Part shown: positions 1 to 47,922 of the stretch, piece after piece | How positions within the stretch are numbered: position 1 is the stretch's first letter | How the letters are laid out: each line of letters opens with the position of its first letter | Assembly (NCBI GenBank): GCA_028284955.1 | Contig: JANQQS010000060.1 | Span: 1 to 47,922 of the forward strand | Length of the DNA stretch: 47,922 bases | Reading direction: 5' to 3' | Source of the DNA: Myxococcota bacterium | Lineage (GTDB): Bacteria > Myxococcota_A > Polyangia > Polyangiales > Houyiibacteriaceae | Translations under genes and position numbers: made by a program | The notes under the pieces: model-generated | What the model was told of the DNA's origin: nothing | Seen by the model: the letters and a program-made list of their open reading frames with translations, nothing else | Databases searched by the model: none

Positions 1-46
1 CCAGCCGAAGTACCCGACGTACGTCGGCTGGCCTGCGCTGCCGGGG

Positions 47-83
47 CGCTCGCGCTCAGACCAAAATTTCACTGCTCTATGGG
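47..83 (-). repeat. Motif copy A (alternating inverted repeat)
   Basis: Read on the minus strand it runs CCATAGAGcagtG..ATTTTGGTCTGA..GCGAGCG. It pairs as an imperfect inverted repeat with copy B at 167-203 and matches copy C at 423-458 in the same orientation. The shared core is ATAGAG followed about 10 bases later by TTTTGGYCTGA. Confidence 0.6.
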
Positions 84-166
84 ATGCGACTTGCGTTGCC
101 ATCAACCCATCTGACCACTGCTCTAGAGCAAAGCCTGCTTGCGTTGATCGTAAACTCGAGTCGCGT

Positions 167-203
167 ACCATAGAGTGCTGGGATTTTGGTCTGATTGCGA
201 GCG
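167..203 (+). repeat. Motif copy B (alternating inverted repeat)
   Basis: Plus-strand copy: CCATAGAGtgctGGGATTTTGGTCTGATTGCGAGCG in two overlapping parts. With copy A it forms a long imperfect stem that extends inward through GGGATGCGACTT (81-92) and its near complement around 155-166. Confidence 0.6.
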
Positions 204-215
204 GCTGCTTTTCCC

Positions 216-258
216 GGGGGCGATGTCGCCCCCGCCCCATCGAATACATCCGATGGGG
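216..258. other. Two adjacent 8-bp hairpins
   Basis: First stem GGGGGCGA (216-223) / TCGCCCCC (226-233); second stem CCCCATCG (235-242) / CGATGGGG (251-258) with an 8-base loop. Both are perfect. No T-run follows on either strand, so a simple intrinsic terminator is not shown, but they could end transcription arriving from the minus-strand gene. Confidence 0.5.
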
Positions 259-422
259 CCCCACCCCTTACTGGACAGCGAACGACTGAGGAAGGCTCCG
301 AGCCTTTCGCAAGGAGAGAGCGAGGAGGTTGTTGCGACTGGAGCTGTGCATGGCGGAGCGGACGAAGTCCGTGAAGCTGCACTGGTCTAGACGCAGTACG
401 GGTCCGAAGGACCCTAGTCCAG

Positions 423-458
423 CCGCAATCAGGCCAAAAGATCAGTGCTCTCTATCGC
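423..458 (-). repeat. Motif copy C, containing the stop codon of the adjacent gene
   Basis: Minus-strand copy with core GATAGAG..CACTGATC and TTTTGGCCTGATTGCG. The TAG stop codon (454-452 on the minus strand) of the phosphotransferase-like gene lies inside the ATAGAG core, so the repeat begins exactly where that open frame ends. Confidence 0.55.
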
Positions 459-2251
459 CCGAGGCGGCGCGGGGCACGGTAGTTCCGCCACCGACGGTCG
501 TCTTCACGCCGTGATCGGATTCGTGATGCATAGGTGCCCGGAGTCCCCGCCGCCAGGTCACGCAGCTCGGATACGCGTAGATAGAAAACATCAGACGGTT
601 GATCTAGTTCCACCCGGTTCACCAGCCGTGCCCCCACATCGAGCGCTTGTTGTCGAAAGGCAAGCAATGCTCGAGATAGCGCCTCACCAACCACCCCCCG
701 CGCAAGCCCAATTTCCTTCAAGATGGCAAGCAACATACCCACGCGAACCTGCCTCATCGGAGACCCCAATCTCGCGCGGTGGCTGACGCGTAGTCGTGCA
801 ATCGTGTCTCGACGCGTTCGTTCGCGGGTGGATGGATCCCAGGAAGAAAGCAAACCAAACGCTTCGATGAGCGACTCATCGCTATCCCCAAAGGCCGGAA
901 CCCGCACGTCGACTCCCAAAGGACGTGCGTTTCGAAGTGATTGACGGATTTCGCGCCATTGCTGCGGATCCGCGAGTGGCCACTCGCGAAGCTCAGCGTT
1001 CGAACCCGCGAGGGCCCACTCGCGCGTGCAGTGGACCATACGCGCGTGTAGCTGGCGCCGAGACCGAACCGCGCGAGGCGACACCAACACTTCGGCTTCC
1101 GGCGCACTGATGGTAATTCCAGCACGCTCCAGCATCGAAACAGCCGCGACGCTCAAATCGCCAAACCCAAACAAAAGGAAAAACCCGTCAGCCACAACGC
1201 CCTGAATATCGCTAAGCAACGCGAGCGCAGTTTCCTCGCGACGCGCGCTTGCGAGATACGATGCGTGCAGCGCTTGAAGCCGTTGCTGGCTCTGTTTCCC
1301 GTATGCTTTCGCTTGTTGCCGGAGGGTCGACGCGCGAGTCGCGAGTCGCGAAAAAGCCACTCCTTCGCGCACTCCGGATCGCCAGCGACGCCTGCGGCCC
1401 ACACGCTGGTTTCTCGGAATTGAGCGGTAGGGCCGTCCATAGATGGTCCGAAACGGCGTCCCACGCGTGCGACTCTCCGGCGCTCGGAATGCTCGCTCCA
1501 TGGTGTCAAGAGTGAGCGGAGCCATCGTGCCCTCATCGCAGCCCATCAAATCTACACGTCTCAACACGCTGGACATGAAGGTGGGGGCCAGGCGAACACT
1601 ACGCACCGACAGCACCGAAACCTTTCCGCCACTCACGATCCACTCAATTTTCACTGGACGACCCAATGCGAGCTGAGCGCGATCGGCCAGGTCGGCGGCT
1701 TGCTCCACCAGTCGTGGCTGGAGTCCCTCACCATGCGTGACAATCCGGCCACTCCGGCGCTCGACCAGCCATGGAGCGGCCGGCGACGCGACACCCCAAA
1801 CGCTTACCTCGTCAGGATTTGAGCGAAGCGGCTCAACGCTCGCCGCCCACCCAAACGATCCTTTGTCCCGCGGAGCCACCACCATGCGCACCGCCGCGCC
1901 ACTGCTGCCCAACGCAAACGCGAGCTCCGGCGCCTCCAGTTCCTTCACAAGTCGAACAACCTTCGCTGAAAGGTCGGCGTCCTGGTCTTCGAAATCAACC
2001 GCGTGGGCTGCGCGGCGCTCAAATTGCTCTGCGGCAATGCCCTCCGGCAAAAGCGCCCGCACCGTAACAAGGGGAGACTCGTCGAGCGCCGTGCGAATCG
2101 CCGTCTCCAGTCGCTCGGCAGGGCGCGCCGTAGACATGGACACGATGAGCCCATCCGCTACGGAGACCCGTTCGTCCAACAACTGGACCAGCTCCAGCTC
2201 GCGAGACCCGAGCGTTCGCAACCCGTCGCGGCGCAGCTGTTTCAGAGGCAC
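452..2251 (-). CDS. Degenerate PEP-synthase / rifampicin-phosphotransferase-like protein lacking the phosphohistidine domain
   Basis: 599 aa. The segment around residues 185-220 (ADLADRAQLALGRPVKIEW...) matches the end of the PEP/pyruvate-binding (PPDK_N, ATP-grasp) domain. Residues ~530-575 (ARLVNRVELDQPSDVFYL) match the region just before the swivelling phosphohistidine domain of rifampicin phosphotransferase and PEP synthase. Known enzymes of this family are about 800-870 aa with a C-terminal catalytic histidine domain; here the protein stops right after the linker. The N-terminal nucleotide-binding half also looks short, with no clear catalytic loop. It is probably a non-catalytic relative or a decaying gene. 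It follows the thiolase by 59 bases on the same strand, so co-transcription is likely. The stop codon falls within repeat copy C. Family membership is moderately sure; function is unknown. Confidence 0.6.
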   Translation of the reverse strand: MPLKQLRRDGLRTLGSRELELVQLLDERVSVADGLIVSMSTARPAERLETAIRTALDESPLVTVRALLPEGIAAEQFERRAAHAVDFEDQDADLSAKVVRLVKELEAPELAFALGSSGAAVRMVVAPRDKGSFGWAASVEPLRSNPDEVSVWGVASPAAPWLVERRSGRIVTHGEGLQPRLVEQAADLADRAQLALGRPVKIEWIVSGGKVSVLSVRSVRLAPTFMSSVLRRVDLMGCDEGTMAPLTLDTMERAFRAPESRTRGTPFRTIYGRPYRSIPRNQRVGRRRRWRSGVREGVAFSRLATRASTLRQQAKAYGKQSQQRLQALHASYLASARREETALALLSDIQGVVADGFFLLFGFGDLSVAAVSMLERAGITISAPEAEVLVSPRAVRSRRQLHARMVHCTREWALAGSNAELREWPLADPQQWREIRQSLRNARPLGVDVRVPAFGDSDESLIEAFGLLSSWDPSTRERTRRDTIARLRVSHRARLGSPMRQVRVGMLLAILKEIGLARGVVGEALSRALLAFRQQALDVGARLVNRVELDQPSDVFYLRVSELRDLAAGTPGTYASRIRSRREDDRRWRNYRAPRRLGR

Positions 2252-2310
2252 AATACCCGGCGCGAATCTCTTATCGCGCTCGCCTACATCGACTTGAGAG
2301 GGAATCGTCG

Positions 2311-3504
2311 TCAGACCCGCTCCACAACGACGGACACCGCTTCACCCCCCCCAATGCACAACGACGCGAGCCCGGTACGAGCCTCCCGAGCGACCATCGC
2401 ATGCAGCAAGGTAACCAAAATACGGGCGCCAGACGCTCCGATGGGATGGCCCAGCGCGACCGCACCACCGTTCACGTTGAGCTTTTCATGCGGGATCGCT
2501 AGCTTCGCCATGCAAGCCATCGCCACTGCGGAAAACGCTTCGTTGATTTCCCACAGATCAATATCCGCAATCTGCCTCTTCGCGCGCGCCAAGACTTTCT
2601 CGACTGCGCCAATTGGAGCGGTGGTGAACCACTCCGGCGCCTGGGCGTGTCCACCGTATTCGACGATACGCGCGAGAGGCTTGAGCCCGTGACGAGTGAC
2701 AGCCTCTTCGCTCGCGAGAATCAACGCCGCGGCGCCATCATTGAGCTTTGAGGCGTTCGCCGCAGTGATCGTGCCGTCTTTCTGAAACGCAGGTCTCAGC
2801 GAAGGCATCTTGTCAAAGCGAGCGCGCTTTGGTTCCTCATCCTCTTCGACGACGGTGTCGCCACGCCGCCCGGGAATCGTTATCGGAGCGATTTCCGATT
2901 TGAATGCGCCGTCTTCCTGTGCGCCGATCGCTCGGCGATACGACTCGATCGCGAACTCATCTTGCTGCTCTCGAGAGAAGCTGTACTCGCGCGCGCAGAG
3001 CTCGCCTGCTTCGCCCATGTGGTAATCGTGATAGGGGTCCCACAATCCATCGTGGATCACCGAATCGACAACCTTGTTGTGTCCCATTCGGTATCCGGCT
3101 CGAGCTTTCGGCAGCAGGTAGGGAGACAAGCTCATCGATTCCATCCCACCCGCCACGACGACGTCTGCGTCTCCGAGGAGAATGCTCTTGGCGCCGAGAA
3201 TCACCGACATGAGCCCCGAGCCGCACACTTTGCCCACCGTTGTGGCGGGTGCGCGATCCGGAATTCCGGCGGCCTTCGCGGCCTGTCGCGCAGGAGCTTG
3301 CCCTAGCCCTGCGCTGAGTACATTCCCGAAGTAAACCTCGTCGACCACGGACGCATCGCACCCGCCCTGCTCGAGCGCGCTCCGCGCAGCCGCGGCGCCG
3401 AGCGTGGTCGCCGCGACCGAACCCAGCGCACCGCAAAACGCTCCTATCGGAGTGCGGACGCCGGACACGATATAAATGTTCCGTTCTGATGCGTGCAGAC
3501 CCAT
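2311..3504 (-). CDS. Acetyl-CoA acetyltransferase (thiolase)
   Basis: 397 aa, normal thiolase length. It condenses two acetyl-CoA to acetoacetyl-CoA, or cleaves 3-ketoacyl-CoA, in the cytoplasm. Visible catalytic residues are the nucleophilic Cys94 in GKVCGSGL, His353 in GHPIGASG, and Cys383 in SLCIGGGEA. The conserved block VAGGMESMS is present around 118-126. The start ATG is preceded by GAGGAGG about nine bases upstream, a strong ribosome-binding site. The downstream partner is the phosphotransferase-like gene; the tRNA-Val lies just upstream. No other beta-oxidation or polyhydroxybutyrate genes are in the window, so whether it acts in degradation or synthesis is open. Confidence 0.95.
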   Translation of the reverse strand: MGLHASERNIYIVSGVRTPIGAFCGALGSVAATTLGAAAARSALEQGGCDASVVDEVYFGNVLSAGLGQAPARQAAKAAGIPDRAPATTVGKVCGSGLMSVILGAKSILLGDADVVVAGGMESMSLSPYLLPKARAGYRMGHNKVVDSVIHDGLWDPYHDYHMGEAGELCAREYSFSREQQDEFAIESYRRAIGAQEDGAFKSEIAPITIPGRRGDTVVEEDEEPKRARFDKMPSLRPAFQKDGTITAANASKLNDGAAALILASEEAVTRHGLKPLARIVEYGGHAQAPEWFTTAPIGAVEKVLARAKRQIADIDLWEINEAFSAVAMACMAKLAIPHEKLNVNGGAVALGHPIGASGARILVTLLHAMVAREARTGLASLCIGGGEAVSVVVERV

Positions 3505-3535
3505 GCGTTGCAGCCTCCTCGGTTCGAATCAACAG

Positions 3536-3607
3536 TGGGCGATGCTGGATTTGAACCAGCGACTTCCTCCGTGTGAAGAAGGCACTCTACCCCTGAGTTA
3601 ATCGCCC
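3536..3607 (-). tRNA. tRNA-Val (anticodon CAC)
   Basis: On the minus strand the acceptor GGGCGAT pairs with ATCGCCC. The D-arm is ACTC-AGGGGTA-GAGT, the anticodon arm CCTTC-TTCACAC-GGAGG (one G-U pair) and the T-arm GCTGG-TTCAAAT-CCAGC. The anticodon at the loop centre is CAC, reading GUG valine codons. The discriminator is A and the 3' CCA is not encoded (CTG follows), so CCA must be added by nucleotidyltransferase. Confidence 0.95.
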
Positions 3608-3703
3608 TGCGTGCCGGCTAAATCGCCACCGGTCGAGGGTCGTAGCAGCCGGCCCTGTGCTCTGCAACTCGTGATCCATTCCTGCACTTTGCAGCGACGG
3701 GTC

Positions 3704-6040
3704 TCACTTAGCGTCTTGTTTCTCAGAGGAGCCTGCAAGCTTGGCGCGAAGCAAATCTCCGAACGTTCCAAACCCCTGTCGGGAAGCTTCTTTGCGGTAC
3801 TCGCGGACGGCCTGGCGTTCTTCGTCTACTTCGCGGCCGCGAATGGAGCATCGAAGCTGGCCATCTCGTTCCGTGCCCACGATTTTCACGTTCAGTTGGC
3901 TGCCGGCAGCGAACGTTTTTTTCCGATCTCCCCGCACGTCCCCGAGATCCCGATTGCTAATATAACCGCGCCCTCGTCGACCGAGCACCCCTTGGACCTG
4001 CACCATGATTCCGTGATGCTCGACCCGTTCGACAACCACTGTAACGTGCGAACCTTGCTTGAGGCTTTGTGGAGCGGTGGTCGGATCAACGGCCCCCGAT
4101 GCGATCGCGGCTGCGTCGCTCGCCGAGAGTTTCGATAGAGAGATACGACGCTGCTTCTTGTCCACCCGCTCCACAATGACGGCAAGAGTTTCGCCGTCTT
4201 GCAGGACGTGCTTGGCGTGTTTGAGATCTCGGCCTCCCAGCTCCGAGATGTGGAGCAGCCCTTCCACCCCTGGCGCAAGGCGCAAGAACGCACCAAACTC
4301 GGTGGTCCGAACGACTGTCCCTTCGTGCGTGGAGCCAATCCTGAGGACGTCGGCGTGTTCGTCCCACGGGTCCGGCTGACAGAGCCGAGCCGACAGCGAC
4401 ACTCGAGACTGGCGGTCACGCCTCGTACCGGGCTGCACCTTCAGCACCTGGACTTCGATTTCATCCCCCGGCGTGGCCACGTCCGCCGGCCGAACCCCGC
4501 GCAGCCACGACACCTCGCTCTGATGGACCAGCCCGTCGAGCCCATCCCCAAGGTCGACGAGCAGCCCGTACTCCCGCACGTCGACGACTCGCCCGGTGAT
4601 CTTTTGACCGACTTCAAGCGACTTGAGGCGTTCTTTGGCCTTCTTGCGCTGTTCCCGCTCCAGAATGCCCCGGCGACTCACCACGATGCTGCGCTCGCCG
4701 GTCTTCGCAGGCGGAACCGTGAACTCCACCGTCCTCCCCAAAAAGTCGGCAGGTGTTTCGATAGCGCCAAGCGCCATCCCGCTGGCCGGGCAAAACACCC
4801 GAATCCCATGCACCAGTACGTCGAAGCCACCCCGGTTGAACCCGAACACGGTGCCCTTGACTCGGGTCTTGGCTTCGCGAGCCGCCACGATGGCCTGCTT
4901 TGCCGCGGGACGGTCGATGATTCGATTCACGATGGCGATATGTCCGCTCTCCGAAAGCGCACCCACTCGCCCTCGGAAAATCGCACCGATCGCCGGAGGG
5001 TCCGGCGTAGGCTCTTCCTCCGTAGCTGCCGCTGTTTCCTCTAGCGGTTCTTCCGATGGCTCTCCTGCGCGCTCCTCGGAACGCTCCTCCTCTTCGACTC
5101 GGCGTTCTTCCGTGGCGTCTGAAGAAGTGGATGGTGAATCGCCGACCCCGGCCGCGAGTCCCGCCGCCGCGGACTCCTCGGCAGCAGGAAGCTCAACCGC
5201 CGCACCCGTTTCACCAGCTTCGCCGCCTACGTCGGCTTCATGGACCGCAGGCGCGCTGGCTTCCGAAGGCTCGCCGCTCGCTTCTTCCAAGGGTTCGTGG
5301 GTCGGTTGCGTTTCCGAAGCGGGCTCGTCGGCATCATGGGGCGCTGGGGCATCGCCAGACGCCGAAGCCGTTCCTTCTGTGCCGGCTTCCTGGGCTGTGG
5401 TTGCGTCGTCCCCAGAAGCTGCTGTTTCCTTTCCGTCGGCCGCTGCTTCGGGCTCAGGAATCACGGGCACCTCTCGAGGCTCCCGTATGTCGGCGATAGC
5501 AATGGCCTTACCAAACAAGTCGATTTCAATGGCTTCGTGGTCGACCGTCTTCACTCGCCCGGCCACCACCTCCCCGACCGAAAATGCATGGCGGCGGGTA
5601 TGTCCCTCAAAGAGATGACCAAAAGGGCCGGAGGGGTTTGCTTTCTCTGCAGCGGCCTTTTTCTTCCGCTTCCGTTTCTTCTTCTTCGGCGCAGCCGCAC
5701 CGCTCGCAGCGTCAGCGTCTTTCGGATCGACGGCCTTTAGCTCCTCTTGCGTTCCGCCGGTCGATGCGTCCGCGCTCGCCTCTCCTGCGTTGGAAGTCGC
5801 CTCTGCGCTGGAAGTCACCTCTGCGCTGGAAGTCACCTCTGCGCTGAGCGTCTCCGTATTCCCCGCAGTCTCTGAATTTGGAGTGTCTGACGATTCGGGT
5901 TCGGCCGGTGTGCCAACCGCGCCTCGCGAGGAGGCTTCAGGCCCCGCGTTGTCGTCGCTCCCTGAGGAGGTTGATTCTTCCGACTGAGCGTCGGTCTGGC
6001 TCGGAGCTCCGTCCAGAGAATCGCTTTCCGTCGCCATCAT
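3704..6040 (-). CDS. Ribosomal protein S1-like protein with acidic insert in the first S1 domain
   Basis: 778 aa, five S1 (OB-fold) RNA-binding domains. Residues 1-118 are Ser/Glu/Ala-rich and disordered-looking, followed by a very basic patch (119-128, ten residues all Lys/Arg). S1 domain 1 begins at 152 (SVGEVVAGRV), breaks off after ADIRE (~188), and resumes at PPAIGAIFRGRV (~348); the ~155 residues between are almost all Ala/Glu/Ser/Asp/Pro/Thr. Domains 2-5 are near 393-455, 477-552, 569-637 and 662-735. Domains 1-4 align in order with ribosomal protein S1, including the FCPAS, RRGILEREQ and DPW landmarks. It probably binds mRNA or the ribosome. Whether it is the housekeeping RpsA or a paralogue cannot be told here. 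A three-unit 18-bp repeat lies in the N-terminal tail. Two Met codons open the frame. Confidence 0.85.
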   Translation of the reverse strand: MMATESDSLDGAPSQTDAQSEESTSSGSDDNAGPEASSRGAVGTPAEPESSDTPNSETAGNTETLSAEVTSSAEVTSSAEATSNAGEASADASTGGTQEELKAVDPKDADAASGAAAPKKKKRKRKKKAAAEKANPSGPFGHLFEGHTRRHAFSVGEVVAGRVKTVDHEAIEIDLFGKAIAIADIREPREVPVIPEPEAAADGKETAASGDDATTAQEAGTEGTASASGDAPAPHDADEPASETQPTHEPLEEASGEPSEASAPAVHEADVGGEAGETGAAVELPAAEESAAAGLAAGVGDSPSTSSDATEERRVEEEERSEERAGEPSEEPLEETAAATEEEPTPDPPAIGAIFRGRVGALSESGHIAIVNRIIDRPAAKQAIVAAREAKTRVKGTVFGFNRGGFDVLVHGIRVFCPASGMALGAIETPADFLGRTVEFTVPPAKTGERSIVVSRRGILEREQRKKAKERLKSLEVGQKITGRVVDVREYGLLVDLGDGLDGLVHQSEVSWLRGVRPADVATPGDEIEVQVLKVQPGTRRDRQSRVSLSARLCQPDPWDEHADVLRIGSTHEGTVVRTTEFGAFLRLAPGVEGLLHISELGGRDLKHAKHVLQDGETLAVIVERVDKKQRRISLSKLSASDAAAIASGAVDPTTAPQSLKQGSHVTVVVERVEHHGIMVQVQGVLGRRGRGYISNRDLGDVRGDRKKTFAAGSQLNVKIVGTERDGQLRCSIRGREVDEERQAVREYRKEASRQGFGTFGDLLRAKLAGSSEKQDAK
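5791..5844 (-). repeat. 3 x 18-bp tandem repeat in the S1-like gene
   Basis: Plus-strand unit TGGAAGTCRCCTCTGCGC, three copies in phase with codons, encoding SAEVTS-type hexapeptides in the disordered N-terminal tail. Confidence 0.85.
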
Positions 6041-6377
6041 CGCTATTCCCTCGCGGACCTATCGTCGAACCGGTGCCATCTCGATTGTTCCGCGAACAGA
6101 CACTGCCAACGACTCGTACAAACGACGCCGGAACGTCAACCTTTACGCTCCCGAAAGGATATCCAACCGGGAGGCGGGAGCCTAGGGGGTCGTCCAACCG
6201 TCGTCAAGGCGGAGGCGATCGAGCGGGTCGCTCCGTCGTTCGACATGGTTATTGTCCGACATAGGTGCCTATCTCGGTACATCCAGAACGTTCCACCAAA
6301 TCAGGAAGTGATTCATCTGGAAGATGATTCATCGGTCCTCCGCCATCGCTCCGTGATACCCTTTATAGAACGTACGC
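6041..6377. other. Divergent intergenic region between S1-like and PilZ genes
   Basis: About 340 bases without a gene. It should hold the promoter of the S1-like gene (minus) and of the PilZ gene (plus). At 6147-6181 two mutually exclusive stems can form: GCTCCCG (6147-6153) may pair with CGGGAG at 6168-6173 or with CGGGAGC at 6175-6181. A TATAGA hexamer sits at 6364-6369. No open frame here looks coding. Confidence 0.55.
6364..6369 (+). promoter_or_regulatory. Possible -10 box of the PilZ gene (leaderless?)
   Basis: TATAGA lies only 8 bases before the PilZ ATG and no Shine-Dalgarno sequence precedes that ATG. A start of transcription at the usual distance would fall at or beside the A of ATG, suggesting a leaderless mRNA. 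No good -35 box is visible, so this is tentative. Confidence 0.3.
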
Positions 6378-6767
6378 ATGCACGAAGATCGACGCGAAGA
6401 CCCCCGCACTCCGATCGAACTCAAGGTGGAGTACAAACGGCTCAACTCGTTCTTCGCAGACTACACACGCAACATCAGTCACGGCGGCACCTTCATTCGC
6501 ACGGAAAAACCCTTGCCGATCGGCACGGAATTCATGTTTCAACTTCACGTGCCGATGCTCGATGAACCCCTTTCGCTACGGGGAAAGGTGCAGTGGATCG
6601 TCAAACCAGAAGACGCGAACGAAGATGCTGAACCGGGCATGGGCATCGGTTTCATCTACAGCTCAGAGGCCCAGCGCGCGCGCATTAAGACCGCAGTGGA
6701 AAATCTGATGATCGATAGCTTGGGTCCGGTCATTCACGAAAAGCTCATTCGCAAGACAGCGGATTGA
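6378..6767 (+). CDS. PilZ-domain protein (TIGR02266-like)
   Basis: 129 aa, essentially a single PilZ domain. The c-di-GMP-binding signature is intact: RxxxR as R6-EDP-R10 and the second motif N32-I-S34-HG-G37. PilZ domains bind cyclic di-GMP and change partner interactions; short stand-alone forms of this type are common in myxobacteria and relatives, where some act in motility. The sequence EPGMGIGF near residue 94 is the family's conserved final strand. It is a cytoplasmic protein with no membrane segment. It sits alone between the S1-like gene and prfB, so the neighbours do not name a target. The ATG at 6378 has no Shine-Dalgarno sequence but begins right before the conserved domain. Confidence 0.88.
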   Translation: MHEDRREDPRTPIELKVEYKRLNSFFADYTRNISHGGTFIRTEKPLPIGTEFMFQLHVPMLDEPLSLRGKVQWIVKPEDANEDAEPGMGIGFIYSSEAQRARIKTAVENLMIDSLGPVIHEKLIRKTAD

Positions 6768-6843
6768 CACCTCTTCGGACCCGATGTAGTTCGGGAACCG
6801 CTCGAGAAACTGCTCCGCTCCGCACAACACCCGGAATGAACTT

Positions 6844-7999
6844 GTGTCCTTATTGATCGACGAGAGCCGCGAAACACTCGCCGCCTTGGCGCAGCGCCTG
6901 AATGCGCTGGGGAGGTATCTTTGACCTCGACGATCTCCGACACGAAGTAGACCGGCTCACAAATCTGAGCTCCGAGCCTGGGTTTTGGGACGATCAGCAG
7001 GCCGCGCAAAAACTGATGCGCGAACGGGCCAACGCCGAAGCCAAGGTTCGGGTGTTCGAGAAAATCAAGGGCGACATCGAGGCGCTCGGGGAACTCCTCG
7101 AACTCGCCGCGGAGGACGACGACGAATCCATGGTGGCGGACGTCGCAGCGCAGTTTCCCGAGTTGGAAGAAGGGATTCGCGAGCTCGAACTCAAACGCAT
7201 GCTCAGCGACAAAGACGACACCGACGCGATCCTCAGTGTCAAACCGGGCGCCGGCGGTGTCGACGCACACGACTGGGCCGACATGCTTTTGCGCATGTAC
7301 TCAAGGTGGTGCCAAGCGAAGGGTTACCAAACGGAGATGCTCAGCCGTCAAGCGGGCGACGAAGCCGGCATTAGCCATGCATCGCTCTTGGTCAAAGGGC
7401 CCTACGCCTACGGGTACCTTCGCGCAGAAAACGGCGTGCACCGCCTGATTCGCATCAGCCCCTTCGATGCCAACAAGCGTCGGCACACTGCGTTTGCCGC
7501 GGTCAGCGTGGTGCCCAACCTCGACGACGACATTGCTGCAGACGACATCAAGATCCGCGACGAGGATATTGAAGTGACCACCATGCGGTCGGGCGGAGCG
7601 GGGGGTCAGCACGTCAACCGGACAGAGTCGGCAGTGCGTATACGACACCTGCCCACAGGCTATGTCGTACGGTGTGACGCGGAACGCTCTCAACATCAAA
7701 ATCGAGATACAGCAATGAAGATGCTCCGCGGCTTTCTGTACGAGAAAGCACGACGGGAACAAGAGCAAGCCTTCGAAGAAGCCTTTGTCGGCGATCAATC
7801 AGAAATCGCGTTTGGCTCCCAAGCTCGAACATACACCCTGCACCCCTACACCATGGTGAAGGACGAACGCACCGACCACAAAACGGGCTCGGCGCAGGCC
7901 GTGCTCGACGGCGACTTGGATACGTTCATCGAAACCTATCTGCTGCAAAACGCGGATCGACGTAACGAGAAGTCTTCTGACGAAGACGAGGAGCTCTAA
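6844..7999 (+). CDS. prfB: Peptide chain release factor 2, with programmed +1 frameshift
   Basis: Recognises UGA/UAA stop codons and triggers peptide release on the ribosome. The continuous open frame starts at 6902, but the real N-terminus is in another frame. From GTG 6844 one reads VSLLIDESRETLAALAQRL..LGRYL to TGA at 6922-6924; slipping +1 on CTT (6919-6921) continues at 6923 with DLDDLRHEVD. The site GGGGAGG-TAT-CTT-TGA-C is almost identical to the classical RF2 autoregulatory site, with an internal Shine-Dalgarno three bases before CTT. RF2 marks are the SPF tripeptide in IRISPFDANKR and the GGQ loop in SGGAGGQHVN. The spliced product is about 384 aa; E. coli RF2 is 365. The exact start (GTG 6844, or TTG 6853) is not certain. 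It overlaps no neighbour; lysS follows after 2 bases. Confidence 0.95.
6911..6925 (+). promoter_or_regulatory. prfB +1 programmed frameshift site
   Basis: GGAGG internal Shine-Dalgarno, TAT, slippery CTT, in-frame TGA and a following C. RF2 shortage slows termination at this UGA and favours the shift, giving negative feedback on RF2 level (known mechanism in E. coli). Confidence 0.93.
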
Positions 8000-8001
8000 C
8001 C

Positions 8002-9615
8002 GTGGCCACCGAGGAAGAACTCAAAGCCGCGCGCCTCGAGAAGGCCAAGCGGCTCAGCGAATACACCCAGCCCTATCCGAATGGCTTCCGCGCGACACAC
8101 GCGATCGAAGAAAAAAGAAAACACGTCGTGCGCCTTGCAGGGACGCCGGCGGATTGTGAACATCTGCCCCAAGAAGACGAGCTTGCCTCGGACGCTGAAC
8201 GGTTTCCGATATACGGACGAGTGGTCGCCAAGCGAGGCCCTTTCGTCGTTATCCGGACCCCCTACGGCGACGCGCAAGCGCTCGTGCGCAAAGATGTGTT
8301 GCCGGCCGACGACGCCGCACAACTCCAGACTCTCGACTTGGCGGACCACGTCTGGATCGAAGGGCCGCTCATTCGAACAAAAACTGGCGCCCTCGCGGTA
8401 AGCGCGCGGTCTTACCGCCACGTCACCAAAGCGATCCTCCCACCACCTGCCAAATGGCACGGCCTCAAAGACGTCGAGAAGCGCTATCGCGAGCGCTACG
8501 TGGATCTCTTCGCCAACCCGGACGTCGCGCTCGTGTTTCGCGCACGCTCGCGCATCATCCGTGAAATCCGTCGGTTTCTCGACGAACGAGAGTTCCTGGA
8601 AGTGGAAACACCATTGCTCCACTCCCTGCGGGGCGGTGCTGCGGCGAAGCCTTTTCTGACTCATCACAACGCCCTCGACCTCGACCTCTACCTGCGCATC
8701 GCGCCCGAGCTTTATCTGAAACGTCTGGTCGTCGGAGGGTTCGACCGCGTGTACGAAATGGGCCGCATGTTTCGCAACGAAGGATTGAGCACACAACACA
8801 ATCCCGAGTTCACGATGCTGGAGCTGTACCAGGCCTACGCGACCTACGACGACATGCTTGACCTGATCACCGCCATGCTGCGACGCGTCGACGAAGCCGT
8901 GCGAACGGAGTTTCCAAGCTTGACCGCCGACCGACCCTTCGACCTCTCGGCCGAGTGGGCGCGGGTAACGATGAAGCAATCGATCCTCGATCGACTGGCC
9001 GCGAGCGACCAGCTTGGTGCGACGCCCTGGGATAAACTGATCACCGCAGAAACGCTGGAACGCACCCACGACCTAGAGCAATCGTTCCGCTCGCGAGCCG
9101 AAGCTGACGAGACCGTCGCCGAGACACTGCGCGCCTGCGACAGCCACGGCGAGCGTATTTTTCTGCTCTACGAGCTGCTCGTCGAACCGGATTTGCCGCG
9201 ACTCTATCGCACCGCCAACGGGTCGCATTCCGTGCCCGTGTTCATCACCGATTATCCCTTCGAAGTCTCTCCTCTTTCTCGCAAGAACGATGCGGATCCC
9301 GAGATTGTCGACCGCTTCGAGTTGTTCGTGGAAGGGCGCGAGCTGGTCAACGCCTTCAGCGAACTCAACGATCCCCTTGACCAAGCCGAACGGTTCGAAC
9401 GCCAGCTTGGTCGGCGTGAACAGGGCGATGAAGAAGCGATGGATTTCGACGCCGACTACATCCGCGCCCTCTCCCACGGCATGCCCCCCGCTGGAGGGCT
9501 CGGCCTCGGGGTCGATCGGTTGGTCATGGCGCTCTGTGGTCAACCGTCGATCCGCGACGTGCTCTTATTCCCTCTACTCCGGCCCGAGCGCCCAAGCGAA
9601 CCGCACGAATCATGA
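8002..9615 (+). CDS. lysS: Lysyl-tRNA synthetase, class II
   Basis: 537 aa. It charges tRNA-Lys with lysine in the cytoplasm. The N-terminal OB-fold anticodon-binding part covers roughly residues 60-145 (IYGRVVAKRG). The class II core follows with motif 1 around FLDEREFLEVETPLL, motif 2 RMFRNEGLSTQHNPEFTMLE, and motif 3 GLGLGVDRLVMAL near the C-terminus. KRYRERYVDL just before the core is typical of LysRS. The start is GTG, two bases after the prfB stop and preceded by GAGGAG, so the two are translationally close. The last four bases overlap the permease gene (ATGA). Order prfB-lysS-lolC/E-lolD suggests one transcription unit. Confidence 0.96.
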   Translation: MATEEELKAARLEKAKRLSEYTQPYPNGFRATHAIEEKRKHVVRLAGTPADCEHLPQEDELASDAERFPIYGRVVAKRGPFVVIRTPYGDAQALVRKDVLPADDAAQLQTLDLADHVWIEGPLIRTKTGALAVSARSYRHVTKAILPPPAKWHGLKDVEKRYRERYVDLFANPDVALVFRARSRIIREIRRFLDEREFLEVETPLLHSLRGGAAAKPFLTHHNALDLDLYLRIAPELYLKRLVVGGFDRVYEMGRMFRNEGLSTQHNPEFTMLELYQAYATYDDMLDLITAMLRRVDEAVRTEFPSLTADRPFDLSAEWARVTMKQSILDRLAASDQLGATPWDKLITAETLERTHDLEQSFRSRAEADETVAETLRACDSHGERIFLLYELLVEPDLPRLYRTANGSHSVPVFITDYPFEVSPLSRKNDADPEIVDRFELFVEGRELVNAFSELNDPLDQAERFERQLGRREQGDEEAMDFDADYIRALSHGMPPAGGLGLGVDRLVMALCGQPSIRDVLLFPLLRPERPSEPHES

Positions 9616-11708
9616 TCGCGACCCATAGGCCAGAACGAAGGCGATTGCAGGGGAACAGACTCGCCCTCTTCAGCGCTCTGCTGCTCCTTATTCATCTCGC
9701 CGTACTCACCACTGGAGCGCTGAGTATTCCATGGTGGTTCCGATTCTTGGTCGAGCGCCCATCCCAGGCGTTTCCTGCCCTCGGCGGCATCGGCGCGTTC
9801 GAGCTCTTGGCATTCGTGATTTCGATCCGAACCGCGATTCTCGTCGGCCGACGCACCCGAGGCGCGCGAGGCCGCGGGCGTCTCGCGACCTTGGGCTGGC
9901 TCGGTGCAGCCCACGTCGCGTTCTCTTCTATTGCCGGATCACTCGGGGTGCTCGGGGCCTCTCAAGCGGCCAGTGCAGGTCTCGCAATCGCGTTCGACAC
10001 GAAAGAGCTTTGGCTTTCGCTCGAACCTTGGCAACAGACGCTGTGCATCCTGTCCATCGGCGCTTCGATCGCCACGGGAGTCGTGCTCTTGGGGCTACTC
10101 ATCGCTGGATGGCAGCTCCTCTCGCGTCGCTTCCGGCGAGCGTTCTGGATTGTCACCGACACCCTCATCGCGGCGGCCACGATCTACGTCACGCTTTCCT
10201 ACCCCGCCCAACCCACCGAATCTCATCCCGATCTCACAGGGCCTCTGATCCGCATTGGCGTGACGGGATTGCTCGCTGCGCCACGCCTTCTCGCGCGACT
10301 CATCGGCCCGTTCCTCAATCTTGTGGAGCGAGCCGCGTTTCACACGCTCGTTGCGGCGCGCCACCTTCGCGCACGAAAAACGAACTTCCTCGCCGCGATC
10401 AGCACGCTCTCCATTCTCGCGGTGGCTCTGTCGTCGTGCATGCTTACCACTGTGCTCAGCGTGATGGGCGGGTTCCGAGACGATCTCAAGAAAAAGATTC
10501 TCGGCAATCATGCTCACGTCGTGGTCGATCGCGAACACGGTTCTTTCGAGGGGTGGTCGCGCACCCTTGAAGCCGCGCGACGTACCCCCGGTGTACGCGC
10601 CGCGACCCCATACGCGCATGGCGAAGTCATGGCAACGAGCGCTTCCAACTTGGCGGGCGCGGTGCTTCGAGGCATCGACACCCAAACCATCGGATCGGTG
10701 ACGGATCTACAGGCCAACCTCACCCGCGGTCGACTCGAGTACCTCGATCGCCCCGAACTGTTGCTCAAGCTGCCCGCGAATGACCGTCGGTCGATCCTGC
10801 CCCGGCGAAAAAAGAGCTCCAAGAAACCACTCGACCTCGACACCCAGGCTACAGACCCAAAAATCGACGACGATCTCGATGAGTTCTTGATGGAGCCGAG
10901 CGCAGCCGAAGACGTGCTTCCAGGAATCATCGTGGGACAGGAACTTGCACGTACGCTGCGTCTCTATCTCGGCGACGAAATCGACGTGGTATCGCCCTTT
11001 GGACGGCTCGGGCCAGCGGGGCCGGTGCCAAAATCACGTTCGTTCCGAGTCGCCGGCATCTTCTACAGCGGGATGTACGAGTACGACATGAAGTTTGTGT
11101 ACGTGAAGCTGGAAACCGCGCAAACGTTTCTCGGCATCGGCGACGCGATCCACGGAATCGAAGCCAAAGTGCGCGATCTCGAACGAGCCCCAGACGTCGC
11201 GCGTGCGATGCAAGCCAATATCGAACGCCCCGAGCTCCGCGTTCAGGATTGGCAGGAGCTCAACCGAAACCTTTTTGGAGCCCTAGCCCTCGAGAAACTC
11301 GCCATGTTCGTCACGCTGGGCATCGCAATCCTCATTGCGGGTTTCTGTGTATTCGGCACCCTCACCCTCATGGTCCAAGAAAAAGCGCGAGAAGTCGGAA
11401 TTCTCAAGGCCCTGGGGGCGCGACGCAAAAGCATCGTTCAGGTCTTCATGCTGGAAGGGTTGTTGATCGGGTTCTTCGGCGCCGCGATCGGATTGGGCCT
11501 TGGCTTTCTGGTGGCGTTTTCCGCGCAGCACTTCGGAATCCGCATGAACCCAGAGGTCTACTACATTGACAAACTCCCTGTGCATATGGACGCTTTGGAG
11601 TTTTCGTGGGTCGGCGTCGCCGCCATTGCGGTGTGCTTGCTCGCTACGATTGTGCCCGCAACGCTAGCCAGCCAGCTACGCCCCGTGGACGCTTTGCGTT
11701 ATGAGTGA
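9612..11708 (+). CDS. LolC/LolE-type lipoprotein-releasing permease with N-terminal membrane extension
   Basis: 698 aa, versus about 400-415 for LolC or LolE. The standard part starts near residue 243 ([18 protein letters not shown]), followed by a membrane helix ending in [11 protein letters not shown] and KILGNHAHV, a periplasmic domain to ~555, and three C-terminal helices with the FtsX-like GILKALGAR loop. Residues 1-240 add about five or six further hydrophobic helices (near 15-38, 57-78, 91-115, 144-170, 176-195, 211-230) that I do not recognise. With LolD it should extract lipoproteins from the inner membrane for transfer to the outer membrane. Only one such permease gene is present, so a homodimer (LolF-like) is likely. 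It overlaps lysS by 4 bases and lolD by 8. The periplasmic domain has a Lys/Asp-rich loop near 397-432. Confidence 0.9.
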
Positions 11709-12540
11709 CGCTGACTCGAAACCCATGCCCTCCCGTACCCCCACTCCTGAACATGCCTCCGCAGAGCCAGCAGACGAGCTGGTCCGAGTGGAACAAGTCA
11801 CCAAGGAATTCGACCACGAAGGGAAAGTCCTGGGCGTGCTGAAGGGCATCGACCTGGTTGTTCGGCCCCGGGAGATGGTCTGCGTGGTGGGCGCATCCGG
11901 CGCGGGCAAGAGTACGCTACTCCATTTGATGGGTACGCTCGATCTACCATCGAGCGGCCGGATTCTCTACGGCGGCCAAGATGTGACCTCCCTCCCCGGT
12001 CCCAAACTCGCAGAGTTTCGGAACAAGAGCATCGGTTTCGTATTTCAGTTTCATCACTTGCTGCCAGAATTCACCGCCGTCGAAAACGTCATGATGCCTG
12101 GCCTGATTCAAGGCCGCCCGCGCGCCGAGATGAATAAAGCAGCCAAGGAGCTCCTCGGAGAAGTGGGCCTAAGCAACCGGCTCAACCATCGTCCGGGTGA
12201 ACTTTCGGGAGGAGAACAGCAGCGCGTGGCGCTCGCCCGGGCACTTATCCGAAAACCGCAGCTCGTGCTCGCCGACGAACCCACCGGAAACCTCGACAGC
12301 GCGACCAGCGATGCCGTCCACGAACTATTTTTCGAGCTCAATCGAAGTCGAGGAACCACTTTCCTCATCGTTACCCACAGCCGCGACCTCGCCGGACGCA
12401 TGCCTCGGGTGGTTTCAATGAAGGATGGCCTCATCGAAAAAGACGAGCGTCGACAAACTCAACCGACCGATGCTCAAAGCGCCGCGCCCGAGCCCGCGAG
12501 CGCCGCCCCGGACGACCCGCGTCAGCTTGACACTGCTTAG
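11701..12540 (+). CDS. lolD: Lipoprotein-releasing ABC transporter ATP-binding protein
   Basis: 279 aa. It drives lipoprotein release by the adjacent permease. Walker A is GASGAGKST, the Q-loop [18 protein letters not shown] is typical of LolD/MacB ATPases, the signature is [15 protein letters not shown], and Walker B is [13 protein letters not shown] with the H-loop in VTHSRDL. There is a ~28-residue N-terminal and a ~40-residue C-terminal Ala/Pro/Asp-rich tail beyond the usual ~230-residue core. Its ATG lies within the last codons of the permease gene (ATGAGTGA overlap) without a clear Shine-Dalgarno, indicating translational coupling. bamA follows after 81 bases. Confidence 0.95.
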
Positions 12541-12575
12541 ATTTCGCCGCTATAGGGGCGTTTCTTTGGTGCGCG

Positions 12576-12620
12576 CTCGCGTGATCTCCGCTCGCTTGAT
12601 CTCCGCTCGCTTCATCTCCT
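12576..12620 (+). repeat. 3 x 15-bp tandem repeat upstream of bamA
   Basis: Units CTCGCGTGATCTCCG, CTCGCTTGATCTCCG and CTCGCTTCATCTCCT abut the GTG start codon of bamA. The bamA frame is open through the array (back to a TAG at 12553) but offers no ATG or GTG there. Confidence 0.85.
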
Positions 12621-12621
12621 T

Positions 12622-15459
12622 GTGCACTCGCTACGCAATATCCTTGGGTTCCGCGGCGGGCTTAGGGCCGTACGCCTTTACGCAGCGCTGACTGCCGCTG
12701 CGATCTGTGCGTCGCATTGGGTACACGATCACGTCCTCGCGCAGCCCGGTGAGCCACCGGCAGTCGCCGAACCAGCCGACGCCGGCGCTCCTCCCGCCCC
12801 CAGCGAGCCATCCGCCAACGAGGCCGAGGCTGATCCCGCCGAGCCCGGTTCTGACGAGCCCGGTTCTGACGAGCCCGGTTCTGACGAGCCCGGTTCTGAC
12901 GAGCCCGGTTCTGACGAGCCCGGTTCTGACGAGCAAAGTCCAGACACAGCTTCTGCCGACTCTGAACCCGCCGAACCCGATCCCGACGCGCCCGCTACCG
13001 AGGAATCCACGCCGAACAACGCCGAACCTCCGGCTACCGAACCGTATCAACCACGAAGCGCCCCCTCGGTTCCCAAAACCGCCTGCGACGGAAAAACGAT
13101 TCGCCGCATCGTGGTGCGCGGAGCCCGTCGGGTCGATCCCGATGATGTGATCGCGACGATGAAGCTTCATCGGGGGGTCCCCTGTACCGACGAGGAAGTT
13201 GCGCGGGACGCGCGCGCTCTCTGGAATCTTGGTTTCTTCGACGATCTGGTCATCGAAGCGGAGCCGAGTCGCGATCGAATCGACCTCGTCGTGGAAGTCG
13301 CGGAGCGGCCAGCGATCGGGCGAATCGTTTTCGAAGGAAACGACGAAGTCGATGACGAAGACATCGACGAAAAGGTCACTCTGCAAGAAGGGGCGATCCT
13401 ATCGGTGCCCAAGGTGCGCCGCCAGGTCACGCGTATTCGCGACCTATACGCCGAGGAAGGCTACTTCCTCGCTAGGGTCGACTACGACATCAAACGAATC
13501 GAAAACGACAACAACGAAGTCGAGGTTCTTTTTCGCATCGACGAAGGAGAAGAGGTCACCGTTCGGAGTATTCGCTTTCTCGGCAACCGAAATATCCCTG
13601 ACGATGAGCTTACCAAGGTGATGCAGACGAGCTCGACCGGGCTCTTTTCGTTTTTGTCGTCAGACGACACATTCAACCGCGACGCGTTCAACGAAGACGT
13701 GACGCGCCTCCAAGCGTACTACTACGACAAAGGCTACCTATCGATGCAGGTGAATGCTCCTCGCATCGAGTTGACCGCCGACCGAAACCATATCGACATC
13801 ACCGTTCCACTGCGAGAAGGCCCGCGTTTTCGCATTCGCAAGCTCGGGGTAGAAGAACTTTCTCCTACCGGAGAGCCGACGGAGACGCTGGAGAAGAAAG
13901 AAAAGCTGAGAGAGATGATCGATGCTGAGCCCGGCGACTGGTTCAGCCGCAGCGAAATCGCAGTCGGTCTACAAGAAATCACCCGCGTCTATCGAGATGC
14001 TGGCTTCGCGCGTGCTCAAGTGCTCCCCGAAACTCGTCTGGATGAACGACGACGGGTGGTGGACGTCTCGGTCAACATCCGACGTGGCCCCCTCGTTCAC
14101 ATCGAACGAATCAACGTTCGAGGCAACACCAAAACGCGCGACCAAGTCATTCGCCGCGAAGTTCGAATCAATGAAGGCGAGGTCTACAACCAGTCAAAGA
14201 TCGAAGAATCGAAACGATTGGTCACCGCGCTCGGCTACTTCGAGCGAGTCGACGTCTCAGAGGAAGATGGGACCGACGAAAGCAAGATGGTGCTCAACTT
14301 CGAAGTTGTGGAACGTCCCACCGGTACGTTTCAAGTAGGCGCCGGATTCTCCTCGATCGAGCAGTTCGTGCTCACCGGTCAGATCCAACAGCAAAATCTA
14401 TTCGGTCGAGGCCAATCTCTTTCTTTGCAGCTTCAGCTCTCCGGCATTCGACAGCTCGTTCAAGTTCGTTTTGTCGAGCCCTGGTTTCTGGGCACGCAAT
14501 GGAGTCTGGGCGTCGACGCGTTTAATACGCTGCGGCAGTTTCAGGATTTCACGCAGAGCTCGATCGGAGGCGCGCTCACCTTCGGCCATCCCATCGTCGA
14601 CCCTCGATTGCGCTTCTCGACCCAATACCGGATCGAACGAGTCCGCATTCGCGCACGAACCGGGGGCCTTTTTGGAGGTAGCGGCCGAGGACAAGGCTTC
14701 AGTATTTTTCAGCGACGACCTCTCGCGAACCTCTTCCGAGACGGCATCACGAGCTCAGTGCGGCTCGGACTGACATGGGACTCCCGAGACAACCGTCTGT
14801 TCCCATCCAACGGATACTACGCTTCTTACTCGGCGGAGATCGCGGAACGCGCACTCGGTTCGGACAATGTATTCGTACGCCACCGCGGCTTCGCTCGTTT
14901 CTACAAAAACATCTTCGGTCCGGTCGTGTTCAAGGTGAATACGGAAATCGGCCTCATCACGTCGCGATTGGATGAAGGCGTACCCAACTTCGAGCGGTTC
15001 CGACTGGGGGGCATCTTCGACATCCGTGGCTACCCGCTCGACAGCCTGGGCCCGCGCCTTGGTCTCCCGTCGACCATCAATCCGAATGGAACGCCTCCGG
15101 GCTCGCGCAGCAGCCGAGGACCGGGGTTCACCATCGGCGGGAACCTCCAGGCTTTTTATCAAGTTGAGCTCGAGTTCCCATTGGTGGAAGAAGTGGGCAT
15201 CAAGGGCGTTCTCTTCACCGACGGCGGCAATGTGTGGAATCTGGAAGACGCTCTATGCAACGCGCCCGGAGCCTCCGACCGCGACGCCGCGGCAGATCCC
15301 TGCTCCGTAAATCCGCTTCGTATTCGGCAGTCTTGGGGATTTGGATTTCGTTGGTTCTCGCCGCTTGGGCCCCTTCGGTTCGAATTCGGAATTCCCATTC
15401 GCCGCCGTAGCTTTGAAAACAAAATCCGCTTCGAATTCAACATTGGCAACAGCTTCTGA
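12622..15459 (+). CDS. bamA: Outer membrane protein assembly factor BamA (Omp85)
   Basis: 945 aa, versus about 810 in E. coli. It inserts beta-barrel proteins into the outer membrane. After a signal peptide (hydrophobic stretch ~19-33, end near VLAQ) comes a ~110-residue Glu/Pro/Ser/Asp-rich linker that includes six SDEPG pentapeptides. Five POTRA domains follow, starting at TIRRIVVRG, AIGRIVFEG, VTVRSIRFLG, FRIRKLGVE and VHIERINVRG. The C-terminal 16-strand barrel carries the conserved IRGY (VRGF-type) motif and ends in Phe. The start is a GTG without good Shine-Dalgarno; no better in-frame start is seen before the signal peptide. Neighbours lolD and skp place it in an envelope-biogenesis operon. 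Confidence 0.95.
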   Translation: MHSLRNILGFRGGLRAVRLYAALTAAAICASHWVHDHVLAQPGEPPAVAEPADAGAPPAPSEPSANEAEADPAEPGSDEPGSDEPGSDEPGSDEPGSDEPGSDEQSPDTASADSEPAEPDPDAPATEESTPNNAEPPATEPYQPRSAPSVPKTACDGKTIRRIVVRGARRVDPDDVIATMKLHRGVPCTDEEVARDARALWNLGFFDDLVIEAEPSRDRIDLVVEVAERPAIGRIVFEGNDEVDDEDIDEKVTLQEGAILSVPKVRRQVTRIRDLYAEEGYFLARVDYDIKRIENDNNEVEVLFRIDEGEEVTVRSIRFLGNRNIPDDELTKVMQTSSTGLFSFLSSDDTFNRDAFNEDVTRLQAYYYDKGYLSMQVNAPRIELTADRNHIDITVPLREGPRFRIRKLGVEELSPTGEPTETLEKKEKLREMIDAEPGDWFSRSEIAVGLQEITRVYRDAGFARAQVLPETRLDERRRVVDVSVNIRRGPLVHIERINVRGNTKTRDQVIRREVRINEGEVYNQSKIEESKRLVTALGYFERVDVSEEDGTDESKMVLNFEVVERPTGTFQVGAGFSSIEQFVLTGQIQQQNLFGRGQSLSLQLQLSGIRQLVQVRFVEPWFLGTQWSLGVDAFNTLRQFQDFTQSSIGGALTFGHPIVDPRLRFSTQYRIERVRIRARTGGLFGGSGRGQGFSIFQRRPLANLFRDGITSSVRLGLTWDSRDNRLFPSNGYYASYSAEIAERALGSDNVFVRHRGFARFYKNIFGPVVFKVNTEIGLITSRLDEGVPNFERFRLGGIFDIRGYPLDSLGPRLGLPSTINPNGTPPGSRSSRGPGFTIGGNLQAFYQVELEFPLVEEVGIKGVLFTDGGNVWNLEDALCNAPGASDRDAAADPCSVNPLRIRQSWGFGFRWFSPLGPLRFEFGIPIRRRSFENKIRFEFNIGNSF
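12841..12930 (+). repeat. 6 x 15-bp tandem repeat in bamA
   Basis: Unit GAGCCCGGTTCTGAC, six perfect copies, in codon phase, encoding (EPGSD)n in the linker between signal peptide and first POTRA domain. Perfect identity of all copies points to recent slippage. Confidence 0.95.
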
Positions 15460-15523
15460 CACACGCGCGGCGTGAATATCGAAGATTGCTTCCCGTCCGA
15501 GCCCGGGTCGGCCGAACTCCACG

Positions 15524-15547
15524 CCAGGGCTCGACAAAGAGCCGTGG
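15524..15547 (+). other. Imperfect hairpin between bamA and skp
   Basis: CCAGGGCTC (15524-15532) and GAGCCGTGG (15539-15547) form a 9-bp stem with one mismatch and a 6-base loop. No T-run follows. It might attenuate read-through from bamA. Confidence 0.35.
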
Positions 15548-15550
15548 GGC

Positions 15551-15579
15551 TTGACCGACGATAGGGTTCCAGCTACGGA
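15551..15579 (+). promoter_or_regulatory. Possible promoter of skp
   Basis: TTGACC, 17-base spacer, TACGGA. The -35 fits well, the -10 only partly. It lies 25 bases before the skp start codon. Confidence 0.35.
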
Positions 15580-15603
15580 GCCCGGGCCCTGAAAGGACTG
15601 AGA

Positions 15604-16179
15604 ATGAGCCTCAAGCGCCACGCTATTACTCTTACCGCCGCGCTCGCGGTTTCTGCGATCACCCCGGAGATCTATGCGCAGACAAAGATCGCCGTCGTCG
15701 ATTTGCAGCGCGCGCTGAACGAAACGGAGGATGGCCGCAAAGCCAAACGACGCCTCAAGACGCTGTTCAAGCGCAGGCAAGACGAGCTCAACAAGGCGCA
15801 AGAGAGACTCAAGAAGAAGAAAGAAGACATTGAGCGCCAAAAGAGCGTGCTCAGTCGCAACGCGCTCGAGAAAAAACTTGCCGCCTACCAGAAGGAGTTT
15901 GTGGAGCTCCAGACGGTCTATGTGGAGTACCAAAGAGAGCTTGCGCAAAAAGAATCGCAGCTCACAAAACGCATCCTTGAGCGCATGCAGGACATTCTCC
16001 GGCGGGTCGGCCAAGCTCAGGGCTACACCCTAATCGTGGAAGCCAACGAGGGCGGCGTCGTGTGGGTTCCGCGCAACCTAGACCTCACCGATCTCGTGAT
16101 TCAGAAATACAACTCCGGCGAAGGTCGCGCGCGCTCTGGCGGAAACAGCAAGGCCAAACGCAAAAAGAAGAAAAAGTAG
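15604..16179 (+). CDS. skp: Skp/OmpH-family periplasmic chaperone
   Basis: 191 aa. Skp holds unfolded outer-membrane proteins in the periplasm and hands them to BamA. A signal peptide ends near YAQ (residue 26); the mature chain starts TKIAVVDLQRALNE, the family hallmark. Residues ~45-125 are a long charged coiled coil (LKTLFKRRQDELNKAQERLKKKKED...), giving the tentacles. The end returns to the body (YTLIVEANEGGVVWV) and finishes with a Lys-rich tail of about ten residues. AAAGGACTGAG before the ATG is a good ribosome-binding site. Its place after bamA is the common order. Confidence 0.93.
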   Translation: MSLKRHAITLTAALAVSAITPEIYAQTKIAVVDLQRALNETEDGRKAKRRLKTLFKRRQDELNKAQERLKKKKEDIERQKSVLSRNALEKKLAAYQKEFVELQTVYVEYQRELAQKESQLTKRILERMQDILRRVGQAQGYTLIVEANEGGVVWVPRNLDLTDLVIQKYNSGEGRARSGGNSKAKRKKKKK

Positions 16180-16289
16180 CGGTCCGTCTCACATGGCGGG
16201 AGCGTGGCGCCTGCGACACGAACCAGCAGACGGGTATAGGCGGCGTAGCGAGCACCCCGTTTTCAAGCTAAGAACGCGCCTACACGGAC

Positions 16290-17717
16290 ATGCTGAGTCT
16301 TCCTCGGATAAGACGATGGGGTGCGCCTGTCCTGGGGGCGTGGCTGGCCGTGCCGACTTTCGTCGTGCCCCACGCCATCGCGGACACGCCGCCGAATCAA
16401 CATCGCCCCGTCCCACGCACACACGAAACCGACCTCGCGGGACTCCTCCGCGCGGCCGAGCGCAACTATCCACGCCTCCATGCGTCACGACACGCCATCT
16501 CGGCGGCGCAGGCTCGCCTCGCAGAAGCCAAGGTTTCTCCATTTTTCCAGTTCCAAGCGACGGCTGGATTGACCGTGGCGCCTGAGGCTCGAGGCACTCC
16601 TGTACTCAGCCCAGACGACCAACTTCCGCTGGGAAATCGCTGGCGCCCTTCGTATCAGCTGGGGGTCGAGGGCGCGATTCCGCTCTACACGTTTGGCAAA
16701 CTTAGCGGCGCTCGAAGAGCCGCGCGGTCGGGCGTTCGTGCGGCTCGGGGGGAAGAAAAGCGAGCGCGGGCGCAGCTCCGGTTCGACGTTCGCCGCGCGT
16801 ATTTCGCACTTCAACTTGCGCTCGACGCAAGACAGATGCTCTCCGAGGGGCTCGGCCAGCTCGAGAAAGCTTCGCAACGACTCGCGCAGCTCATCGAAGA
16901 CGAGGACGACAGCGTCAACCCATCGGACCAATATCGACTCAGTGCCGCGCTGGCCGAGCTACAGGCGCGCGATTCCGAAGCGCAGAACCTAGAGGAATCA
17001 TCTCGCGCCGCACTGGCGCTACTGAGCGGAATGCCGTCGATCCGAATTCCCGAATGTCCCATAAATCGAGTCGAACCTACGCTCGAACCTCTGCGACACT
17101 ACCTCACGCATGCGTCGAGGCATCGCCCGGAAATCGGATCCTTGGATGCCGCAGAATCTGCCCGGGAAGCCGAACTCGACGTTGGTCGAGCCCACTATCT
17201 GCCCGATCTGGGACTCGCGTTCCGCGCTCAGTACAGTCGCGCACCAGGCATCACCGACCAGGAAAACCCTTTCGTCAATGACCCCGCCAACCGTCCGACG
17301 CTCGCGGCTGGACTGGTGGCCCGTTGGCCGCTCGACTTTTGGGGAAACGTGTACCGAACGAGAAGAACCCGCGCGCAACTCAAACAGCTCCGTGCACAGA
17401 AAAAAGAAGCCAAGCAAGGCATCGAGCTCGAGGTTCGCGTGGGCTACGAGGGACTGAAGGATGCCGACCGCCGCGAACGCGCCTGGCGCAAAGGCGAACG
17501 CGACACCCGATCGTGGTTCGTGTCGACGTACCAAGGCTACGAAGTGGGCGCGGCGGAAGCTCGGGAGCTCATCGATGCGCTCAAAGCGTACTTTACCGCC
17601 CGCTACAATCGCATCGACGCAATCCGATCATACAACACCGCCGTCGCCGGTCTCGAACGAGCATCCGCACAAAGACTCGTAACCGCCGAGCACTGGGAAT
17701 CAAGCTGCAACGATTGA
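16290..17717 (+). CDS. TolC-family outer membrane efflux protein
   Basis: 475 aa, usual TolC length. A signal peptide (~11-31) is followed by two repeats of the outer-membrane-factor fold: helical parts begin around LAGLLRAAERNYPRLHASRHAISAAQARLAEAK and again around SLDAAESAREAELDVGRAHYLPDLGLAF, with strands such as YQLGVEGAIPLYTFGKLSGARRAA. TolC trimers make a channel for type I secretion or efflux. No inner-membrane pump or adaptor is next to it, so its partner is unknown; the following MlaC-like gene hints at lipid or envelope work. There are 110 bases between skp and this gene. Confidence 0.88.
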   Translation: MLSLPRIRRWGAPVLGAWLAVPTFVVPHAIADTPPNQHRPVPRTHETDLAGLLRAAERNYPRLHASRHAISAAQARLAEAKVSPFFQFQATAGLTVAPEARGTPVLSPDDQLPLGNRWRPSYQLGVEGAIPLYTFGKLSGARRAARSGVRAARGEEKRARAQLRFDVRRAYFALQLALDARQMLSEGLGQLEKASQRLAQLIEDEDDSVNPSDQYRLSAALAELQARDSEAQNLEESSRAALALLSGMPSIRIPECPINRVEPTLEPLRHYLTHASRHRPEIGSLDAAESAREAELDVGRAHYLPDLGLAFRAQYSRAPGITDQENPFVNDPANRPTLAAGLVARWPLDFWGNVYRTRRTRAQLKQLRAQKKEAKQGIELEVRVGYEGLKDADRRERAWRKGERDTRSWFVSTYQGYEVGAAEARELIDALKAYFTARYNRIDAIRSYNTAVAGLERASAQRLVTAEHWESSCND

Positions 17718-17868
17718 TCCCCTGTCCCCAATGGCCATATACGAATAGACAAACCGGAAAGACGACGAAAAGGCACAGCGGAATAAATAGATATGCAGGT
17801 CGTCTTAGACAAAGGAGCGCAGAAGGCGCAACGTTGACTCACCCGGCCTCTCCAACTCCAGGAATCCA

Positions 17869-18486
17869 ATGACACTACCTTCTCGATGGTTTTCTTATGT
17901 GGTTTTTTTTGCCGCGCTGAGCACCTCAGCGTGGTCTTGGTCAGTGCATGCCCAGCCCGAAGCCGCGCAACACTATTTGAAAACGAAGCATCAAGCCGCC
18001 CACGCGTTGATGCGGAAACCATCGGGCAACGCGCGCGACGCCCGGCTCACTCAACTCCTCGGCGAACTTCTTGATTACGACGAACTATCGCGCCGAGCGC
18101 TCTCAAAGCACTGGTCCGGTCGAAGCGCCAGCGAACGCGAAGAGTTCGTCGGCCTGCTCAGGAAACTCGTCGAGCGAAGCTACCAGCGGAACCTGCAAAG
18201 AACGCTCAAGTTCTCCGTGCGCTACGAGGGGGCCGAACCGCAGGCAAGCAACGTGCTCGTCCGCACTGTCGCGCGCTCGAAAACCAACCGACGCGCGCCA
18301 CCGGTATCCATCGACTATCGCATGCATCAGGTCAACGGTGCGTGGCGCGTCTTCGATATCGCGACTGATGGAGTAAGCCTGGTGCGCAACTACCGCCGTC
18401 AGTTCAATCGGATCATCAGCAAAGACGGTTGGCAAGGACTGCTGCAGCGCATGCAAGAGCGTCTGAACAGCGCTCCAAGCGTCTAG
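17869..18486 (+). CDS. MlaC-like phospholipid-binding / ABC toluene-tolerance auxiliary protein
   Basis: 205 aa with an N-terminal signal peptide ending near VHAQP. MlaC carries phospholipids across the periplasm between the outer and inner membrane Mla complexes. Family landmarks are LLDYDELSRRALSKHWSGRSASEREEFVGLL in the first half and DGVSLVRNYRRQFNRIISKDGWQGLLQRM at the end. MlaE, MlaF, MlaD and MlaA are not in the window. CCAGGAATCC precedes the ATG. A 151-base gap with an A/T-richer centre (about 17735-17800) separates it from the TolC-like gene, so it may have its own promoter. Confidence 0.9.
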   Translation: MTLPSRWFSYVVFFAALSTSAWSWSVHAQPEAAQHYLKTKHQAAHALMRKPSGNARDARLTQLLGELLDYDELSRRALSKHWSGRSASEREEFVGLLRKLVERSYQRNLQRTLKFSVRYEGAEPQASNVLVRTVARSKTNRRAPPVSIDYRMHQVNGAWRVFDIATDGVSLVRNYRRQFNRIISKDGWQGLLQRMQERLNSAPSV

Positions 18487-18490
18487 CGAA

Positions 18491-18512
18491 CTCGACCGCG
18501 CGGGCGGTCGAG
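18491..18512. terminator. Hairpin between convergent mlaC-like and crp-like genes
   Basis: Perfect 9-bp stem CTCGACCGC / GCGGTCGAG with a GCGG loop, five bases after the mlaC-like stop codon. The genes on either side converge, so it may serve both directions. No T-run follows on the plus strand, so termination is inferred from position and stem strength. Confidence 0.55.
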
Positions 18513-18549
18513 AACAACAGAAACGTTCTCGCTACAGACTTTTCGGCGG

Positions 18550-19284
18550 CTACGGACGCGAGCCTGAAGCGTGTCGCTCGAGCCCCGGTCGATCGATCAA
18601 TACCAGACGTCGATGGTCGACCAGAATCAGGCCCCTCCGTCGAAAATCACCGAGGATCAGCGTCACTGTTTCTCGCGTGGATCCGACATAGCTAGCAATC
18701 TCTTGATGGGTGAACTTCACTCCGATGAGCGTCCCGCGCGAATCTGGAACTCCGTGACGACCGGCCACCCAAAGCAGAAACTCCGCCACTCTTGACTCTA
18801 CGCTGCGAGTCAGAAAACCGTGTATGCGCTCCTCCGCGACCAGCCGGCGGCGACCGATCAGCCGAACCATTTCGAGCCCAAACTTCGAACTCTCCGCGAT
18901 GAGCTGCAGCACGAAGGGAACGGGCAGCCGAATCGCTTCCACGCGCTCACATGCGGTTGTTTCGACCAAACGCTCCTCGTCGACCAGCCGTAGTTCGCCA
19001 ATCAGTCCGCCGGGCCCCACGTAGTCCAACGTGAGCTCTCGGTCATCGCTGCGACGCAACAGGCGGACACGACCGCTCCCGACAACGAACAGCGCTTGGT
19101 CTGTCTTGGGAGCAATCGGACGACGTCGTTGCGCGCGAACCAACGTGCTTCGGCGCACTGTTTCGGCGAACAATCCATCATCGAGCGCGGTAAACACCTC
19201 GGAACGGCCCAAGATTCGCCGCTTTATGTCGAGGTCACCCCCTACGAATGGCAACACGGTACTCTCAGCAACCGGTGCGGTCAT
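18550..19284 (-). CDS. Crp/Fnr-family transcription regulator
   Basis: 244 aa. The N-terminal cyclic-nucleotide-binding-type beta-roll covers about 25-145 (FVVGSGRVRLLR, YVGPGGLIGELRLVDEE), followed by the dimer helix and a C-terminal winged helix-turn-helix: FTHQEIASYVGSTRETVTLILGDFRRRGLI. I see no Fnr-type cysteine cluster, so oxygen sensing by an iron-sulphur cluster is unlikely; the ligand is unknown. GGAGAGG precedes the ATG. It is transcribed away from the DUF507 gene across an A/T-rich intergenic stretch that may hold its operator. Confidence 0.92.
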   Translation of the reverse strand: MTAPVAESTVLPFVGGDLDIKRRILGRSEVFTALDDGLFAETVRRSTLVRAQRRRPIAPKTDQALFVVGSGRVRLLRRSDDRELTLDYVGPGGLIGELRLVDEERLVETTACERVEAIRLPVPFVLQLIAESSKFGLEMVRLIGRRRLVAEERIHGFLTRSVESRVAEFLLWVAGRHGVPDSRGTLIGVKFTHQEIASYVGSTRETVTLILGDFRRRGLILVDHRRLVLIDRPGLERHASGSRP

Positions 19285-19315
19285 TCAACCTCTCCGTCCA
19301 AACTTCAACCATGAC

Positions 19316-19339
19316 AACATATTGCATGATTAACATATT
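19316..19339. promoter_or_regulatory. A/T-rich direct repeat AACATATT x2 between divergent genes
   Basis: AACATATT at 19316-19323 and 19332-19339, spaced 16 bases start to start, in the A/T-richest patch of this otherwise GC-rich window. On the minus strand TTGACG followed 17 bases later by CAATAT could be the promoter of the Crp/Fnr gene. Autoregulation is possible but not shown. Confidence 0.35.
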
Positions 19340-19456
19340 ACCGTCAACTCGTATTAATGTAACTTTTCCCGGCTGCGAGGAGCCTATGATCGACGGTCCG
19401 TGTTGACCGCTGGAGGCAGCTCGACTAGCTTCCGCGTGCCGCAGATCGCGAGAAAC

Positions 19457-19969
19457 ATGAGACTCTACAGCGGAAAAATATCCACAATTGCGTCCGAAAT
19501 CGTTCGCTCGCTATCCGGAGACGGAGACATCGAGTTCGAGAACGAGGAGGAGGTCCGGCTCGACTTCGAAGCCGTGTTGAAGGAATTCCTTCGTCGGGAC
19601 CGGGGAATCCTGGACGAAGCGAAGTCTCGCATGGAGCGCGAGGGCCTCAGCTACTCCATGCTGGGCCGCATCAAGTCACAGGTGCGCAAAGAGCAGGGGT
19701 TTCCGCCCCCGGATGAAATCCTGCCCTACATTCTGGAACAAATTCTTCAGATGCTGTTTCACAGTCAGAACGTGGAGGAAGTGTTCGCGGAAGATCATGT
19801 CCTGCGAAAAAAGATTACGCCGATCCTCCGCCGGCACATGGAAGTCGAAGACCGACTGGATGAAGAAGTCCGTTCCAAGATCAAGAACTTGGAGGAAGGC
19901 ACAGCCAACTTCGAGGTCGAGTACGCGCGTGTCATGGAGCAAATGAAACGCAAGAAAGGTCTCGCATGA
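19457..19969 (+). CDS. DUF507 family protein
   Basis: 170 aa from the ATG at 19457. This family is found in Deltaproteobacteria and relatives and has no established function. The conserved start MRLYSGKI is the reason for choosing this ATG; the open frame extends upstream to a GTG at 19400, but those 19 residues look non-conserved. The chain is charged and helical, with two copies of a similar layout: an N-terminal IASEIVRSL...VRLDFEAVLKEFLRRDR and a C-terminal VLRKKITPILRRHMEVEDRLDEEVRSKIKNL. No signal peptide or membrane segment. yicC and gmk follow on the same strand, probably in one unit. Confidence 0.88.
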   Translation: MRLYSGKISTIASEIVRSLSGDGDIEFENEEEVRLDFEAVLKEFLRRDRGILDEAKSRMEREGLSYSMLGRIKSQVRKEQGFPPPDEILPYILEQILQMLFHSQNVEEVFAEDHVLRKKITPILRRHMEVEDRLDEEVRSKIKNLEEGTANFEVEYARVMEQMKRKKGLA

Positions 19970-19990
19970 CGGCCAGCCCAGCATGAACTC

Positions 19991-20857
19991 GTGTTGAGCA
20001 TGACCGGATTCGGAGCGGGGTCGGCTTCGCTCGGCCAAGGACGGGTTGAGGTCGACCTCCGCGCGCTGAACCATCGATTCATTGACGTACGGGTTCGCTC
20101 CCCGCGAGAAATCGCCGGGCTCGCTGCGACCGTAGAGCAAGTCGCCCGAAAACGGCTCTTACGCGGCCGTATCGAGGCCGTTGTCCGCCTAGAAGGCGGA
20201 ACCGATACCGCGCTACAACTGGATCTCGAACGATCCGCCGCCGCGTTTGAGCAGCTCAAGCAGTTGCGAGATCGCGTGTGTCCGGACGAGCGGGTCCCAC
20301 TCGAACTGCTCGGCGCATTTCCGGATCTCTTTCATCGGGCGCCCGTGTTGGATGGAGAAGCTATCCACGACGCAGTCCGAAGCGCCGCGGAGGACGCGTG
20401 TCAGGCGCTTTTCACGATGCGCAAATCGGAAGGCGACGCGCTGCGGGCGTCTTTGTTGGCCGAGCTTGACCAACTGCGTGAACTCGTCGCACGCGCGCGC
20501 GAATCGCGGCCGACGGTTCGGGAACGACGAAACCGACTGGAGGAGCGTCTGAACTCCGTGCTTGACGATCGAGCCCTGCTCGACATGGGCCGGCTGGAAC
20601 AGGAAGTCGCTTTGATTGCCGAACGCGGCGACGTTTCAGAAGAGCTCGCACGCCTCGGCAGCCATTGCGAGCAGTTTACGGAGCTACTGGACTTGGCAGA
20701 GCCCGTAGGTCGCCGCCTGGATTTTCTGCTTCAAGAGATGTCCCGCGAAACGAATACGTTGGGTGCCAAGAGCGACGATCTGACACTTACGCGCCTGGCA
20801 GTGGAACAAAAGGCGAGCATTGAGCGCATGCGCGAGCAAGTCCAAAACGTCGTATAG
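19991..20857 (+). CDS. yicC: YicC family endoribonuclease
   Basis: 288 aa. YicC of E. coli is an endoribonuclease that affects small-RNA decay. The N-terminal signature MLSMTGFGAGS and LRALNHRFIDVRVRSP are typical, as are the C-terminal EEL.RL.SH.EQF and GRRLDFLLQEMSRETNTLGAKS...T..AVE.K..IE..REQVQNV. The start is GTG, giving MLSMTGFG. It follows DUF507 by 21 bases and precedes gmk by 104; yicC-gmk is a very common pair. Confidence 0.94.
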   Translation: MLSMTGFGAGSASLGQGRVEVDLRALNHRFIDVRVRSPREIAGLAATVEQVARKRLLRGRIEAVVRLEGGTDTALQLDLERSAAAFEQLKQLRDRVCPDERVPLELLGAFPDLFHRAPVLDGEAIHDAVRSAAEDACQALFTMRKSEGDALRASLLAELDQLRELVARARESRPTVRERRNRLEERLNSVLDDRALLDMGRLEQEVALIAERGDVSEELARLGSHCEQFTELLDLAEPVGRRLDFLLQEMSRETNTLGAKSDDLTLTRLAVEQKASIERMREQVQNVV

Positions 20858-20961
20858 TGTTCTCGCACAAGAAAACGAAACGCTTCAGCCGACTGGACGC
20901 TGTCAAACGCGTTCTCCATTGAAGCCCCACGGGCCCATAAGGTACACCACCCACAGCAGCT

Positions 20962-21570
20962 ATGAACGACCTCCTATTGTTGATTCTGAGCTCGCCTTCG
21001 GGCGCTGGGAAGACCACGTTAAGCCGACGGTTGCTGGAGGACTTTGACGACTTCACGTTCTCGGTTTCTCACACCACACGGGCGCCCCGCAACGGCGAAG
21101 TCGATGGCAAGGACTACCACTTCGTCAGCCCGGATGCTTTTCAAACACTCATCGAACAACATAGCTTCGCGGAATGGGCACATGTCCACGGAAACGTGTA
21201 CGGCACGAGCGTTTCGGAGCTCGATCGCGCGAAAGCAGAAGGAAAAAGCGGAATCCTCTTTGACGTAGACTACCAAGGCGCCAGGCAAATCCGCGCGACT
21301 TATCCGGAGGCAGTCGGCATTTTTATACTGCCGCCGTCGCTCGACGAGCTCAAGCAACGCCTAACTCGGCGAGGTTCGGACGATGCAGGAACGATTTCGC
21401 GAAGGTTCGACAAGGCTCGAGAAGAGATCGAGCACTATCCTTTTTTTGATTACCTGATCGTTAACGATGAACTCGAACAGGCCCTTTCCGAAATCAAAGG
21501 CATTATCCACGCCGAACGCCGCCGGCGATCGAGAATGGCATCGCGCGCTGAGGCGCTGCTGAGAACCTAA
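20962..21570 (+). CDS. gmk: Guanylate kinase
   Basis: 202 aa, normal length. It phosphorylates GMP to GDP with ATP in purine nucleotide metabolism. The P-loop is SSPSGAGKTTL (residues 10-20), the GMP-binding segment SVSHTTRAPRNGEVDGKDYHFV, and the lid region LTRRGSDDAGTISRRFDKAREEI. The Walker B-like strand reads GILFDVDYQGARQI. The usual Gly before P-S-G-A-G is Ser here, which is tolerated in the family. No rpoZ follows as it does in many bacteria; instead a metalloprotease gene starts 19 bases downstream. Confidence 0.96.
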   Translation: MNDLLLLILSSPSGAGKTTLSRRLLEDFDDFTFSVSHTTRAPRNGEVDGKDYHFVSPDAFQTLIEQHSFAEWAHVHGNVYGTSVSELDRAKAEGKSGILFDVDYQGARQIRATYPEAVGIFILPPSLDELKQRLTRRGSDDAGTISRRFDKAREEIEHYPFFDYLIVNDELEQALSEIKGIIHAERRRRSRMASRAEALLRT

Positions 21571-21589
21571 GCATTTCGAGTCAGGTCGC

Positions 21590-23491
21590 GTGGGTATCGA
21601 AAAAGATCAAACGAGTCGAGTGGAGCGATGGGCCGTCGTTGCCGCGCTCGGCACCCTCGGCTCGACCCCTGCGACCCCACGAATCGAATTCCTAGATGTA
21701 GAAGATTGGTCCGGCGGTGTTTTGGTGGTGGTGGATGCCGATGACGACGACGAAAACGGCGTCGCAGATGCGGAGCAACCTGCAGAAGTTCCCCTGTCCG
21801 ACGCGCACCGCTTCCGAGTTCGAGGAACACGCTCGCTGACTCTCTCGGTGAGCGGACCGATCCGGTTACTTCTCGACGGCCGTCCCCTTTCGGTTCCGTA
21901 CCGCGTTCGGCCTCGAGACCGAGGAAAGGATTTCGCGATACAAGGAACACGAATCGGCACCGCTGCCCTGCGCATCACGAGCTCCGCCGGCGCACAGCAA
22001 ATACCTATTCATGTCGTTCAACTGAGCTTCCTGCGCGGACGGAACCGATCGCTACGACCACATACCGACGCGGTGCGGGTTTCTCGCAGAGTCACCAACG
22101 ATGCAACCATTCCTCGCGGACTCTCGTTCGACAGCGTCAGCGACGATCCAGCGAATATTCGAGTCGAAATACGCGGACTCCCCGGCGGGAGTTCAGGGCG
22201 AATGCGCTTGTTGAGCGCAGACGCTGCGCTGCGGAAAAAGCGCTCTGCGCTGCCAGATTTGGCCCTTCAACGGAACCAATCGGCGTCCTCGAAACCGGTG
22301 CAATCGCATGCAACCCCTCTCGTCATCGCACGGACCAAGTGGATTCGTCTGGTGGGAGACCGAATGGACGAAACCGCTCCCGGAGTACGCAATCAGGTTT
22401 TGCGCGTGGCGCTTCGAGACCACGTCGAAGCGCGTTATGTTTCGAAACGCGGGGTGCTTCGCCAGAGCATTCGCGTCGGACGCCCGACCCATGAGGAAAG
22501 CGCCTTGGCAGCACGCCGCGCAACACTCCGGTTGCGCGTGCTGCGAATGACCCGCGGGGGAACGCCCACCATCGGTGGCAACGAACGGCGGGCGCTTGAG
22601 CTCGCTCGAGAGCAAGTGCGAATCGCAAACGAAATCTGGCTTCAGTGCGCGATCGATTTTGGCGCACCGACCGAAGCGGACATCGCGGTAGTTTCGCCGC
22701 CGCCACCAGCCTTGCTTTCGATTGCGAACGACGATGGACTCCCCGCAGCAGGAGACGGGGAGATCGCGTTTCGTGTCAACGGCAAGCCACTGAAAAAAAT
22801 CCCTACGCGCGCCGGTGCGCACCCCGTCGAAACCGCCGCAGACGTTGCGCGAGCTCTGTCATCCCTCGGGTTCAGCGCGCGCGTGACCGAAAACGCGCGC
22901 ACAGAGTTCGGAGCCGGCCGCAGCGCCGACGTGTTGGTCCGCGCCCGCCACGGCGCATTGGCAACCCTTACTCCAGATCGTTCCGGCGATGGAGAAATTA
23001 GCTCAGACTCGCGTCAGAAAGTGTCTATTGGGCAGGTAGATTTGAGTGATGGACTTCAGGACTTCAACAACATGAACGCTGCCACGGGAACGCTGGAGGA
23101 GCGAACGCTGCTGAAATCCCTTGCCGATGATGATCCGGCAACCATCGACGTATTCGTGGTGAACCGATTTACCTCGGGCACCCGGCAGGGCGAAGCCTAT
23201 ATCGAAGGAGATGGCGGGGCGCTGGTCAATATGGTGATCCTTGACCGCAACGGTATTCTTCAACAGCATGCCGCGTGGACACAGGCGCACGAGATCGGCC
23301 ACGTGCTGCTCAATCACCCCCTCCACCCCGATCACGTGGGTCCCGATCGTCCCTGGCTGCTGATGGACAGCGACACCAGTCGCGCGGTGGTTACGGGGCC
23401 AAAACGGCTAACCCAGGAAGAGTGCTTCCGCGTCCGAGATCAGAGCGGTGTCCAATCTGTGCCGGCGTTGCTCTCTCGTCACCCGCTTTAG
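21590..23491 (+). CDS. Putative HEXXH zinc metalloprotease with calcium-binding-type repeat
   Basis: 633 aa, not recognised as a named family. Residues 567-571 are HEIGH, in WTQAHEIGHVLLNHPLHPDH; further histidines at 576, 579 and 582 could give the third zinc ligand. A later Met (WLLMDSDTS) followed by LTQEECFRVRDQS resembles the Met-turn region of metzincin-like proteases, though the Gly of HEXXHXXGXXH is absent. Residues 49-64 (DADDDDENGVADAEQP) look like the Asp-rich calcium motif seen in many myxobacterial secreted proteins. The N-terminus has only a weak signal-like stretch (WAVVAALGTLGSTPA). Start is GTG at 21590. It converges on the TIGR04551-like gene with 14 bases between, so there is no room for a long terminator. 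Confidence 0.6.
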   Translation: MGIEKDQTSRVERWAVVAALGTLGSTPATPRIEFLDVEDWSGGVLVVVDADDDDENGVADAEQPAEVPLSDAHRFRVRGTRSLTLSVSGPIRLLLDGRPLSVPYRVRPRDRGKDFAIQGTRIGTAALRITSSAGAQQIPIHVVQLSFLRGRNRSLRPHTDAVRVSRRVTNDATIPRGLSFDSVSDDPANIRVEIRGLPGGSSGRMRLLSADAALRKKRSALPDLALQRNQSASSKPVQSHATPLVIARTKWIRLVGDRMDETAPGVRNQVLRVALRDHVEARYVSKRGVLRQSIRVGRPTHEESALAARRATLRLRVLRMTRGGTPTIGGNERRALELAREQVRIANEIWLQCAIDFGAPTEADIAVVSPPPPALLSIANDDGLPAAGDGEIAFRVNGKPLKKIPTRAGAHPVETAADVARALSSLGFSARVTENARTEFGAGRSADVLVRARHGALATLTPDRSGDGEISSDSRQKVSIGQVDLSDGLQDFNNMNAATGTLEERTLLKSLADDDPATIDVFVVNRFTSGTRQGEAYIEGDGGALVNMVILDRNGILQQHAAWTQAHEIGHVLLNHPLHPDHVGPDRPWLLMDSDTSRAVVTGPKRLTQEECFRVRDQSGVQSVPALLSRHPL

Positions 23492-23505
23492 AAACTCGGC
23501 GAACA

Positions 23506-25632
23506 CTAGAACTGCACACCGAGAATCAATCGTAGGGCCTGGGCGTTCTTGAGCCCGGGATTACCTCCGGTTACCTCCGGCATTCCGTTGAACGTCCGGT
23601 AACCCAACCCGCGAAGCGGAATCAGCAGCGCATATTGGCCTTGGGCAAAAAAGCCGTCGACGAGCCCGGGGCCGTCTTCGCTCCGGTAGTAGAGCGAAAA
23701 ATCTAGCTCCACGCCGAGCGGAGCATCGCCTCCGTAGGCTTGGACCGGCTGCGACGCCTGGCTGTAGATCACGTCAAACTTCGCGCCCAAGCGCTGGCCA
23801 AAGGGTGTGCGGATAAGTTCGTATCCGATACCGGGCTTCAGGTACCACGCGCCACCCACGCGTCCCATGATGTTTCGCCACAGGATCAAGTCCACTCGGT
23901 AGTTCGGATGAAACTCGAAGTTGCTAATGGTTCGGTCAGTCGTTCGCTGCGCCACGGTATCTTCTTGATCCGAAAGACCGTCCACATCCCGGTCTCCGCT
24001 CGCGTACCCGGCGTACAGCGTGATGCCCAGTTTCTCCTGCAGAAGTCGATATTCGCTCTCGAACGCGAGGCCGAACTGGCGCAGCTTGAAGCCTTGGTCC
24101 TGAAAATCGTTGTCCAATAGGTTTTGAATTCGACCCGCCACAAACGCCGCCTCAGCTTCGATCCGCAACCCTTTCCACAAAAACTGTCCCCAGAGGTCCG
24201 GAGTGAAGACTTTGGCGCCTCGACGCACGAGCGAGCCCGACCGAGCGACAAACTCGTCGTCATCCGGAAATGCATTTCCGAATCCTGCCGAAGAAAGTTT
24301 TTGACGACGCCATTGAAAATACAGCCCGCCATTGAGAACGAAATCGCCTCGCCGAAGCCTCCGCGCTTGCTCGTCGGCCTCAAGTCGATAGGCCACCGCA
24401 AATACGTTTTGTCGGATGTCGTCGGCGGCAGTGGCGTCGAGCGCGGGGCTGCGCAGGTCGAACGCCGGATCTCGCAACACGCCTTGGCCTACGAAATCCC
24501 AGCTCGCGATGAAGTATACGCCTTTGATTTTGGTAATTCCCATGATGCGGTCGACTTCGGTGGAGAAGTCGCCGTCAATGCCGGCTCCTTCGTTCCACAA
24601 CATGCCGAGACCCCAGTGCGAACCCATGCGTCCAAACCGAAGCTGACCGAGGCCGCGGTTGGTGACCTCGCCCCACGCGCGACGCACCAGCACGCTGTCG
24701 TCGGAGCTGTTTCGAAACGACTCCGGCGGATTCTGGGTGGTCGTCAGGGTGTCGTTGGGAACTCGGAGCACCGCTTCTTCGCCGTCCGGCAGCTGACGAC
24801 TGAAGCCCGAGCCGCTGGGAACGAAGGCTTGGTTATCGGGAGTAGAACCGAGCACCAGGTTGTCGAATACGTCGACCATCATATGAACCCGGACGTCGTC
24901 ACTAAGCGACAACGTCGGCCTCAAACGAAGACGCATGTTGGCGTAACGGAGGCGGTCGCTCCCGCCGCAGTTGTTGGCGGTTTGGGTCTCCACCGAGTTG
25001 TCGTCGACAATTACGGCAGAGCGACACCCTCCGGCGGGGAAGGAATCTCGGTCGAGCGGACGAAAGGCGCTGAATGGCGGCTCTGGTTGGCCCGACTGCG
25101 GTTCCGTGCCTCGTCCGAGAAAAAACGAATCTTGGAGCTCGCCGCGAACCCGAAAGTATCCGTTCAGCGTCAACACTCGCTCGGGGGAAGTCCATGTAAG
25201 CTGGGTCGGGTCGCTGGACGGCGGGGCTGCTTGCTCAAGCAACGCACCGTCGTCCTCGGGGGACGGGCCATCTTCTCCTTCGTCTTCCTCACCTTCCTCG
25301 GCTTCCGCCTCTTCCCCGAGCTCTACTGGATCAAACGCGGGAGCCCGCAGTTGCGGTTCGTAGTCTTCATCTTCGTCGTCTTCTTCCTCGGCGGCGCTTC
25401 TTTCGTCTTCATCGTCCGACGCGGCGCTCTCGGCCCCCTCACCCGGCGTAGTCTCCTCTGCGTCTCCTTGGTCTGAGTCGTCGTCGGATGCGGGTTCCGT
25501 CTCACCAGCATCGGCGGATTCCCCCCGCTGAGCCTGCGAGAGGCTCGGCAAAACTAAGCCGAGCAAGAGGGCCCCCAATGAAAGGCCGAACGAAAGAAAG
25601 GTATGGCGAACAAGATTGGAGCCAAAACGCAT
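23506..25632 (-). CDS. TIGR04551-like outer-membrane beta-barrel protein
   Basis: 708 aa from the chosen start. The open frame runs upstream to 25701, but the ATG at 25632 is preceded by GAAGGAAC at good distance and opens directly on a signal peptide (FLSFGLSLGALLLGLVLPSLSQAQ). Residues after the signal to ~150 are extremely Asp/Glu-rich. From about 165 (LTLNGYFRVRGELQDSFFLG) to the end the chain alternates as membrane beta strands, e.g. QLRFGRMGSHWGLGML, LWGQFLWKGLRIEAEAAFVAG, LGITLYAGYASGDRD, and ends in GVQF with terminal Phe, as expected for Bam-inserted barrels. This matches my memory of the deltaproteobacterial TIGR04551 family, whose function is unknown; a porin-like role is a guess. 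Confidence 0.75.
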   Translation of the reverse strand: MRFGSNLVRHTFLSFGLSLGALLLGLVLPSLSQAQRGESADAGETEPASDDDSDQGDAEETTPGEGAESAASDDEDERSAAEEEDDEDEDYEPQLRAPAFDPVELGEEAEAEEGEEDEGEDGPSPEDDGALLEQAAPPSSDPTQLTWTSPERVLTLNGYFRVRGELQDSFFLGRGTEPQSGQPEPPFSAFRPLDRDSFPAGGCRSAVIVDDNSVETQTANNCGGSDRLRYANMRLRLRPTLSLSDDVRVHMMVDVFDNLVLGSTPDNQAFVPSGSGFSRQLPDGEEAVLRVPNDTLTTTQNPPESFRNSSDDSVLVRRAWGEVTNRGLGQLRFGRMGSHWGLGMLWNEGAGIDGDFSTEVDRIMGITKIKGVYFIASWDFVGQGVLRDPAFDLRSPALDATAADDIRQNVFAVAYRLEADEQARRLRRGDFVLNGGLYFQWRRQKLSSAGFGNAFPDDDEFVARSGSLVRRGAKVFTPDLWGQFLWKGLRIEAEAAFVAGRIQNLLDNDFQDQGFKLRQFGLAFESEYRLLQEKLGITLYAGYASGDRDVDGLSDQEDTVAQRTTDRTISNFEFHPNYRVDLILWRNIMGRVGGAWYLKPGIGYELIRTPFGQRLGAKFDVIYSQASQPVQAYGGDAPLGVELDFSLYYRSEDGPGLVDGFFAQGQYALLIPLRGLGYRTFNGMPEVTGGNPGLKNAQALRLILGVQF

Positions 25633-25759
25633 GTCAGTTCCTTCAGGACGCAGAGGTCGGCTCAGTAGCACGCGGCTCAGAACTCGGTCAACGCGAGGCA
25701 ATTTGCTCGTGACGGGTGCTGACTATTGAGGGCAACGTCAACAATCGCTACAACCAGCC

Positions 25760-27454
25760 ATGATCCGGGCCTCAGACGAACCAGTTTCGAACGTCGTAGA
25801 TGGCTCCGACGACAGGCGCATTCGCGTGGTGGGCCTCGGAGGCATGAACGAGATCGGCATGAACTGTTTCGCCGTATCATACGGGTCTGACACTTTGATT
25901 GTCGACTGTGGGGTAACGTTTTCCCATCGGGACCTGGGAATTGACGTGATTCACCCTCGCTTTGATTATCTCGAAGCGATATCCAGTACGATTCGGGGTC
26001 TCGTCATCACCCATGGCCACGAAGATCATATCGGCGCCATTCCTTACCTTTTGCGCAAGTTCGATGTGCCCATCTTTGCTCCGCCTTACGCCAAAGCGCT
26101 CATCGAAGAGCGCTTTGAACAGCACGAGCCGTTCCACCCATTGCGACTCGTAGCAACCCAAACCGAAACGCCGTTTGAGATTGGTTGTTTTCGTATCGAG
26201 ACCCTCCCCGTTCATCACTCCGTTCCGGACGCAACCGCGCTGGTCATTGGCACTCCGGGCGGCACGTTGGTGCACACTGGTGATTTCAAAATCGAACACG
26301 ACCCGATCGGCAGTGTTGCTTTCCCCGAGGAACGCCTGCGCGAACTGGGGGATGAAGGTGTTCTGCTGCTGATGAGCGATTCCACGAACTCTGATGTAGC
26401 CAGCGTGGCTGGAAATGAGCGTTCGGTTCGCGACGAGCTGGATCGTTTGATTCAAGAAGCTCCAGGACGGGTTGTGGTCGCGGTGTTCGGCTCCAATATC
26501 GAACGAATCCGATCGATCACGCAGGCTGCGACGAGAACAAAAAGGCATCTATGCTTGCTCGGCCGATCGATTCGAAAACACGTACGTATCGCACGAGAGC
26601 TCGGTCTATTTCTGGACACCCCTCTGAACGTGATTTCAGGCGACCGCGGACGCGAAATGGATCCCGCGTCGCTGTTGGCTGTCGCGTCGGGAACTCAGGG
26701 AGAGCCTATGGCCGCACTAAGCCGGCTCGCACGGGACGACATGCCAGAGCTGTCGCTCGAAGCCGGAGACACGGTGATTCTATCGTCGCGCGAAATCCCG
26801 GGAAACGAACTCGCGATCTTTGAAGTGCAGAACGCCTTCGAACAACGAGGCATCCGCGTGATTCACCGTCGCAGCCATCCCGGCGTCCACGTAAGTGGTC
26901 ACGCATGCCGAGATGAACAGGGCGCTCTGCTCGACCTCGTTCGACCGATGCACTTTTTGCCTATCCATGGAACGTTCCATCATCTTCGACGCCACGCCGA
27001 GCTTGCCGAAGAGCGGGGCATTGCCAGCACGCTTGTCGCACAAAACGGAGACATCGTGGCAGTAGACCAAGCAGGGCTTTCGATCTGCGGACGCACACGC
27101 ACGGGGCGAGTGCACATCGATCACCAGCAGGCCCTCGACGAAAACATAGTTCGCGAGCGGGAACTCCTTGGACGGCTAGGGGCTGCCACCGTTGCCATCG
27201 CATACGGCACAGATTCGCAAACGGTGCGCGGGGTGCGCGTATCTTCGCGGGGTTTTTTGTCTCAAGGAGAAAATCAAGACGACGTGCATCGCGAAGCGGA
27301 GGACTTCGTGTCACGCAAGCTAGCGCGACTCGCCCCGGGTGAACGCGAAGCAGAGCGCGTCCAGACCGTCGCGCACAAATCGCTTCGCCAGTTTTTGGGC
27401 ACGAGGTTTGGTCGAAAACCTCTGGTCACCGCCATTGTCATCGGGGACGAGTGA
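25760..27454 (+). CDS. rnj: Ribonuclease J
   Basis: 564 aa, typical length. RNase J is a metallo-beta-lactamase-fold 5'-3' exonuclease and endonuclease that matures and degrades RNA. The metal-binding motif HGHEDH is at 85-90, with IETLPVHHSVPDA and LVHTGDFKIE carrying further ligands. The beta-CASP domain includes SDSTNSD and the SREIPGNE block, and HFLPIHGTFHHL closes the core. The C-terminal ~110 residues form the usual extra domain (EDFVSRKLARL...). Its stop overlaps the next gene's ATG (TGATG), so the two are coupled. Confidence 0.94.
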   Translation: MIRASDEPVSNVVDGSDDRRIRVVGLGGMNEIGMNCFAVSYGSDTLIVDCGVTFSHRDLGIDVIHPRFDYLEAISSTIRGLVITHGHEDHIGAIPYLLRKFDVPIFAPPYAKALIEERFEQHEPFHPLRLVATQTETPFEIGCFRIETLPVHHSVPDATALVIGTPGGTLVHTGDFKIEHDPIGSVAFPEERLRELGDEGVLLLMSDSTNSDVASVAGNERSVRDELDRLIQEAPGRVVVAVFGSNIERIRSITQAATRTKRHLCLLGRSIRKHVRIARELGLFLDTPLNVISGDRGREMDPASLLAVASGTQGEPMAALSRLARDDMPELSLEAGDTVILSSREIPGNELAIFEVQNAFEQRGIRVIHRRSHPGVHVSGHACRDEQGALLDLVRPMHFLPIHGTFHHLRRHAELAEERGIASTLVAQNGDIVAVDQAGLSICGRTRTGRVHIDHQQALDENIVRERELLGRLGAATVAIAYGTDSQTVRGVRVSSRGFLSQGENQDDVHREAEDFVSRKLARLAPGEREAERVQTVAHKSLRQFLGTRFGRKPLVTAIVIGDE

Positions 27455-28803
27455 TGCAGGCCGATCGCGCGATGGTCATCTGGTGGGCGTACGTCTGTAT
27501 CATGACCGCGTGCGGGGGAACCCCGCCCAAAGGCGGGTCGGATCGAAGCACGACGGGCGAAATCGCGAGAGCGTCTCACGCTGTCTCAACGGTCGACCCG
27601 TCCCCGAACCGCCCTCCCCTAAATCAGCAGCAACAAGCGGCGATCGCAAAGCTCGTACGCGCCACCGAACGGGTACGCCAGCTGAAATTTCGTCATCCTG
27701 TGGCGGTCGAAGTCCACAGCGGAACCCAGATCTCGAAACACCTTGCAAGCCAAATCGAACCAGACGAATTACAGGAAGCGCAGCTGCTCTACTCTGCGCT
27801 CGGTCTCATCGACGCGGATCTCGACCTGCAGGCGCTGGTCCAATCGGTGCTGCGGGAAGAAGTCGTTGGGTACTACGATCCGAAAACGAAGAAGCTCGTG
27901 GTGCGAGACGACGTCATGCTCCCCGTCGGGACAACGCAAACTCAGTTTTCCCAAGAAGCGGCCGTGGTCTTGGTGCACGAGCTCGTGCACGCGCTACAAG
28001 ATCAACAACTTGGTTTGGGCGACGCGTACGAAGCGACGCGCGACACCGACGCGGAGCACGCGTTTCGTTCCGTTGTCGAGGGCGATGCCACGCTCGCGAT
28101 GATCGCGTTCCTGGTCGACCGCGTGGGCGGATCGCTCGGCGCGATGACCCAGCTCGATGCGGCACTCCACGGGCTTCTTGAACGAGGGAGCGACCTCGGC
28201 GGCGGGCTGGCCGGAAGCAACGGCGCGCTGGCGCGAGCGCCCAAGATCCTCCAGGTCGCGTTGGTCGCACCCTATCTCAACGGGGCAAAAATGTGTGCAA
28301 CGCTCTACCGAAGCGGCGGATGGGCAGCCATTGACGCAGCCCACGAAGCGCGCCTTCCGAGGTCGACCGAACAAGTCTTGCATGCTGAGAAATACCGGCG
28401 AAACGAACGTCCTCTGGAGATCGATTTGAACCGATGGCTCTCATGGCGACCACCGAATATGACCCACGTCGACGACGATACACTCGGGGAGCTAGAAATG
28501 AGCGTCTATTTCGGACGGGCCACGAATACGCGTATCGACCGAAAATCGGCCACGGGATGGAACGGGGATCGAGTGAGACTGTATCGAGACGGCCGAGACC
28601 AAGGGGCGGTGATATGGTTTTCCGCGTGGGACTCGGTCTCCGACGCAGAGGAAGCGTACGCCGCCGCGCTTCGCGCCGACCCTGCTCCCGGAGCGAACAA
28701 ACGGGTACGCCGCGTAGGTCGAGCGCTGCTCATTACACGGGGCTTGACCCCGCCGACCCCTCATATCGACAAAGGATTCGAAGCCTTTGCCCGATCTCTC
28801 TAG
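27454..28803 (+). CDS. Putative HEXXH metallopeptidase lipoprotein
   Basis: 449 aa from the ATG at 27454 (a GTG one codon earlier is possible). The N-terminus is hydrophobic (VIWWAYVCIM) and ends in a lipobox-like TAC, so it is probably a lipoprotein with Cys near residue 20. The zinc motif is HELVH (about 175-179) in VVLVHELVHALQDQQLGL, and a glutamate in FRSVVEGDATLA about 30 residues later is a likely third ligand, a gluzincin arrangement. Similar proteins are annotated only as hypothetical in related genomes, as far as I recall. It is coupled to rnj by TGATG. No substrate can be named. Confidence 0.65.
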   Translation: MQADRAMVIWWAYVCIMTACGGTPPKGGSDRSTTGEIARASHAVSTVDPSPNRPPLNQQQQAAIAKLVRATERVRQLKFRHPVAVEVHSGTQISKHLASQIEPDELQEAQLLYSALGLIDADLDLQALVQSVLREEVVGYYDPKTKKLVVRDDVMLPVGTTQTQFSQEAAVVLVHELVHALQDQQLGLGDAYEATRDTDAEHAFRSVVEGDATLAMIAFLVDRVGGSLGAMTQLDAALHGLLERGSDLGGGLAGSNGALARAPKILQVALVAPYLNGAKMCATLYRSGGWAAIDAAHEARLPRSTEQVLHAEKYRRNERPLEIDLNRWLSWRPPNMTHVDDDTLGELEMSVYFGRATNTRIDRKSATGWNGDRVRLYRDGRDQGAVIWFSAWDSVSDAEEAYAAALRADPAPGANKRVRRVGRALLITRGLTPPTPHIDKGFEAFARSL

Positions 28804-28863
28804 CCTCGCCTGGTCGCTTCCGGGCGCACAAGCCGCGGTGTCTTTTCGAGCCCACACGATTGC

Positions 28864-28892
28864 TTGACGGCCTCCTGGGACAAGGCTAGACC
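28864..28892 (+). promoter_or_regulatory. Probable promoter of tig
   Basis: TTGACG, 17-base spacer, TAGACC, in the 100-base gap after the metallopeptidase gene. Transcription would begin near 28899, about 85 bases before the TTG start preferred for tig and only a few bases before the alternative ATG at 28904. Confidence 0.55.
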
Positions 28893-28984
28893 GCGGATTC
28901 ACGATGTCCGCGACCAGGAACCACCGGGAGCCAGGCCCACCAGGCGGTTCGGATTCGACGGACGGAACCCGTTCAGAGGACGCA

Positions 28985-30319
28985 TTGGAATCGCAGGTCA
29001 GCGAGATCAGCCCCGTGCTGGTTGAACTCAAAGTCGCCGTGCCGTGGGGGACGGTGCACGCCGAACTCGAGCAGAACTTCAAGGCGGTAGCTCGAAGCGC
29101 CAAAGTTCGCGGATTTCGGCCAGGCAAGGTGCCGGCCAAGGTGGTTCGCCAGGTATTTGGGAAGCGCGTTCGAGGCGAGGTCACAGCGACGATGGTGGAG
29201 CAAGGCCTCGTCGCAGCGCTCACAAAGCACAAGCTCCAGATCGTCGAGCAACCAGACATTACGGAGCTGCCCAAGATCCATGACGGCGAGCCCCTGCGGT
29301 TCACGGCGCGTGTTGAAGTGCAGCCCACGATTGAACACGTGGATACATCGGAACTCGTTGTCTACCGAGGGGACCACGAGGTGCCCGACGAGCGAATCGA
29401 TGCCGAGGTTGAAAACCTGCGAAAGCAAAACGCCGCAGTGCAGGTTCCTGAGCCCGTGCGCGGGGCGAAGAACGGCGACCTGTTGGTCGTGTCGTATGAT
29501 GTTGTCGTGGACGGAGAACCGAAGCCCGAACTAGCCGCCGAACGTCGCCCTATCGAACTTGGTTCGGACAGCCTCCTTGACGAATTTGAAGCGGCGCTCG
29601 TGGGCGCTCAGCCTGGAGAAGCGCTGTCAGTGGAACTCACGATGGGCGACGACCACCCAAACGACGAGCTCGCCGGTAAGAAGGTTCAGCTCCAAGGAGA
29701 AATCCTAGAGCTTCGCGAGCGGCTGCTCCCCGAGCTCGACGATGAGTTTGCGAAAGACTGCGGAGACTACGCCACGCTGCTCGAGTTGCGTCTCGACATA
29801 CGAAAGCGGCTGGAGCAAGAAGCCACCGAACAGTCTGAAGCTTCGCAAAAAGACCAAGTCGTGGATGCGCTGGTAACGCGCAATGACATCCCGATTCCGC
29901 CGTCGATGGTGCGCCGACAGCAAGCACAGATGGCGATGGAATTTCAATCGCTCCTCGGCGCGTACGGCGGCGGCATGCAAGTCAACGACGATCTTTTGCA
30001 AGGGATGGAGAAACGAGCGACGCGCAACGTTCGCGCGGCCATCCTGCTCGGCGCGCTTGCCAAGCAAGAGAACGTCTCTGTCGATGAGACCGACATTGAG
30101 CGAAAGTTCAAGGAAATCGAAGAAAAGACCGGTAAAAACGCAGCTCGGCTCCGTGCGGAATACGTTGGAAAGGCGCGGGACGCACTGGAATCGCAAATGC
30201 TCGAGGAAAAATTGGTGACCTTGCTGCTTTCTCGAGCGACAATTCGGGATGGGGCTCCCCCTGAGGAAACGACAGCAGAACCCGAAGCGGGCGAAACAGC
30301 GCCAGAAAGCACCCCATGA
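28985..30319 (+). CDS. tig: Trigger factor
   Basis: 444 aa from TTG 28985; the open frame also has an ATG at 28904. I prefer the TTG because AGAGGA sits four bases before it and it gives an N-terminus ([19 protein letters not shown]) of canonical length, while the 27 extra residues are Pro/Gly/Ser-rich and no Shine-Dalgarno precedes the ATG. Trigger factor binds the ribosome exit and helps nascent proteins fold. The ribosome-binding signature [13 protein letters not shown] is present; the PPIase-like domain follows ([15 protein letters not shown]...[20 protein letters not shown]) and the long helical C-domain ends in an acidic tail. It overlaps clpP by ATGA. Confidence 0.93.
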
Positions 30320-30975
30320 GCCGCTCCGAACCACCGACCTCCAGACCGTCCGGCCTCCCCCCGAAAGCCTACATTCCCTGGGTATTCGAGAGCACGCACC
30401 GCGGCGAGCGGAGTCTCGACATCTACAGTCGGCTGCTCAAGGACCGTATCATCTTTCTAGGCACCGAAGTGAACGACCCTGTGGCCAACGCGATCATCGC
30501 TCAGATGCTTTTTCTGGAAAGCGACGACCCAGACAAAGAAATCACCCTCTACATCAATAGTCCTGGTGGGGTGATCACCGCAGGGCTCGCCATCTACGAC
30601 ACCATGCAGTACGTGCGCTGTCCCGTATCCACCGTGTGTCTGGGGCAAGCTGCGTCGATGGCGGCTTGGATTCTGGCCTCCGGAAGCAAGGGGCTACGCC
30701 GCGCTCTTCCCAATAGCCGGGTTATGATTCATCAACCGCTCGGCGGGATTCGGGGCCAAGCCTCCGATATCGAGATTCACGCCCGGGAAATCATCCAAAT
30801 TCGGACCCGAATGAACGCGATTCTGGCGAAACACACCGGAAAAGACCAAGATCTCATAAAAGAAGATACAGAACGAGACAGATATCTTTCTGCAAGCGAG
30901 GCCAAAGAGTACGGAATTATCGATGATGTCATCAGTGCACGGAAGCTGCCCCGAGTCGTTCAGAGCAGCACCTAA
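30316..30975 (+). CDS. clpP: ATP-dependent Clp protease proteolytic subunit
   Basis: 219 aa. It forms the two-ring serine protease chamber used with ClpX. The catalytic triad is visible: Ser114 in GQAASMAA, His139 in MIHQPLGG, Asp188 in [11 protein letters not shown], with the same spacing as E. coli ClpP. INSPGGV at 80-86 and the handle helix region are intact. The N-terminal ~20 residues before YIPWVFE are probably a propeptide. It is coupled to tig by a 4-base overlap and followed by clpX after 99 bases. Confidence 0.97.
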
Positions 30976-31024
30976 CCACTTGTTTTTTATGAATTTTATT
31001 CGAGTGAACCTACGCGCAGGGCGC

Positions 31025-31053
31025 TTGCCGAGGGGCAGCGTTGGCGCTAGACT
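31025..31053 (+). promoter_or_regulatory. Probable promoter of clpX
   Basis: TTGCCG, 17-base spacer, TAGACT, closely matching the tig promoter candidate. Transcription would start near 31060, giving a short leader that contains GAGGG (31062-31066) before the GTG start at 31075. Confidence 0.5.
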
Positions 31054-31074
31054 CGATGCGCGAGGGTAGACAAC

Positions 31075-32334
31075 GTGGATCGCAGGCGAGACGACGGGCA
31101 CGGAAACCTTCAATGTTCTTTCTGTGGAAAATCCCAGAAAGAGGTCAAGAAGCTGATCGCCGGTCCTACCGTTTATATCTGTGATGAATGCATTGGACTG
31201 TGCAACGACATCATCGCGGAGGAGGTCGACCGCGAAGACTCTCTTGCCACACGCACTCCGCTCCCCAAGCCCTCAGAGATCAAAACGATCCTCGACGAAT
31301 ACGTCATCGGGCAGGAGCGCGCGAAGAAGATTCTCTCCGTCGCGGTGCACAACCACTACAAGAGAATCGATTCGAAGGTGGCGTCCGACGATGTCGAGCT
31401 TCAAAAATCGAACATTCTGCTGCTGGGCCCGACCGGATCAGGAAAAACTCTGCTCGCGCAAACGCTCGCGCGCATCCTCAACGTTCCGTTCGCGATTGCA
31501 GACGCGACCACACTGACCGAGGCAGGATACGTCGGCGAAGACGTCGAGAACATCATCGTGCAGCTGCTACAAAACGCCGATCACGATGTCGAGCGGGCGC
31601 AGCGGGGAATCGTGTATATCGATGAAATCGACAAAGTTGCCCGCAAGGGTGATAACCCGTCGATTACTCGTGATGTGAGCGGCGAAGGCGTCCAGCAAGC
31701 GCTGCTCAAAATCATCGAGGGAACCATCGCCAACGTTCCTCCCAAAGGCGGAAGAAAACATCCCCAACAAGACTTTCTCCAAATTGATACGGGGAACATC
31801 TTGTTCATCTGCGGAGGCGCATTTGTAGGGCTCGAGCAAGTCATTGAGCGCCGTATCGGAGAGAAAACGCTTGGCTTCGGAGCGGATATTCCCTCGAAGA
31901 AAGAAAAGAAAGTTGGCGAGCTCCTCGAGCAGGTTCAGCCGGAAGACCTTCTTCGCGCAGGGCTTATCCCCGAGTTCATTGGGCGGCTCCCGGTCATCGC
32001 GACGCTGCACGAGCTGAATGACGACGCGCTGGTCGATATTCTGACCACGCCGAAGAATGCGCTTGTCAAACAATATCAAAAGCTTTTTGAAATGGACGGC
32101 GTGAAAATCAAGTTCCGCAAAGGCGCTCTGCAGGCGGTGGCTCGTGAAGCGCTCAAGCGAAATGCGGGCGCCCGAGGGCTCCGCGCCATCATGGAACACG
32201 CGATGCTGGACATCATGTACGACGTGCCCTCACAGACCGGAATTCAAGAAGTTATCGTAAATGAGGACGTGATCGTTAAAGGTGAGAAGCCAATGATCGT
32301 ATATGAAAAGGAAGAGAAGGCAGAGCTCGCCTAG
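31075..32334 (+). CDS. clpX: ATP-dependent Clp protease ATP-binding subunit ClpX
   Basis: 419 aa, normal length. ClpX unfolds tagged substrates and feeds them to ClpP. The N-terminal zinc-binding domain has Cys14, Cys17, Cys36 and Cys39 (CSFCGKS...[10 protein letters not shown]). Walker A is GPTGSGKT, Walker B YIDEIDK, and the pore and sensor regions follow with [17 protein letters not shown] at the end. The IGF-type loop that docks on ClpP is seen as [11 protein letters not shown]. Start is GTG with GAGGG at good spacing. lon follows after 37 bases. Confidence 0.97.
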
Positions 32335-32371
32335 AACTCGTTTGCTTAAAAGGTTCGCCAGCTGATTCGGG

Positions 32372-34867
<2,496 letters not shown>

Positions 34868-34898
34868 CTCCGCTAAGGAGTATTCGAAATCCGGTTGG

Positions 34899-36806
34899 CT
34901 AGTGTTCCGCTCGAACTTCGGATTTGTCGTCTTTCGTATCGTCGCCTGCGACATCGCCAGCCGCTCCATCGTCAACCGATGCGGCATCGCGCGCAGTACT
35001 ATCGTCGACTACTGATGCGTCTTTCTCGGGCTGCGGAAGCAGCACCGTAAACGCGGTCCGGCCTGGTCGGCTTTGCACACTGATCTGGCCCCCGTGGTCT
35101 TCCACTATCTTCCGCACGATCGCAAGCCCGAGACCGGTGCCCTGTTGCTTACCGTGGGTGGTGAATGATTCGAATAGGTGTTCCCGGATTTCGGCCGATA
35201 TGCCCGGCCCATCGTCGGCAAAGGTGAGTACGAGTGTGTCGTCGTCGGAGCGATCCACGCCGATGGTAAACGTGCCCTGACCTCGGTGGGTCATCGCCTC
35301 CATGGCGTTCCGCGCCAAGTTGTGGATCGCCCGTTCGATTTTCTGCTCGTCGAAATGAGCGGTTCCTCGGTCCCGCAACTCTAGATTGATGGTCATGCCC
35401 GCGTCGGACATTTCACGACGCAGTTGCTCAGCAACGTCTTCGAAGAATTTGTAGACGTAGACCTTGCGCATCCAAAGCTTTCGATCGCCCCGCGCGAACG
35501 CAAGCGTTTCCGTCGTCATCGCGTTCAGCATCTTGATTTGACGTTGGACGATGCTCGCATACTCCGCCCTTTGTTCGAGCTCGTTCTCTTTTGCCATGAG
35601 CTTCACGTAGCCGGAGACCACCGTCATGGGCGTACGCAGGTCATGCAGCACGCCGGAAAGGAACTGCCCAATCGTCGATAGTCGCTCCTGGCGTTCTTGC
35701 CGTTCGCGACTCCGCGCCTGCGCGATCGCGGTGGAGACATGCCCTGCAATCACCGTCGCGAGCTTCAAATCATCTTGAGTAAACTCGGCCCGCCCCTGAG
35801 ATTTGTTGAGCAGCTCCACCGCGCCCACCCCATCGTCCCAGTTGAGCGGCACGCAGAGCACCGAGCGGGGATGGTAGCCCACGAGGTCAGAGATTTGTCG
35901 CCAGTGGCGCTCGTCCTGATCAACTTCGTTTACGACTTGCGGACGACCATGTTGGGCCACCCAACCGCAAATGCCTTGCCCGGCTTTGATCTTCAACCCC
36001 TTCACTGCCTCCGGCTCTCCGCCCACCGCGGCGCGAAAACGGAGATCTCCGGTGAACTCGTCGGCCAGAAGAATCGACGCCGCTTCTGCGTCGACCGCGC
36101 GCATCGTTCGCGCGAGCATGCCCTTCAACATATCATCAAGCGCCATCGCGCTCGCCGACACCTGAGCAATCTCAAACAGAACATCGAGTTCGCGAATCTT
36201 GTCTTCGAGCTGTTCCTTAGTCTCGAGCAACTCGATATTTTTGCCGACAACCGAAAGGAAGAGCTTCGAGTTTTCGATCGACACCGCAGCTTGCGAAGCC
36301 AACGCCACGAGCAGCGCCTCGTCGTCGGTGGTGAAATAGCCCGTATGCTTGTTGAGCGCTTGAAGCACGCCAATGGTGCGTCCGTGGTGGTTCTTCATGG
36401 GCACGCATAGGGTCGAGCGCGTGCGGTATCCGATGCGTCGATCCCACTCGCCCTGAAACCGGACATCTTGGTACGCATCCTTGATGTTCAAACTGCGACC
36501 TGTCTTCGCGACGGTGCCGGCGAGTCCATCTCCGACTCGGAGACGAATCTCGTGCACCTGGTCTCCCTGCGCCACCTTCGACCACAGCTCGCCCGTGTTC
36601 TCGTCAAGCAGGTAAAGCGTCGCGCGGTCGGCATCCATGACTTCGGAAATCCGGCCGAGCACCATATCGAGCAACTCGTTCAAATCGAGCGTCGACCCCA
36701 GGGCTACCCCGATTTCCTGAAGCGCACGCACCTTGCGCTGCTCCCGCTGCAGTTCTTGACGCAATCTGTTCGATTCAGAAAGCGTGGGGGCGTCTGAGTC
36801 CGACAT
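34899..36806 (-). CDS. GAF-GAF sensor histidine kinase
   Basis: 635 aa, no membrane segment, so a cytoplasmic sensor. Domains in order: short coiled coil, GAF 1 (~40-185), linker helix, GAF 2 (~210-365), HisKA with His388 in SGVLHDLRTPM, and the ATPase domain with N-box HNLARNAMEAM (495-505), G1 DDGPGI (531-536) and G2 GTGLGLAI (556-563). The last ~40 residues are Asp/Ala-rich. GAF domains often bind cyclic nucleotides or other small ligands; which ones cannot be said. No response regulator lies nearby, so it is an orphan kinase. It converges on lon with 31 bases between. Confidence 0.92.
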   Translation of the reverse strand: MSDSDAPTLSESNRLRQELQREQRKVRALQEIGVALGSTLDLNELLDMVLGRISEVMDADRATLYLLDENTGELWSKVAQGDQVHEIRLRVGDGLAGTVAKTGRSLNIKDAYQDVRFQGEWDRRIGYRTRSTLCVPMKNHHGRTIGVLQALNKHTGYFTTDDEALLVALASQAAVSIENSKLFLSVVGKNIELLETKEQLEDKIRELDVLFEIAQVSASAMALDDMLKGMLARTMRAVDAEAASILLADEFTGDLRFRAAVGGEPEAVKGLKIKAGQGICGWVAQHGRPQVVNEVDQDERHWRQISDLVGYHPRSVLCVPLNWDDGVGAVELLNKSQGRAEFTQDDLKLATVIAGHVSTAIAQARSRERQERQERLSTIGQFLSGVLHDLRTPMTVVSGYVKLMAKENELEQRAEYASIVQRQIKMLNAMTTETLAFARGDRKLWMRKVYVYKFFEDVAEQLRREMSDAGMTINLELRDRGTAHFDEQKIERAIHNLARNAMEAMTHRGQGTFTIGVDRSDDDTLVLTFADDGPGISAEIREHLFESFTTHGKQQGTGLGLAIVRKIVEDHGGQISVQSRPGRTAFTVLLPQPEKDASVVDDSTARDAASVDDGAAGDVAGDDTKDDKSEVRAEH

Positions 36807-36818
36807 CTAGGCTCGATT

Positions 36819-36834
36819 GTCCTCCGAAGAGGAC
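36819..36834 (-). promoter_or_regulatory. C(UUCG)G hairpin in the leader of the histidine kinase gene
   Basis: On the minus strand GTCCTC-TTCG-GAGGAC: a 6-bp stem closed by the very stable UUCG tetraloop, 12 bases before the ATG. Its 3' arm contains GGAGGAC, the only Shine-Dalgarno-like run before the start, so the hairpin could mask it. Confidence 0.4.
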
Positions 36835-36973
36835 GTCGGGTTCAATGGTGGTGTGCGTTCGACATCGAAAGAAGTGATCGCAGCGGATTCCTACGCACAA
36901 ATAGTCAACAAAATCATCTTCCTAGAGAGTTGGTAGGCCGACCCACAACTTACACCAAGAATGCTTTTTTCTG

Positions 36974-38119
36974 TCAGGGAACGTCCGCCTTGAACAGCAC
37001 CCGGTCGCCCACCACCACGTCGCGCTCCGCTGACGTCACAAACACCGCGGCAGTGTGCGGGCGCGTGTGGACGACTCGTCCCAGCGCCACGGTCTCTACC
37101 GGAAACTCCTCGTCCTCGAGTTCTTCCGCGTTCGGTTCACGCGCGCCCATATTCTTCGGGCGAACCGGAAGCGAAGCACGCCAGTCGTCACCCTGCCGAA
37201 TCACCCTCAGCGTATTGCCGAGCGCAATGCCTTCCTCGGAACCCTTGTCGATGAACACAAGCTGTTCGCTACCGATCATGTCTCGCGGACGAAGCGTCGC
37301 GACAATCTTGCCTTCCCGATTTACTCGATTGGGCACCGGCGGCACCACTTCGAACCGCCGCGGAATCTCAGCCACCCGGTAACCTCGCTCGATGGGATCG
37401 AGAGCCTCCACGATGGTCGCTCGGCCCGCCCGTTTCTTCCGATCGTAATTTCGAAGTTTCACCGTGCCGAATACTCGCACGATCACGCCGTCCTCCGTTT
37501 CCGGAGCCTCGTCCTCATCATCGATCTCACGGAACACGGCGTAGCGCTTCCCTTCGTGAGGCTGTGCTTCGCCCTCGAAGCGAATGTAGACGTCATCGAA
37601 CGTCCCCAGCATCATTTGCTCTTCCGGTGCGCCAACGATCTTCGCGGCCGATTCCAAGGCCTCTCGATCGAGATACGCGCGATCGCGAAGTACAACCGAG
37701 CGAGGCGCGGAAGTCGACGTTGCGGCTGCAGCCTTGTTCAGCGCAGGGCCTCCGCCTTGTCCATCGCCGAGCCGCACAATGTTCTGAGGGTAGATCCAAT
37801 GGGGATTGGTAATCTCAGGATTGTACGACCACACGCGCGGCCATTGATACGGGTCGCCGAAGTAGTGGGCGGTGATATCCCAGAGCGTATCGCCCTGCCG
37901 GACAGTGTGTGTACTTGGAACGGCACGATTCGAGCGAGGCGGTCCGGCCCAACGGACTCCTCCGCGGACCGAATCGGCTGCCTCCGAGGCGTCTACGCTC
38001 TGCGCTCGGACACCAGATTCCCGGATGGTGACCCATCCCGCGACGATGCATCCCAATACAAAGAATCGCATTAGAGTCGCCACGTGCATCGCGCGCCTCG
38101 GTCGTCTTCGAACTCTCAT
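36974..38119 (-). CDS. LysM-domain protein (cell-wall binding)
   Basis: 381 aa from the ATG at 38119, chosen because it overlaps the upstream stop codon (ATGA) and has GGGAGG before it; the open frame extends to 38227 without support. A signal sequence or membrane anchor (TLMRFFVLGCIVAGWV) is followed by a LysM domain at ~70-117 (THTVRQGDTLWDITAHYFGDPYQWPRVWSYNPEI...NPHWIYPQNIVRL), which binds peptidoglycan. The remaining ~230 residues are a beta-rich region (GKRYAVFREI, IVRVFGTVKLRN, EQLVFIDKGSEEGIALGNTLRVIR) that I recognise only as a part common in deltaproteobacterial LysM proteins. It is the last gene after the CpoB-like lipoprotein. Confidence 0.85.
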   Translation of the reverse strand: MRVRRRPRRAMHVATLMRFFVLGCIVAGWVTIRESGVRAQSVDASEAADSVRGGVRWAGPPRSNRAVPSTHTVRQGDTLWDITAHYFGDPYQWPRVWSYNPEITNPHWIYPQNIVRLGDGQGGGPALNKAAAATSTSAPRSVVLRDRAYLDREALESAAKIVGAPEEQMMLGTFDDVYIRFEGEAQPHEGKRYAVFREIDDEDEAPETEDGVIVRVFGTVKLRNYDRKKRAGRATIVEALDPIERGYRVAEIPRRFEVVPPVPNRVNREGKIVATLRPRDMIGSEQLVFIDKGSEEGIALGNTLRVIRQGDDWRASLPVRPKNMGAREPNAEELEDEEFPVETVALGRVVHTRPHTAAVFVTSAERDVVVGDRVLFKADVP

Positions 38120-39093
38120 GCATCCTCCCGTGGGGCCAGTCGTGCTTCCGGACTCGTCGGGAACTGAGCGCGAACCCGATGAAAATACTTTGCCGCACTT
38201 GCTCGATCGCCCAAGCGCAGATGACACATCCCCATTTTCAGCAACGCAGCCGCGACTTTGTTGCCGCGCGGGTAGCGCTCAACGATCTGCGACAACGCTT
38301 CGATCGACTTGGCGTAGCGTCGACCCAGATAGAGCAGCTCCCCCTGCCAATAGAGGGCGTTGTCCGCGTATGCATGCGTCGGGTGCGCTTGAGCGAACTG
38401 CCTCATCGCAGGAAGGGCGCGGCGAAACTCGCGTGCCCGAACGAACGAAAGCGCGCGGCGGTATTCGGCCACGACTGCCGTCGACCCCCGTGCAAAGGCC
38501 GACGTCGGAGTCATCGAACGAACTGCTGTCGGCACTCCTGCGTTCGGCATAGGCCCACCGGCGGTGGGTAGCGTGTCCGGCACAGAAGAAGGGCGACTCG
38601 GCAAAACCAGCGGAGGCACCGAACTCGGCGGTAGCCCAGCGGGGACAGACGGTGAAGGTGCGGTCAGAATCCGGTCCGCGGAGCTCCCGTAGAGCCGCAA
38701 GACGGGTCTTGGCCCGGAGGACTGTCCGGGTTGTTCGTCGTGTTCATCACTGGACCACTCGGACGACTCGTCATAGTCGGGGTCCGCATGCTTCGACCCA
38801 TCGTGCGACGAACCGTGGTGTTCCGATGCGCGGTGAGAAATGCGCACCGTCGTTCTCGGCGGAGTCGCTTTGCTGCGTCGCAAGTCTGCCGACTCCGCGC
38901 GCGCAAGCGCCAGAAGCCCCCGGAGTTCCCTCAGCTCCTTCGCCTGACGACGATTGCTCCGCTCAAGGCGGCGCACTTTTGCGGCGCGCTGGGCCCGGGC
39001 GACGTCGAGCGGACTCTTCGTCGGTTTCGCCCGCGTGCTGCACCCTAGCGCCAGGACCATGCCCGCGTAGACGATTCCTTGCGTGAGTCTCAT
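38116..39093 (-). CDS. CpoB/YbgF-like TPR lipoprotein
   Basis: 325 aa from the ATG at 39093; an upstream start at 39153 exists but the downstream one opens directly on a signal peptide with lipobox-like LALGC (Cys18). Next comes a coiled coil (RRLERSNRRQAKELRELRGLLALARAESADL), then a ~110-residue Ser/Pro/His-rich disordered stretch, then three TPR units over the last ~110 residues (YRRALSFVRAREFRRALPAMRQFAQAHPTHAYADNALYWQGELLYLGRRYAKSIEAL...). This layout matches CpoB/YbgF, which works with the Tol-Pal system and cell-wall synthesis at division. No tol or pal genes are in the window. It is coupled to the LysM gene. Confidence 0.78.
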   Translation of the reverse strand: MRLTQGIVYAGMVLALGCSTRAKPTKSPLDVARAQRAAKVRRLERSNRRQAKELRELRGLLALARAESADLRRSKATPPRTTVRISHRASEHHGSSHDGSKHADPDYDESSEWSSDEHDEQPGQSSGPRPVLRLYGSSADRILTAPSPSVPAGLPPSSVPPLVLPSRPSSVPDTLPTAGGPMPNAGVPTAVRSMTPTSAFARGSTAVVAEYRRALSFVRAREFRRALPAMRQFAQAHPTHAYADNALYWQGELLYLGRRYAKSIEALSQIVERYPRGNKVAAALLKMGMCHLRLGDRASAAKYFHRVRAQFPTSPEARLAPREDA

Positions 39094-39167
39094 GATTCGG
39101 CCCCAAGATCGTAAAAATCCGCGCCGGAACCCGTCAAGAAACGGGCGCGCCAACGTTCGCGACGCAA

Positions 39168-40673
39168 CTAGATTGAGCCGACACGCACGGGACGAACCTC
39201 CCCCCGCGCCAGCGCCTCGCGAAGTTGACGCTTGAGGACTTTTCCCGATGCGGTGGTGGGCAACGAGGACACCACCGCGATTTCCCGCGGCACCTTGGTG
39301 GGCGAAAGGCGGGTGCGTGCCCAGCGATCGATATCCGACAGAGAAATCGGACCGCGCAGAACTACGTACGCCACGATTTCCTCTCCGTAGTAAGAATCCG
39401 GTCTCCCGACCACAGCCGCGGCGACGATTCCCTCGTGCTCGGTGAGCACCGCTTCAACCTCCGACGGATGCACGGTGTGCCCGCCGCGCAAGATGATGTC
39501 TTTGCGGCGGCCGACGATGGAGAGGCGGCCTTCTTCGTCAAGCGAACCTAGGTCGCCGGTCCGAACCCAACCATCTTTGATCATTGCTTTGGTTGCCTCG
39601 AGGTCGTTCCAATACCCGACCATCACATTGGGCCCCCGAACCCAAACCTCGCCTGCCGAATCCACGCGAATATCCACACCTGGCACGGCGCGGCCCACCG
39701 AGCCGACCACCGCGCGATCCGGAGGCGCATTGATCGCGGCAAACGTGGCCTCGGTGAGTCCGTAGCCTTCCCGCACAGAAGTACGCAAGCGGAGTTCGGC
39801 AGCGCGGCGCTCGGCATCTCGCAGCGGCGCGCCCGCGCTCAGACACCAACGAATCGTGGAGGGTTGCCATCCCGAGGAGTCTTGCGCCCACGCGGCGAGC
39901 ATCGTGGGCACCGCGGGAAGCCACGTGACTTCATGCTGGACGCATTGTCGCAGAGTCTCCTGCGCATCGAAGCGACGCGTCAACACTACTCGAGCCCCCG
40001 CGAAAAGAGGCGCAAGCAGCGCCGTACGAAGGCCGTAGGAGTGACTCAGGGGTATCGTCGCAAGCACGCAGTCACGATCGGTAAAGCGCAACGCGTGCCT
40101 CGCCAGCGCCTCGGTGTGCGCCAGAAGCGACTCATGAGAAATGCAGACCCCTTTTGCGTGCCCCGTGGTGCCAGAAGTATAGAGAATCATCGCGATAGTG
40201 TGCGGGGAGGCGGGGGGCGCACATAGCTCGCGATCCAGTTCCTCATCTGCGTGGCTCGGCTCATCCACATTGATCGGCTCATCCACATTGATCAGCTCGT
40301 CGACATCGATCAGCAGTGCGCAGCTGCCGGCCAACATTTTCGCTTCATGAACCACACCACACCGCGCACCGGTCGTGACTACCGCGGCGCAATCTGTGTG
40401 CCGAAGCCGAAACGCGAGTTCGTGCGCCGTTGCATAGAGCGGCACGGGAAGAGCAACGCCGCCCGCGTAGAGAATCCCGAACCACGCCGCGGCGAACTGC
40501 ACACCATCGTCGACAAATATGGCGACCCGCTGGTCCGCAGTAAACCCTGCCCGCCAAAGCTGCTTCGCCAGCGCGCGCGCACGCCGATCGAGCGTGCCGT
40601 AAGTTAAGGTTTGTTGTTCGAAAAGAAGCGCTACGCGTTCGGGCTCTCGGGATGCGCGATCCCGCAAAATCAT
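39168..40673 (-). CDS. AMP-forming acyl-CoA synthetase / ligase
   Basis: 501 aa from the ATG at 40673; a GTG 21 bases earlier is possible, but AGGAA lies at good distance before the ATG. ANL-superfamily enzymes activate a carboxylic acid with ATP to an acyl-adenylate and usually transfer it to CoA. The P-loop is ILYTSGTTGHAKGV, the adenine-binding motif YGLTE, the hinge region GWVRTGDLGSLDEEGRLSIVGRRKDIILRGG, and the C-terminal catalytic Lys in TASGKVLKRQL. A short tandem repeat (NVDEPI) sits in a variable loop before the P-loop. It follows accA by 35 bases on the same strand, suggesting a fatty-acid role; substrate length is unknown. Confidence 0.88.
   Translation of the reverse strand: MILRDRASREPERVALLFEQQTLTYGTLDRRARALAKQLWRAGFTADQRVAIFVDDGVQFAAAWFGILYAGGVALPVPLYATAHELAFRLRHTDCAAVVTTGARCGVVHEAKMLAGSCALLIDVDELINVDEPINVDEPSHADEELDRELCAPPASPHTIAMILYTSGTTGHAKGVCISHESLLAHTEALARHALRFTDRDCVLATIPLSHSYGLRTALLAPLFAGARVVLTRRFDAQETLRQCVQHEVTWLPAVPTMLAAWAQDSSGWQPSTIRWCLSAGAPLRDAERRAAELRLRTSVREGYGLTEATFAAINAPPDRAVVGSVGRAVPGVDIRVDSAGEVWVRGPNVMVGYWNDLEATKAMIKDGWVRTGDLGSLDEEGRLSIVGRRKDIILRGGHTVHPSEVEAVLTEHEGIVAAAVVGRPDSYYGEEIVAYVVLRGPISLSDIDRWARTRLSPTKVPREIAVVSSLPTTASGKVLKRQLREALARGEVRPVRVGSI
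40258..40311 (-). repeat. 3 x 18-bp tandem repeat in the acyl ligase gene
   Basis: Plus-strand unit GGCTCATCCACATTGATC, two perfect copies and a third with four changes. In codon phase it encodes repeated INVDEP in a surface loop. Confidence 0.85.
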
Positions 40674-40708
40674 ACCGACGTTCCTGCAAGCCACCCGCGA
40701 CGAGGAGG

Positions 40709-41653
40709 TTACTCGAGAAAGCGGCCCATCGCGCGAAACTTGTCGTAGCGGTCTCGGACGAGCTCATCGGCAGACTTCTGCTCGAGCGCACTGAGATTCT
40801 TTTCTAGCGCGGCGGCCAGCTGGCCCGAGGCCGCACGCGGATGCCGGTGCGCGCCACCCACCGGTTCGCTCACAATTTCGTCAACGATTCCGAGCTCGAT
40901 TGCATCCTCGGCGAGCAACCGAAGCTGTTGGGCGGCATCCGGAGCGCGTGCGCCGTCGCGCCAGAGAATCGACGCACACCCCTCCGGGGTGATTACGCTG
41001 TAGGTCGCGTATTGCATCATCAGCACCCGGTTCGCGACACCCAGCGCGAGCGCTCCGCCTGATCCTCCTTCGCCGATCACCGTGGCGATCACGGGCACGC
41101 GCAGTTCAGCCATCACCATCAGCGCATGCCCAATCGCCTCGCTTTGGCCCCGCTCCTCGGCGCCGAGCCCGGGGTAGGCTCCCGGCGTGTCGATGAAGGT
41201 GAGAACCGGTCGGCCAAATCGGTTCGCCAAATCCATGATGCGACACGCTTTCCGATAGCCCTCGGGCTGCGCCATGCCAAAGTTGCGTTCCACTTTGAGC
41301 TTGGTCGTTCTGCCCTTTTGGTGGCCGATCACCGCAACGGATCGCCCCTCAAAACGCGCGAAGCCGCTCACGATGGCGGGATCATCCGAAAACACACGGT
41401 CGCCGTGCAGCTCCATGAAGTCGTCGAATATGGCCTCCAAATAGTCGAGCATATACGGACGGTCTGGATGACGGCTGAGCTGCACCTTCTGCCAAACATC
41501 CAAATCCTGGTAGGTCTCCTGCCTCAGAACGTCGGCGCGCGACTCGAGCTCACGGAGGCGGCCATTGGTCGGGCTAGCTCCCGAAGTCTGCTTGAGTCCT
41601 TGAATCTCTTGCTCCAGCTCGACCAAGCGCTTTTCGAACTCTAGATGGGCCAC
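40709..41653 (-). CDS. accA: Acetyl-CoA carboxylase carboxyltransferase subunit alpha
   Basis: 314 aa, usual length. With AccD it transfers the carboxyl group from biotin to acetyl-CoA, making malonyl-CoA for fatty acid synthesis. Recognised by LEFEKRLVELEQEI, the core DRPYMLDYLEAIFDDFMELHGDR, GHQKGRTTKLKVERNFGMAQPEGYRKA, FIDTPGAYPG, and GEGGSGGALALGVANRVLMMQ. Start is GTG. AccD, AccB and AccC are not in the window. It is divergent from the LppC-like gene and upstream of the acyl ligase. Confidence 0.97.
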   Translation of the reverse strand: MAHLEFEKRLVELEQEIQGLKQTSGASPTNGRLRELESRADVLRQETYQDLDVWQKVQLSRHPDRPYMLDYLEAIFDDFMELHGDRVFSDDPAIVSGFARFEGRSVAVIGHQKGRTTKLKVERNFGMAQPEGYRKACRIMDLANRFGRPVLTFIDTPGAYPGLGAEERGQSEAIGHALMVMAELRVPVIATVIGEGGSGGALALGVANRVLMMQYATYSVITPEGCASILWRDGARAPDAAQQLRLLAEDAIELGIVDEIVSEPVGGAHRHPRAASGQLAAALEKNLSALEQKSADELVRDRYDKFRAMGRFLE

Positions 41654-41776
41654 GGCCAGGCACTTAGATCGGTTTCCAGTAAAACGCCAGCAGCCAAATC
41701 AGAAACCCGCTTTCCGGGCTGGGCACCTGCGCACCGGAAAGTTGAACAATCCTCGGGAACATGGCACACCGCGGGC

Positions 41777-43951
41777 GTGATCGCAGTTGTGTCAGGCGCT
41801 CCGAAGCACGCGCCCGCACCTACGCGGTGCCCGCCGTCGCAGGGTCGGCTTTCGCAATGGTGGCTGGTGGGAATCGCGGGAATCTTTGCCATGACAGCCG
41901 GCGGAGGTTGCCCCCGAAGCGGGCGAGGAACGCTTCCGCCCGTCATCTCAGACAATCAAAACGCACAGGCCGCGCTCACCGAGGCCTATCAACTCGAGCA
42001 AGCCGGGCAGCGATCCGAAGCACGCGCTCATTACGAACAATTCAAACAGCGATTTCCCGCTGACCCCCTGGTTCCCCTCGCCGAACTGGGACTAGGACGC
42101 ATCGATCTCAAAGAAGGGCAAATTCAGAGTGCGCTGTCCCGTTTCGAGCGTCTGACCGACCATCCCGACCCGGGGGTCGCCGAGCGAGCTCGCTACCACC
42201 GCGGGATCGCATTGCACGAAGCTCGAGATCACCAAACGGCTGTAAAGGTCCTGAGCGCGTTTCTCTCGCGCACTCAAGAAGCGTACGAAACCGAGTGGCT
42301 ACTTCGCGCCCTGGCCAGCTCCGCAGAACAAGTGGCCCAGTCGGTCATCGCCGTCCGCGCGCTCGACCAGCTCATGAACATGCTTGCGAGCCCGGCGAAC
42401 ATCGACCGAAGCGCCTCGGAAAATCCCCGTACCTCAATAGAACCCCGTACCCCAATAGGACCCCGTACCCCCACAGAACCCAGTGCTCCAATAGAACCCG
42501 GCGCCACAGCAGACAACGAAACTCAAAAAGAGCTTGAACGCATCTCCGGCCGAATCAGCCGACACCTCGACGCGATGGCGCCCCAAGACCTCGCCACCCT
42601 CTACGAATCGCTGCCCCGCGGGCGCTCCACGTGGCCGGAGGTCGCCGTGCGCAGCGCGCGCCAGGCGACCCGCGAAGGCGACCGCGACCGAGCGCGCGAC
42701 ATCCTGGAGGAGATGCGCAAACAGCAAATCGCGATCGACCCGGCGCTTGCCGCAATGGTCGAACCGGTTACCGAGGGGAACGGCGATCCTCGAAAAATCG
42801 GAGCAATTCTGCCTCTCTCGGGCCGCGGCCGCGAAGTCGGACAGCTCGCCCTGCGCGGCTTGCAGCTTGCGGTAGAGCTGCCTGAACCGAAGCCGTTCTC
42901 CGGCCCGCGAACACCAGCCCCCCAGCAAACGCCACTCCCCCAGCAGACGCTAGGCCCGCCGGAGCTCATTTTCCGTGACGGCGCCGGCGACCCCGCGCGC
43001 ACCTTGGCGGTTATGCAAGAACTTATTGAAGAACATCGCGTGATCGCAATCGTGGGCCCGCTTGACTCCGCGGTCGTGCCGGACGCCGCGCGGCTTGCCG
43101 AGGAGCGCGGAATTCCGCTCATCACGCTGGCCCCCCAGGCAGACATCACGGAGGGCAAGAGCATGGTGTTTCGGCTTAGCTCTACGCCCCAGGCCGAAGT
43201 GCGCACCCTCGTGGCTCAGGCCCGCCGAGAAGGAGCACGATCATTCGCCGCCCTCCAGCCCAACCACGGCTACGGGCGCGCCCTTCGCGCCGCGCTCGAA
43301 CAGGAAGTCGCCACGCAAGGAGGCATCTGGTCGGGTAGCGTTGACTATGACGCAAAGTCTACTTCGTTTCGCGAACCACTCGAGGAACTGAAAACCAAGA
43401 CCTTCGACGCCTTGCTGATTCCCGATTCCGCCCGCCGCGTGGCCCTCATCGCACCGGCTCTCGCCGCGGTCGGCCTTTGGAGCGCCGGCGCGACATCTCC
43501 CACCACGCAGGGCCCCACCGCGCAGGGCCCCACCATGCAGACTCCTACTCGGGGTCGCCGCCGCAGCATTCGGCTGCTGTTGCCGAGCGCGGGGTGGGAC
43601 GACCATGTCATCCAAACATCGGGCCGCTACGTCCAGGGAGCCCTCGTCTCACGCCCCTTTCACGCCTCCGCGAGCCGCGCGGCTGCCAAAGAGTTCTCCG
43701 ACTGGTTCGAAACGAAGTACGGAACGACCCCAGACTCTTACGCCGCTTCCGCGTTCGACGCCGCCCGCCTCCTTCGTACCGCGGTCGCCCGCGGCGCGGT
43801 GACCCGACCCACCCTCGCGGCAGAACTCGCCAAAACCGCAGGCACGCCAACCGCGGGCCCCAGCTTCGGATTTTCCAGTCGCCGAACCCCGAATCGCGCC
43901 ACACGGATTTGGAGAGTGCAGGGGGACCAGCTGGAGCGCGTGGGACGCTGA
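41777..43951 (+). CDS. LppC / Peripla_BP-type lipoprotein with TPR domain (penicillin-binding-protein-activator-like)
   Basis: About 724 aa if the GTG at 41777 is used. The open frame extends to 41645, but that would overlap the divergent accA start; the real start is uncertain. A hydrophobic stretch WWLVGIAGIFAMTAGGGC could be a lipoprotein signal, though the lipobox is weak. TPR-like repeats follow (ALTEAYQLEQAGQRSEARAHYEQFKQRFPADPLVPLAELGLG...), then a linker with 18-bp repeats, then a periplasmic-binding fold from about residue 340 (RKIGAILPLSGRGREVGQLALRGLQLAVE; IAIVGPLDSAVVPDAARLAEERGIPLITLAPQ). TPR plus this fold is the build of LpoA, which activates a penicillin-binding protein, but also resembles branched-chain amino-acid binding proteins. 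Function is inferred. Confidence 0.72.
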   Translation: MIAVVSGAPKHAPAPTRCPPSQGRLSQWWLVGIAGIFAMTAGGGCPRSGRGTLPPVISDNQNAQAALTEAYQLEQAGQRSEARAHYEQFKQRFPADPLVPLAELGLGRIDLKEGQIQSALSRFERLTDHPDPGVAERARYHRGIALHEARDHQTAVKVLSAFLSRTQEAYETEWLLRALASSAEQVAQSVIAVRALDQLMNMLASPANIDRSASENPRTSIEPRTPIGPRTPTEPSAPIEPGATADNETQKELERISGRISRHLDAMAPQDLATLYESLPRGRSTWPEVAVRSARQATREGDRDRARDILEEMRKQQIAIDPALAAMVEPVTEGNGDPRKIGAILPLSGRGREVGQLALRGLQLAVELPEPKPFSGPRTPAPQQTPLPQQTLGPPELIFRDGAGDPARTLAVMQELIEEHRVIAIVGPLDSAVVPDAARLAEERGIPLITLAPQADITEGKSMVFRLSSTPQAEVRTLVAQARREGARSFAALQPNHGYGRALRAALEQEVATQGGIWSGSVDYDAKSTSFREPLEELKTKTFDALLIPDSARRVALIAPALAAVGLWSAGATSPTTQGPTAQGPTMQTPTRGRRRSIRLLLPSAGWDDHVIQTSGRYVQGALVSRPFHASASRAAAKEFSDWFETKYGTTPDSYAASAFDAARLLRTAVARGAVTRPTLAAELAKTAGTPTAGPSFGFSSRRTPNRATRIWRVQGDQLERVGR
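42425..42496 (+). repeat. 4 x 18-bp tandem repeat in the LppC-like gene
   Basis: Unit CCCCGTACCYCAATAGRA, four copies of decreasing similarity, in phase, encoding PRTPIE/G hexapeptides between the TPR part and the binding-protein fold. Confidence 0.9.
43499..43543 (+). repeat. 3 x 15-bp tandem repeat in the LppC-like gene
   Basis: Units CCCACCACGCAGGGC, CCCACCGCGCAGGGC and CCCACCATGCAGACT, in phase, encoding TTQGP-type pentapeptides in a loop of the binding-protein domain. Confidence 0.85.
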
Positions 43952-44050
43952 ACCCGGCGCCGCACCCGGTGCAGATGAATGACTAGTCACATAGGCGCAA
44001 CGAGACATCGAATCCGAATCTCGACGGTTCCGCAATCAGTACTCCTTTCG

Positions 44051-45712
44051 CTACCAGTGCGTTCCGAAGCCCATGCGACCGGAGAACCGGAGCGGATTTT
44101 CGCGTTGTGAATCGCCGAGGCCGTCGGTGCTCCGAATCGTGGCGACGGTCAGGGCTGGCTCCCAACCCAAAAACCATCCGCGGGGCAAGCGCACGTCGGC
44201 GCGAAGCAAGAGCCCCAAAAACGGGGCTACCGCCCGACGAGTCGGCGCGAGACGGTCTGCGGCGTCAAACCGTTGAATCAAGAACGCCGCGCCAGCGCGA
44301 GCTCCGAACGAAAGCGAAAACTGGCCTACGTCGAATACTTTGCGTACGCACACCGACAGCGCCGGCTCGAAGAGCTGCCCCGCGAGCTCGGTGTCGGTCT
44401 CATCCCGCCACCCGTACGCAAACGAAAACTCCGCGTCGACGGTGATTGCGGACGTAACCCACGAACCCATGAATGCTCCTTGGGGCGAGCCTCGATAACC
44501 AAAAATCGGCAGCAGGTAGCCTCCCCACACGCTGAGGGCAAAACTTTGTCGGCGCGTGCCATCGCCTTTGCGTACGAGCTGCGCGTATTCGACGCGCTCG
44601 AGGTCGTCGAAGCGGAACTCGTTCGTGGTGGCATCGCGAATCCGCACCGTGCCTTCGTAGAGACGCTTCGCGTCGCGAACTCGAACGAAATAGTTGCCAG
44701 CGGGAAGCCAAAGCTCGCGGGAGCGTCCGCGCACGATCTGCGCCTCAATCGCCACCAGACCGTCCCGGTCATCCTCAAAGAACACGTACTGTCCCGGTCG
44801 GTCGAGAACCAACGTCGCATTGCCGCGCGCCCGCCGAACCCGGGTGAGCCGAACCGATGAACGCCCACGCAGCTGATAGCGGTAGGTCGGATGTTGAATG
44901 CCGCTTACCGTGGCCGCGCTGCTCCATACCGTGCGATTCGCGGTATAGCGATAGGCCTCTTCGAGGGTGACGAAGCCGTCTCGATTGTTGTCGGCCACGC
45001 CGCGCAGCGCCGACAAGAAATGGTGGGTAAAAAACGAAGCGCGGAGTTCGTCCGACTCCTGCGCGTCTTCGCCGGCCGTAGTCGACGAGAGCACGGCAAA
45101 GCCTTCCGGAAACCCGCGCACCTGATGCGGGATGCGCAACGGACGAGCCCGCGTTCCTTTGACGCGCGTCACCGCGCCCGATCGACACGCATCGAGCACC
45201 AAAATCCGTAGGTCGGCCGAGCTCGCACCAACCCACGCTTCAAGATCCCGCCACGCAAGCTCAGTGCCCCCCGAATAGAGCGCGCGGGAATCGCCGTGCC
45301 CCGAATAGTAGACCACGAGCAAACTGCGCCGGCCCCGAGTCTCCTGCTTGATGCGCGCGCGCTGCCGCAAAATCGTATCGTGAATGCGTTTTGCGTTCGG
45401 CTCTTCCAACAGAACAGTGTTGGCTTCTGGAAGGTCGCCATAGCGCTTCAGCACGGCAGCCATCCGGCGAGCATCGCGTACTGCATAGCGAAGCGGCGTG
45501 TCGCTCGGTCGCCCTCGGTTGGCTCCGATGATCACGGCGTAGCGCTGCACCTCCCCGGCGTCGTACCAGGCATCCGCCGACGCAGGGGTGGCCATCCCAA
45601 GCTCGACCGCGCCACCCCACACGGCGAGGAGTGCAAAGAAAAGCCTCGCCCGACCAAGCTTGGGAACACTTCGCGCGTTCGCCGAGCACACCGCCCTATC
45701 CTCGCGCCGCAT
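44051..45712 (-). CDS. Secreted caspase-family protein with EF-hand and C-terminal beta-barrel-like domain
   Basis: 553 aa. A signal peptide (~22-47) suggests export. Residues ~57-285 are a caspase (peptidase C14) fold with the catalytic pair His139 in VVYYSGHGD and Cys176 in LVLDACRSGA. A perfect EF-hand loop lies at 241-252 (DNNRDGFVTLEE), so calcium control is possible. Next is a beta-sandwich-like part with LPAGNYFVRVR (PEGA/carboxypeptidase-regulatory type). The last ~165 residues alternate as short beta strands (FALSVWGGYLLPIFGY, VDAEFSFAYGW, FSLSFGARAGAAFLI, VAPFLGLLLRADV) and end in FGTHW, which looks like a small outer-membrane barrel. It is the third gene of an ECF sigma/anti-sigma operon. 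GAGGATAACG precedes the ATG. Confidence 0.82.
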   Translation of the reverse strand: MRREDRAVCSANARSVPKLGRARLFFALLAVWGGAVELGMATPASADAWYDAGEVQRYAVIIGANRGRPSDTPLRYAVRDARRMAAVLKRYGDLPEANTVLLEEPNAKRIHDTILRQRARIKQETRGRRSLLVVYYSGHGDSRALYSGGTELAWRDLEAWVGASSADLRILVLDACRSGAVTRVKGTRARPLRIPHQVRGFPEGFAVLSSTTAGEDAQESDELRASFFTHHFLSALRGVADNNRDGFVTLEEAYRYTANRTVWSSAATVSGIQHPTYRYQLRGRSSVRLTRVRRARGNATLVLDRPGQYVFFEDDRDGLVAIEAQIVRGRSRELWLPAGNYFVRVRDAKRLYEGTVRIRDATTNEFRFDDLERVEYAQLVRKGDGTRRQSFALSVWGGYLLPIFGYRGSPQGAFMGSWVTSAITVDAEFSFAYGWRDETDTELAGQLFEPALSVCVRKVFDVGQFSLSFGARAGAAFLIQRFDAADRLAPTRRAVAPFLGLLLRADVRLPRGWFLGWEPALTVATIRSTDGLGDSQRENPLRFSGRMGFGTHW

Positions 45713-45750
45713 CGTTATCCTCGTGCTGCAACGTTGTCCTCGTGCTGCAA
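45713..45750 (-). repeat. 2 x 19-bp direct repeat duplicating the caspase ribosome-binding region
   Basis: CGTTATCCTCGTGCTGCAA and CGTTGTCCTCGTGCTGCAA on the plus strand, back to back, directly before the caspase ATG. On the minus strand each copy holds a GAGGA Shine-Dalgarno followed by a start-like triplet (ATG for the real gene, TTG in the second). 19 is not a multiple of 3, so the TTG would be out of frame. Confidence 0.9.
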
Positions 45751-45757
45751 CGCTGCC

Positions 45758-46591
45758 TCACGAGCCGTGCACGCGAAGCGTGACTTCCTCGGAAACGCAG
45801 CCGGCAGGGTCCGGCGCTTCATCCTGCGCCAGTTTTTGAGCCGCTTCCTGATCTGCGCGAGGCGGAGACGGGCAGACGCGCCAGCGCAAACGGGTCTCTC
45901 CCTCGGTGGTCACTTCCACAGAAAACGGAAGCACATCGCCAGATCCTGCTCGGTCTGAAAAATAACGCGCCCACCCTTGCGCCTCCCAGCCCCATACGTC
46001 GAGCCACGATCCGGCAGCCAACGAGCCAACCCTCAGCTCGAGTTGGTCTCCATCGCGAAGCTCAGGAAGACTTCGAACGCTTTCGTCTTCCGCGATTGCT
46101 TGGTCACCGCGCCGCACGGTGACCAAGAGCCGCGGCCCATCCCCCTTCGTGCGCGTCGTGTCGACGATGCGGTCGGCGTGCGATTCGACATCCGCATTGC
46201 CCTCGATATCTGCATTGCCCCCGACGTCCGCATTGCCTCCGACATCTGCATTGCCCCCGATGTTCTCAGTACGTTGGGAAACCACCACCAGCATCGCCGC
46301 CGCCGCAATCGCGATACCCGAACCCCACGCCCACGCGCGGGGCAATCGGCGAACCACCGCGGGTGGCGCGACTCGCTCGCGAAGCGCAGCCGGAAGCGGC
46401 TCGTTCTCCGCTTCGGACTGCGCTTGCTTCATTTCCGCGAGACGCGCCCGACTGCTCGGAGATGCCGAAAGCTGTGCGTCGACTTGCTCTCGCTCACCCG
46501 GCGCGAGGTCATCGGTCAGGTAGCGCCAAAGCATCCATTCGGAGACTTCCTCGTCGCCTGGGTCTTCGCCGATTTCGCGACGCACGTTCAT
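45758..46591 (-). CDS. Transmembrane anti-sigma factor
   Basis: 277 aa. N-terminal cytoplasmic helical domain (VSEWMLWRYLTDDLAPGEREQVDAQLSASPSSRARLAEM) resembles the anti-sigma domain of zinc-finger anti-sigma factors, but the HxxxCxxC positions read as Ser, so it would not bind zinc. One membrane helix lies near 86-106, then a periplasmic linker of GGNADV-type hexapeptides from an 18-bp repeat, then a ~125-residue beta-rich domain (RLLVTVRRGDQAIAEDE...LRDGDQLELRV...SWLDVWGWEAQGWARYF) with two Cys that could form a disulphide. It should hold the ECF sigma factor at the membrane until a periplasmic signal arrives. Its ATG overlaps the sigma stop codon by ATGA. Confidence 0.82.
   Translation of the reverse strand: MNVRREIGEDPGDEEVSEWMLWRYLTDDLAPGEREQVDAQLSASPSSRARLAEMKQAQSEAENEPLPAALRERVAPPAVVRRLPRAWAWGSGIAIAAAAMLVVVSQRTENIGGNADVGGNADVGGNADIEGNADVESHADRIVDTTRTKGDGPRLLVTVRRGDQAIAEDESVRSLPELRDGDQLELRVGSLAAGSWLDVWGWEAQGWARYFSDRAGSGDVLPFSVEVTTEGETRLRWRVCPSPPRADQEAAQKLAQDEAPDPAGCVSEEVTLRVHGS
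46187..46258 (-). repeat. 4 x 18-bp tandem repeat in the anti-sigma gene
   Basis: Plus-strand unit GACRTCYGCATTGCCYCC, four copies in phase, encoding GGNADV/EGNADV in the periplasmic linker just after the membrane helix. Confidence 0.9.
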
Positions 46592-47091
46592 CCCCCCATG
46601 GCGCTCCGAGCATCAGCCACAAAGCGCTCTAGGCGGCGGCCTACGGTCCGTCGCTGCATGCCCAAATGCTCCGCGATCTCGTCTTGATTCATGCCATCGA
46701 CATAGTAGAGCAGCGCAATGCGCGCGCCCTCTTCGTCGCTTTCTGCAATCACCTTGCGCACCGCAATTTCATCGGCCCGTTGACCCGCGGTTTTGCCTCC
46801 GAGCTCCTGCGCGGGAGCGACTTTCTGATCCAACAAACGGCCGCGGTTCTTTCGGTCGCGCAAATAATTGAGCGCCAAATTGGTGGTCGTCCGAAACAGA
46901 AATGCCGAGGCATCGCGCGCTGATCCGCCACCTCTATGATACTCGATCCACCGCACAAAGGCCTCCTGGGTCAAATCCTCGGCGAGCTGCTCATCGCGCA
47001 GCAAACGCAACGCGCGACGACGCAATAGCCCCACATAACGCCGATACAAGCGCTGCAAGTCGGCTGCTTCATCTTCCTCTGGATCAGACAC
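46588..47091 (-). CDS. ECF-type RNA polymerase sigma factor
   Basis: 167 aa, group 4 size. Region 2 is LYRRYVGLLRRRALRLLRDEQLAEDLTQEAFVRWIEYH with the FLFRTTTNLALNYLRDRKNR helix; region 4 is RIALLYYVDGMNQDEIAEHLGMQRRTVGRRLERF, a helix-turn-helix for the -35 element. Start is GTG without a strong Shine-Dalgarno. It is the first gene of a sigma / anti-sigma / caspase operon; such pairs usually activate their own promoter. The region upstream (47092-47373) is shared with the divergent MarR-type gene. Confidence 0.93.
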   Translation of the reverse strand: MSDPEEDEAADLQRLYRRYVGLLRRRALRLLRDEQLAEDLTQEAFVRWIEYHRGGGSARDASAFLFRTTTNLALNYLRDRKNRGRLLDQKVAPAQELGGKTAGQRADEIAVRKVIAESDEEGARIALLYYVDGMNQDEIAEHLGMQRRTVGRRLERFVADARSAMGG

Positions 47092-47289
47092 TCAGCATCC
47101 ACATCCCGGACTGCGCGAGCACGCATCCCGCCAAAGACTTAGCGGATCGGCGATGTGAGATACAAAAATGCGTTCAGGATGGCGGGTCGCCAGCGCTGGA
47201 CGAACCACCACGGTCATACAGGTTCGGGATCTGGTTCATCATCGGACTTTCGCATCGGTCTCGGGATCGGCGTCAGCGTCGGGTGCACG

Positions 47290-47325
47290 ATCGGCGTCGG
47301 AATCAGGATCGGCGTCGGAATCAGG
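47290..47325. repeat. 2 x 18-bp tandem repeat in the divergent promoter region
   Basis: Unit ATCGGCGTCGGAATCAGG, two perfect copies followed by a partial third (ATCGGCGCC), and preceded by related GATCGGCGTC runs from 47261. Confidence 0.85.
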
Positions 47326-47355
47326 ATCGGCGCCCGATTTGACCTCGGAGAATAT

Positions 47356-47369
47356 TTGACCTAAGTCAA
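47356..47369. promoter_or_regulatory. Inverted repeat, likely operator of the MarR-type regulator
   Basis: TTGAC-CTAA-GTCAA, a perfect 5-bp dyad with a 4-base spacer, four bases before the MarR gene ATG. MarR proteins commonly bind such A/T-flanked dyads and repress their own gene. Confidence 0.5.
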
Positions 47370-47373
47370 TCAA

Positions 47374-47922
47374 ATGAACTCGACTCGCCCGCGCCAGTCT
47401 GCGTCGACCCCCAGCTCAGACGCTGTCGCGACCATTCGCGCGTTCAACCGCTTTTACACCGAAGCCGTTCAGGTCCTCGATGACGAACACTTGGGCAGCG
47501 GCCTCACCTTTGGCCAAGCGCGTGTGCTCTACGAGATTCGCGCCATCGGCCCCATCGACATGCAAACGCTACGACTGCAGCTGGACCTTGACGCCGGCTA
47601 CCTCAGCCGAACCCTCTCCGCGCTCAAGCGCGCCGGGCTCGTGCGCATCGACGCGAGCGCAGAAGACCGCCGCGCCAAACGGGTCGCGCTGACGCCCAAA
47701 GGAACCCGCAAGGTCGCGTTGCTCAGCGGTCGTTCCGATTCGGTCGTCTCGCGCTGGCTCGCGCCGCTAGATTCCGCCGCGCAAACGCGGCTCGTCGCAG
47801 CCATGAAAGAAATCCAAAGCCTACTCAGCGCGCATATCGAGATCACGCCCGCGTCGCCGAACAGCCCCGAAGCCCAAGCCTGCCTCTCCGCCTACTGCGC
47901 CGAACTCGATGCACGCTTTCCC
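47374..47922 (+). CDS. Bifunctional MarR-type regulator / GNAT acetyltransferase (3' end outside the window)
   Basis: The first 183 codons are open and run off the window end. Residues ~18-145 are a MarR-family winged helix: TFGQARVLYEIRAIGPIDMQTLRLQLDLDAGYLSRTLSALKRAGLVRIDASAEDRRAKRVALTPKG, with recognition helix around DAGYLSRTLSALKRAGLV and the wing ASAEDRRAKRV. The last visible part, EAQACLSAYCAELDARFP, matches the linker that opens a C-terminal GNAT domain in MarR-GNAT fusions (typically ~310 aa). It would be transcribed divergently from the ECF sigma operon and may regulate itself through the dyad at 47356-47369. The GNAT half must be confirmed outside this window. Confidence 0.85.
   Translation, partial: MNSTRPRQSASTPSSDAVATIRAFNRFYTEAVQVLDDEHLGSGLTFGQARVLYEIRAIGPIDMQTLRLQLDLDAGYLSRTLSALKRAGLVRIDASAEDRRAKRVALTPKGTRKVALLSGRSDSVVSRWLAPLDSAAQTRLVAAMKEIQSLLSAHIEITPASPNSPEAQACLSAYCAELDARFP

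Follow-up and report, generated by a model that had tools for sequence, protein, structure and literature searches.

The repeated motif at the start of the window (the whole 47,922-nt stretch of DNA analysed) belongs to a long hairpin element with copies at the ends of about a hundred genes in this genome; one of its two ends, termed P, lies at stop codons. At one orthologous gene, the element was present, shrunk or absent among relatives. The element is probably a REP/MITE-like palindrome that is mobile but non-autonomous and inserts at the TA(G) of stop codons. This reading is supported by the number of copies, the sharp boundary at the P end, the placement at stop codons, the natural C-termini of the adjacent proteins and the share of TAG among their stops. 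Further support comes from an outer frame shared by copies whose inner hairpins are exchangeable, from the covariation of the stems, from the folding bias toward the antisense strand, and from a site found filled, reduced to a mini form or empty. The placement of one element end at the stop codon of the adjacent gene, which is the most telling of these features, was absent from the original prediction.

Copies in the window and anatomy of the element

The window corresponds to contig C51 of a draft genome (6,069,039 bases, 223 contigs) and begins at the contig end. The three motif copies in alternating orientation described in the original prediction were all present, with exact cores at positions 56-66 (TCAGACCAAAA, + strand), 184-194 (TTTTGGTCTGA) and 429-439 (TCAGGCCAAAA, + strand). 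The orientation of copies A, B and C alternates because the Q ends of elements 1 and 2 face each other (Table 1). The arms of A and B, which had been read as a long imperfect stem, were indeed complementary over 51 nt (78%), but they belong to two elements, not one; those of B and C were complementary over 28 nt (79%). The + strand fold had an energy of -239.9 kcal/mol (z = -9.4). For element 2 (169-454), the + strand folded better than the - strand (-149.0 versus -126.8 kcal/mol). Element 1 was matched by covariance model R1 on the - strand (positions 1-79, model positions 1-79, 63.9 bits). The 599-aa host ORF of element 2 (452-2251, - strand) adjoins a thiolase gene (2311-3504).

Table 1. 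Features of the two elements and their surroundings in the window
Feature	Positions	Strand	Remarks
Element 1, cut by the contig start	1-79	+ (sense, gene direction)	Q half alone; gene end off the contig
Element 1, inner hairpin CCAGCCGAAGTACCCGACGTACGTCGGCTGG	1-31		Inner hairpin of this type also found in complete copies
Element 1, Q arm, ending CACTGCTCTA	end at 79
Motif copy A, Q end of element 1	47-83	-
Q-tail module of element 1, TGGGATGCGACTTGCGTTGCCATCAACCCATCTGACCACTGCTCTAGAG	80-128	+	Repeat common to many other copies (Q-end column profile)
Facing tail module beside element 2, GAGCAAAGCCTGCTTGCGTTGATCG...GTACCA	126-170	-	Same words recur beside other copies
Element 2, complete	171-454	- (sense; gene reads into P end)	Q end 171, P end 454
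Motif copy B, Q end of element 2	167-203	+
Optional inner hairpin GGGGGCGATGTCGCCCCC	216-233		In the 154-156 and 245-246 spacing classes
Optional inner hairpin GCCCCATCGAATACATCCGATGGGGC	234-259		Repeat search and copy comparison
Central hairpin module GACTGAGG ... TTTCGCAAGGAG	275-329	+	R1 match 274-323; homologous in G008, G028
Optional hairpin module, conserved inner loop around GCGGAGCGGACGAAGTCCG	335-392	+	Also in G039, G052 and others
Optional hairpin GGGTCCGAAGGACCC	400-414
Motif copy C, P (gene-side) end of element 2	423-458	-
TAG stop of the 599-aa ORF	452-454	-	Coincides with P end of element 2; protein end ...RAPRRLGR*
Host gene of element 2, 599-aa ORF	452-2251	-	No Pfam match

In the genome-wide motif search that had been proposed as a check, the core TCAGRCCAAAA was found 181 times in the 6.07-Mb genome, as against once for a reversed-pattern control. 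A longer end pattern, TCAGRCCAAAANNNCRCYGCTCTA, occurred 115 times in this genome and was absent from 182 other genomes of the order. Copies were retrieved from about 100 places in the genome, and their comparison showed the element to be a long hairpin of about 127 to 290 bp with two unlike ends. The P end reads ...AGCCGCGATCAGGCCAAAAGGCCACTGCTCTA, beyond which no sequence is shared among copies; the Q end reads ...GCGCTCGCGCTCAGACCAAAATTCCACTGCTCTA, and further repeat modules often come next. The consensus ends are TAGAGC...GCTCTA and TAGTGTGCG...CGCACACTA. The distance between cores fell into five main classes (89-90, 154-156, 179-180, 193-194 and 245-246 bases), a consequence of the addition of optional hairpins to one basic hairpin at fixed positions. 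While the outer frame was common to the copies, the inner hairpins were exchangeable: within the basic class, several unrelated inner-hairpin sequences were found in the same frame, with stems that varied on both sides.

Several repeat families form a mosaic in the intergenic DNA. The Q ends of the element adjoin other repeat modules, namely a tail, TATGGGATGC..., and a hairpin, AGGGTCTGGCACCCAGACCCT (window positions 80-170; loci L006, L011, L013, L019, L031 and L036), and locus L009 contains 2.7 tandem copies of a 57-bp unit of Q-end sequence (1381-1538). Many contigs of the draft genome start or stop inside an element, with the core at about base 74-86 of the contig; the repeats thus appear to break the assembly, so that copy counts in fragmented genomes are minimal.

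Placement at stop codons

Gene ends were taken from open frames of at least 240 bases running toward the element, not from annotation. For 81 of the 86 P ends with enough flanking sequence, a stop codon lay at -10 to +3 nt, and in 54 it coincided exactly with the TAG of the element. The corresponding values for random window positions were 4.3% and 0.3%, while Q ends gave 13 of 66. The stop codon was TAG in 80 of 93 element-adjacent genes, compared with 14 of the 32 genes in the window. According to a codon-usage score, the genes on the P side read toward the element in a ratio of 66:2 in this genome and 32:0 in relatives; the Q-side neighbours in this genome were mixed (13 toward the element, 12 away).

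The element-adjacent proteins had natural-looking C-termini, by which they appear to include DnaK-, enolase- and E2-like proteins. Since these C-termini are natural and read-through frames 1 and 2 were practically absent, truncation of host genes by insertion was discarded. Neutral targeting of TAG was rejected as a sufficient explanation, since the window contains 57 intergenic TAGs to 14 TAG stops, a roughly fourfold excess, and yet the intergenic ones are hardly used. The tight association of the P end with stop codons could derive from targeting, from selection favouring a hairpin there, or from both, and its sharpness offers a handle for separating these causes in repeats located at gene ends.

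Structure, strand asymmetry and occurrence in relatives

Covariance analysis among relatives, the other check that had been proposed, revealed strong covariation. In an alignment of 53 matches, 87.8% of the cells paired and 40 of 48 pairs had changed on both sides; the covariation score was 0.629, compared with 0.096-0.123 for slid controls, a gap larger than that explained by the fitting of the alignment to the model, which in itself favours structure. In the stems, structure and not sequence is conserved. Together with the copy number, this result supports the options that the original prediction had offered (a small non-autonomous mobile element, a palindromic intergenic repeat family or a structured RNA).

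The strand antisense to the host gene folded better in 56 of 58 copies of this genome, in 64 of 65 copies of relatives and in 26 of 28 from further genomes. Mismatches in the outer stems were G.T on the antisense strand in 128 cases and on the sense strand in 47; a single conserved loop edge accounted for many of those on the sense strand. Because the model derives from the antisense strand, hit selection could explain part of the strand bias, although the 58 copies used in the fold test of this genome were found by motif, independently of the model. The better-folding, G.U-tolerant strand would suit a small RNA, either cis-antisense or separate, whose transcription runs from the Q side to the 3'-end of the host gene, and at L232, which lies between two tRNA genes, the model strand is the transcribed one. 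We consider such an RNA very unlikely, since the same asymmetry is expected if a DNA hairpin is recognised on one of its strands, and the mixed orientation of the Q-side neighbours provides no constant promoter context. Further, the Rfam search gave no match at the gathering score and nothing convincing at a relaxed threshold, so that a known RNA family was discarded. Nor did the flank profiles show a T tract following the hairpin, as in an intrinsic terminator; the conserved sequence on the Q side was TATGGGATGC.

At two loci (L224 and L263), the palindrome extends beyond the element into the end of the gene by 9-10 nt, of which an inverted copy lies on the Q side. This is what arm-templated (quasipalindrome) repair would produce: the copying of one arm onto the other, gene-end sequence included, would yield covariation and pairing of the stop codon in a manner not involving selection. 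Such extensions were rare among 65 loci, most stems beginning at the stop codon, and templated repair alone predicts neither the strand bias of the mismatches nor conserved positions in internal loops, which makes it a highly improbable explanation.

Public records hold same-family relatives, among them Myxococcales bacterium SG8_38 and uncultured Polyangiaceae, and the host is accordingly taken to be a myxobacterium. DNA similarity searches of other genomes detected matches to pieces of the element only. Covariance model R1 found the element in 31 of 57 near relatives, which represent 13 of 33 genera, and model R2 in at least 45 of 377 genomes of the phylum, other classes included, a lower bound given that nine candidates per genome were scored. 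At one of the matches found by DNA similarity, in a genome of another family (G033), the same layout was present behind the TAG of a superoxide-dismutase-like gene; the outer stem differed in sequence and was still paired. A stop codon (TAG, TGA and TAA all occurred) was found -5 to +4 nt from the P side in 45 of 65 matches from 18 relatives. In more distant genomes of the phylum, adjacency to a stop codon was seen at some loci and was absent at others, and several elements adjoined tRNA genes. The P end adjoins a tRNA gene (at its 5' or 3' end), not a stop codon, at loci L131, L232, L284 and L291. In genome G039, element-related hairpins lie within GGGAACG-like simple repeats (L136 and L138), those of L136 being in tandem about 123 bp apart.

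Some copies were retained at orthologous genes with compensatory changes in the stem, as behind a NuoD-like gene (genomes G023, G024 and G028) and behind a ribonucleotide-reductase-like gene (G026 and G031). This retention is what would be expected of an RNA that serves the host, namely a hairpin in the 3'-UTR that starts at the stop codon, regulates the decay of the mRNA, the access of Rho or the termination of translation, and is maintained by selection and copied only occasionally. The fixed orientation of the P-side genes agrees with this possibility, as does the finding that in 29 of 49 cases the whole stop codon, irrespective of which of the three it was, paired with the Q end. We nevertheless hold it to be a rather unlikely alternative. 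In the sense mRNA the mismatches would be mostly C.A, the G.U-compatible strand being the antisense one; of the 183 genomes of the order, only one had the end pattern that marks the subfamily present here; and several relatives lack the element, or keep 30 bp of it, at the orthologous gene described below.

That gene, which encodes a protein ending in ...EMAWSSPIFFN, was traced through public genomes. A full element lay directly behind it at L307, L310, L312 and L313, while at L309 (2560-2589), L311 (2566-2595) and L315 (2527-2556) there was only a 30-bp mini palindrome (e.g. TAGTGTGCGGATCTTTTCTCTCGCACACTA). At L314, L317 and L324 the gene had no element, and at L308 the outer right end alone was apparently kept. 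When the sites were aligned, the empty form ...TAGTGC... corresponded to the filled form ...TAG[TGTGCGG...CGCACAC]TAGTG..., with TAG on both sides. A putative flanking target duplication, which had been named as a sign of a mobile repeat, was read at this single locus, where the alignment fits an insertion at TA or TAG with a duplication of 2-3 bases, the two targets being indistinguishable. The series of filled, mini and empty sites shows gain and/or loss of the element, plus decay by internal deletion. The 30-bp forms, which consist of the outermost two ends only and lie at the same orthologous stop codon, are either deletion remnants or a solo form.

Possible mobilisation and comparison with known systems

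Under the preferred reading, that of a mobile palindrome, an enzyme would recognise the folded single strand that is antisense to the host gene, and would insert this strand at TA or TAG. In this genome the target would nearly always be a TAG stop, so that the element end would keep or supply the stop codon and leave the protein intact. After insertion, transcription through the element would yield a strong hairpin that begins at the stop codon and may protect or attenuate the 3'-end of the mRNA. Composite forms would arise as inner hairpin modules are added at fixed positions, and internal deletion would cause copies to decay.

The search for a transposase covered the DDE_3 and Y1_Tnp domains. 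No DDE_3 domain (IS630) was found in the genome, and an IS630/mariner origin through DDE_3 was discarded for this reason. The genome contains a single ORF for a Y1/IS200-like transposase (302 aa; L135 1432-2340, G000 C158), beside which there was no element. The covariance model gave no match in 30 Y1-transposase loci (that of this genome and 29 of relatives), and ten element-bearing genomes had no Y1_Tnp match; a link to RAYT was thus rejected. The lack of DDE_3 and of an element flanking the single Y1 gene argues against mobility, as do the reading of the duplication at one locus only, with TA and TAG inseparable, the retention of some copies of relatives at orthologous genes with compensatory changes, the scant use of intergenic TAGs, and the few copies that adjoin tRNA genes instead of coding genes. 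Another explanation is a phylum-wide mobile element that would be aimed at stop codons, or at other gene ends such as those of tRNAs, by the sensing of gene ends (e.g. through RNA or the terminating ribosome), and not by a DNA sequence combined with purifying selection; we judge it quite unlikely.

If it is a mobile palindrome, the element would represent a family of large REP-like elements that spans the phylum, taken to be the Myxococcota, has no adjacent RAYT, and in this genome occupies the stops of about a hundred genes. The natural series in which the same gene carries a full element, a 30-bp remnant or none makes the role and spread of a REP-like palindrome testable. A search of the literature for myxobacterial repeats of this type, or for MITEs targeted to stop codons, retrieved nothing relevant. 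REPs of E. coli located near stop codons reportedly stall ribosomes; this plays no part in the present argument.

Three known systems resemble the element in part. Integron attC sites are hairpins at gene 3'-ends that are conserved in structure, not in sequence, and are preferred as one single strand, and the element shares the three traits. However, it lacks the RYYYAAC and GTTRRRY end boxes (AAC/GTT core) of attC, having the consensus ends given above, and its copies are scattered at housekeeping genes instead of forming cassette arrays. MITEs (e.g. those of the TA-targeting IS630 type) resemble it in their terminal inverted repeats, the absence of a gene, the many copies and the TA (or TAG) on both sides, the last seen at one orthologous locus. 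Nevertheless, nearly all copies of the element are oriented and lie at stop codons and its structure is kept over a phylum, in addition to which no IS630 transposase (DDE_3) was found in the genome.

Among described elements, the GTAG REP comes closest. REP elements of the GTAG (and CGTC) type and BIMEs are mobilised by RAYT transposases (PMC3733652, PMC2817692); GTAG REPs sit near gene 3'-ends, and their termini often provide the flanking ORFs with a TAG stop (PMC3733652). The element resembles them as a repeated extragenic imperfect palindrome that occurs in alternating orientation, shows complementary changes in its stem, is sited beside gene 3'-ends and supplies TAG to ORFs. In contrast, the GTAG foot is not conserved: when the stop codon and the TAG of the element coincided exactly, the base preceding TAG gave 29 CTAG, 12 GTAG, 5 TTAG and 2 ATAG, and TGA and TAA occur in relatives. 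At about 127 to 290 bp, the element is several times longer than a REP (20-40 bp), the 30-bp minis of one locus apart, and it contains several inner hairpin modules. It also diverges far more than the known bacterial REP repeats do. In addition, the Y1 transposase genes at 30 loci were not flanked by it. The element thus combines REP-like behaviour with a greater length and with the lack of two features that define REPs, a GTAG foot and a flanking RAYT, and it is therefore classed as a REP/MITE-like mobile palindrome.
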